This document shows, in pieces, positions 1 through 41,213 of a stretch of 41,213 nt of DNA. A program made the translations under genes and the position numbers. Source of the stretch: a virus. Every line of letters begins with the position of its first letter. Position 1 is the stretch's first letter. The notes under the pieces were generated by a model, which was not told the origin of the DNA, did no database searches, and saw only the letters and a program-made list of their open reading frames with translations. Location of the stretch: positions 1 through 41,213 of the IMG/VR virus record IMGVR_UViG_3300042298_000153. One strand, 5' to 3'.

Positions 1-2060
1 AAAACATTGGATTAAGGTTTGGTTATGATGGTTCAACCTACAATAAAGGAGCGGTATATTTTATTAGCAAAAGCGCAAATGGAGTAGGTGATTTAATATT
101 TGCTTTAAATAATTCTGAAAATAGTGCGAACGTATCGACATCTGACGAACGAATGCGCATTACCTCGGGCGGAAATGTGCTGATTGGAACAACCTCCGAC
201 AACGGAGCAAGGTTGCAGGTTAGTGGTAATGGGCATTTCAGTCAAGCAGATGCTAATGTATATATACAGAGTACCTCTGGCAGTGGTAAAAATTGGCAAT
301 TACAATCTTTTTCAGATGGCAACTTATACATAAATGTATCAGGAGTATTTTCAGCTTTAAGTCTAAACGGCTCCACAGGCGCAGCTACCTTCTCCTCTTC
401 GGTTACGGCTGGGGGTAATATACTTGGTGCTTCTATTATAATGACACCTGTAACTGCCAATCCTTCATCAACTGCTCCTGCTTTATATCAACCTGCAACT
501 GGTGAACTTGGAATAAATGTTAATGGTGGCGAACGAATGCGCATCTTCTCCGATGGCAATGTATTTATTGGTTCATCCCCATCCAACGCTGGCTTTAAGC
601 TAGACGTTAACGGAACAGGGAGGTTTAGTGGGAATGTTACAGTAGTAAGCTCATCGTCTTCAACTTCAATAGGAACAACAGGTCAAATACAGATAACTTC
701 ATCAACTGGTCTTGCAGCACCTGCTGGAGATATTTATTTACAATCTGTTATTGATAGTGCAACTCCAGGAGATAGAGGAACTGCTTTTGTAGTTCAAACA
801 GGTCGAACTTCTGGCATTGCAGAAAGATTTAGAATAGCCTCCACAGGCGCAGCTACCTTTAGTAGTGGAATTGCAACAAGTGGATATACTGCTAGTTCTA
901 GCTACGCAGCTATATTTAATGGTGCAGTAGGAATAGGAACTAGTACGCCTAGCACAACTGATAATTTAACACTTTCTTCAAGTACTGCATTTAATTTACA
1001 ACTAACTAACCCTGGAACAGGCGGTGTTACTTGGCAAATTGGCGCAACCAGTAATGATTATGGTTCTGGGGGTAATAGACTTGTTTTTACATACGGAAAC
1101 GCTTCAGCAAATTCGGTTTTAACTCTTGTGCAGTCAACAGGCAACGTTTTAATTGGAACCACAACTGATGCAAGCTATAAGCTAGATGTCAACGGAACTG
1201 GGCGGTTTAGTGCTGCTTCTACTGACTATGCTTTAACGTTACAAAATATACAAGATGACTCACAAGGTTTATTAGTAAGAGCAACAGACAATGATAGTAA
1301 TTTATACTTAATTAGAGCACAAAGTTCTAATTCTTCTACTTCTCAAACTTGGGTAGATAGATTTACATTAGCAAAAAATGGCGCAGCTACCTTCTCCTCT
1401 TCTGTAACGGCTAACGGAACATTATCTTTGCAAGCATCTGCTACAGGCTCTACTGCTACCCATGTGCCTGTATTTACTGCTGACCCTGCTTCTACAACTA
1501 GAAGCTTATTAACAAGAACGCTACAGGATTTCAAGTTTGATGTAGGTTCTTTTATTGCTAAGGGAGTTAGAAGCAACGCAGGTGACTATACAAGAACACT
1601 AGACAGTGTAAATGACTATAGCTTGTGGCAGGATAACTTTGATTGGCTTGCATCATACAATCAGTCTAAAGTAATTATTGAGGCTCAGACTACAGGTAAC
1701 ATTAATAGTAGTAACACCGCAGATAAGCAGCTAACTATTGGATGGGGAATTTCTTCTGACACTAACTTTAACGGAGATGATTATTGTACTGTCAATGTAC
1801 CTTTGGGAACAGGAGCAGTTGACTATAACGTCATAATAAATGGAACAATTACAATCACATCTAACTCCGAATTAAAAATGGTAATTAGAGTTCAGATAGC
1901 TAGTGGTAACGTTATAGAACAAAATGTTATGAGAATGGCAAATGTTACTGCTGCTGGAGCAATGTTGAACGCTGCTAAAAATATAGCATTCACTGGAAAG
2001 ATGAACGTAACAGGTACACATACTTGGAGTCAAAGACAAACATATTTAAGATTAAACTAA
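1..2060 (+). CDS. Tail fibre / receptor-binding protein, 5'-truncated
   Basis: The reading frame is open from base 3 to the stop at 2058-2060, so the gene starts upstream of the window; the first in-window ATG (153) is internal. At least 685 residues are visible. The protein is low-complexity, rich in Gly, Ser, Thr and Asn, and made of alternating modules: 'GNVLIGTT' followed by 'LDVNGTGRFS' (three copies) and 'GAATFSS' (three copies). Modules of this kind are common in fibre-like proteins of Bacteroidota phages and usually form trimeric beta-helical shafts. The last 200 residues (from about base 1440) lack the modules and look like a globular tip that would contact the host. No S74-type intramolecular chaperone or His-Asp-Asn motif was recognised. 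The role in host recognition is inferred from composition and from its position ahead of small accessory virion genes. Confidence 0.75.
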   Translation, partial: NIGLRFGYDGSTYNKGAVYFISKSANGVGDLIFALNNSENSANVSTSDERMRITSGGNVLIGTTSDNGARLQVSGNGHFSQADANVYIQSTSGSGKNWQLQSFSDGNLYINVSGVFSALSLNGSTGAATFSSSVTAGGNILGASIIMTPVTANPSSTAPALYQPATGELGINVNGGERMRIFSDGNVFIGSSPSNAGFKLDVNGTGRFSGNVTVVSSSSSTSIGTTGQIQITSSTGLAAPAGDIYLQSVIDSATPGDRGTAFVVQTGRTSGIAERFRIASTGAATFSSGIATSGYTASSSYAAIFNGAVGIGTSTPSTTDNLTLSSSTAFNLQLTNPGTGGVTWQIGATSNDYGSGGNRLVFTYGNASANSVLTLVQSTGNVLIGTTTDASYKLDVNGTGRFSAASTDYALTLQNIQDDSQGLLVRATDNDSNLYLIRAQSSNSSTSQTWVDRFTLAKNGAATFSSSVTANGTLSLQASATGSTATHVPVFTADPASTTRSLLTRTLQDFKFDVGSFIAKGVRSNAGDYTRTLDSVNDYSLWQDNFDWLASYNQSKVIIEAQTTGNINSSNTADKQLTIGWGISSDTNFNGDDYCTVNVPLGTGAVDYNVIINGTITITSNSELKMVIRVQIASGNVIEQNVMRMANVTAAGAMLNAAKNIAFTGKMNVTGTHTWSQRQTYLRLN
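171..1420 (+). repeat. Intragenic repeat modules of the tail fibre gene
   Basis: Three copies of a module encoding GN-V-IG followed by a LDVNGTGRFS-like end begin at about 171, 555 and 1140. Three copies encoding GAATFSS lie at about 376, 847 and 1380. Parts are nearly identical at the DNA level, for example 'GGCGCAGCTACCTT' near 378, 848 and 1381. Such segments can recombine and change shaft length. Confidence 0.75.
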
Positions 2061-2071
2061 AACAAAAACAC

Positions 2072-2395
2072 ATGAAAACAATCGAACCAGTATCCATTTG
2101 GGACAATGGACAAGTACTAGAGGCAAAGATTTTAAATGCCTATGCTGTAAATGTTACACTAGGAACAAGTGCGACATTTTACTATCAGCTATTTTCTCAA
2201 AATGAAAACTTATCTCAGGGCCCACAAATAGCGCAAGGAAACTTGAATATGTCAGGCGAGGCTTACGCACAATGGGAAGTGGACTCCTACGCATGGGACT
2301 GGGTAGCAGAACAACTGAACCTAACCATCACAGGTGACTATGTACCACCAGTGCCTCCAACTCCTGTACCTCCACAGCCTGAGACCGAAGAATAA
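2072..2395 (+). CDS. Small Pro-tailed virion-associated protein, hypothetical
   Basis: This 107-residue protein starts at ATG 2072, 11 bases after the fibre stop, in an A-rich leader. The same frame is open a little further back, but that part overlaps the fibre gene and is unlikely to be used. It begins MKTIEPVSIWDNGQ, has a beta-strand-like middle (NVTLGTSATFYYQLF) and ends in a Pro-rich, acidic tail (VPPVPPTPVPPQPETEE). The pattern 'GTSATFYYQL...G.A...W..D..' occurs in small proteins next to fibre genes in Bacteroidota phages. A fibre-accessory or assembly role is inferred from position only. Confidence 0.6.
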   Translation: MKTIEPVSIWDNGQVLEAKILNAYAVNVTLGTSATFYYQLFSQNENLSQGPQIAQGNLNMSGEAYAQWEVDSYAWDWVAEQLNLTITGDYVPPVPPTPVPPQPETEE

Positions 2396-2397
2396 TC

Positions 2398-2634
2398 ATG
2401 GCAAAAATAAGCTCATACTCAACAGATGCTACCGTATCTTACAGCGATAAGTTAATCGGTACCGATGCTCAGGATAGCAATATCACCAAGAACTACACTA
2501 TTGGTAGCATCCTAGCTATGCCTCTACCATCCGTGCCTGTCTACGCTAACAATACAGCGGCAAAGGCAGCAGGACTAGTGGCAGGGAATATTTACAGAAT
2601 TACAGGAACTGATACTGCCGGCATTGTTTGGTAG
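2398..2634 (+). CDS. Small structural protein, fibre-adjacent
   Basis: This 78-residue protein starts two bases after the previous stop. It begins MAKISSYSTDATVSYSDKL and contains DKLIGTDAQ followed by TKNYTIGSIL. Short proteins or N-terminal segments with this 'DKLIGTD...TKNYTIG' pattern recur in Bacteroidota phage tail proteins. It may be an independent small virion protein or the remnant of a longer fibre head: the C-terminus (AAGLVAGNIYRITGTDTAGIVW) resembles fibre segments that normally continue further. Function is not established. Confidence 0.6.
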   Translation: MAKISSYSTDATVSYSDKLIGTDAQDSNITKNYTIGSILAMPLPSVPVYANNTAAKAAGLVAGNIYRITGTDTAGIVW

Positions 2635-2662
2635 TACGTTCAATTAAATCAAATCTAATCTA

Positions 2663-2890
2663 ATGGACATAAGAAAGATATCGGTAGGCCCGGATTACAA
2701 GGGCAGCGCAATGCATTACATCGTGGGTCAGCGAATACTAGGCGACTCCAATGAAATACATTTAATTAAATTCGATGAGAAGAAGAACTCCTTCAAAGTA
2801 TTTATCATCAACGATAAATTAGAGGTAGTTCTTTGGAAAGAATTTAATTCTACTATACCCGTATCGGTCGAATACAATATTAATATCTAA
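2663..2890 (+). CDS. Hypothetical small protein
   Basis: This 75-residue protein begins MDIRKISVGPDYKGSAMHYI and has predicted beta strands (HLIKFDEKKNSFKVFIIN). Its TAA overlaps the ATG of the next gene (TAATG at 2888-2892), so the two are probably translationally coupled. No family was recognised. It is placed with the accessory genes between the fibre and terminase. Confidence 0.6.
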   Translation: MDIRKISVGPDYKGSAMHYIVGQRILGDSNEIHLIKFDEKKNSFKVFIINDKLEVVLWKEFNSTIPVSVEYNINI

Positions 2891-3453
2891 TGAAATCCCC
2901 ATTTTATTTTATTGCCAAACCCGTTAATGGGAAGAGGTACGACAATACAAAAGACATTGGTGGTGTAGAGCTAATAGTAAGCACATCTGAGGAGGACCAC
3001 AAGTTCTCCAACAGATTTGCTGAAGTAATGGAAACTCCGCTAGGATACAAAGGACCGATTCAAATTGGAGACATCCTACTCGTACACCACAATGTCTTTA
3101 AGTTTTACAACGACATGAAGGGTCGGCAAAAAAGCGGCAAGTCATTCTTTAAAGATGACCTGTTCTTTATTGAGCCCGACCAATTCTTTATGTACAAGAG
3201 CAAAGGAGTATGGAACGCTTACGATAGGTACTGCTTTGTCAAGCCTATCCCAGCAACGGAGAGCTACATTAAAAAGCCAATCAGTGAAGAACCTCTTGTT
3301 GGTATAATGAAGTACCCTAACCGTTACCTTTCAAAGCAAGGCATAAAAGAAGGCGATATGGTCTGCTTTACCCCTGATAGTGAATACGAGTTTACTGTTG
3401 ATGAAGAAAAACTTTACAGAATGTTTGACCATCAGATAACTATCAAGCTATGA
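2890..3453 (+). CDS. Tandem GroES-like co-chaperonin (putative)
   Basis: This 187-residue protein appears to hold two GroES-like folds. Domain 1 (about residues 5-103) opens FYFIAKPV, carries a mobile-loop-like GGVELIV at 24-30 (GroES has GGIVLT), then IQIGDILLV at 57-65, matching the GroES '-vGDiVif' strand. Domain 2 (about 114-187) opens with CFVKPI, lacks the Gly-Gly loop, and has GIKEGDMVCF at 151-160 followed by DEEKLYRMFDHQI, matching the 'vGD.Vlf...i.geeyl.v.e.dI' end of GroES. Phage co-chaperonins such as T4 gp31 replace host GroES for capsid folding, which would fit a gene just upstream of the head module. It overlaps its neighbours at both ends (TAATG and ATGA). The assignment rests on motif reading, not on a search. 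Confidence 0.5.
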   Translation: MKSPFYFIAKPVNGKRYDNTKDIGGVELIVSTSEEDHKFSNRFAEVMETPLGYKGPIQIGDILLVHHNVFKFYNDMKGRQKSGKSFFKDDLFFIEPDQFFMYKSKGVWNAYDRYCFVKPIPATESYIKKPISEEPLVGIMKYPNRYLSKQGIKEGDMVCFTPDSEYEFTVDEEKLYRMFDHQITIKL

Positions 3454-3926
3454 ATTTACTATCTTTTGACAACGTACTCCAAGACCCGACACATTATGTC
3501 TCAGAAATTTATTTATACGGGTTTCAGGACGTGGCAGATGGACAGCACGTCTTTAGAAACATACAGCCTAGAGGAATTCACGATGACTTTGCCAAATTTG
3601 TATCTAAACTATTTCCTGACTATAGAGTAGAGCTTAATTTTGTGAGGAGGTCTCCATTAAATCAGGAGGAGCCAAATTTTATCCATACGGATGAAATGAT
3701 GGGAGACATCACTTGCATACTCTATTTGAATGAGATGTCTCCAGTTGAAGACGGGACCACAATATATGACGAGGACAACAACCCGTTAGTCGTGGTCTAT
3801 TCAAAGTTCAATAGAATGATTGCTTTTGACTCTGGCCTACCACACTCTAGGAATTTGTTTGAGAACTTTGGCGAAGGTGAATCAGCTAGATTAATTCAAG
3901 TTGCATTCTTGAGGTACAAGCTATGA
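3450..3926 (+). CDS. 2-oxoglutarate/Fe(II) oxygenase-like protein
   Basis: This 158-residue protein carries the facial-triad pattern of the 2OG-Fe(II) dioxygenase fold: His79-x-Asp81 in NFIHTDEMMGDITCILYLNE, a distal His132 in GLPHSRN, and Arg147 about 15 residues later in ESARLIQVAF, placed to bind the 2OG carboxylate. It looks like the prolyl-hydroxylase/DUF6445-type branch. Such enzymes hydroxylate proteins or small molecules; the substrate cannot be read from the sequence. The start overlaps the co-chaperonin stop (ATGA) and the stop overlaps the next start (ATGA), so it is expressed with late genes and may modify a virion or host protein. Confidence 0.65.
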   Translation: MNLLSFDNVLQDPTHYVSEIYLYGFQDVADGQHVFRNIQPRGIHDDFAKFVSKLFPDYRVELNFVRRSPLNQEEPNFIHTDEMMGDITCILYLNEMSPVEDGTTIYDEDNNPLVVVYSKFNRMIAFDSGLPHSRNLFENFGEGESARLIQVAFLRYKL

Positions 3927-4213
3927 GAGATTCGAAAGAAATTAAGCTTAGAATTATTAATGCAGGCTACAAGGCTGTAGACGAATTGATTAAGGTGGCC
4001 GAAGAGAGCGTGGTAAAGAGTGGGGATGAGGACGGTGAGCTTGCAGCTGACAGATTAAAGAATGCAGCAGCCACAAAGAAGCTAGCAATATTTGATGCGT
4101 TTGAGATTCTCAATAGAATAGAGTCAGAGAAAGAGGGCCTAGAGGCGATAGACAAAGGGATAAGTAGAACTGATACTAAACAAGGGTTTGCAGAGCGAAG
4201 GTCAAAGCAGTAG
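3923..4213 (+). CDS. Small pre-terminase protein, possible TerS
   Basis: This 96-residue, helical, highly charged protein (MRDSKEIKLRIINAGYKAVDELIKV; AADRLKNAAATKKLAIFDAFEIL) lies directly upstream of, and overlaps, the large terminase gene. Position and helical content would fit a small terminase subunit, but no helix-turn-helix or oligomerisation motif is recognised, so this is a position-based guess. Genes of similar size and composition are common at this place in Bacteroidota phages. Confidence 0.55.
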   Translation: MRDSKEIKLRIINAGYKAVDELIKVAEESVVKSGDEDGELAADRLKNAAATKKLAIFDAFEILNRIESEKEGLEAIDKGISRTDTKQGFAERRSKQ

Positions 4214-6437
4214 TCTGTGTAGGGTAATAAAGGATTGTATTCCTCCTGCAGTAATCTCTAATAAGAATAGAGTGATGTCGTGGCTCTATGGTTACAATGA
4301 GCAGTACGATGTCGTTGTCATTTCTAAGACAGGCAAGATTGGTGAGGTGGTAGAGATATCAGGGCTAAAGATTGCGCTGCCGGCTACGCCTGAAAAGTGT
4401 TTTCAAAGACACCCATCTAAGGCTGAACAGTATTGGGAGAGAGAAGATATCCCCAAGGAATTGGCAAAGATTCAGTCCATCTTTCAATGGAACGAAAAGC
4501 CAAGGGAGTTCAAGGACCGATGGGTGGACTACATCGAGCAAGAGTTTGACTACAGAGAGAACGGGTATTGGTTCATGAATAATGGTGTCAAGACCTACAT
4601 CACAGGCTCGCACTATATGTATCTGCAGTGGTCCAGTATTGACGTAGGCTACCCCGACTTCCGTGAAGCCAACCGCATCTATTGGCTATTTTGGGAAGCC
4701 TGTCGCGCTGACCCAAGGTCATTCGGCATGGTCTATCTAAAGATTAGACGCTCAGGGTTCTCGTTCATGTCATCATCTGAGTGCGTCAACATAGGCACGC
4801 TCGCGCGCGACTCTCGTATTGGCATCCTGTCTAAGACTGGTGCCGATGCTAAGAAGATGTTCACCGACAAGGTGGTGCCAATCAATAGCCGTCTGCCATT
4901 CTTCTTCAAGCCTATCATGGACGGTATGGACAAGCCAAAGACAGAGTTGGCGTTTAGAATCCCTGCGTCCAAGATTACTAAGAAGAATATGTATGAGTCT
5001 GACGACAATGAGATTGAAGGACTCGACACCACCATTGACTGGAAGAATACAGAAGACAACTCATACGATGGTGAGAAGTTGTTGTTCTTGGCTCATGACG
5101 AATCAGGAAAGTGGACTAAGCCTGTAAACATTAAAGAAAACTGGCGTGTAACCAAGACCTGTCTACGTTTGGGTAGCAAGATTATCGGCAAGTGCATGAT
5201 GGGTTCAACATCAAATGCGCTGAATAAAGGCGGTCAGAACTTCAAAGACATATACGAAGAGTCAAACGTAAAGACTCGTAACGCCAACGGTCAAACTAAA
5301 AGTGGGCTGTACGCCATATTCATTCCAATGGAGTGGAACATGGAAGGCTTTATTGACCTGTATGGCCACCCAGTTTTTAATAAGCCAAGCGCGCACATCA
5401 AAGGAGTGGATGGCAATTGGATTACCAATGGAGCCATTGACTACTGGAACGCTGAAGTTGAGTCATTAAAGAATGACCCTGACGCATTGAACGAATTCTA
5501 TCGTCAGTTTCCTCGCACAGAGAGCCACGCGTTCCGTGACGAGAGCAAGTCATCCATCTTTAACTTGACCAAAATATATCAGCAGATTGATTACAATGAC
5601 TCCATGATTAAGGAGCACTACCTTACTAGGGGCTCTTTCTCTTGGAAGGATGGCATTAAAGATACAGTAGTCATTTGGACCCCTGACCCAAGGGGCAGGT
5701 TCAATATAAGCTGGTTCCCACCAAAACATTTGCAGAATAATGTACACTTACGTAATGGCATTAAGTGCCCCGGAAATGAACATATTGGGTCATTTGGATG
5801 TGATTCATACGATATATCTGCTGTGGTTGGCGGACGTGGTTCTAACGGAGCCCTTCATGGAATGACCAAGTTCCACATGGACGAGGGCCCAACAAATGAG
5901 TTCTTCTTAGAGTACATAGCAAGACCACAGACTGCAGAGATATTCTTCGAAGAGGTGTTGATGGCCTGTGTGTTTTATGGTATGCCTATATTGGTAGAAA
6001 ACAATAAACCGAGATTGTTGTATCACTTAAAGAATAGAGGATACAGAGGGTTTTCAATTAATAGACCTGACAAACAATTCGCTAAATTGACAAAGACTGA
6101 ACGAGAATTAGGCGGCATACCTAACTCATCAGAAGATGTGAAGCAGTCACACGCGTCAGCGATTGAGTCTTACATTGAAAAATTTGTGGGCCTTGACCTA
6201 GAGGGTAAGTACAGAGATGCCGACCTAATGGGGACAATGCCTTTCACAAGAACGCTTGAGGATTGGGCCAAATTTGACATAAATGATAGAACAAGATTTG
6301 ATGCTTGTATTAGCTCAGGTCTTGCTATAATGGCCAATCAGAAGCACCTGTACGTGCCTGAAAAAAAAGAATCGAAATTAATTATTAACTTCGCTAAATA
6401 TAAGAACGAAGGGACATTAAGTCAATTGGACAAATGA
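4188..6437 (+). CDS. terL: Terminase large subunit (packaging ATPase-nuclease)
   Basis: This protein drives DNA into the prohead and cuts the concatemer. Numbering is from TTG 4188. The ATPase domain has an aberrant Walker A (KIRRSGFSFMSS from Lys185, with no GK[ST]), a Walker B with catalytic Glu (LLFLAHDES, Asp304-Glu305) and a coupling motif (MMGSTSN). The RNase H-like nuclease domain has acidic residues Asp539 and Asp542 (GCDSYD), Glu604 (ILVENNKP) and Asp705 (RFDACISSG). The frame is stopped at 4161, so the start must lie between there and ATG 4275. I use TTG 4188 because the segment PPAVISNKNRV ahead of MSWLYGY looks like part of the family; ATG 4275 is the alternative. The 3' end overlaps the portal gene (ATGA). 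Confidence 0.9.
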   Translation: MQSEGQSSSLCRVIKDCIPPAVISNKNRVMSWLYGYNEQYDVVVISKTGKIGEVVEISGLKIALPATPEKCFQRHPSKAEQYWEREDIPKELAKIQSIFQWNEKPREFKDRWVDYIEQEFDYRENGYWFMNNGVKTYITGSHYMYLQWSSIDVGYPDFREANRIYWLFWEACRADPRSFGMVYLKIRRSGFSFMSSSECVNIGTLARDSRIGILSKTGADAKKMFTDKVVPINSRLPFFFKPIMDGMDKPKTELAFRIPASKITKKNMYESDDNEIEGLDTTIDWKNTEDNSYDGEKLLFLAHDESGKWTKPVNIKENWRVTKTCLRLGSKIIGKCMMGSTSNALNKGGQNFKDIYEESNVKTRNANGQTKSGLYAIFIPMEWNMEGFIDLYGHPVFNKPSAHIKGVDGNWITNGAIDYWNAEVESLKNDPDALNEFYRQFPRTESHAFRDESKSSIFNLTKIYQQIDYNDSMIKEHYLTRGSFSWKDGIKDTVVIWTPDPRGRFNISWFPPKHLQNNVHLRNGIKCPGNEHIGSFGCDSYDISAVVGGRGSNGALHGMTKFHMDEGPTNEFFLEYIARPQTAEIFFEEVLMACVFYGMPILVENNKPRLLYHLKNRGYRGFSINRPDKQFAKLTKTERELGGIPNSSEDVKQSHASAIESYIEKFVGLDLEGKYRDADLMGTMPFTRTLEDWAKFDINDRTRFDACISSGLAIMANQKHLYVPEKKESKLIINFAKYKNEGTLSQLDK

Positions 6438-8869
6438 AAAATATAACCATAGAAATAAATGCGGTATCTTTTCCTAGTCAGTTAGCTACTGACGCAGAAA
6501 AAGCATCGGATACCTTCGGTCTACAAGTTGGTCAAGCAATACAATACGAGTGGTTTAGAAAAGATGGTAGCTCTTGTAGATACTATGGACAGTGGCAAGA
6601 CTTTAGAAGATTAAGACTATATGCTCGTGGAGAGCAGCCCATTGGTAAATATAAAAATGAATTAGCTATTGACGGAGACTTGTCTTATTTAAACCTAGAC
6701 TGGACTCCTGTTCCTATTCTACCAAAGTTTATTGACATTGTTGTGAATGGTATGTCTGACCGACTATTTAAGGTTAAGGCATACGCTCAGGATGCAATGT
6801 CTCAAGCGAAGCGAAGCAAGTATCAAGACATGGTTGAGGGGCAGATGATTTCAAAACCTGTCCTTGAGATTATTCAAGAGAAGACGGGCATAAATCCATT
6901 TATGATGGACCCTGAAAATCTTCCTGAAACAGACGAAGAGTTGTCACTATATATGCAGCTTAACTATAAGCCTGCTATTGAGATTGCTGAGGAAGAAGCC
7001 ATCAATACCATCTTTGACGAGAATCATTATGATGATACTCGAAAGAGATTGAATTATGACATTACTACTATTGGTATTGGCATTGCCAAGCATGAGTTTT
7101 TACAGGGGACTGGCGTGCAGGTGTCTTATGTAGACCCAGCCAATGTTGTATACAGCTACACTGAGGACCCATTCTTTAAGGATTGCTTCTATTGGGGTGA
7201 GATTAAGACCATGCCAATTACTGAGCTGATGAAGATTGACCAGTCTCTTACAAGAGAGGACTTGCAACAAATCACGCAGTACAGCCAAGCATGGTATGAC
7301 TACTACAATGTGGCGCAGTTCTACGAGAACAGTATGTTCTTTAGAGATACCTGTACTCTTTTATACTTTAACTACAAGACCACAAAGAAAATCGTCTACA
7401 AGAAGAAGAATCTTGAAGGCGGTGGGTCAAGAGTAATTGAGAAGGACGAGAACTTCAACCCTCCTACAGAGATGATGGAGGAAGGTAACTTCGAAAAGAT
7501 TGAGAAGACCATTGACGTATGGTACGATGGTATCATGGTAATGGGTACCAATATTTTATTGCAGTGGAAGATGTCTGAGAACATGGTTCGACCTAAGTCG
7601 GCATCTCAGCACGCATTGCCTAACTATGTGGCTTGCGCTCCACGTATGTACAAGGGTGTGATTGAGTCGTTGTGCAGAAGGATGATACCTTTTGCTGACT
7701 TGATTCAAATCACTCACCTCAAGCTACAGCAGGTGATTGCACGTACCGTGCCTGATGGTGTATTCATTGATGCGGATGGATTGAATGAGATTGACTTGGG
7801 AACAGGCAACGCTTATAACCCTGAGGATGCATTGAGGCTATACTTCCAAACAGGTAGTGTTATTGGCCGAAGCTACACTCAGGATGGAGACTTTAACAAC
7901 GCTAGAGTTCCTATCCAGCAGTTGAGCTCCAACTCAGGGGCTAGCAAGACTCAGATGCTAATCACCAATATGAACCATTATATTGACATGATTAGGTCTG
8001 TGACTGGTCTAAATGAGGCTAGAGACGGCTCTACGCCTGACCCTAACTCTTTGGTTGGTCTACAGAAATTGGCAGCGCTGAACTCAAATACTGCAACAAG
8101 ACACATTCTTGATGCGTCATTGTATTTGTTCCGCTCATTGTCTGAGGCTTTGACTTACAGAGTTGCTGACATCTTAGAGTACTCAGACTTCAAGGAAGAG
8201 TTTGCGAATCAAATCGGTAAGTATAACGTCTCTATCTTGAATGAGATTAAGGACTTATACATTTATGACTTTGGTATCTTCATCGAGGTGTCTCCTGATG
8301 AAGAGCAAAAGGCTCAGCTAGAGGCCAACATTCAGATGGCATTGTCTAAGGGCGATATCAACCTTGAGGACGCTATTGACATTCGTGAGATTAGAAACAT
8401 CAAGCTTGCCAATCAGCTATTGAAGCTAAAGCGTGTTAAACTGCAGGAGCGTGAGGAAAAGATGGCTATGCAGAAGCAGGCCATGATTGCTCAGCAGCAA
8501 CTACAGGCTCAGCAGTTGGCCGCTGAAACGGCAATGCAAAAGCTAGAGATGGAGACAAGAGCTAAGATGCAGATTAAGCAAGCCGAGGTGGCTTTTGATA
8601 TGCAGAAAGCTGAGAAAGAAGCTGCTCTTAAATCTCAATTGATGAGAGAAGAGTTTGATTACAATCTTCAGCTTAGAAGTATGGATGTTACTAATTTGAC
8701 TGAAAGAGAGAAGATGAAGGAAGACGCCAAGGCAAAAAGAATTAGCCAGCAGAATACCGAGCAATCTAAATTAATTAATCAACGAAAGAACAATCTTCCT
8801 CCTTTGAGTTTCGAATCAAATGAAGACAGCTTAGATGGCTTTGATTTGGCTGAATTTGAGCCTCGATAA
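6434..8869 (+). CDS. Portal protein
   Basis: This 811-residue protein forms the dodecameric DNA gate at one capsid vertex and docks the terminase and neck. It follows terL with an ATGA overlap, the standard order. The body has portal-like features: YVDPANVVYSYTED, a long central region with many Asn/Tyr, and VTGLNEARDGSTPDPNSLVG, a conserved stretch near the tunnel region of crAss-type portals. From about residue 670 the protein becomes a Gln/Met-rich coiled coil (QKQAMIAQQQLQAQQLAAE) that would form an elongated barrel projecting into the head. It ends in an acidic segment (DSLDGFDLAEFEPR). Size and architecture match podoviral portals with a long C-terminal barrel. Confidence 0.85.
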   Translation: MKNITIEINAVSFPSQLATDAEKASDTFGLQVGQAIQYEWFRKDGSSCRYYGQWQDFRRLRLYARGEQPIGKYKNELAIDGDLSYLNLDWTPVPILPKFIDIVVNGMSDRLFKVKAYAQDAMSQAKRSKYQDMVEGQMISKPVLEIIQEKTGINPFMMDPENLPETDEELSLYMQLNYKPAIEIAEEEAINTIFDENHYDDTRKRLNYDITTIGIGIAKHEFLQGTGVQVSYVDPANVVYSYTEDPFFKDCFYWGEIKTMPITELMKIDQSLTREDLQQITQYSQAWYDYYNVAQFYENSMFFRDTCTLLYFNYKTTKKIVYKKKNLEGGGSRVIEKDENFNPPTEMMEEGNFEKIEKTIDVWYDGIMVMGTNILLQWKMSENMVRPKSASQHALPNYVACAPRMYKGVIESLCRRMIPFADLIQITHLKLQQVIARTVPDGVFIDADGLNEIDLGTGNAYNPEDALRLYFQTGSVIGRSYTQDGDFNNARVPIQQLSSNSGASKTQMLITNMNHYIDMIRSVTGLNEARDGSTPDPNSLVGLQKLAALNSNTATRHILDASLYLFRSLSEALTYRVADILEYSDFKEEFANQIGKYNVSILNEIKDLYIYDFGIFIEVSPDEEQKAQLEANIQMALSKGDINLEDAIDIREIRNIKLANQLLKLKRVKLQEREEKMAMQKQAMIAQQQLQAQQLAAETAMQKLEMETRAKMQIKQAEVAFDMQKAEKEAALKSQLMREEFDYNLQLRSMDVTNLTEREKMKEDAKAKRISQQNTEQSKLINQRKNNLPPLSFESNEDSLDGFDLAEFEPR

Positions 8870-8887
8870 AATGTTAAAATAATTAAT

Positions 8888-8895
8888 TAAGTTTG
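8888..8895 (+). promoter_or_regulatory. TAnnTTTG -7 element before scaffold/capsid genes
   Basis: TAAGTTTG matches the Bacteroidota housekeeping -7 consensus TAnnTTTG and lies in the 46-base gap between portal and scaffold genes, 20 bases upstream of the scaffold ATG. The nearest upstream TTTG is 29 bases away, outside the usual 17-23 spacing, so the call is weak. An extra late promoter for scaffold and capsid would make sense because these proteins are needed in bulk. Confidence 0.35.
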
Positions 8896-8915
8896 TACAA
8901 ATAAAATCTAATAAA

Positions 8916-9986
8916 ATGGAAATCAAAGTAAGGTCACTAGACGTCATTGAACCGAAGAGTGTTCAAGAGGTAGAAAACGAGTTGATTGAAAAGCATGAGC
9001 AGTCATTAGAAAGTAATGACGACTTTGTTGAAGAGGCGGCTCCTGCAGAGTTTAACTTTAAAGACGAAGACGTTCTTTCATATATTGGTAAAAGGTATAA
9101 TAAGCAGATTAACTCATTGGATGATTTGGTTGCTGAGCGTAAAGAATCAGAGCCACTTCCTGAGGACGTAGCTGCTTATTTACAGTATAAAAAAGAAACA
9201 GGTAGAGGCTTCGAGGATTTCTTGGAATTGAAGAAAGACTTCGATACAATGAATTCCGAAGACCTACTAAGAAGCTACCTCACATCTACTCAAGAAGGAT
9301 TAGACAGTGAGGACATCGAGGCTTTAATGGAAGAGTATTCATTCGATGAAGATTTGGATGATGAGTCTACTGTTAAGAAAGCCAAGATAGCTAGAAAGAA
9401 AATTATTGCTGAGGCTAAAAAGTACTTCAACAATCAGAAGGAAAAATACAAGGTCCCGCTTGAGTCAAGTATGGGTCTAGTTTCCGATGAAGAGAAGGAG
9501 TTGTACGATAGCTACAAACAATATATTAGTGAGGCAAAAACCATAGAGGAGGAGACTACTCGTAAGCGTAAGTGGTTTGACCAAAAAACCGATGAGGTCT
9601 TTAGTAAAGATTTCAAAGGATTTGAGTTCAACATTAACGACAAGAGAATTATGTTTTCTCCCGGAGATGCCAGTGAGTTAAAGAGAAGCCAAGCGACTCC
9701 TCAGAACTTTATCAACAAGTTCTTGGACGAGCAGGGCCTAATCAAAGACGCATCGGGATACCACAGGTCTTTGTCTATTGCAATGCATCCTGATAAGTTC
9801 GCCAAGTTCTTTTATGAGCAAGGGCTAGCTGATGCTACTGACGATGTTACTCGTAAAATCAAGAACATCAATATGTCAGACCGCAAGGCGCCTGAGATTG
9901 GTAAGCCATCAGGGAGTATGCAGGTGAGGGCGGTAAACCCTGATTCAGGTAAAAACCTGAAAATCCGCAGTATTAAAAAAATCTAA
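8916..9986 (+). CDS. Head scaffolding protein candidate
   Basis: This 356-residue, strongly acidic and helical protein (many Glu/Asp/Lys: VQEVENELIEKHEQ, EALMEEYSFDEDLDD) lies between the portal and the major capsid protein, the usual place of a scaffold. It ends with a basic tail (RAVNPDSGKNLKIRSIKKI), as scaffolds often do where they touch the coat protein. A segment around residues 250-300 (MFSPGDASELKRSQATPQNFI) is more ordered. No protease triad was identified, so it is read as a scaffold without a fused protease. The identification depends on composition and gene order. Confidence 0.6.
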   Translation: MEIKVRSLDVIEPKSVQEVENELIEKHEQSLESNDDFVEEAAPAEFNFKDEDVLSYIGKRYNKQINSLDDLVAERKESEPLPEDVAAYLQYKKETGRGFEDFLELKKDFDTMNSEDLLRSYLTSTQEGLDSEDIEALMEEYSFDEDLDDESTVKKAKIARKKIIAEAKKYFNNQKEKYKVPLESSMGLVSDEEKELYDSYKQYISEAKTIEEETTRKRKWFDQKTDEVFSKDFKGFEFNINDKRIMFSPGDASELKRSQATPQNFINKFLDEQGLIKDASGYHRSLSIAMHPDKFAKFFYEQGLADATDDVTRKIKNINMSDRKAPEIGKPSGSMQVRAVNPDSGKNLKIRSIKKI

Positions 9987-10004
9987 AACTAAAAACTAAA
10001 AACA
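9987..10004 (+). promoter_or_regulatory. A-rich translation leader of the capsid gene
   Basis: The 18 bases between the scaffold stop and the capsid ATG are a tandem CTAAAAA-type repeat with no Shine-Dalgarno sequence. A-rich leaders are the known alternative translation signal in Bacteroidota. The repeat ahead of the most abundant virion protein suggests selection for strong initiation. Confidence 0.5.
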
Positions 10005-11423
10005 ATGGCAGGTCAATTATTGAGCAACCCTACCTTTCAACTTCAGCCGAGTGCTGAACAGGTAGCTTTGCAAACCAACTACATTACCAACTTCAACTTC
10101 TTGAACCAGTATCTTCCTGATACTTACGAGAAAGAATTTGAGCGTTATGGTAATAGAACTATCGCATCTTTCCTACGTATGGTAGGCGCTGAGATGCCTT
10201 CTAACTCTGACCAAATTAAGTGGGCAGAACAAGGTCGTTTGCACATTAAGTACACCAACTGTACTTCTGCTGCAGCTATCAACGCTAACACTGCTACTTT
10301 CACTGTAGCTGACTCAGGTGTTACTTACATCGCAATCCGTGTAGGTCAGACTGTAATGATTCAGAACAACGCTTCAGGTGTGTTCAACAAAGCAATCGTA
10401 ACTGCTGTACCTTCTGCAACTACTTTCACTGTAGCTTACTATGAGGCATCAGGTCAGGCGTTCGCAGTTTCTACTCAGTGTACTGTATTCATCTACGGTT
10501 CTGAATTTAAGAAAGGTACCAACGGAATGATTGGTTCTTTGGAATCAGAAGACGAAATCTTCTCTAACAACCCTATTATCATCAAAGATAAGTATGCGGT
10601 TAACGGTTCTGACATGGCTCAAATCGGTTGGGTTGAAGTAACTACTGAGAACGGAGCTACTGGTTACCTTTGGTATTTGAAGTCTGAGCACGAGACTCGT
10701 CTACGTTTCGAGGATTACCTTGAGACTGCAATGATTGAAGCAGTTCCTGCTGCAACTGGTTCAGGTGCTAAGACTGCTGGAATGATGGGTTCTGAAGGTA
10801 TCTTCTACGTTGTTAACAACAGAGGTAACGTATGGGGAGCTGGTACTCCAACCACTCTTCCTGATTGGGATTCTATCGTATCTCGACTTGACAAGCAAGG
10901 TGCTATCGAAGAGAACGTGGTTTTTGTTAACCGTGGTCTTAGCTTCGATATCGACAATATGTTGGCTACCTTGAACGGATACAATGGTGTTAACGCTGCT
11001 GGTGCTGCATCTTACGGTCTATTTGACAATGATGTTGACATGGCGTTGAACCTTGGATTTACTGGCTTCCGTAGAGGTTATGACTTCTACAAGTCTGACT
11101 GGAAGTACTTGAACGACCCAACCATGCGTGGTGGTTTGAACCAAACTGCAGCTACTGCAACTGGTACTATCACAGGCTTGATGGTTCCTGCAGGTTCTAC
11201 TTCAGTGTATGACCAAATCATGGGTAAGAACGCTAAGCGTCCATTCTTGCACGTACGTTACAGAGCTTCTGAAGCTGAAGACAGACGTTACAAGACTTGG
11301 ATTACTGGTTCTGCTGGCGGTGCTGCTACTAGCGACCTTGATGCAATGGAGGTCAACTTCCTATCTGAGCGTTGTGTATGTACCTTGGGTGCAAACAACT
11401 TCGTATTGTTCAGATACGGATGA
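10005..11423 (+). CDS. Major capsid protein, HK97 fold
   Basis: This 472-residue protein is the shell subunit. It begins MAGQLLSNPTFQLQPSAEQ and has the expected N-arm, a central region TNMIGSLESEDEIF-like (here NGMIGSLESEDEIFSNN), a long helix with acidic residues (YLWYLKSEHETRLRFEDYLE) and a C-terminal basic stretch. Residues about 88-165 form a Thr/Ala-rich beta-type insertion (TATFTVADSGVTY, ATTFTVAYYEASG) that probably makes a surface-exposed subdomain. The codon choice is markedly more uniform (ACT, GCT, GGT, AAC) than in neighbouring genes, as expected for a very highly expressed gene. A strong terminator follows the stop within 10 bases. The call combines gene order, length and family-like pattern. 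Confidence 0.85.
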   Translation: MAGQLLSNPTFQLQPSAEQVALQTNYITNFNFLNQYLPDTYEKEFERYGNRTIASFLRMVGAEMPSNSDQIKWAEQGRLHIKYTNCTSAAAINANTATFTVADSGVTYIAIRVGQTVMIQNNASGVFNKAIVTAVPSATTFTVAYYEASGQAFAVSTQCTVFIYGSEFKKGTNGMIGSLESEDEIFSNNPIIIKDKYAVNGSDMAQIGWVEVTTENGATGYLWYLKSEHETRLRFEDYLETAMIEAVPAATGSGAKTAGMMGSEGIFYVVNNRGNVWGAGTPTTLPDWDSIVSRLDKQGAIEENVVFVNRGLSFDIDNMLATLNGYNGVNAAGAASYGLFDNDVDMALNLGFTGFRRGYDFYKSDWKYLNDPTMRGGLNQTAATATGTITGLMVPAGSTSVYDQIMGKNAKRPFLHVRYRASEAEDRRYKTWITGSAGGAATSDLDAMEVNFLSERCVCTLGANNFVLFRYG

Positions 11424-11432
11424 TAAATAAAT

Positions 11433-11464
11433 GGAGGGTGTCTTTAGGGACACTCTCCTTTTTT
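11433..11464 (+). terminator. Intrinsic terminator after the capsid gene
   Basis: GGAGGGTGTC (11433-11442) pairs with GACACTCTCC (11449-11458) through a 6-base loop, with one G-U pair, and is followed by six T residues (11459-11464). It would end or attenuate the high-level head transcript. Confidence 0.9.
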
Positions 11465-11494
11465 AAATTTTAATCAAATTAAATTCAATAACAA

Positions 11495-12235
11495 ATGGCT
11501 AAGGTTATACCTGTAGACAAGGTCTACAAACTGAAGAACGGAAATCCACTTTCCTACACACTAGCATCAAGAAACCACCCTAGATTTCCTCTTATGTGGT
11601 TTGATGAAAAGAACAATGTCAATCGCGCTCTTAGATACGCAAGCAATCAGAAGTCTCCATTTGAAGACGAACAAGATGGCAACGCGATTATTGAACCGAT
11701 TATTTTTGAAGATGGATTCCTAAGGGTCCCAAAAAACAATCCTGTACTCCAACAGTTCCTGCACTATCACCCATTAAATGGGCTTATCTTTACTGAGGTA
11801 GACAAGGAGAAGGAAGCGGCTGAAGAAGTCGATGACTTGAACCTAGAAGTTGAAGCATTGGTTGAAGCACGTCAATTAACTATTGAACAGCTTGAAACTC
11901 TTACTAGAGTAATGTTTGGCAAGGACCCATCAACGGTGTCTACAGCTGAATTGAAGCGTGATATCTTGGTATTTGCTAAGACTGACCCTAGAGAGTTCTT
12001 GAATATATTGAATGACCCTGAATTAAAATACCAAGCAAAAATCAGAATGTTCTTTGAGAACAAGCTATTGGTCTTGAGAAACAATGACAAGGAGATTTGG
12101 TTTAACACAGGGACCAACAAAAAGAAAATGATGTCAATCCCTTACGGTGAGGACCCTTATGAAATGGCTGGCGGGTTCCTACAGAGTGACGAAGGCATTG
12201 ACGCATTAAGAATGTTGGAAGCTACATTAGCGTAA
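11495..12235 (+). CDS. Conserved hypothetical head protein
   Basis: This 246-residue protein starts at an ATG in an A-rich leader. It begins MAKVIPVDKVYKLKNG, has an N-terminal beta-type domain with PLMWFDEKNNVNRALRYA, an acidic linker (EVDKEKEAAEEVDD), and a helical C-terminal half (QLTIEQLETLTRVMFG; SDEGIDALRMLEATLA). It is isolated between two strong terminators, so it forms its own transcription unit or depends on read-through from the capsid unit. A head-completion or capsid auxiliary role is plausible from position; the sequence itself gives no function. Confidence 0.65.
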   Translation: MAKVIPVDKVYKLKNGNPLSYTLASRNHPRFPLMWFDEKNNVNRALRYASNQKSPFEDEQDGNAIIEPIIFEDGFLRVPKNNPVLQQFLHYHPLNGLIFTEVDKEKEAAEEVDDLNLEVEALVEARQLTIEQLETLTRVMFGKDPSTVSTAELKRDILVFAKTDPREFLNILNDPELKYQAKIRMFFENKLLVLRNNDKEIWFNTGTNKKKMMSIPYGEDPYEMAGGFLQSDEGIDALRMLEATLA

Positions 12236-12268
12236 ATGGTTGTAAATGGTTTGTTAACACTTGGAAAT

Positions 12269-12296
12269 GAGGGCATTTTTTGTGCCCTCTTTTTTT
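12269..12296 (+). terminator. Intrinsic terminator with promoter in its loop
   Basis: GAGGGCA (12269-12275) pairs perfectly with TGCCCTC (12283-12289) around the loop TTTTTTG, followed by seven T residues (12290-12296). It closes the 11495-12235 unit. Confidence 0.9.
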
Positions 12297-12307
12297 ATGT
12301 ATATTTG
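12279..12307 (+). promoter_or_regulatory. Bacteroidota-type promoter of the neck/tail block
   Basis: TTTG (12279-12282) and TATATTTG (12300-12307) match the TTTG / TAnnTTTG promoter consensus with a 17-base spacer, and the next ATG (12323) is 15 bases downstream. The -33 element lies in the loop of the preceding terminator hairpin. It is the best-supported promoter in the window and would drive the run of neck, tail and internal-protein genes that follows. Confidence 0.65.
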
Positions 12308-12322
12308 TAAAAAGGCGAAAAA

Positions 12323-13063
12323 ATGATAAACTCTGTTAGAAATACGGTGCTATCCGTTTTGAACAAGAACAACTACGGATACATATCTCCGTCAGACTTT
12401 AACTTGTTTGCCAAGCAAGCTCAGATGGAAATCTTTGAAGAGTATTTTTCTGAATACAATAAGGCTATTAATAATGAGAATGCTCGAACTTCAGGTACTG
12501 ATTATGCTGACTTGCGTAAATCAATAGAAGAGGCGGTTGAAACATTTGCCACGACATCTACTCTTACTCAAGTGACTGCTGCTTCAAATAGATTTTATTT
12601 GCCATCGGTAACAACAACTGGATTTGATTACTTCATGATTAACAAAATCCTTTGCTATGACGCTGCTGGCGCTACTAGAGTATTCAAGGGTGAGGCAGAG
12701 AAGGTTACTCATGGCAAGATTACAATGCTAGTAAATTCAAACCTTACGGCACCTACAGAATTGTACCCAGCATATACGCAAGAGGGCAATGTGCTTACGG
12801 TTTATCCTGCAACTATCAATTTACCAAATGAGGTTGATGCCAATTACTTTAGGTATCCTAAAGACCCTAAATGGACATACATTACTTTGGCTAATGGTGA
12901 GCCTATATTTAATCAATCTCAACTTGACTACCAAGACTTTGAGGTCCCTCTTGAGGACGAGATAAAACTTGTTTCAAAGATTCTTCAATACGCTGGTATG
13001 TCTATTCGTGAGATTGAAGCGGTGCAGTTTGGTGGTAATGAAGAACAAAAACAATCACAATAA
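12323..13063 (+). CDS. Neck/connector protein 1
   Basis: This 246-residue protein is the first gene after the promoter. It begins MINSVRNTVLSVLNKNNYGYISPSDFNLFAKQAQ... in which the 'GYISPSDFNLFAKQAQ' pattern (a short helix pair binding a lattice) recurs at the start of connector-type proteins in Bacteroidota podoviruses. A central beta-rich portion (KILCYDAAGATRVFKGEAE; VLTVYPATINLP) and a C-terminal helix (DEIKLVSKILQYAGMSIRE) follow. Its place between the head genes and the gp10-like neck protein suggests a ring or head-to-tail adaptor role. The tail QFGGNEEQKQSQ is disordered. The exact ring cannot be assigned. Confidence 0.6.
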   Translation: MINSVRNTVLSVLNKNNYGYISPSDFNLFAKQAQMEIFEEYFSEYNKAINNENARTSGTDYADLRKSIEEAVETFATTSTLTQVTAASNRFYLPSVTTTGFDYFMINKILCYDAAGATRVFKGEAEKVTHGKITMLVNSNLTAPTELYPAYTQEGNVLTVYPATINLPNEVDANYFRYPKDPKWTYITLANGEPIFNQSQLDYQDFEVPLEDEIKLVSKILQYAGMSIREIEAVQFGGNEEQKQSQ

Positions 13064-13065
13064 TC

Positions 13066-13989
13066 ATGGCATACATCAGTCAATATCAGTATTACGAAAA
13101 TGGTGGCGTTGCTCCTGAGGATGCCAATTGGGGGTCTTATCAGTATGTGAGCCTTCAAGATGTTGTTAACAATTTCCTGTTAATGTATTCAGGCAATCAC
13201 TCTTTGGTTAATAATGAAGAGCGATATAAAATTTTGTTTCATGCCAAAAGAGCAATACAAGAGCTAAACTACGATGCGTTTAAGGAAATAAAAGTTTTGG
13301 AGCTTACTGTTCCCGAGACTTTAAAATTTATTTTCCCATCAGACTATGTCAATTGGGTAAGGATATCTCTCTACAAGGATGGATGGCTAAGACCATTGTC
13401 TGAGAACATTCAGACACTATCTTCCAAGGCATACCTTCAGGACAATCAATACAAGATTCTGTTTGACCAAGAGGGCAATGCATTGTCTCCTGAGTATTCA
13501 AGTATTGACTTTGATAACATTACCAAAATCAAGAAGAGCATCTACCTAAATAAGGACAATCAGTTTGATGGAAGTGAAGGTTGGAACTACGATGGGATGT
13601 GGTATTTCGAAGGGAATATTGGTGCTGCTTATGGTTTAAATACAGAGACAGCAAACTTTAACCCTACCTTTAACATTGACCGCAAGGCTGGTGTAATTAA
13701 TTTTGATTCACCAATGGCTGGGCAGCAGTGCATCTTAGAGTATGTGTCTGATGGTATGGAGCAAGGCGATAACTCAAAGATTACTGTCAATAAATTATTT
13801 GAAAGATACATTTATGCGTACATTCAGCATGAAATATTGAGCAGTAAACTGGGGGTGCAAGAGTACATTGTTGCTCGTTCTCGTAAGGAGAAATCAGCCT
13901 TACTGAGAAACGCTAAGATTAGAATCAGTAATATTCATCCGGGTAGACTCTTAATGAACTTGAGAGGCATGGACAAGCAAATAAAATAA
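13066..13989 (+). CDS. Neck/connector protein 2 (tail-tube-A/gp4-like)
   Basis: This 307-residue protein starts two bases after its neighbour. It has the hallmarks of podoviral head-tail connector proteins: an early helical segment (VSLQDVVNNFLLMYSG; RYKILFHAKRAIQELNYDAFKE), then LELTVPETLKFIFPSDYVNWVR, a short 'LPxDyv' strand region, and a late helical part around YIYAYIQHEILSSK. Ending is basic (ARSRKEKSALLRNAKIRI). In crAss-like phages proteins of this type connect the portal to the tail hub. It is followed after one base by the gp10-like gene, which supports joint assembly of the neck. Confidence 0.65.
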   Translation: MAYISQYQYYENGGVAPEDANWGSYQYVSLQDVVNNFLLMYSGNHSLVNNEERYKILFHAKRAIQELNYDAFKEIKVLELTVPETLKFIFPSDYVNWVRISLYKDGWLRPLSENIQTLSSKAYLQDNQYKILFDQEGNALSPEYSSIDFDNITKIKKSIYLNKDNQFDGSEGWNYDGMWYFEGNIGAAYGLNTETANFNPTFNIDRKAGVINFDSPMAGQQCILEYVSDGMEQGDNSKITVNKLFERYIYAYIQHEILSSKLGVQEYIVARSRKEKSALLRNAKIRISNIHPGRLLMNLRGMDKQIK

Positions 13990-13990
13990 C

Positions 13991-16900
13991 ATGGCGAATA
14001 TTACACGCAATTTTATAGCAGGCAGGATGAACAAGTCGGTTGATGAGCGACTGCTTCCTGACGGTGAATACATTGACGCTATGAACGTACGGATGGGTTC
14101 AACTGAACAGTCCGAAATAGGCGTTATTGAAAACACAAAAGGAAACCTGCCTCTAACATCTTTAGCATATACTAATGGAACGCTTCTTAGCAACTCTGCT
14201 AAATGCATAGGGGCTATTGAGAACAGCGCTACAGAGACTATTTATTGGTTTGTGCACGACCCTGCGTTTCCTGTTGGGGCCACGGGTAAACTGGATATGA
14301 TTGTTTCATTTAACGTGAACACGAATATCCTGACCTACCATGTAATCTCTATTAATGATGGTGGTGGTATCAATACCACATTGAACTTCAATCCGAACTA
14401 CCTCATTACAGGGGTAGATATTTTGGACAACAAGCTCTTGTTTTTTACTGATGACTACAATGCTCCAAGAGTAATTAACGTCACTAAGAACTATCCTAAT
14501 CCTGTGTCAAACATTGACGCAGTAAGCGCTGAGTCTTTGTTGGTAATTAAGAAGCCACCAGTAGCGGCACCGCAAGTACAGCCAATTGTCAACAATGGTC
14601 AAGAGAACTTTTTAGAGACTCGCTTTATTTGCTTTGCTTACAGATACAAGTATGCTGATGGTGAATACAGTGCTACCTCTCAATGGTCTGCTCCTGCGTT
14701 CGCTCCAAAGGCATTTAACTTTAGCATTGACAGCTTCCTCAACGAGGGGATGACTAACTTCTTTAACTCAGCGGTTATCACTTATAACACAGGCGGACCG
14801 CTTGTGGTTGGTATTGACCTTTTGTTTAAAAGAGCAGATGGCAATATCATTAGAGTAATTGAGAAGCTTGACAAACAAGTATTGGGACTGACCAATAATT
14901 CTGAACGAGAGTACACATTTACAAACAATAAAATATTTACCATTCTTTCTGAGTCAGAACTATTGAGGTTGTATGACAACGTGCCGCGTTTCGCAAAGGC
15001 TCAGACCATCATGGGCAACCGCTTGATGTATGGCAACTATGTGGAGGGGTATGACTTGATTGACGTGCTAGGTCAGCCCGTACAGTTTCAGTATCAAACA
15101 TCATTAGTGTCATCTGATATTGGTTTGACAAGTACTGACACAAACCTTGAATCAGGTAACTACAATATTGATGGGGCATTAACAGTTGTTGACTCAATTG
15201 TAAACATTGATTTAGATGGTAAGGACTTGGTTGAAGGCTCTGCAATTAATTTGAGCTTGACACTAACTCACAGTCAATGGACAGGAGACACTCCTTTCCC
15301 TACTCAGACCTCTGAGAATATTAGATTAAACTTTGCATTCTTTTTATCAAAGAGCTATAACTCGGTATATGAGCTGGCTACTAGCGTTGAGTTTCAGGAT
15401 GCCATTGGTCAGACAGGAGATATTGAGCCTGTAGAAGATGCTTGTAATGGCATCACTTTTACAGACCAATTCAATTGTGCTCTGCCTAATAACTTAGGCA
15501 CGCTAGAGAAAATTGCTAGTGGGATTAGTGGCTTGAATCAAGCAATTGCTATTCTGACCTCACCATCTAGCAATGAGATTGGTCTTCAGATTCCAGCAAT
15601 GAAATATGTTGACGACCCTGTCACGCCTACGCAAGAAGCTTATGAGTACTACAGAATCTCATTTTCAGAAGCCACATTTCAAGAGATAACAAATACGCAG
15701 AGTCTTCACAGTAATAGGGACTATGAGATTGGTATTGTCTATATGGATGATTTTAATAGGGCTACAACAGCTCAAGTTAGTCCATACAATACTGAGCATA
15801 TCCCATGTGGTTTGTCCTCTAAGAAGAACTCTATTTACGTCACAATACCTTTTACGCAGCGTCCTCCCGTTTGGGCTACACGATACAAATTTGTTATCAA
15901 GCCTGACGAAGAGAACTATGAAACAATATATTGTAACATATTCTTTCAGGACCCTAATAGTAACAGTGTTTACTTTTTACTTGAAGGTGAGAACGCAAGA
16001 AAGGTTGAGGCTGGCGACAGGCTTATTGTAAAGGCGGACTCAGAAGGACCAACAACAAGCTGCGTTTATGCTACTATACTTGAGAAGTCTGCACAGGCGG
16101 CAGGATTTATTGAGATTCCAAGAGAGGATGACCCTACTGAGTTTATTCCTGTACCTGCTGGCGTATATGCTAAGATTAATCCGAACAGCTTCAATGTTGT
16201 TCAGGAAGAAAATGCAATTGTTGCTCCCGGTATAATAACGGTAAAGGAGAAGAATGGAGGAGATTATCCTATATTGTTCTATCCAATGAACATAGAGGGT
16301 ACTGAAGCTGGTAATCCTTCTACTTGGACACACCTAGACTATAGCGTTCCTTCAGGAAGTAGGATTGTTATGTCTATAAAGCAGTTTAGAGCTGGTGCTG
16401 AAAGTGATTGTGAAGAAAGAAGAAATACTTTTGAGAAGACATTTATCTCTGCGAACACCTACGATAATATGTATGAGTGGTTTGTTGGAGAGGATATTGA
16501 GCAATACTTAAATGATAGTATCAAAGTTGTTGAGGGTAATGCTTGTGAGATTAACAATGTATTTCAAGGATACACAGATGTTACCCCTGCAACTATTTCT
16601 ACAGCTGTTTGCACCAACTATTATAAGTTCTACAGAAATACTACCACAAACGAATTGTTTTTAATGGTTACTGGAACTGAGTCCTGCAGAGGATTTGGTC
16701 TTAAACCACGCAATAGAGACTCAAATGTTCAGGTTAACATCACTGTATTCCGAGCAGATAACAGCATCATCTTTGAAACTGAGCCTTCAGACGCTTTGCC
16801 TGACGTGTTCTTTGAGAACGATATGTCGTTTCCTATCATAAATGGAAACCATCAGGGTAATATCCAAAACCAAAACATTGGCACTGGCACCCCAGCTATC

Positions 16901-18475
16901 ATCGACACCAAGTTCTTTAACTGCTTTTCATTTGGTAATGGAGTAGAGAGCTACAAGATTCGCGACTCAATTGTAGGCGCAAGCTTTAACCTTGGCAACA
17001 GAGTAACAAGCGTATCCGCTCAGGACTATAAGGCTGCAGATAGATTTGCCGACATCACCTACAGTGGTGTGTATAGCGCTGAGTCAAATGTGAACAAGCT
17101 CAATGAGTTTAACTTGGGTTTGCTAAACTTTAAAGTGCTAGAGCCATCGTTTGGAGACATTCAGATATTGGACGCAAGAGCAAATGACATCCTTGTTTTG
17201 CAAGAGGATAAAATCTCATACGTACTATCTAGTAAGAACTTAATCTCCGATGCGACAGGTGGTGGCGTTATTGCCTCTGTGCCTGAGGTATTGGGTAATC
17301 AGATTACTAGAATCGAGAAGTATGGCATTAGCGCCAACCCTGAGAGTTATGTGCAGTGGGGCCCTGACAGGTTCTTTACTGACGTAAAGCGTGGAGCGGT
17401 GCTCAACCTAAAGGGGGACCAATTGATTGTAATATCTGAGTCAGGTATGCGTACTTGGTTTAGAGATGAATTTATTGAGTCGTTCGATACGCAGAAGCTT
17501 GGTGGGTATGACCCGTTTTTGAGTGAATACGTTTTGTCTACAAATGATACAAAGCTACCTTTACCACTAGAGTGTGTGGCTTGTGGTGTATCTCAGACGC
17601 TGACTATACCAAATGGCAACACGGTGACTTACTGCGTTGATTTAGGTCAGCCTGTAGGGACAACAACTTTTGCATACAGTGTACCGGCAGGGTCTACTGC
17701 TACATTTACCATATCAGCCACTTACGATGGCACCACGGTGACTTCAGGTGTTGTGTCTACATCAGGTAGCTTGCAGTTTAATAAGAGCAAGAACAACGTA
17801 AATACGGCCTCTGTTACTATTGTGTCTAACGGAGCGCTTGTATTGACTGTGGTTCCTAACTGTCCTGTGGCTGATATTTTGACTATTGTTAATGTAACGG
17901 TTACTAGCGCTGCTGATTCAGGTCAGTCTATACACAATCAGTACAGATACACTGCTGGCACCTATGTGTCACCATTGCAGTCTAACGCTGTTACCTTTGC
18001 GTCAAGTGATGTAAGTCCTGTCGTGTCTCAGTACGATACAATAACAGGCCCTCAAGGGTTTGGAGGGATACCAACAGATGGCGCTAGCTTGCAGATTATT
18101 TCGAACAAGATACCACCTGACACATTTAATTTTGTTTCAGGTCAAGATAAGTTCAGATATATTCGTACTAACACCTTGTATCCAAATACTTCTGTAGGCG
18201 TTGCGGCATTGATTGCGGCATCTACAGTGGTGTCTCCTATAACTGGTAGCACAGAAGTTTTCTCAGGTTCATTTATAGTTCCTAATAGTGGTGATTATCT
18301 TTACTTGATTTGGGATTATAGAAACTCATTGCCGATAGAACTATGTTATGCAAGCACTAACTTATTTGATGCTTGTTGTGAATGTAACCCTGAGCCGGCA
18401 CCTCCAACAGTATTATGCTTTTCAACAATCAGCAGCCTAGACGCTTGTTGCGGCTGCGAAGAAGAACCAACTTAA
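13991..18475 (+). CDS. Tail stabilization protein, P22 gp10-like, with Cys-rich C-terminus
   Basis: This 1494-residue protein begins MANITRNFIAGRMNKSVDER, and the stretch GEYIDAMNVRMGSTE is the signature of crAss-type 'stabilization' proteins related to P22 gp10, which plug the neck and carry fibres. The body is beta-rich with propeller-like repeats (KLLFFTDDYNAPRVINVTK; ANDILVLQEDKISYVLSSK; YVQWGPDRFFTDVKRG). From about residue 1190 it changes to Ser/Thr-rich Ig-like segments, and it ends in two near-identical Cys motifs, CYASTNLFDACCEC and CFSTISSLDACCGC, each followed by acidic Pro-rich residues. The C-terminal part looks like an added appendage. Tail tip or neck function is inferred from the family; the Cys motifs may bind metal or be disulphide-linked once outside the cell. 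Confidence 0.8.
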   Translation: MANITRNFIAGRMNKSVDERLLPDGEYIDAMNVRMGSTEQSEIGVIENTKGNLPLTSLAYTNGTLLSNSAKCIGAIENSATETIYWFVHDPAFPVGATGKLDMIVSFNVNTNILTYHVISINDGGGINTTLNFNPNYLITGVDILDNKLLFFTDDYNAPRVINVTKNYPNPVSNIDAVSAESLLVIKKPPVAAPQVQPIVNNGQENFLETRFICFAYRYKYADGEYSATSQWSAPAFAPKAFNFSIDSFLNEGMTNFFNSAVITYNTGGPLVVGIDLLFKRADGNIIRVIEKLDKQVLGLTNNSEREYTFTNNKIFTILSESELLRLYDNVPRFAKAQTIMGNRLMYGNYVEGYDLIDVLGQPVQFQYQTSLVSSDIGLTSTDTNLESGNYNIDGALTVVDSIVNIDLDGKDLVEGSAINLSLTLTHSQWTGDTPFPTQTSENIRLNFAFFLSKSYNSVYELATSVEFQDAIGQTGDIEPVEDACNGITFTDQFNCALPNNLGTLEKIASGISGLNQAIAILTSPSSNEIGLQIPAMKYVDDPVTPTQEAYEYYRISFSEATFQEITNTQSLHSNRDYEIGIVYMDDFNRATTAQVSPYNTEHIPCGLSSKKNSIYVTIPFTQRPPVWATRYKFVIKPDEENYETIYCNIFFQDPNSNSVYFLLEGENARKVEAGDRLIVKADSEGPTTSCVYATILEKSAQAAGFIEIPREDDPTEFIPVPAGVYAKINPNSFNVVQEENAIVAPGIITVKEKNGGDYPILFYPMNIEGTEAGNPSTWTHLDYSVPSGSRIVMSIKQFRAGAESDCEERRNTFEKTFISANTYDNMYEWFVGEDIEQYLNDSIKVVEGNACEINNVFQGYTDVTPATISTAVCTNYYKFYRNTTTNELFLMVTGTESCRGFGLKPRNRDSNVQVNITVFRADNSIIFETEPSDALPDVFFENDMSFPIINGNHQGNIQNQNIGTGTPAIIDTKFFNCFSFGNGVESYKIRDSIVGASFNLGNRVTSVSAQDYKAADRFADITYSGVYSAESNVNKLNEFNLGLLNFKVLEPSFGDIQILDARANDILVLQEDKISYVLSSKNLISDATGGGVIASVPEVLGNQITRIEKYGISANPESYVQWGPDRFFTDVKRGAVLNLKGDQLIVISESGMRTWFRDEFIESFDTQKLGGYDPFLSEYVLSTNDTKLPLPLECVACGVSQTLTIPNGNTVTYCVDLGQPVGTTTFAYSVPAGSTATFTISATYDGTTVTSGVVSTSGSLQFNKSKNNVNTASVTIVSNGALVLTVVPNCPVADILTIVNVTVTSAADSGQSIHNQYRYTAGTYVSPLQSNAVTFASSDVSPVVSQYDTITGPQGFGGIPTDGASLQIISNKIPPDTFNFVSGQDKFRYIRTNTLYPNTSVGVAALIAASTVVSPITGSTEVFSGSFIVPNSGDYLYLIWDYRNSLPIELCYASTNLFDACCECNPEPAPPTVLCFSTISSLDACCGCEEEPT

Positions 18476-18476
18476 T

Positions 18477-18956
18477 ATGGCAACATCAGCAACATTTTAT
18501 TTAGACGCTCCATCACTTAGCTCGGCTACGGTAGTTTACTCAAATTCATCATTGACTACCGTGGCACCTAATGGGTTTTACTCTGACGGAACTATTGTAA
18601 GAGAGCAAGTATCGGGGGCATTATTGCCTCAGGTTACGTGCCCTTCCTGTTCGTCTACTCAAACCTTTACTATATACTTTGATGTATCAACCTCTCCAAG
18701 CACTCAAGGGTGGAGTGGTTCATCGGCTGCTTGTGCTGGCACAGGGACTCCTTTGACGGTGTACATCAATGGGTCGGCAAGCAGCTTGTTTGATGCTGTG
18801 ATTACTCAAAGCAAAGTTCTATACACAAATTCAACTACCACTACTCCATTGAATGGTGGTAATACTTGGTATAAGACAGTGTCTGCTGCAGCTAGTGGAG
18901 AATCTTTTCAGGTTGGAGCAACAGGAGAAACATCGGCATGGGGAGGGCCTTGTTAA
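18477..18956 (+). CDS. Small Ig-like tail protein
   Basis: This 159-residue protein starts one base after the gp10-like gene. It is Ser/Thr-rich and all-beta. The segment ATVVYSNSSLTTVAPNGFYS followed by DGTIVREQVSG and a CPSC pair is a pattern seen in C-terminal parts of Bacteroidota phage tail proteins. Three more Cys follow or precede the end (AACAGTG, GGPC). The shared style with the C-terminal part of the upstream protein suggests both decorate the same structure, or that the two were once one protein. It probably attaches to the tail exterior; function is not established. Confidence 0.6.
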   Translation: MATSATFYLDAPSLSSATVVYSNSSLTTVAPNGFYSDGTIVREQVSGALLPQVTCPSCSSTQTFTIYFDVSTSPSTQGWSGSSAACAGTGTPLTVYINGSASSLFDAVITQSKVLYTNSTTTTPLNGGNTWYKTVSAAASGESFQVGATGETSAWGGPC

Positions 18957-18959
18957 ACT

Positions 18960-19763
18960 ATGGCAAACTACACAGTATCATATAGCGAAGCGGCTCAAGG
19001 GTGGCCATCGTTCTACTCTTACTACCCTGACTACATGGTCGGTATGAATAACTACTTCTATACCTTTAAGGGCGGCAACATATACAGACACAATACCAAT
19101 GACCAGCGTAACACGTTTTATGGGCCATGGTTTGTGCGCGCTGGGAATGCTGCAGGAGCATTTAATCCTACCACACTTAGGAGTGTGTTTAATACATCGC
19201 CTCTTGAGGGTAAGCTATTTAAGACCATTAACCTAGAAGGAGATGCCAAGTGGTCAGCAGAGCTAGACACTGACCTGCAATTCTCAGGGTTTATTGAGGA
19301 AAATTGGTTTGAGAAAAAGGAGGCATCGTTCTTTGCGTTTATTAGAAACGATAAAGTCGGAGAGCTTGCGCTACGAAGCGTGAATGGTATAGGTCAAAGC
19401 AGTGTTGTTACAGGAGGTAACGTAATAAATTTTGCTACGACAATTGAAATCGGAAGCATTATCAGCATTGGTGACTTGCTGTACTTTGCATTGCCACCAT
19501 ACACTGCCCCTGTACTTGCTGGCAAGGTTACTGCTATCACAGTGAATCTTGTAGCGGGAATAAACCGATTAACAATCGATACCACAATCCCGGGCACTAC
19601 TCCTATACCAATACAAAATGCATTCTTCTTATACATCAAGGACTCAGTTGCTGAGTCTCATGGGGTATTAGGCCACTATTGTACTTTCAATATACAGAAC
19701 ACATCAAACTCAAAAATTGAGTTGTTTGCAGTTCAGTCTGAGGTAATGAAAAGTTACCCTTAA
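18960..19763 (+). CDS. Tail protein with PSFYSYYPDYM motif
   Basis: This 267-residue protein contains GWPSFYSYYPDYMVGMNNYF followed by YTFKGGNIYRHN near its N-terminus. In many crAss-like stabilization proteins a comparable 'SFxSYxPDxMxxxNNxFYxFxxGxLYxHN' segment lies inside the long gp10-like protein itself. Here it is a separate gene, two genes downstream of the gp10-like gene's start. The rest is beta-rich (KLFKTINLEGDAKWSAELDT; ASFFAFIRNDKVGE) and ends in KSYP. It is very likely a partner of the gp10-like protein in the neck. Confidence 0.65.
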   Translation: MANYTVSYSEAAQGWPSFYSYYPDYMVGMNNYFYTFKGGNIYRHNTNDQRNTFYGPWFVRAGNAAGAFNPTTLRSVFNTSPLEGKLFKTINLEGDAKWSAELDTDLQFSGFIEENWFEKKEASFFAFIRNDKVGELALRSVNGIGQSSVVTGGNVINFATTIEIGSIISIGDLLYFALPPYTAPVLAGKVTAITVNLVAGINRLTIDTTIPGTTPIPIQNAFFLYIKDSVAESHGVLGHYCTFNIQNTSNSKIELFAVQSEVMKSYP

Positions 19764-19769
19764 ATTTAA

Positions 19770-19777
19770 TATCTTTG
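19770..19777 (+). promoter_or_regulatory. TAnnTTTG -7 element abutting the GNAT gene
   Basis: TATCTTTG is an exact match to the -7 consensus and lies only 7 bases before ATG 19785 in the 21-base gap between two genes. A transcript started here would begin at or within a few bases of the ATG and be leaderless or nearly so. No TTTG was found at the usual spacing upstream, so it may be weak or chance. Confidence 0.35.
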
Positions 19778-19784
19778 TTAGGAT

Positions 19785-20195
19785 ATGGAGTTGTATATAC
19801 GAGAGCTAAACGAAAGTGACTACGACAATATCCTTGTCGCTTGGTGGAAGCAGTGGGGGTGGGAGCCCCCACAGAGAGACTTCCTCCCTGACAATGGTAA
19901 GGGTGGTATTATCGTTTATGACCAAGACACGCCAATCTGTGCAGGGTTTATGTACATTACAAATTCAAAGGTGGCTTGGGTTGATTGGATAATATCAAAC
20001 AAGGAGTACACCAAGAAGCCACATAGAAAGGATGCCATTAAGTTATTGGTATCGACCTTGACTGGGATTTGCAAGAATACAGGAAGCAAGTACGTCTATG
20101 CGCTAATTAAAAGCAGGCACCTTATTGAGACCTACGAACAATTAGGGTACATTAAAGGTGACAGATACACAAGTGAAATGATAAAACTTTTATAA
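19785..20195 (+). CDS. GNAT-family N-acetyltransferase-like protein
   Basis: This 136-residue protein has the length and order of a single GNAT domain: an N-terminal strand and helix (LYIRELNESDYDNILVAWW), a middle strand pair (GGIIVYDQDTPICAGFMYIT), the segment WVDWIISNKEYTKKPHRKDA in which the acyl-CoA-binding helix follows, and the typical C-terminal strand-loop (ETYEQLGYIKGDRYTSEMIKL). The canonical Q/RxxGxG/A loop is degenerate (YTKKPHRKDA). It lies inside the late virion operon, so a virion protein or a host protein modified late in infection is a possible target. The substrate is unknown. Confidence 0.65.
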   Translation: MELYIRELNESDYDNILVAWWKQWGWEPPQRDFLPDNGKGGIIVYDQDTPICAGFMYITNSKVAWVDWIISNKEYTKKPHRKDAIKLLVSTLTGICKNTGSKYVYALIKSRHLIETYEQLGYIKGDRYTSEMIKLL

Positions 20196-20196
20196 T

Positions 20197-21099
20197 ATGG
20201 CAGTAATAACATCGGCTGCAATCGCAGGAACAGCAATAACAGCATCAACAATCGCGGCAGGTACTGCTGTAGCTGCTACGGCAGCAACAACAACTATGTC
20301 ATTTGTTCAAGCTGGCAAGCAAAAGAAAGCTATGCAGCAAGCGCAGAAGGACGCGGATGAAGCTATGCAAGAGGCTCGTAAAAAATTAGAGGTAAACGTG
20401 TACGACAAGTTAGCCATACAAAAAGAGCCTTATGATTTACAGAGAGAGGCCATGCTATCACAAGGCGCTCAGGCTATTCAAGCTGGCGTTGAGAGTGAGA
20501 GAGGCGCTGCTGCTACTGCAGGTCGCGTTCAGATGGCTGCCAACGAAGCACAAGCTGGGATTAGAACTGCAATGGGTCAAGACCTTCAGCAGCTTGAGAT
20601 GCTTAGCGCTCAGGAGGAAGGAAGACTACGTGATATTGGCGTTCAGCTAGACTTGGAAGAAGTGGCAGGAGCTCAGCTTGCTGCTGCTAATGCGCAAGAG
20701 CTACAAGCACAAGCGTTGCAACAAGGCATGGAAGGAGTTACTAGCATAGGAAGTCAGCTAGAGAAGCAAGCTCCTACATTTAGTAAAACTGCTTCAGCAA
20801 GACAGGCTCAAAAGTTATCAGATACTTTAACTCAAGATTTTGGTCAGAATCAAAAAGGTATACAACAAAATATAGCTAATCAAGGTATTATTGATGGTGT
20901 TGACTTTAGTAGGGTAAGCACAATGAAGCCCGATGAATTTCAACAATTTATGGTATCACTTCCTGCAGAAACATTAAAAAAGATAAGACAGAAGTTACCT
21001 AACACTGTTCAATCATTTAATCCAAATCTATTACCTAAAAAAGAGGTGAATCCAATTGGATTTAATCTATTTCCAGTTACTCCATTTGCAGGAAGATAA
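20197..21099 (+). CDS. Internal virion protein, T7 gp14-like in style
   Basis: This 300-residue protein starts with a long Ala/Thr-rich hydrophobic segment (about residues 4-38, AAIAGTAITASTIAAGTAVA) able to cross a membrane, followed by a Gln/Ala-rich coiled coil (QAQKDADEAMQEARKKLEVN; SQGAQAIQAGVESERGAAAT). Proteins of this design, next to very long internal proteins, are ejected first and line a channel through the cell envelope in T7-like phages. The downstream neighbours, one of them 3237 residues, fit such an ejection complex. The call is by architecture and position. Confidence 0.6.
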   Translation: MAVITSAAIAGTAITASTIAAGTAVAATAATTTMSFVQAGKQKKAMQQAQKDADEAMQEARKKLEVNVYDKLAIQKEPYDLQREAMLSQGAQAIQAGVESERGAAATAGRVQMAANEAQAGIRTAMGQDLQQLEMLSAQEEGRLRDIGVQLDLEEVAGAQLAAANAQELQAQALQQGMEGVTSIGSQLEKQAPTFSKTASARQAQKLSDTLTQDFGQNQKGIQQNIANQGIIDGVDFSRVSTMKPDEFQQFMVSLPAETLKKIRQKLPNTVQSFNPNLLPKKEVNPIGFNLFPVTPFAGR

Positions 21100-21110
21100 A
21101 ATAAATATTA

Positions 21111-22667
21111 ATGGCAACATACTATAAATACGCAGAACGTAGTGCTGACAGTCAGGTAAACTGGGCTGAAGTCGGTAAGGGCATATCTGATATGCTTACT
21201 GAGGGAGCAAAGCTGCGTGAAGAAAAAAAGGCAGCTTACGAAGAAGCGTATCGAATAGATACTGAAAGGCTTATCAATGCCCCTCAGGGTACTTGGCAAG
21301 ATGGTAATGCCACTGTAAATAACTTTGCTCATGACATGATGGCCCAGCAGTTAATCGACTACAGATTGCTGAAAAGTGGTGTGATGAACGAGAGAGAATA
21401 TACGTTAAGAAGAGAGAACTATAAATCAGGTACCAACACTGTATTTGATTTGCAAAAAATACTTCAATCCGAAAGAGCAAAAACAATAGAGGCATTTGAA
21501 AAGGGAGAACTGCAGGCTATGAATATATCAAACATGGCTGATGTGGAAGCATATACTGATTTCGCTAACTCAAAAATAGAGATAGACCCGTATAACCCAA
21601 ACATCAATATGTCCATATACGAGACAAAAATGGTGGATGGTAAAGAGGTTAGGGTAATAAAAAACACTTCTCCTGTTAACGTGCTAAAGGGTCAGCTGCT
21701 TCAGAAGATTCCTGCATTTAAACTAGACGAGAGAGTAAATAAAGACGTTGAATCCTTAGGGGTTGGTAGTGATTTTTTATATGAAGCTGCTACTACAAGT
21801 AAAGCGGGCTCAATTACAAAGCTTATAGGGTATGGCGCAATAATAGGTGAATATGCAAAGAAGGATAAGAATGGCAATCCATTATACCCTCAGTTTGCAG
21901 ATGAAGTAAATAAATTTAACAGTGCTATTGAAAATAAGATAGACGAGTATTTTGCAAACCCATACCACATCTCGTCTGTGTTAACTGAGAACACTGGGAA
22001 TTATAGCGCTGAGTCATTTACTGTTTATAAAGAAGAGGCAGCTAAGGATAAGAGTAAGTTATTGAAAAAGCTAGACCCAATGACTGGTCTATATGTTTTG
22101 GATAAGGATGCGCCTCATTACAAAGAGCAAGAGCAGGAGGCTAGAGAGTATGTGAAGAAATTAATTTTAAGTAAACTAGACGCTAAGAGAGAAATTGCTA
22201 CAACGGCACAAACACAGGCTCAGTATGCTCCTGAGTATGTGTACAAAGCCAATGCTGAGGCAGCAGGGATTGATACAGAAGTTGAACAGCAGGGGCCATT
22301 TGATAGATTAAAAACAGTTGTAACAACAAGCGTTAACAATCCTAACTTAGAGAAGTATATTAATTTCTCCAAAACTAAAGATGTATTAGCTTCTCAATTC
22401 AATAAGTATATTGCACCAAGATTATCAGGAGTTGAGTTTGATTATGATAATCTTGGAAATGATGTTTATGTCACTGTAAATGGAGTTAAGTCAGAAAGCT
22501 TTCCAGTAGGAGACCCTACTAAAAACAAATTCGCACTCAAGAGCCTTCAGGACTTCATCATTAATACTTATGCCCCGGGCGCCACATTAGAGGAAAAAGA
22601 AATGGCAGCTGAAACTTCCCTAACAACACTTCCTAATAGTGGTGGGGTTTTTGGACAATTTAATTAA
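21111..22667 (+). CDS. Hypothetical internal/cargo virion protein
   Basis: This 518-residue, mainly helical, charged protein begins MATYYKYAERSADSQVNWAEV and continues VGKGISDMLTEGAKLREEKK. Short 'sqInWaevgkg.sdmL....k.Re.kk.a' openings are typical of proteins placed just before the giant ejection protein in Bacteroidota podoviruses. No enzymatic motif was seen. Its place between two likely internal proteins suggests that it is packaged in the head or lower neck and ejected with DNA. Confidence 0.6.
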   Translation: MATYYKYAERSADSQVNWAEVGKGISDMLTEGAKLREEKKAAYEEAYRIDTERLINAPQGTWQDGNATVNNFAHDMMAQQLIDYRLLKSGVMNEREYTLRRENYKSGTNTVFDLQKILQSERAKTIEAFEKGELQAMNISNMADVEAYTDFANSKIEIDPYNPNINMSIYETKMVDGKEVRVIKNTSPVNVLKGQLLQKIPAFKLDERVNKDVESLGVGSDFLYEAATTSKAGSITKLIGYGAIIGEYAKKDKNGNPLYPQFADEVNKFNSAIENKIDEYFANPYHISSVLTENTGNYSAESFTVYKEEAAKDKSKLLKKLDPMTGLYVLDKDAPHYKEQEQEAREYVKKLILSKLDAKREIATTAQTQAQYAPEYVYKANAEAAGIDTEVEQQGPFDRLKTVVTTSVNNPNLEKYINFSKTKDVLASQFNKYIAPRLSGVEFDYDNLGNDVYVTVNGVKSESFPVGDPTKNKFALKSLQDFIINTYAPGATLEEKEMAAETSLTTLPNSGGVFGQFN

Positions 22668-22685
22668 CGAATAGAGCTACATAAT

Positions 22686-25600
22686 ATGAACGAACAAGCC
22701 ATTTTAGCATCTTACGATTTAGCTGTACAAAACGGGTACAAAAAATCAATTGATGAATTTAAACAACTCCTTTCATCTAATAGTGAAGCTCTTAATGTTT
22801 CCTATAATCTAGCTTTACAAAATGGATACAAGAAACCATTAGAAGATTATAAAGTCTTGATGGGTTTGAGTACAGCTCAGGAGCCTGCTGCACAGCCTGT
22901 CGAAGTAAAAAAAAAAGGCGTTACTACGGAGTTACCTTCGGAAGATGGTTCTTTGGTATCGTCAAAATCAGCTGACCCTGAAGCGTTACGCTTTGCTGAG
23001 CTAGTATCAAAGCAAGGTCAAGTTGTAGGCAAGAGAAAAGACGAGGAAGGTTATATAGACCCCCGCAAAAAGTTGGGTATGTACCCAACTCAAGAAGAGG
23101 TAAATAGAGCTATGTCTCAATCCTTTGCAGACACCATGGCTAGCAAAGGAATGGCCGCTGAAGTTGAAGAGAAAGATTTTTTTGAAGGTGGTGTCCGAGA
23201 ATCACTTCGCTTTGTTGACCAGTATGTTCCCGTATTCAATGTATTTGGCATAGGAGAATTCATTGATGATTCAGCTAGAGTTTTGGCATCGGGATACTCT
23301 CAGGGGCAATTGGCTTCAGCCGCAAACGATATAATGTTTACAGGCACGATACCAAAAGATGAAGAGATAGAGAAGTTGCTAGAGTACAACAAAATGGTAA
23401 AAGATATAGGGCCATCTGATGCTTTTATAAATTACCAAAAAAAATCTGAAGAATTAGGTGGGGGATGGTTTGGGTTTTTGCGTGGGGTCATGGACAATCC
23501 CGCTGTACTTCCCGAACTTATGGTCAATTCACTTGCAAGTATGGCGACTAATAAAGAAGCTGTTCTTGCAGGAGGTAGTGCAATATTGACAAATGCATTA
23601 GCTGCAGCTGCAGCTGCAGGTGCACCAACAGCAGGTGTAGGTGCAGCACCGGGATTTGTAGCAGGCGCAACAGCTGCAATTCCTGTAGCAATGGGATTAG
23701 CAAGTGGTATCCTAACTACAGGAGCAACCTTTGCTGAGCTACTTCAACAAGAATTAGGTACAGATGAGAACGGAAATCCTGTTGAGCCAACTACAGAAAA
23801 TATAAAAGCGGTTCTTGAAAACCCTGAGAAGTTCAATAGAATTAGAAACAAGTCTATTGCAAAGGGAGCTACAGTTGGTGCCATAGATTTTGTTACAGGT
23901 AAAACAGCATCAATTGTAGGCGCTAAAATACTGAGCAAGTCAGCTGCTAAATCAGCTACGGGAGAAGCCACTCGCGCTGCGTTCACTAAGTCCGTTGGTG
24001 CTGGTTCTGCTATTGAATCAGGTGGAGGTATGCTTGGAGAATTTGCAGGAACTGCAGCCGCAGAAGAAAAGCAGAACCTTGAGAATATATTGTTTGAAGG
24101 TATTACTGAAATGCCAATGGGGGCCTTGTCTACTGTTCAAGCAAGAATGGCTCCTTCTGTTTATAAGGTTAATAATAAAAAGGTAACTGGAGAACAGCTT
24201 GACGAGATTATTGATACGATGGAGCCTGCTGATTTAGCTAAGGCCAACATTAAAATCGAGAATGATTACGAGGGCCGTAACAAAAAAATGCAGGACAAGA
24301 TTGTTACAGGAGCCATAGCAAATGAAGTAAGAGCGGCTCAGCCTGATTTGAATGAGACGACTGTTAACGCTATTGTAGATTTACAAAAGCAATTAAACAC
24401 ATTAGAAGGGAACAAGACTCAGGTAGCTAAAGATAAAGCAGCTCAGATTAGAGGAGAGATAAAAAAACTACAGGAAAATCCTTTGCCTGAAGCTGCTGCT
24501 GTTGAACCAAAAGAAGCAGTAGTAGAATCAGGATTGACACCTGAAGAGAGGATTCAACAGATAGAAACCCTAGAGCTTGAGTTGAAGGCTGATGACAATA
24601 TTTCTAAGCAAGGAGGGAATGCATTATCATATCTTGAAAGAGTAACATTAGAAGAAGAATTACAAACCTTAAAAGCAGAACAAGATGCCTTTCAAAAGCA
24701 AACAGCAGGTCAAGTACCTGTTCAGTCAGGAGCCACAGTTAGCGAAGAAGTGGCGCAAGGAGAACCCCAAGCAGAACCTCAAGTCACTGCCGAAGCGGGT
24801 GTCCAAGAAGAAGTAGCTGGTAGTGATTCAGAAAATTTTATAAGAAAAGTTTTTGATGCTCAAAAAGAGAAAATAAATAAAGGGGAGTATAATATTTTCA
24901 ACAAATTTACAAGCAAAGATTTTTGGGAGGGAACAGAACTTGGACAATTGGCTAGTGAAAAATTTAAAGAGTTTGAAAATTCATTAGAAGAAAGATATGG
25001 GTATGATGTATTGAGTAATTTTAGTCCTTTGAATTTAGTAGAAAATAAGGATGAAAAAATAATATTTAATAACGATGGAAAGCCAATAGCTGCAGTCAAG
25101 TTAATATCAGAATCACCTAATAAATCGTCTGATACGTTTTACGATACTCCGGGATATACAAAAGAGTTAGAGCAAAGATATGGAACATCTGTTGTATTGG
25201 ATAATATTTATTCACTTGATAATGGAGGAGGTAGAGAAGCTGTAAATCAACTCAAAAAAATAGCAGACGAAAATGGAGTAAACATAGTGTTACGTGCTAG
25301 TGGTATAGAGAGTCCACTAACGGGTAAATTAATGACCTCCTCAAAAAAGCTAAAAGACATTTATACAAAGTTAGGTTTTGAAAAGGTAGATGCTATAGAC
25401 GGAAGAGATAAAGATGTATTTATTTATAAAGCTAAAAAACAGCCTGCTGTATCTCCAGCTGTAGCTCCAACAACACTAACCCAACAAGAGCAGCTTGCTC
25501 AGATGGAGCAGATGTTTGCAGAGAAAGAGACTCCTACTACTCAGCCTGTTAAATTTAAAGGAGCAAATGTACGTGACCCTATAGCGATGGACTCTCTGAG

Positions 25601-28600
25601 AAAGAGGGTAAAGGATAATACCAAGAAAGAGGTTATTGACTTTGCTCAGAAGACATTGACTACATTGAGGTCTGTACTTCCCGACTTTACAATTGTAGTT
25701 CATGATGACGAGAACAGCTACGCAAATGCACTTCCTGTTGATGGTGACACTCAGTCAGGAGGCTACTTCTCTTATGCTCAAAGACCTGATGGTACTTACG
25801 TTGGCAAGATAGATATCAACCTCAACAAAGCTAACAAGGCAACCGTTGCTCACGAAGTTGCACATGGTGTAATGCGTAAAGCATTTGGTGAGAATGTAGA
25901 ATCATTTAGAACGCTAAAGAATAGAATTGCAGCTGTATTAAATACAGAAGGCAATCAGGCATTAACCGACTTTGCAAATCAGTATAAAGAGAATGATTCA
26001 TACGAAGAGTATCTAGTTGAACTAGCTGCTCAGCTTACACAAGCGGAGAAGAACTTGTCTCCTACTCTATTGCAGAAAATTGCTTCAATAATTAATGAGG
26101 CTGTATCTAAGATTACCAACGGGGCTTTCACTCCATTCCAAAACATCAGGGATACCAAGCAGACAATTGAGTTCTTTAGAAACATATCAGAGTCTATTCG
26201 TAAAGGAGAGGCAATTAATCCTGCGGATATTACAGCAATTCAAGAGGGTCTATCGGTTCCTATTGGTAGCCCTACCACAATCAACCCTGCTCCTAAAGGA
26301 AAGGCCTCTATAAATTTCACTAAGACCCCATTACCATTATCCTTTGTTACTGAATCGGATAAGATTGACATCAATGCTTTAATAGATGACATTGTCGCCA
26401 AGAAACAAAAGATTTGGTTTTGGATGGCTGACCAACTTGGTCGTGGCAACTACTACGATGAAGTTATTGAGGGAGAGCACTACCTAGATGCAGGTCCAAG
26501 CTTTGCTTTGGACCCTGCTAACCGAAGTAAGGGCATCCTTTGGGCTAGTGGTTTACCTGAGAAGACTTTGACAAATCAAATCAATCAGGCTGATTATATA
26601 TTCTTTATCAGTGGCTCTCCTGAAAAGGCTAAGCTATTTAACAAAAGAGTGCTAGACTTATTGGCTGAGAGAATTAATAAGACTTCAAACTTTGATAAAT
26701 TCAAAGAAGCCATAAATAAATTTACTAAGGAAACTGTAGAGCTAAGGACTATCAAGGACGCATTGAATGGTGTAAATTCATTCAAAGAGTTGGCTGATAG
26801 CCCTAAGAGAAAGCCTTTCCTAATATCAATAGGTGAGATTGGAGCATTGAAGACTGCGCCTGCGGGCTCATTAAAAGAGCTACTGGGTTCATTCAATGCA
26901 TTCATTGACTACAATGATTTGAGAGATGGTTTCTACAAGGAGAATGGATTCTCTCAAAACGACATCATGCTTGTCGGCAAGCCAACTGGCGTGTCAGGCA
27001 AGGCTCCTCATTCTACTTATGAGTTTGCAATTAGCGGTGAGGTAGTTGGTGTTCCTGATAAGAAGGTCGATTCTTGGGATATCATGCCTGAGGCTATAAA
27101 AGAAAAGTACAAGGATGTAATTGGCGGTAGAGAAGAGAAGACCAAGCCGATGCAGACTAAAGTTATTGCTGCCGAGACAGGCGTTATACGAGAGCTTGAG
27201 TCTAGAGTTAAAGGCAAGGCTCAGTTGATTGGACAAAATGCAAAATTAGGAGCAGTTGTAAAATATAATTTAGGTATTGCAAAGGAATTAACAAGTGAAG
27301 GAGAAAACCCGCAAAAAATTCGAATCGAAACAGGTTGGGAACAAGGCAAGGACAAGAAATGGAGATACGAAATTCCTGATGGTAAGTTCAAAGATTTTGA
27401 TGTTGATGATTTAAGAAAAGAAATAAATGATGAAGATGAAGAAGTAAGCACAGCTATATTGGGAGATGTATTTGATTCCCCTGAATTATACGAAGCTTAT
27501 CCTGATTTAAAAGAGATTAAAGTATTATTTAAAAAATTACCTGAAAATGTAGCAGGGTCATATAATCCATATACCAATGCTATTACTGTAAGTATAGATG
27601 ACTATTTAGACCCTGCTCAAAAGGAAGAGTCTGAGCTAACGATGATTCATGAGCTTCAGCACGCAATTCAGTCTAAAGAATATTTTGAAAGGGGAGGTAC
27701 CGAAGAAATTGCTCAATCTTTCTTTGACAATTTAATAAGTAATTTAAAATATGATGTTGATAGGAAAAAAGAGATATATGAAAGAGCAAAAGCTATCTTT
27801 CCTAACGACAAAAAGAAACAGCAGGCTAGTAGAGACTTGTTTAAATATGCGCTAGAAAAGTATACCCTATTAGAGCAACTTGGTAATAGAAAAGAAACCA
27901 AGGCAAATAAAAAAATCCTAGCTGAGTGGGCTAAAATCGCTAAAGAACAAGGAATAAAGCTTCCTCCTAAAGTTAAATCTAGGCTTAGGATAACTCCTGC
28001 GGATTCTTACAATCTTTACAGAAGATTGGCAGGAGAAGTTGAAGCTAGAAATGTTGAGTTCAGAAGAAGCCTAACACCTGATGAAAGAAGAAATACATTA
28101 CTATCTGAAACAGAGGAAATAGATAGAGCAGACCAACTTATGCTAGACAATCCTGACATGATGTTCGAAGGGATTGACGAAATGAATCAGCAGTTCAAAG
28201 GGAAGGCTCAACTTGATACTGATGCTAAAGCTAAGAAGGTAGTACAGCAAGCGCGTGCTCAAGGGTTTTCTGAGGATGCAATACAACTATTCCTTGAGGG
28301 TAAGGGCCTTTCAAAACAAGCCATTGGTAAAGCCATGGCAAAAGAGACGCCTGCGGCTGGAAGAATTAAGTTGTCAGAAGAAACCATTAAGGGATATGAT
28401 TCCTTGATGAAAAGAATTGATACGCTGATTGAATCAGGAACTCCTTCCAAAGAAGTTATAAGCAAATTAAAGAACTCAAAAACATACACAGAGGCTACTG
28501 ATGTACAAAAGGAGACGCTTGTTCGTGAGACACGCAAGAAACTTGGTCTTAGACAGAAGTCTGCGCCTACTGTAAAAAGATTGTTTGGCCAGTTAAAGGA

Positions 28601-31600
28601 TATCACCAAGATAACCATGACTGAAACTGAGCTTCTTAAAAAACGAATCAGAGAAATAGGTGAAGGGGCAAAGTTAGCCAAGAAGTCTATAGCTGAAGCC
28701 AATAAGTTTTTGGCTGATGAGATTAAGGAGATGGCCAATGTAGGTAAGATTACAGACAAGCAGGCTGCCGCTATTGTTGTTAAGGTTCTAAAGATGAACC
28801 CTCTCAGCGAAGCATCTATATCTAGGTTTGTAGATTACTTGGCCAAGGTGTTCTCAAATGCTGAGTATGTTGCAAAAATGACTACTGCCTTGGGTCAAAT
28901 AAAGCAGGCTAAGAAAAACATTAGAACAAAGATTGGTGTATCTGAAGACCTATTTGAGCCATTGAATCAATTGCTATCAATCAACCCAACCCTTATCCCT
29001 TTGAATCAATTGGAGAAGTACTTGGGCATATTGGAAGACTTCGGAGCAAGAAAGACGGTCCTCAGTGTTGATGACAGAGTTAAGGTATTGAAACAAGTAA
29101 ATGAAATTCTTGACGAAATAAATAATGAGCTTTCTTTGGTAGATGTTCTTGCTGATAGATTCAATAACTACGAGGGCAAAGTATTCAGCGAAGATGGACT
29201 TAACTATGCTGCGACTATCAAGGATATGATAGACAATGGAGCCATCACTGTAGATGAATCGGAGTTGATGAAGAAGTATAAGTCTGAAATACTTCCTCAA
29301 GTAGAGCCAACTAAATTGACTGACGAAGAAATTAAAGAGCTCAAGAAGGAAGATATAGACCTATTAAAGAAGTTAAAGATTGATAACAAAGAATTCCCGC
29401 TTCCTAGCCGTGATGAAAAAGAGGATGCAATAAATCTAGCTAAGCTCATCAATGAGCTAAGCGTGGAGGACTTGATGAATCTTTCTTTGTCTGACCTTAA
29501 AAATATCATTAAGGTTATTGACAATATCAATAACGGGTATCTTCCTCACTACGCTAAGGTATCTATAGAGAAGCTCGATGCTATCAAGCAAGGTAAGGTT
29601 CTTTCAGGTGCTATAGAAAGAGCTAAGCCTTTGGCTTTCTCAAAACTTTACTCAAGGCTTAAAGATAGGTTTACTAAAAAGGGAGAAGTTGATGAATTGA
29701 TTAGAGCAAACCCTCTCTACTATATAGACAATGTTTTTGGTGACTTTAAAACAAGAGACATCTTTAACTCATTGCTTGAGAAGTCTTCTCAGGCTTTGGC
29801 TACATTTAACTCAGAGTTGAAAAGAGTAGACCAAAAGATAGAGGCAGCTCAAAACAAAGTGTTGGCATCATTCAAACAGAACTCTGAAGAATACTTGATG
29901 TCTAAGTTTAGAATGACAGCCTATATGCTTCAGCGTGAGTACGAGTCCAACATTGGTAAGAAAGGTGTTAAACCAGTGGCTGAATATCTTAAAGAAACAA
30001 TTAAGCATATCAGAAGTGGTAGGTCAATTTATAAGAAAGCTGATGCTGAGAAGCTAGAGAAAATACTCAAAGAGGTTGAAGACTACACTGTAGATGGTAA
30101 GGTAGACTTGGATAAGTTCTACAATACATTCAATAGTGCAGAGAAAAACGCTATTGAAGAGATGACTGAAATCAATAAGTCTCTAGGAGAGAAGGCTGCT
30201 TATACTGCTGCTGTAGTTCGCGGGGATAAAGTTGAGTTGATGGATAACTATGTACACCATAATGTTCTGCATGAGCAGAACCCAATGGATGCTACTGCTG
30301 CTCCTGAGTTTTCTGATAAGTATAAAAACTCAATGAAACCTTCAACAAAGGCTAAGTCATTGATTGAAAGAACAGACACTATAACTCCACTTAACTTCGA
30401 CTTGTTTACAGCTACTCACAAAGGAGCTAAGTTTGTTTTGTTGGATTACAACTTGACTTCTCCTATCCGTACTGCTAGAAGGACTTTGATTCAGGCAGAG
30501 AAAAACCTAGAGACAAAAGGCTTGATGAACGATGAAAGAGTTCAGATATTCAATGCAATCAACAACGCATACGAAGAGGCGCTTCAAAACATATTAACCA
30601 ATAACATCACTCAGGATGCTTTTGCAAATGAAGTAGTTGACTTCATTCAGAAGCAGGGATATAGAGCCGCATTGGCAGGTACCACTAGATTCCAAGCAGA
30701 ATTGGCATCAAACATTACTAACGCCTTGTTGATAAATCCTGCAGCATTTACTGAAGGGGCTAAGAACATGAAGCTTATTGCTTCTGCGAATGGGTATGAG
30801 TTCATGAAGAACGCAAAGTCAAAACAAACGTCTAGACTTTATGCTTCTGATGCTCTGTCGGGCAAGATGGTTGACCCGCAGATACTAAAGCAAACTTCAG
30901 GTATCAAGGGTAGTGTTTCTAGAGGAGCGTTGACGAATAGAACTCTTCAGATTTATAACCTTACTCTAAAGAAGTATGTTCAGAACCCAGTAGAATACAT
31001 AGCTGACACCTTACTAAGCACTCCTGATAAGATTGTTTCAATGCCGCTTTGGTTTGGTAGTTTCATGAATGAGTTCAAGAGAATAACTGGGGAAGATGTT
31101 AATCAAGACATGATGATTAACAATGACCTTGATTATATGCAGAAGTATGCGGATGCAATTCAGCAGGCCACAAGGAAGGCTGACCAAGAATCTGTATACT
31201 CAGGAGCATCTAATAACGAGTTCATGGGTATCCTTAAAGGTAAGCTAAAGCCAAATCAAGGATTAACAGCAAAGATTTGGAATAACTTTAACACTTACAT
31301 GACCAACTTCATGAACTTTGATTATGCTGCAGCAAGAAGTGCTGTGTATAACTTGTTCAATGAAGGATACATGACTAAGAAAAAGGCTGCCGCTGTGCTT
31401 GCTGGTATAACAACTAGGTCTGTAATCTATCAGGTTATGGTTGCCAACATGGGTGCAGGCATCGTTGGTGCTGCATTTGGTCTCGCATTCGATTGGGAAG
31501 ATGAGGAAGAGGTAGATGAGAAGTCATACTTACAAATGCTTGGAAGAGGATTGGCCAACGTATTAGTTGGATACACTGTCGGAAGAAACTTTGGCAACGC

Positions 31601-32399
31601 AGTAAGAGGGATGTTAAACTTTGGAGTTGAACAAATCAACGAAGAGTATCTTGACTTCCTTAGAAACGGAGAGTATGATTTCTACAAGGACAATATCGCC
31701 TACACTTATTTGAATGTTGGAGACAGGGGAGATGTAGACGTTGCAAAGATGGCGGTCAACATGGCTGGGCCTTACACTCCTGTATTGAATACAGCGGTAT
31801 TGATAGGCAAAAACTTTGGCTCAATATCAAACAGAGTTATGGGTAAAGGCCCAACTAAGAAGGAGCCTGAAGCCATAAGAAGAGAGCAGATGACTGTGGA
31901 TTATAGAATTCCTTTGGAACTTGCAGGTAACGCAGGTCTCATACCTCTTTACAAAGATGTGAAGAAGGCTGTGAATGATGAGATTTATAAGGACCTACGC
32001 AAGGCTGCCAATACTCCTGAATCATCATTACCAAGTACAGAGGATTACGAAGAGCTAAAAGATTTGAGAGAGCTTAAAAGAAGAACCTCTAACGAGGATG
32101 AGATAAAGGAGATAAATAAAAAAATAATAAAGATAGTTGGTAGCGAAGAGTCAAAAGAATCCATTGAAAAAGCAGAGGATATAAGGTCTGAGAAAAAGAA
32201 AAGGCTTCTTTATGATTCAAGCAAGGGGAAAAGATACGACAACGAAAGTGATATGAAGCGAATAAATCCTGCTCTTTGGAGAAGAAGATTCGGACCGAAT
32301 TCAGATTGGGCTAAGAGTAATAAGGCAAAGAACGCTGTCGATAATAAGTTAGAGAAGGTGGCCAACAAGAGAGAAGATAAAGAGTTCAATAAAAGGTAA
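22686..32399 (+). CDS. Giant polyvalent ejection protein, two metallopeptidase motifs
   Basis: This 3237-residue protein is a quarter of the window. It begins with two tandem repeats (SYDLAVQNGYKKSIDEFKQL and SYNLALQNGYKKPLEDYKVL), then Ala/Gly-rich membrane-like segments (about residues 293-358) and coiled coil. A GNAT-like domain follows (about 716-919, ending KLKDIYTKLGFEKVDAIDG), then a first HExxH motif (HEVAH, 1056-1060). Next is an LPD23-like segment (ENPQKIRIETGWEQGKDKKW) leading to a second HExxH (HELQH, 1655-1659) with the typical GSYNPYTNAITV strand before it. The hexamer-like KGKA recurs at 1204, 1509 and 1838. The C-terminal third is helical with hydrophobic stretches near 2902-2937. 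Polyvalent proteins of this class are injected with phage DNA and act on host defences or the envelope; the substrates here are unknown. No DxDxD of a virion RNA polymerase was seen. Confidence 0.8.
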   Translation: MNEQAILASYDLAVQNGYKKSIDEFKQLLSSNSEALNVSYNLALQNGYKKPLEDYKVLMGLSTAQEPAAQPVEVKKKGVTTELPSEDGSLVSSKSADPEALRFAELVSKQGQVVGKRKDEEGYIDPRKKLGMYPTQEEVNRAMSQSFADTMASKGMAAEVEEKDFFEGGVRESLRFVDQYVPVFNVFGIGEFIDDSARVLASGYSQGQLASAANDIMFTGTIPKDEEIEKLLEYNKMVKDIGPSDAFINYQKKSEELGGGWFGFLRGVMDNPAVLPELMVNSLASMATNKEAVLAGGSAILTNALAAAAAAGAPTAGVGAAPGFVAGATAAIPVAMGLASGILTTGATFAELLQQELGTDENGNPVEPTTENIKAVLENPEKFNRIRNKSIAKGATVGAIDFVTGKTASIVGAKILSKSAAKSATGEATRAAFTKSVGAGSAIESGGGMLGEFAGTAAAEEKQNLENILFEGITEMPMGALSTVQARMAPSVYKVNNKKVTGEQLDEIIDTMEPADLAKANIKIENDYEGRNKKMQDKIVTGAIANEVRAAQPDLNETTVNAIVDLQKQLNTLEGNKTQVAKDKAAQIRGEIKKLQENPLPEAAAVEPKEAVVESGLTPEERIQQIETLELELKADDNISKQGGNALSYLERVTLEEELQTLKAEQDAFQKQTAGQVPVQSGATVSEEVAQGEPQAEPQVTAEAGVQEEVAGSDSENFIRKVFDAQKEKINKGEYNIFNKFTSKDFWEGTELGQLASEKFKEFENSLEERYGYDVLSNFSPLNLVENKDEKIIFNNDGKPIAAVKLISESPNKSSDTFYDTPGYTKELEQRYGTSVVLDNIYSLDNGGGREAVNQLKKIADENGVNIVLRASGIESPLTGKLMTSSKKLKDIYTKLGFEKVDAIDGRDKDVFIYKAKKQPAVSPAVAPTTLTQQEQLAQMEQMFAEKETPTTQPVKFKGANVRDPIAMDSLRKRVKDNTKKEVIDFAQKTLTTLRSVLPDFTIVVHDDENSYANALPVDGDTQSGGYFSYAQRPDGTYVGKIDINLNKANKATVAHEVAHGVMRKAFGENVESFRTLKNRIAAVLNTEGNQALTDFANQYKENDSYEEYLVELAAQLTQAEKNLSPTLLQKIASIINEAVSKITNGAFTPFQNIRDTKQTIEFFRNISESIRKGEAINPADITAIQEGLSVPIGSPTTINPAPKGKASINFTKTPLPLSFVTESDKIDINALIDDIVAKKQKIWFWMADQLGRGNYYDEVIEGEHYLDAGPSFALDPANRSKGILWASGLPEKTLTNQINQADYIFFISGSPEKAKLFNKRVLDLLAERINKTSNFDKFKEAINKFTKETVELRTIKDALNGVNSFKELADSPKRKPFLISIGEIGALKTAPAGSLKELLGSFNAFIDYNDLRDGFYKENGFSQNDIMLVGKPTGVSGKAPHSTYEFAISGEVVGVPDKKVDSWDIMPEAIKEKYKDVIGGREEKTKPMQTKVIAAETGVIRELESRVKGKAQLIGQNAKLGAVVKYNLGIAKELTSEGENPQKIRIETGWEQGKDKKWRYEIPDGKFKDFDVDDLRKEINDEDEEVSTAILGDVFDSPELYEAYPDLKEIKVLFKKLPENVAGSYNPYTNAITVSIDDYLDPAQKEESELTMIHELQHAIQSKEYFERGGTEEIAQSFFDNLISNLKYDVDRKKEIYERAKAIFPNDKKKQQASRDLFKYALEKYTLLEQLGNRKETKANKKILAEWAKIAKEQGIKLPPKVKSRLRITPADSYNLYRRLAGEVEARNVEFRRSLTPDERRNTLLSETEEIDRADQLMLDNPDMMFEGIDEMNQQFKGKAQLDTDAKAKKVVQQARAQGFSEDAIQLFLEGKGLSKQAIGKAMAKETPAAGRIKLSEETIKGYDSLMKRIDTLIESGTPSKEVISKLKNSKTYTEATDVQKETLVRETRKKLGLRQKSAPTVKRLFGQLKDITKITMTETELLKKRIREIGEGAKLAKKSIAEANKFLADEIKEMANVGKITDKQAAAIVVKVLKMNPLSEASISRFVDYLAKVFSNAEYVAKMTTALGQIKQAKKNIRTKIGVSEDLFEPLNQLLSINPTLIPLNQLEKYLGILEDFGARKTVLSVDDRVKVLKQVNEILDEINNELSLVDVLADRFNNYEGKVFSEDGLNYAATIKDMIDNGAITVDESELMKKYKSEILPQVEPTKLTDEEIKELKKEDIDLLKKLKIDNKEFPLPSRDEKEDAINLAKLINELSVEDLMNLSLSDLKNIIKVIDNINNGYLPHYAKVSIEKLDAIKQGKVLSGAIERAKPLAFSKLYSRLKDRFTKKGEVDELIRANPLYYIDNVFGDFKTRDIFNSLLEKSSQALATFNSELKRVDQKIEAAQNKVLASFKQNSEEYLMSKFRMTAYMLQREYESNIGKKGVKPVAEYLKETIKHIRSGRSIYKKADAEKLEKILKEVEDYTVDGKVDLDKFYNTFNSAEKNAIEEMTEINKSLGEKAAYTAAVVRGDKVELMDNYVHHNVLHEQNPMDATAAPEFSDKYKNSMKPSTKAKSLIERTDTITPLNFDLFTATHKGAKFVLLDYNLTSPIRTARRTLIQAEKNLETKGLMNDERVQIFNAINNAYEEALQNILTNNITQDAFANEVVDFIQKQGYRAALAGTTRFQAELASNITNALLINPAAFTEGAKNMKLIASANGYEFMKNAKSKQTSRLYASDALSGKMVDPQILKQTSGIKGSVSRGALTNRTLQIYNLTLKKYVQNPVEYIADTLLSTPDKIVSMPLWFGSFMNEFKRITGEDVNQDMMINNDLDYMQKYADAIQQATRKADQESVYSGASNNEFMGILKGKLKPNQGLTAKIWNNFNTYMTNFMNFDYAAARSAVYNLFNEGYMTKKKAAAVLAGITTRSVIYQVMVANMGAGIVGAAFGLAFDWEDEEEVDEKSYLQMLGRGLANVLVGYTVGRNFGNAVRGMLNFGVEQINEEYLDFLRNGEYDFYKDNIAYTYLNVGDRGDVDVAKMAVNMAGPYTPVLNTAVLIGKNFGSISNRVMGKGPTKKEPEAIRREQMTVDYRIPLELAGNAGLIPLYKDVKKAVNDEIYKDLRKAANTPESSLPSTEDYEELKDLRELKRRTSNEDEIKEINKKIIKIVGSEESKESIEKAEDIRSEKKKRLLYDSSKGKRYDNESDMKRINPALWRRRFGPNSDWAKSNKAKNAVDNKLEKVANKREDKEFNKR

Positions 32400-32402
32400 A
32401 CA

Positions 32403-32801
32403 TTAAACGTACCTGACGTACTTGAACTCCTTCTGCTTATCGTAGTAGACCATCATCTCATCATCAAGGGGAGGCTTGCCTCCCCACTTTATCTCTCCTC
32501 TCAGTCGGTTTGCTTTGCCGTATATGATGCCATCCTCACAGGCCCATATCAGCACAGGGGACAGCCTCTTATCGATGAGTTTGACCAGCTTGCGCGCGGA
32601 CACAGGCAACGGATACGCTGAGCTAATTGGCCTAATCCTGCCCTTAACTTCCGCGTATGCTATGAGATTATTGTTCTTGTCAAAGACTTTGTAGTCAATG
32701 TCCTGAGGGTCTAGCTTTTTATAGGAGCCTTCAAATATGCTTACAAATAATTCAATCGCTTTTTTTTCTCGCGCCAGCTCTGTTTCAGTTTCAAAAATCA
32801 T
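32403..32801 (-). CDS. PD-(D/E)xK-type nuclease-like protein
   Basis: This 132-residue protein is the last gene of the leftward arm. It has a restriction-endonuclease-fold core: an acidic residue in DPQDIDYKVFDKNNNLIAYA (Asp36) and the E-x-K pair Glu51/Lys53 in YAEVKGR, on consecutive strands. An N-terminal helix (TELAREKKAIELFVSIFEG) completes the usual alpha-beta arrangement. A role in DNA processing or junction cleavage is plausible from its neighbours. Its 3' end faces the giant virion gene with a 3-base gap. Confidence 0.6.
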   Translation of the reverse strand: MIFETETELAREKKAIELFVSIFEGSYKKLDPQDIDYKVFDKNNNLIAYAEVKGRIRPISSAYPLPVSARKLVKLIDKRLSPVLIWACEDGIIYGKANRLRGEIKWGGKPPLDDEMMVYYDKQKEFKYVRYV

Positions 32802-32985
32802 CTTCCTCTATTGATTTCAACATTAGTCTTAAATCGTAGATGAGTTCCTTCAGCTCTACCTCAGCCTTCTTGAAGTCTCTGTCTACTACATTCTCATAAA
32901 TACTTGCTAGTAGCGCGTGGTTTAGTCCTGTCCTTGCGGCAATTCTATTTGCTCTAGCGTTCTCTCGGTCTCTTTTCCTTTCCAT
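32791..32985 (-). CDS. Small basic hypothetical protein
   Basis: This 64-residue protein has a very basic N-terminus (MERKRDRENARANRIAARTG) and an acidic helical C-terminus (KKAEVELKELIYDLRLMLKS; EEDDF). Its start lies 64 bases inside the 3' end of the upstream gene and its stop overlaps the downstream start by 11 bases. The unusually long overlap makes the start uncertain, but no other ATG upstream of residue 55 exists. Function is unknown. Confidence 0.5.
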   Translation of the reverse strand: MERKRDRENARANRIAARTGLNHALLASIYENVVDRDFKKAEVELKELIYDLRLMLKSIEEDDF

Positions 32986-33482
32986 GGTCTGACGGTGGTT
33001 TCAAACACTTGGATTAGTTTCTCGAATACTAAGTCTTCTTTTCCCAATGGAGTATTGATGTCAACAAGTTCGATAATCTTTCTTATCCTGTCGTACTTGT
33101 CTTCAACTTTCTCTAACCCACTTCTGTCCCAAACAGAGTAGCCCATCTTTGTGCTTCTACTGGATACATACTCATGTTGTTCCTGTACAACTCCCTTAAT
33201 TGTCACGAAGAATAAATCTTTACACTCTAAGTATTTCTCCTTCACTTCAGGGTTGTATTTCAAAAGATTTTCCACGTCTCCCATGTAGTACATATAAACT
33301 CCGTAGCTTTTTTTCATGAAGCCACAGATGTCCTCACTTGAGAATCCGATGTCACTTAGTATTTTACAAAACACTTTCCTCGCGCTTACGTTGTTTTGTT
33401 TTTTTGAATGGTTAAATATGTTAGCGTTAAATTCTCTGTTCACTATCTGAGACAGGGCTTCCATCTTGGTGTACTTATGCAT
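32922..33482 (-). CDS. DnaA domain IV-like DNA-binding protein (putative)
   Basis: I place the start at ATG 33482 (186 residues), which overlaps the upstream nuclease gene by 8 bases; ATGs at 33488 and 33515 are alternatives. Residues about 34-75 (SARKVFCKILSDIGFSSEDI, then CGFMKKSYGVYMYYM) resemble the C-terminal DnaA domain: a helix, a turn with 'xSxxxIxxxx', and a recognition helix in the place of the DHTTV signature. The signature itself is replaced by KSYGVYMYY. The rest (KLIQVFETTVRPWKGKE) is charged. Proteins with a lone domain of this kind can bind origin-type repeats. The match is suggestive only. Confidence 0.5.
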   Translation of the reverse strand: MHKYTKMEALSQIVNREFNANIFNHSKKQNNVSARKVFCKILSDIGFSSEDICGFMKKSYGVYMYYMGDVENLLKYNPEVKEKYLECKDLFFVTIKGVVQEQHEYVSSRSTKMGYSVWDRSGLEKVEDKYDRIRKIIELVDINTPLGKEDLVFEKLIQVFETTVRPWKGKETERTLEQIELPQGQD

Positions 33483-33735
33483 TATCATTTGATTCGATTC
33501 CTTTATAGATTTCAACTTTAATTCCGTGAGCTGCCAGCTCCTTTAATCTGTACTCTTGAAGCTTTGATACCTTTCCTTTTGGCTTCTTTACTTCGTAGAA
33601 CTCCACGTCTGAGTCCTTTGGTATAGCTATTAAGTCAGGGATGCCATTCTTGTTGGTGTTAATCAACTTGATGACGAAGTATCCCTTGGACTCTAGCTCC
33701 TTGATTAGCTTTGATTGTATCTGTTGTTCTGTCAT
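33475..33735 (-). CDS. VRR-NUC domain nuclease
   Basis: This 86-residue protein is a stand-alone VRR-NUC domain. It has Asp34 in NKNGIPDLIAI, Glu48-x-Lys50 in FYEVKKPKGKVSKLQ and Gln60 in KLQEYRL, the complete catalytic set of this PD-(D/E)xK branch. Phage VRR-NUC proteins act as structure-specific nucleases, for example on Holliday junctions. Its ATG overlaps the upstream stop (ATGA at 33732-33735). Reaction and cofactor are from the family; the DNA substrate is not known. Confidence 0.85.
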   Translation of the reverse strand: MTEQQIQSKLIKELESKGYFVIKLINTNKNGIPDLIAIPKDSDVEFYEVKKPKGKVSKLQEYRLKELAAHGIKVEIYKGIESNDNA

Positions 33736-34094
33736 ACCATTAATAACTCGTTTATGGGTACCAAGAAACCAACTGACGTATCATCGTCACCGCCATTCCT
33801 TATGTACATATTGTGCTTGTAGTAGAACCTGAGCCTTTCCTTTAGGTTCTCCACGTTTAATATGATGGCGTGGTTGAACTCGGCTATTATATACAAGTAG
33901 TAGTCGGCATCCGTTACTGCTATCCCTGATGGCTTCCCCCTAGAAGAGTACTCGATGAAGACATTGCCAGTGACGTGAGCCATTGAGTCGAACTTAACCT
34001 CGAGCTTGAATGCCCCTGAGAAAAATTCTTTAGCCCAGTCTTCTCCAATCTGTCCAACAACCACATCGTGAGTGAAACTTCCTGAGTACTTCAT
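33732..34094 (-). CDS. PD-(D/E)xK endonuclease-like protein
   Basis: This 120-residue protein shows the pattern EVKFDSMAHVTGNVFIEYSS (Glu32, Lys34, Asp36, Glu48) then RGKPSGIAVTDADYYLYI, which is shared by a group of phage and plasmid PD-(D/E)xK nucleases. The first strand supplies E-x-K, and 'TGN-FIE' the next conserved strand. The N-terminal helix (VGQIGEDWAKEFF) matches as well. It overlaps both neighbours by 1-4 bases. It is probably involved in DNA recombination or host DNA degradation. Confidence 0.65.
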   Translation of the reverse strand: MKYSGSFTHDVVVGQIGEDWAKEFFSGAFKLEVKFDSMAHVTGNVFIEYSSRGKPSGIAVTDADYYLYIIAEFNHAIILNVENLKERLRFYYKHNMYIRNGGDDDTSVGFLVPINELLMV

Positions 34095-34252
34095 TACTCA
34101 AGGATTAAGTTTACGGTGCCATCAATCTCATACATCTCACCTATCTCGAAGTAGCCGAACTGATGACCGAATCTTCGCATCACTTTTTCTATCTGACTAT
34201 TGAGCCGTTCCATATCGTGGAACTTATGCCCGTGGACTTTATAGGACGTCAT
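34094..34252 (-). CDS. Small hypothetical protein, 52 residues
   Basis: ATG at 34252, stop at 34094-34096. The translation begins MTSYKVHGHKFHDMERLNSQ and ends YEIDGTVNLILE. The stop overlaps the next ATG (TAATG), and the start overlaps the upstream gene by 14 bases, the same packing as all neighbours. This makes it very likely a real gene. It is His-rich at the N-terminus; function is unknown. Confidence 0.65.
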   Translation of the reverse strand: MTSYKVHGHKFHDMERLNSQIEKVMRRFGHQFGYFEIGEMYEIDGTVNLILE

Positions 34253-34457
34253 ATTTTTTTTGGTATGGTCTAAAGTTTTTCTTTGCTATCTGTAAAGCTT
34301 CTGCTTCTGTGTCTGCGAAGCCTGTGTCATAAGTCCAATCATCGTTGAACCAATAAATCCATTCACCAATGTGTGACTGGAAAACCCCTATTGAATCGAC
34401 AGGAATATCTCTGCCGTAGAATAGTCTCTTTGCTTGGTCTCTTAGATAAATTTCCAT
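34239..34457 (-). CDS. Small hypothetical protein
   Basis: I choose ATG 34457 (MEIYLRDQAKRLFYGRD, 72 residues), one base after the upstream stop, over the in-frame ATG 34493. It contains GEWIYWFNDDWTYDTGFADT followed by EAEALQIAKKNF, an aromatic/acidic pattern like proteins that carry a short beta-hairpin and helix. It resembles small acidic accessory proteins in other phages, with no assigned role. Confidence 0.55.
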   Translation of the reverse strand: MEIYLRDQAKRLFYGRDIPVDSIGVFQSHIGEWIYWFNDDWTYDTGFADTEAEALQIAKKNFRPYQKKYDVL

Positions 34458-34458
34458 G

Positions 34459-34686
34459 TCAGTCTTCGAATGTTTCTTTGTCTTCCTCTGCATAAATTTC
34501 TGCAGTCTCTTTCACCCAATTTCTAAAGCTATCCTTACCGAATCCCATAGCAATTGTAAGTGATTCAAATGTCTCCATTACCTCATGGAAATCAATATCG
34601 CTATGGTCTATTTCAATAGTAATAGTTTTGTCGTAATGCTTAACAGTAAATACTGTTGGCTTGGCGATTGCTAGTTTTCCGTACAT
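34459..34686 (-). CDS. Small hypothetical protein
   Basis: I choose ATG 34686 (MYGKLAIAKPTVFTVKHYDK, 75 residues), which overlaps the upstream gene by 16 bases; an earlier ATG at 34740 would overlap it by 70. The chain has an N-terminal beta pair (TVFTVKHYDKTITIEI), a helix (FHEVMETFESLTIAMGF) and an acidic end (EIYAEEDKETFED). The 'GF..dsF..W' helix pattern is seen in small conserved phage proteins. Function is unknown. Confidence 0.55.
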   Translation of the reverse strand: MYGKLAIAKPTVFTVKHYDKTITIEIDHSDIDFHEVMETFESLTIAMGFGKDSFRNWVKETAEIYAEEDKETFED

Positions 34687-34877
34687 TTTTTTGTTATGTC
34701 TTTTAATTGTTTGAAAATCATTTCTGCATTGTCTCCCCAATACATTTTGCAGTCATCATCCTTAAATGGTGGCTCAATAAAATAGGATTGGTATTCGTTA
34801 GGCTTGGCTGTATATCGGTAACAGGTTTCTTTGTAGGGACAATTTGTCCCCGGGCACATTGTGATGTCGGGACTCAT
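34671..34877 (-). CDS. Small Cys-motif protein (possible Zn binding)
   Basis: I choose ATG 34877 (MSPDITMCPGTNCPYKETCY, 68 residues), because it overlaps the upstream stop in a TAATG arrangement. Four Cys, at residues 8, 13 and 19 (C-x4-C-x5-C) and later in DDCKMYW, could bind a metal ion. The stretch CYRYTAKPNEYQSYFIEPPF is characteristic of a small conserved family in Bacteroidota phages and prophages. No biochemical role is known to me. Confidence 0.6.
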   Translation of the reverse strand: MSPDITMCPGTNCPYKETCYRYTAKPNEYQSYFIEPPFKDDDCKMYWGDNAEMIFKQLKDITKKCTEN

Positions 34878-35512
34878 TATATTTCGTTTATGTCGTAGTA
34901 AAAAGAATTTCCATTTGCACTCACCCACCTGTCGCTCTCTGACTCTACGCACTGAAGCTCAGTGTCAACCTTAAACTCCTTGGGCTCTACAGGGAAGTCG
35001 TTGGTTATAAAGTTTGAGTCCTTCCAAAATATCCTGTTGTTGGGCTGGCACATCAGGTACCCATCGTCAGCCAATAGGATGTGGCCACACTTGTAGTCTG
35101 TAGGCTCGTCAGAGTACGGGTTATTGAACCAATCCACGGTGAATAGATAGGTGGCCCACACGAGGGTCTTATCCTTGAGGATTACCTTGCATCGCTTCTC
35201 TGCTAGGTATGAGTACTCAATGATGCTTACGTTCTCGCTGAAGCAATCCCACAGCTGCTTGAAGTCGCTCGGGATGTCGTTGGTCGGCTCGTGGAAGAAC
35301 AACTCTGAGATAGGCACACGGCTTCTGAGCATCCCGTAGTCGGTCATAATGTGGAAGGTTAGAATCTTACCCGCCACACTCTGAATGCTGAAGGCGTAGC
35401 AGTTGTCGTAGGTCTTGTGGTCTTCCTCCTTCTTCGTTAACCAACTCCTGCGAACCTTTAGCTTCAGGTTCGGGATGTTGGCGTTCAAAACATTCTGTTC
35501 GTTAGTTATCAT
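34877..35512 (-). CDS. Conserved hypothetical protein
   Basis: This 211-residue protein is the longest of the small-gene run. It appears beta-rich, with MTDYGMLRSRVPISELFFHE, an aromatic segment (FTVDWFNNPYSDEPTDYKCG) and QPNNRIFWKDSNF. It is soluble, acidic and without a recognised domain. It ends in TAATG overlap with the next gene. The composition resembles other conserved early proteins of Bacteroidota phages. Confidence 0.65.
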   Translation of the reverse strand: MITNEQNVLNANIPNLKLKVRRSWLTKKEEDHKTYDNCYAFSIQSVAGKILTFHIMTDYGMLRSRVPISELFFHEPTNDIPSDFKQLWDCFSENVSIIEYSYLAEKRCKVILKDKTLVWATYLFTVDWFNNPYSDEPTDYKCGHILLADDGYLMCQPNNRIFWKDSNFITNDFPVEPKEFKVDTELQCVESESDRWVSANGNSFYYDINEI

Positions 35513-35539
35513 AGGTTAATTTTAGAAATTCTTTTCTAT

Positions 35540-35740
35540 TCATTTGAACATTTGGTTTGCAATATGTTTATACATTACATCAATCAAATCTTTTTTAGCA
35601 TCTTCAATAGCACCAGTTAAAATCTTGTCTACTATTTCATCTGTAAGCATGAATGGTAAATTTGCATTACTCAAAGCCAAACTCACATCTTCAATATCAA
35701 AAGATATAATGTGAACATCTCCTAGTTTACTTGTTATCAT
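35540..35740 (-). CDS. Small hypothetical protein
   Basis: This 66-residue protein (MITSKLGDVHIISFDIEDVS; ends MYKHIANQMFK) is alpha-beta and slightly acidic. It overlaps the upstream gene by 14 bases. A 27-base gap separates it from the following gene, with no terminator visible. No family was recognised. Confidence 0.55.
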   Translation of the reverse strand: MITSKLGDVHIISFDIEDVSLALSNANLPFMLTDEIVDKILTGAIEDAKKDLIDVMYKHIANQMFK

Positions 35741-35948
35741 TGTATGTTTCGTTGTAGTATTCTTCTGCTGATTGATTTAAACTTCCACCTTCCATTACAC
35801 ATTTATCATAAAAACTATTAGTAAATTCAAGTATCTGCTCCTTCTCCATCTCTTTGGCTATTTCTAATACTCCCTTTGAGGACTTGCCGTCATACCATGT
35901 GGAGGTTAGTTGCTCATGCAACCATTCTACTGCCGTCTGCTTTTTCAT
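35727..35948 (-). CDS. YYNETY-family small protein A
   Basis: This 73-residue protein (MKKQTAVEWLHEQL...; AKEMEKEQILEF; ends EYYNETYNDNK) has an N-terminal helix with QTAVEWLxxQL, a KEMEKEQI helix and a C-terminal YYNETY. The same order occurs in the gene just upstream, so the two are paralogues. Small proteins with this pattern are frequent in Bacteroidota phages, with unknown function. Confidence 0.65.
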   Translation of the reverse strand: MKKQTAVEWLHEQLTSTWYDGKSSKGVLEIAKEMEKEQILEFTNSFYDKCVMEGGSLNQSAEEYYNETYNDNK

Positions 35949-36151
35949 TTCTTTTCGTAGGTTTCGTTGTAGTATAAATTAGAATCCCAACTCCCATTAG
36001 AAAACCCATTATCCAACCCGTCTTGCCTTGCTCTTATTATCTGCTCCTTGTGCATCTCCTCGGCTTTCATTAAAATCTTGAACCAAGCTAACTTATCCTT
36101 AGGTGTCTCCCATAGCTGGTCAAACATCCAATCTGTTGCGGTCTGTGTCAT
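35945..36151 (-). CDS. YYNETY-family small protein B
   Basis: I choose ATG 36151 (MTQTATDWMFDQLWETPKDK, 68 residues), which overlaps the end of the helicase gene by 32 bases; ATG 36223 lies deep in the helicase gene. It shares TA-x-x-W-x-x-x-QL, KAEEMHKEQI and YYNETY with its neighbour and overlaps it by an ATGA. A tandem duplication is the simplest explanation. Function is unknown. Confidence 0.6.
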   Translation of the reverse strand: MTQTATDWMFDQLWETPKDKLAWFKILMKAEEMHKEQIIRARQDGLDNGFSNGSWDSNLYYNETYEKK

Positions 36152-37604
36152 AGAAATCTTTTTTAAAGTGATTAATGGTGTAATCTTTCTTGTTTGATAC
36201 TGCTTTGTATATGTCTTGTTCAATACCTCCCTCTGAGAATACCCAGTAGACCTGATTCTCTAGCCTGTCCTTGGTTGTCATCCTGTCCTTGCTCTGCCAA
36301 TAACTCGTAGCACTGAAGTCAATGTTGTAGTACACCAAGTAGTCAGCGTCACGTAAAGATATGCCCTCGCGTCCAGAAACAATCTGGAGCGCAATGTTCT
36401 TGTCAGTGTCTTCGAATACACTCAGCTCGCTAGTCAAGTCATCCCCGAACACCTGCTTCAAGGCGTTGTACTCTTCTTTAAATTTATAGAAAATCCCTAT
36501 CTTACTTCCTTGAAATTTTTGTTTAATGAACTCTGCCTTGGTGGTATCAAGCACCATGCTGTTGCCACTCTCGAACTTAATGGTGCCACTGCATAGCTGG
36601 TGCACCTTCATCATTAACTTCACTGCCGTGTCCGCAAGTATGGTCTCCTCCTTACCCTCGATGACTAGGTCTCGCTTGAGTCTACTAATCATGTTGTAGG
36701 TAGAGTCCTTCAGCGTGACATAGAGCACCTCCTCTTTCACCTCAGACTTGAAGCCAGCCTCAGCCTGCGTGTAGTTAATCGTGTATGGCGCCATCTCTTT
36801 GATGATGTCCTCAAGCCCGTGGCTGTAGTCATTGATGTACAGGCTGTTTATTTTCTTCTGCTTTATCCTGACATACCTGTCGCAAAATCTGTAGAAATTT
36901 GCGAACTCACTGAAGGGATTGTTAGGTATCGCGTAGACCTGATGGTACATCTGTGAGTAGCTCTCAGGAGTTGGTGTCCCCGACAGCAGTATTACTTTTG
37001 GTCTATACTTTCTTATCACCTGAGCGACCAGCTCAGCCCTGCCACTTGGCTTGGGGAAAGCCCCCATGCTGTGGGCCTCATCGCAAATCACCAAGTCCCA
37101 CTCCTCGTTGTACATCACCAAGTGAAGGCTCTCGTAGTTAATCACGGTCAAGAAGTATGCAGGATTCAATAGGTTGTAGTCCGCCTCGATTGTGCTGATT
37201 GCTTTCTTCTTGGTAACAAACAATACCTTCCACGACTTGACCTCATCTGCAATGCCTAGACTCGTGAGAGTCTTGCCTGTCCTCACCTCCATGGCAAGGT
37301 ACAGGAACCCGTGCTTCTCTAGTATCTGAGAACCTCTCTCGATTATGTCTACCTGATAATCCCTGAAGGTTACTCCTCCTTTGTTTTTCATTTGATTTAA
37401 TTTATGGTAGTGCTCCTTGCTCCTGATTAATTTGTCAATGACATCTCGGTCTTGCTTGTGCTTGAATACCTTAATCATCTCTGCCTTCTTACCTCGGCCG
37501 ACCTTAGTCTCGTGGCTCTGAGTAAGTATTGATAGTAACGTGTCGCAATAGTCTAGCATAGACTGGTTGCTGTATGAAGGTACCCTTTCGACAATTTCTG
37601 TCAT
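36120..37604 (-). CDS. SNF2/DEAH-type superfamily 2 helicase
   Basis: This 494-residue protein has the SF2 motif set: Q/Ia region VTFRDYQVDIIER, motif I RTGKT (108-112), motif II DEAH (175-178), motif III SGTPTP (208-213), motif V SGREGISLRDADYLVYY (410-426) and motif VI YWQSKDRMTTKDR (435-447). That spacing matches the SNF2-like phage helicases that translocate on DNA or remodel replication/recombination intermediates. It directly follows the primase-helicase and a 54-residue gene, overlapping the latter (ATGA). It is probably part of the replication/recombination set. Confidence 0.88.
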   Translation of the reverse strand: MTEIVERVPSYSNQSMLDYCDTLLSILTQSHETKVGRGKKAEMIKVFKHKQDRDVIDKLIRSKEHYHKLNQMKNKGGVTFRDYQVDIIERGSQILEKHGFLYLAMEVRTGKTLTSLGIADEVKSWKVLFVTKKKAISTIEADYNLLNPAYFLTVINYESLHLVMYNEEWDLVICDEAHSMGAFPKPSGRAELVAQVIRKYRPKVILLSGTPTPESYSQMYHQVYAIPNNPFSEFANFYRFCDRYVRIKQKKINSLYINDYSHGLEDIIKEMAPYTINYTQAEAGFKSEVKEEVLYVTLKDSTYNMISRLKRDLVIEGKEETILADTAVKLMMKVHQLCSGTIKFESGNSMVLDTTKAEFIKQKFQGSKIGIFYKFKEEYNALKQVFGDDLTSELSVFEDTDKNIALQIVSGREGISLRDADYLVYYNIDFSATSYWQSKDRMTTKDRLENQVYWVFSEGGIEQDIYKAVSNKKDYTINHFKKDFYDTDRNRLDV

Positions 37605-37765
37605 TTCCTTATCTTCTTAATCAGTTCCTCTAGGCTCTCGTCACTAAGGAAGCTGTCCTTCTCAGCGCTCCAATAGTCTAGGTACTTGTCTCTGTGTATC
37701 GCATACCATCTGTTGGTATACTCGCTGAAGTGGAACACGTAGTTCCAAATGATTACATTACTCAT
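37601..37765 (-). CDS. Small hypothetical protein, 54 residues
   Basis: I choose ATG 37765 (MSNVIIWNYVFHFSEYTNRW), 54 residues, overlapping the primase gene by 8 bases; the in-frame ATG further upstream lies inside the primase gene. It ends ELIKKIRK and shares its ATGA with the helicase start. It is aromatic-rich, with a short alpha-beta fold likely. No function is known. Confidence 0.6.
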   Translation of the reverse strand: MSNVIIWNYVFHFSEYTNRWYAIHRDKYLDYWSAEKDSFLSDESLEELIKKIRK

Positions 37766-40166
37766 CGTTTTCTTTTTTGCTTTTGATAATAATCCATCTG
37801 CCCTGCTGGTCTCTGTCCTCCTCAGGCATGGTGCCCTCCTTGTACATCGCATAGGACACCAGCCATCTGTAGAATTTAGTTCGGCTGATGCTCATGCGTC
37901 CACGTGGCCCATAGTCAGGGTACTCGTCCACGAAGTTGCTGTATAGCTCGTTCTTGTAGAGCCTCACATCCGTCTGTAGCATCACGTTACGCTCTGTGCT
38001 GTCAACCAAGCCACACCACTCGATAAACTCGTGGCAAGTCTCTGCCGATAGCTGTCGTATCTTTAGGTTCACAAACTTACTCTTGACTAGTCCTGTCCGC
38101 AGGTAGTTAGTCAGACATCCAATCATGTAGTTGTCGAACTCACACCAGTCGTCATCGTTCCAATCCCCGAACATCAACTTACCAAACTCATCCAATGGAG
38201 TGTACTCCTTGGTGTAGTACTGATGTAACTCCAGCTCCCACTTACGTCTAGCAAATGAGTTGCCTGCTCCCTTGATTGCGTAGTTGGTTGTCAATGCAAT
38301 CTTTGGAGACTTGGCAAAAGGAATCTTGATAGCGTCCTTGTTCTTCTTCTCTAGTGTCAACCCTTCTGTAATCACACTGAACAAACGCTCAAAGTCGAAG
38401 TGCTTTCTCACGTCATCGAAGCAAAGTATCTGCGTGTCTGCTGACACCAATTGGTAGGCGAAGCTACGCTCAAAGGCAAATGACTTGCCGTCAATCACCA
38501 CTAGCTTTTTCATCTTGCTCAGGGCATTCATCAGAAGCCCCTTGCCTGTGCCACCCTCAGGGTTGTCGCTGATGACCTCATCGTTCAGGATGACCGCAGG
38601 ACAGAAGCTAAGGTTCTTGTATCCGTGTAGCAGGAATCCTAGCGTGCTCTCCATGGACTTGATGCGTCCCTCGTCACCACCATTGATGTTGCTGACAAAC
38701 TTCTTGAAGTCAAAGTCATTTGACACCCCGCACATCACGAAGTTCCTGTCAATCACATGGTCGTTCCACACGTATCCACCAAGGTCTAGGTAGTCCAAGG
38801 TAGACACGCCATCCTTTGTAATCTTCACCGCGCAGTTCTTGTAGTACAGGTACGCTGCGTTCTTGGTGTCTGCAATAAAGTAAATGTCAATCGTAGACAG
38901 CATGGACAAGAACTCCTCCCTGAAGAACCTAGTTTGGTCAGCGAAGTAGTTGTACACCGCAATGTCGTCCAGCTCCAGCAGATGGTTCAGCACGAAGTCC
39001 TTAATCTCCTTCTCTGAGGTGTGGTCAATCAAGTTGTTGGTGACCTTCACGAACACGTAGTTCTTGCCCCCCTCAGGGCAGTACTTGTAGAAGCCGTTGT
39101 CCTCCAAGAACTGCTTGAACTGAATGTGAATTATTCGGATGACCCCCTTGTCGTTCCTGTCCCAAAAGGTTTGCTTGGCATTCTCCTCCTCAACCTTATT
39201 GAGCACAGATTCGATTGTATCGCTGTCCAAGTGGGAGTCCTGCAGTTGGATGCGAATCTCTTTTTTTGATACACCACGTCTGAGTTTGGCTCTGATGTTA
39301 TTGATGCGCTCCTCGTCCTCGTAGTACTTGGTTCCAAAGTTGGCCGTGTGCTTGTAGGCCGAGTCAATAGTTTGAGCAATCTCTCGAGTCGTGAAGTCCT
39401 CTGAGGCGTACTGGTTCAATACATAGGATGCCAATCCCTTGTTGATTCCAAAGTCATTGAAGGCCATGGCCAGCACGTAGCAGTTCTGATTGCGCTGTCC
39501 CTCGCTCATTGGGTACTTCTTTGTCCACCACTTGACAAGTATGTCCACAATCTTATTCTCATCCGTGATTGGAATGGTAGGCTGGTCTCTTGTCTTGATG
39601 ACCTCGTTGTACTCGGGCTCCTCGATTAAGTCCCACACACTGCTGTTCTCGTTGATGTGTAGCAACGGGTCGTAAGACTCGTAGCACACGCGAGACACGT
39701 TCTTGCTGGTCTTGTCGAAGTATGGGCTGTTGAAGTACTTCTCTAGGCTGTTGAAGTAGTTGGTGTGATTCTCAGGGTCTGCAGGAATCTTTACCAATAC
39801 CTTGAGGCCATTGCCTGACGGGCTAATGAATACAGAGAACACGTACTTGTTCTTGGTCAGGTTCTCCTTGTCCTGCAGGAGCTCCTTATTTTTGGTGTAG
39901 CCATCGAAGTCAAGGCATATCAACCCTGAGTGCTGTATCAGGGACGCGTCTGTCCTCTTGTTGAATGTACCGCTGAAGCAAATTGCAGGCAGTAGCTTCT
40001 TGAGTTCTTGTCTCTCAGGCTTGTTTTTCTCTGAGCGAATTCGCTTGACCAAGTCCTTGGTTGTCTCAGAACCTTCCCTGATTCTGTTAAGAATTACTCT
40101 CACATCCCTATGGAACGGAGTGTCCGTGTCCCTGATGCTTTTAAATATGGTTATGTCTTGTGTCAT
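37758..40166 (-). CDS. Primase-helicase, BT4734/VirE-N type
   Basis: This 802-residue replication enzyme has an N-terminal primase-like domain of the BT4734-like/VirE-N group: SLIQHSGLICLDFDGY (metal-binding Asp86, Asp88) and FISPSGNGLKVLVKI (115-126). A PriCT-like linker follows (about 200-280, CYVLAMAFNDFGINKGLASY). The C-terminal half is an SF3/D5-type helicase: Walker A PEGGTGKG (536-543), Walker B ILCFDDV (580-586), sensor IALTTNYAI (623-631) and an Arg pair at 640-641. It would prime and unwind phage DNA, and the adjacent A+T-rich region is a natural start site. The gene is first behind the putative origin. Confidence 0.85.
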   Translation of the reverse strand: MTQDITIFKSIRDTDTPFHRDVRVILNRIREGSETTKDLVKRIRSEKNKPERQELKKLLPAICFSGTFNKRTDASLIQHSGLICLDFDGYTKNKELLQDKENLTKNKYVFSVFISPSGNGLKVLVKIPADPENHTNYFNSLEKYFNSPYFDKTSKNVSRVCYESYDPLLHINENSSVWDLIEEPEYNEVIKTRDQPTIPITDENKIVDILVKWWTKKYPMSEGQRNQNCYVLAMAFNDFGINKGLASYVLNQYASEDFTTREIAQTIDSAYKHTANFGTKYYEDEERINNIRAKLRRGVSKKEIRIQLQDSHLDSDTIESVLNKVEEENAKQTFWDRNDKGVIRIIHIQFKQFLEDNGFYKYCPEGGKNYVFVKVTNNLIDHTSEKEIKDFVLNHLLELDDIAVYNYFADQTRFFREEFLSMLSTIDIYFIADTKNAAYLYYKNCAVKITKDGVSTLDYLDLGGYVWNDHVIDRNFVMCGVSNDFDFKKFVSNINGGDEGRIKSMESTLGFLLHGYKNLSFCPAVILNDEVISDNPEGGTGKGLLMNALSKMKKLVVIDGKSFAFERSFAYQLVSADTQILCFDDVRKHFDFERLFSVITEGLTLEKKNKDAIKIPFAKSPKIALTTNYAIKGAGNSFARRKWELELHQYYTKEYTPLDEFGKLMFGDWNDDDWCEFDNYMIGCLTNYLRTGLVKSKFVNLKIRQLSAETCHEFIEWCGLVDSTERNVMLQTDVRLYKNELYSNFVDEYPDYGPRGRMSISRTKFYRWLVSYAMYKEGTMPEEDRDQQGRWIIIKSKKENDE

Positions 40167-40180
40167 AAATGTTGAATGGG

Positions 40181-40325
40181 TGTCGATTTTATGTAGTGTA
40201 AGTTACTGACTTTCAATTTACTGTCAATTATGTCGATTTTTAATTCAAATTTTAAATAAAAAAAAATAAAAAGAATAGAAATTATATATAGAGATAGTAG
40301 GGAAAATTAATTGACATTTTTGACA
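40181..40325 (-). other. Putative replication origin: inverted paired 9-mers around an A+T tract
   Basis: The gap 40167-40378 contains, on the + strand, TGTCGATTTT at 40181-40190, TGTCAATTA at 40222-40230 and TGTCGATTT at 40231-40239. On the - strand it has TGTCAAAAA (40325 to 40317) and TGTCAATTA (40316 to 40308). The last two pairs are head-to-tail 9-mers in opposite orientations, flanking about 67 bases (40241-40307) with only 9 G/C. Read in the other direction the 9-mers have the form WWWTNGACA, close to the DnaA box TTWTNCACA. Position between the primase-helicase and SSB genes supports an origin. Alternatively the repeats are operators for leftward early transcription. Confidence 0.5.
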
Positions 40326-40337
40326 GGCAGAAAGGCC

Positions 40338-40362
40338 AAAAAAAAGGGAGAGATTGTCTCCC
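40338..40362 (-). terminator. Intrinsic terminator of the SSB-like gene (leftward)
   Basis: On the - strand GGGAGA (40362 to 40357) pairs with TCTCCC (40351 to 40346) around a 5-base loop and is followed by eight T (complement of 40338-40345). It lies 16 bases beyond the stop of the SSB-like gene and separates that unit from the origin and primase. Confidence 0.85.
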
Positions 40363-40378
40363 CCTTATTTTACCTCCA

Positions 40379-40678
40379 TTAGAATGGTAAGTCACCATCA
40401 TCCTCGGGCTCAGGCAACACTACCTTTGGCTGTGGCTTTGCCTTCACTTCTGTTGGCTTAGCTCCTGTCGGTGCCTCGTAGGTGTCTAACTCAACGTAGT
40501 GGTTCCCGCTTCGCGCGGTCTTCACATTGAGGTTGACCCAGCCATTACGCTGGTGCTCCTTGATGAATGCTACTGCTTCGTCAACTTTTAAAGATAGTCT
40601 GCCGACTACAAAGTCGGGAGCCTTTTCGTTTCTCTTGAAAGAGAATCCGTCTGCAAAGATTTTTTCGTCTTGTGCCAT
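40379..40678 (-). CDS. Single-stranded DNA-binding protein-like
   Basis: This 99-residue protein ends in an acidic tip, PEDDGDLPF, equivalent to the DDDIPF tail by which SSBs recruit replication and repair enzymes. Before it there is a Pro/Lys linker (GAKPTEVKAKPQPKVVLPEP) and an N-terminal beta-rich domain of about 70 residues (VVGRLSLKVDEAVAFIKEHQ; WVNLNVKTARSGNHYVELDT) compatible with a compact OB fold. It is shorter than bacterial SSB, as phage versions often are. It is followed by its own terminator, and lies next to the origin and primase. Confidence 0.7.
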   Translation of the reverse strand: MAQDEKIFADGFSFKRNEKAPDFVVGRLSLKVDEAVAFIKEHQRNGWVNLNVKTARSGNHYVELDTYEAPTGAKPTEVKAKPQPKVVLPEPEDDGDLPF

Positions 40679-40698
40679 TGTGTAAATTGTTTTTGTAT

Positions 40699-40735
40699 GC
40701 CTCAGTCTATTTGAACCAACACCTACCTCTGAGGC
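40699..40735 (-). repeat. 7-bp inverted repeat with tRNA-like loop
   Basis: GCCTCAG (40699-40705) and CTGAGGC (40729-40735) pair across 23 bases in the 76-base gap between the SSB-like gene and the first tRNA-like gene. On the - strand the loop contains AGGTAGG and GGTTCAAAT, pieces reminiscent of tRNA D- and T-loops. It may be an mRNA 5' structure, operator or degenerate tRNA remnant. Confidence 0.45.
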
Positions 40736-40754
40736 TAAGCAGGATGTTAGTTGT

Positions 40755-40911
40755 AGTCAGGACAGGATTCGAACCTGTATTTCACGTCTGAATTACTATG
40801 TATTACTTCTTGAGTTCCACTCTCTGTATTGCTTTTGGGAGCTACCCACGCCTTATACACACATTTATTTTCCATAACGCATAGCATCGTCTACCATTCC
40901 GCCACCTGACT
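40755..40911 (-). tRNA. tRNA-like gene 1, class II shape, enlarged anticodon loop
   Basis: On the - strand the acceptor halves AGTCAGG (40911 to 40905) and CCTGACT (40761 to 40755) pair over 7 bases, and the T arm ACAGG-TTCGAAT-CCTGT is perfect. The 5' part TGGCGGAATGGTAGAC is a Leu-type D arm. A hairpin TTCA-GACG-TGAA sits where a class II variable arm would be. CTATG (40884 to 40880) pairs with CATAG (40800 to 40796) as an anticodon stem, but encloses 79 bases instead of 7, so no anticodon can be read. The loop contains further small hairpins. CCA is not encoded (ACA). It could be an interrupted tRNA, a degenerate copy or a tRNA-shaped RNA with another role. Confidence 0.6.
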
Positions 40912-40917
40912 ATTTAA

Positions 40918-41019
40918 TTACAAAAGCCTAGACCAAATCTTAATTATAGCATCCCTTTGAGGGGATGGTTCTAGTTTTGACCATCTGTCAATCCATTCTT
41001 TAATTTCTTCTTTACTCAT
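40918..41019 (-). CDS. 33-residue ORF between the tRNA-like genes
   Basis: ATG at 41019 and TAA at 40918-40920 give MSKEEIKEWIDRWSKLEPSP... ending IKIWSRLL, a plausible amphipathic helix pair. A perfect hairpin (CATCCC / GGGATG) lies inside. It is short and no family is recognised, but the composition is protein-like and it fills the space between the two RNA genes. Confidence 0.4.
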   Translation of the reverse strand: MSKEEIKEWIDRWSKLEPSPQRDAIIKIWSRLL

Positions 41020-41039
41020 AATTATTTATTTTAATGTGT

Positions 41040-41108
41040 AGTCAGGACAGGATTCGAACCTGTAACAGACCCATTGGCCCGCGTCTTCCTCTATTCCGCC
41101 ACCTGACT
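41040..41108 (-). tRNA. tRNA-like gene 2, shortened anticodon region
   Basis: The 69-base element shares its acceptor stem (AGTCAGG/CCTGACT), T arm (ACAGG-TTCGAAT-CCTGT), the D-arm start TGGCGGAAT and the 3' ACA with tRNA-like gene 1, so they arose by duplication. D stem GCG/CGC is possible. Only 17 bases remain between D and T arms instead of the usual 23; they can form GGCC-AATG-GGTC, a 4-bp stem with a 4-base loop, which leaves no normal 7-base anticodon loop with U33. No amino-acid identity is assigned. Confidence 0.6.
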
Positions 41109-41127
41109 AGTGTCCTTCAAGACACTA
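41108..41127 (-). repeat. 7-bp hairpin between upstream gene stop and tRNA-like gene 2
   Basis: TAGTGTC (41108-41114) and GACACTA (41121-41127) pair around CTTCAA. The stem overlaps the stop codon of the partial gene on one side and the 5' end of the tRNA-like gene on the other. There is no T tract, so it is more likely an RNA processing or stability element than a terminator. Confidence 0.55.
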
Positions 41128-41213
41128 CAACAAGAACTCGTCTATGTAGTAATTATCTATGTTGTCCGTAGAGGCCTCAGAGAAGTACTTATTAAAGACT
41201 TCTATGGCTCGGG
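41125..41213 (-). CDS. Hypothetical protein, C-terminal fragment
   Basis: The frame is open from the right window edge to TAG at 41125-41127 and encodes RAIEVFNKYFSEASTDNIDN then YYIDEFLL at the C-terminus. It is the 3' end of a leftward gene that starts beyond the window. The fragment is too short for assignment; it shows that the leftward transcription unit continues to the right. Confidence 0.6.
   Translation of the reverse strand, partial: RAIEVFNKYFSEASTDNIDNYYIDEFLL

Follow-up and report, generated by a model that had tools for sequence, protein, structure and literature searches.

From its sequence, we interpret the gap at 40167-40378 of this 41,213-nucleotide stretch of viral DNA (hereafter, the window) as an iteron-type replication origin, one of a pair of copies carried by a group of phages with genomes of roughly 60-65 kb, a reading to which we assign a probability of about 0.72. 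What is observed is a series of WWWTYGACA boxes that flank the least stable DNA at fixed spacing, an arrangement that is conserved among relatives, duplicated in direct orientation and strictly associated with a primase of the archaeo-eukaryotic (AEP) type fused to an SF3-type helicase. The preliminary description of this DNA had also proposed an origin, possibly bound by the 186-residue protein encoded at 32922-33482; with the boxes conserved and clustered an origin is still the best explanation, but the proposed binder is probably wrong. The features in and around the gap are as follows.

32922..33482, minus strand: P0003, a 186-aa DnaA domain-IV-like protein of the L family, its recognition motif lost in the window's clade
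37758..40166, minus strand: P0001, an 802-aa primase-helicase with a BT4734-like (AEP) N-terminus, a PriCT_1-like segment and DUF5906
40181..40190, minus strand: third box set, adjoining the primase start (AAAATCGACA)
40181-40190: further 9-mer site as first quoted, TGTCGATTTT
40198..40221, minus strand: conserved block downstream of the right pair, from the alignment of copies 1 and 2 (AGTCAGTAACTTAC in the window)
40222..40239, minus strand: right box pair, AAATCGACA-TAATTGACA, head to tail with a 9-bp period
40222-40230, plus strand: 9-mer as first quoted, TGTCAATTA
40231-40239, plus strand: 9-mer as first quoted, TGTCGATTT
40240..40307: AT-rich tract, candidate DNA unwinding element, 9 G/C in 68 bp
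40308..40326, minus strand: left box pair, TGTCAAAAA-TGTCAATTA (TGACGAAAATGTCR in most close relatives)
40316-40308, minus strand: 9-mer as first quoted, TGTCAATTA
40325-40317, minus strand: 9-mer as first quoted, TGTCAAAAA
40344..40366, minus strand: intrinsic terminator at the end of the SSB-like gene, upstream of the element; 10-bp stem, then a T run
40379..40678, minus strand: SSB-like 99-aa protein ending DDGDLPF, assigned from this tail and its position only

All of the 9-mers quoted in the preliminary description are present where it placed them, and its count of nine G/C between the pairs is correct for 40240-40307. Five TGTCRAWWW 9-mers are packed into 145 bp that span the window's least stable 100 bp (40211-40310), and the 70-bp GC minimum of the whole window is at 40226. 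The window holds 15 such sites against 8.4 expected, five of them inside these 145 bp, and a Poisson estimate puts the chance of a five-box cluster anywhere in the window at ~1e-7. The left and right pairs form an 18-bp imperfect inverted repeat, so the symmetry that was first remarked on exists in the window; it is not conserved in most close relatives, however, and is particular to the left arm of the window's clade. Most close relatives have TGACGAAAATGTCR as the left arm and, on the right side, a second box set about 40-50 bp further on. The array also extends beyond the two pairs first described, to the third set next to the primase start, which in relatives consists of two or three boxes at 11-bp spacing. 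No known RNA was found inside the element, a tRNA being the only one nearby.

Comparison of eighty related primase loci revealed a common layout upstream of the primase, with the terminator at the same place. Read on the primase strand, the relatives have the terminator, a left pair (TGACGAAAATGTCR or similar), CCCTA with the AT-rich tract, AAATYGACATWATYGACA, a ATCAATAAGTTA-like block and, just before the start codon, a YGACA box set. We define the element as the terminator, the left box pair, the AT-rich tract, a WWWTYGACA pair 9 bp apart, a ATCARTNAGTTA-like block and a second set 11 bp apart. The block downstream of the right pair reads ATCAATAAGTTA or ATCAGTAACTTA in relatives versus AGTCAGTAACTTAC in the window. 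The consensus of 521 boxes is WWWTYGACAT, although the pattern used to collect them itself demanded YGACA; spacings of 9 and 11 bp predominate and are present in nearly all elements. Lack of conservation of the 9-mers in relatives had been named beforehand as grounds for abandoning an origin; they are conserved at the primase/SSB gap. Of 159 related loci that encode an AEP primase/SF3-type helicase, 150 carry the element between this gene and the SSB-like gene; it is absent from all 80 loci whose primase is of the DnaG/DnaB type. The nine exceptions are mostly short loci or clades with drifted boxes. Such boxes occur in the outlying clades of L302 (12381-12494) and L298 (7112-7224), where they are AGCATAAA-like, and upstream of the primase in L440 and L456, where they resemble TAACA/TCATCA; these clades should be useful for testing co-variation with the candidate binding protein S (below) and the primase.

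A second copy of the element strengthens the origin interpretation. An HMM built from the primase-side copies only (copy 1) and run on nine near-complete relatives found exactly two copies in each, in the same orientation and 8.7-12.3 kb apart, with copy 2 matched at E 2e-26 to 4e-10; the best match in a reversed-sequence control had an E of 1.7. In two of the nine genomes a weaker reverse-strand match overlaps copy 2 and arises from extra inverted boxes there. The two copies are separated by 8.05-12.3 kb in the 39 S-bearing loci where both are present, and the closest relative of the window (L230, primase 93% identical) carries both, 9.1 kb apart. That only copy 1 appears in the window is explained by its being a linear 41-kb piece of a genome that in relatives measures roughly 60-65 kb. 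In complete relatives the 9-mers are clustered at the two sites, which answers the earlier concern that they might be scattered at random through the genome. Copy 1 ranks first or second in instability in eight of the nine near-complete genomes, and copy 2 ranks within the first six, again in eight of nine. Two relatives (L282 and L289) have a tRNA-like sequence directly after copy 2, and their copy 2 contains (AGT)n repeats in the AT-rich tract that resemble DnaA-trio triplets. Trio repeats (TAG/TAA triplets after boxes) occur in some relatives; we set them aside, as so loose a motif means little in AT-rich DNA.

Copy 2 has the start of a phage groEL gene on one side and, on the other, the 3' end of a conserved gene encoding about 80 aa; GroEL (532-573 aa) is encoded directly beside copy 2 in all nine complete genomes (G004, G006, G008 and others). 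This location bears on an alternative in which the element is a duplicated early promoter/operator whose boxes serve as operators through which a phage regulator, perhaps S, a small HTH protein, controls primase and groEL. Copy 1 is directly upstream of the primase, copy 2 is directly upstream of groEL, and boxes near start codons suit operators. The main argument against this is orientation: groEL and the conserved gene that flank copy 2 are both transcribed against the orientation of the element, so that copy 2 points the opposite way to its two neighbours, whereas copy 1 runs along its gene. Moreover, the alignment of element copies showed no recognisable conserved promoter hexamers, a promoter scan of the element region was near background, both copies fall among the least stable parts of the genome, and the boxes are concentrated at two sites and not at other gene starts. 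We consider a promoter/operator unlikely, although some of the boxes in copy 1 could be regulatory, since the primase promoter must lie in copy 1 too. Two direct-oriented iteron arrays at fixed places would equally suit a centromere or a recognition site, and hence a plasmid-like partition site or a packaging site instead of a replication start; that the element adjoins the SSB and primase genes and goes with the primase class, with the terminase genes far away in the late arm, makes this very improbable.

GC skew, which had been suggested as a check, is less informative. In all nine genomes there is a negative-to-positive flip about 1 kb from copy 2, as might be expected of an origin, but it does not lie at copy 1, and it coincides with a switch in the direction of transcription. 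Because of this divergent transcription the flip is not independent evidence, and we do not use it as proof of an origin.

The iteron-type origin that we favour has the usual parts of a theta origin, namely several short direct repeats at regular spacing (9 and 11 bp), adjacent AT-rich DNA that is easily melted and, in the related loci, a likely cognate replication gene immediately downstream of copy 1. The product of that gene in the window, P0001, matches BT4734-like_N at 9e-19, and BT4734-like proteins belong to the AEP family (PMC5862659); its DUF5906 and PriCT_1 matches are below cut-off. The C-terminal half contains the motifs GGTGKG, ILCFDD and IALTTN, which we infer to be of the SF3 helicase type, and the Walker A/B and TTN motifs are invariant in the primase-helicase. 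A sequence search of P0001 against solved structures returned no meaningful relative, and the SSB-like neighbour gave no Pfam or PHROG match.

The resemblance of the 9-mers to DnaA boxes, on which the preliminary description had drawn, is real in that TTATCGACA is like TTATCCACA, but it is only suggestive. The DnaA box consensus is TTWTNCACA (PMC7561715), and the phage 9-mers are close to it and stand beside an AT-rich tract; they differ from it in having G instead of C at position 6 of WWWTYGACA, and in their very short, regular spacing. The phage group does encode two families of DnaA domain-IV-like proteins, which we call S and L. In all nine complete genomes S has a length of 100 aa, and its gene lies some 2-3 kb upstream of copy 1, which in relatives corresponds to a position just beyond the end of the window. 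A profile search links S to DnaA structures (E 7e-8), and its model (pLDDT 91) has a TM of ~0.8 to 3pvp and 1j1v, structures of DnaA domain IV bound to DNA. L is 164-194 aa long, is found in eight of the nine complete genomes and includes P0003 of the window. Members of both families score above the curated cut-off of 31.5 bits for Bac_DnaA_C (PF08299; 34.1 bits for the S-type P0006 and 34.5 bits for the L-type P0005), so that profile and fold together place both families with DnaA domain IV. The DnaA_C proteins of these phages are orphan domain-IV-like proteins only, of about 100 and 160-195 aa; no full-length DnaA with an AAA+ domain, the domain that opens DNA in DnaA, is encoded by the phages. 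With G at position 6 of the box and no AAA+ domain, the element does not qualify as a DnaA-type oriC. Direct binding by host DnaA is likewise very improbable: TTATCGACA differs from the DnaA box TTATCCACA at a single base, yet position 6 of the box consensus is G, not C (with the reservation that the collecting pattern demanded YGACA), and the phages encode DnaA_C proteins of their own. A search of host and prophage sequences found no relatives of S in bacterial genomes. In the literature searched, of which our coverage was incomplete, no account came to light of phages that encode orphan DnaA domain-IV proteins with boxes of their own.

Which protein reads the boxes is a separate question. 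P0003 is indeed a homologue of DnaA domain IV, as had been suggested: its own sequence has no Pfam match, but it is tied to the domain through orthologues (3.4e-10 to a protein of MW202828) and by its fold (TMt 0.82 to 3pvp). In most L proteins the KDHTT motif of DnaA is intact; base-reading positions of E. coli DnaA (D433, H434 and T435; PMC7561715) fall within it. P0003 is nevertheless an unlikely reader, because in the window's clade the motif is replaced (KSYGVYMYY versus KDHTTIIHY) while the boxes stay the same as in relatives with an intact KDHTT-type motif. Better candidates are S and the primase-helicase. S, which keeps the histidine of the recognition motif in most phages, may well be the binder, at a little under even odds, and 78 of 80 loci with S also have the element. 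It is also possible, if somewhat less probable, that P0001 itself binds the boxes, by analogy with the P4 alpha protein. A single genome favours the primase-helicase as the reader: in G025 (L303) a DnaG/DnaB-type primase has been swapped in for the AEP/SF3 primase, directly after the SSB-like gene, and the element was not found in its 54.5-kb record, although S and a second DnaA_C protein are kept. Statistics that ignore ancestry show a weak association between changes in the S helix and loss of boxes (rho 0.32), a weak fall in box number with S divergence (partial r 0.21, p 0.07) and, once S is accounted for, no such fall with primase divergence (0.03), which speaks for S. Some phages with altered S helices retain boxes (L427). 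We do not take this co-variation as proof of binding by S, as it is weak and takes no account of ancestry.

For the origin itself, we propose that a phage protein would bind the boxes, that the AT-rich tract would then melt, and that the SF3-type primase-helicase would load at the element and prime theta replication. A more tentative proposal combines the two candidate readers in a split initiator, in which S, its specificity shifted from TTATCCACA to TTATCGACA, would mark the two origins for the AEP primase/SF3-type helicase, and the helicase would take over the melting job of the AAA+ domain of DnaA, much as papillomavirus E2 recruits E1. If correct, this would provide two mapped origins and likely replication proteins for a large, uncharacterised group of environmental phages, together with a DnaA box-reading domain that works on its own with an unrelated helicase, and the separation of origin recognition from origin melting would become testable with small proteins.

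By enzyme type, the closest known system is that of satellite phage P4, whose alpha protein is a primase fused to an SF3 helicase and whose replication needs two iteron sites, ori1 and crr. Two iteron sites and a primase-SF3 helicase fusion, the latter seen in P0001, are common to both systems; P4 differs in its iterons and in the primase domain of alpha, and the phages described here almost always have a separate DnaA_C protein as well. The closest known architecture, compared by arrangement alone, is that of the Bacillus phage SPP1, in which oriL and oriR are 12 kb apart, near replication genes, and are both bound by G38P, with one origin used early and the other implicated in the switch to concatemer synthesis (PMC3485210). 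All nine near-complete relatives likewise have two copies of the sequence far apart in one genome, at 8-12 kb, but SPP1 uses G38P, a helicase loader and its own replicative helicase in place of an AEP primase/SF3-type helicase and DnaA domain-IV-like proteins. The second copy may be a second origin or, as has been suggested for SPP1 oriR, a bound block that assists the change to concatemer synthesis. The primase of phage NrS-1, an AEP enzyme with a helicase domain at its C-terminus, initiates at a specific sequence that is present twice in the genome (PMC7102993, PMC8718748), much as is proposed here; that sequence is a single 8-mer on a single-stranded template, in contrast to the double-stranded iteron array described above.

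Other features of the window are recorded here as observations in their own right. The late protein of 3237 aa encoded at 22686-32399 (plus strand) has as its sole match a PHROG of unknown function. A tRNA gene at 41039-41108 (minus strand) scores 37.5 bits with Rfam and is not reported by ARAGORN. A longer tRNA-like sequence at 40742-40915 (minus strand) has 5' and 3' ends nearly those of this tRNA and a much longer middle, and is possibly an intron-bearing or decayed tRNA.
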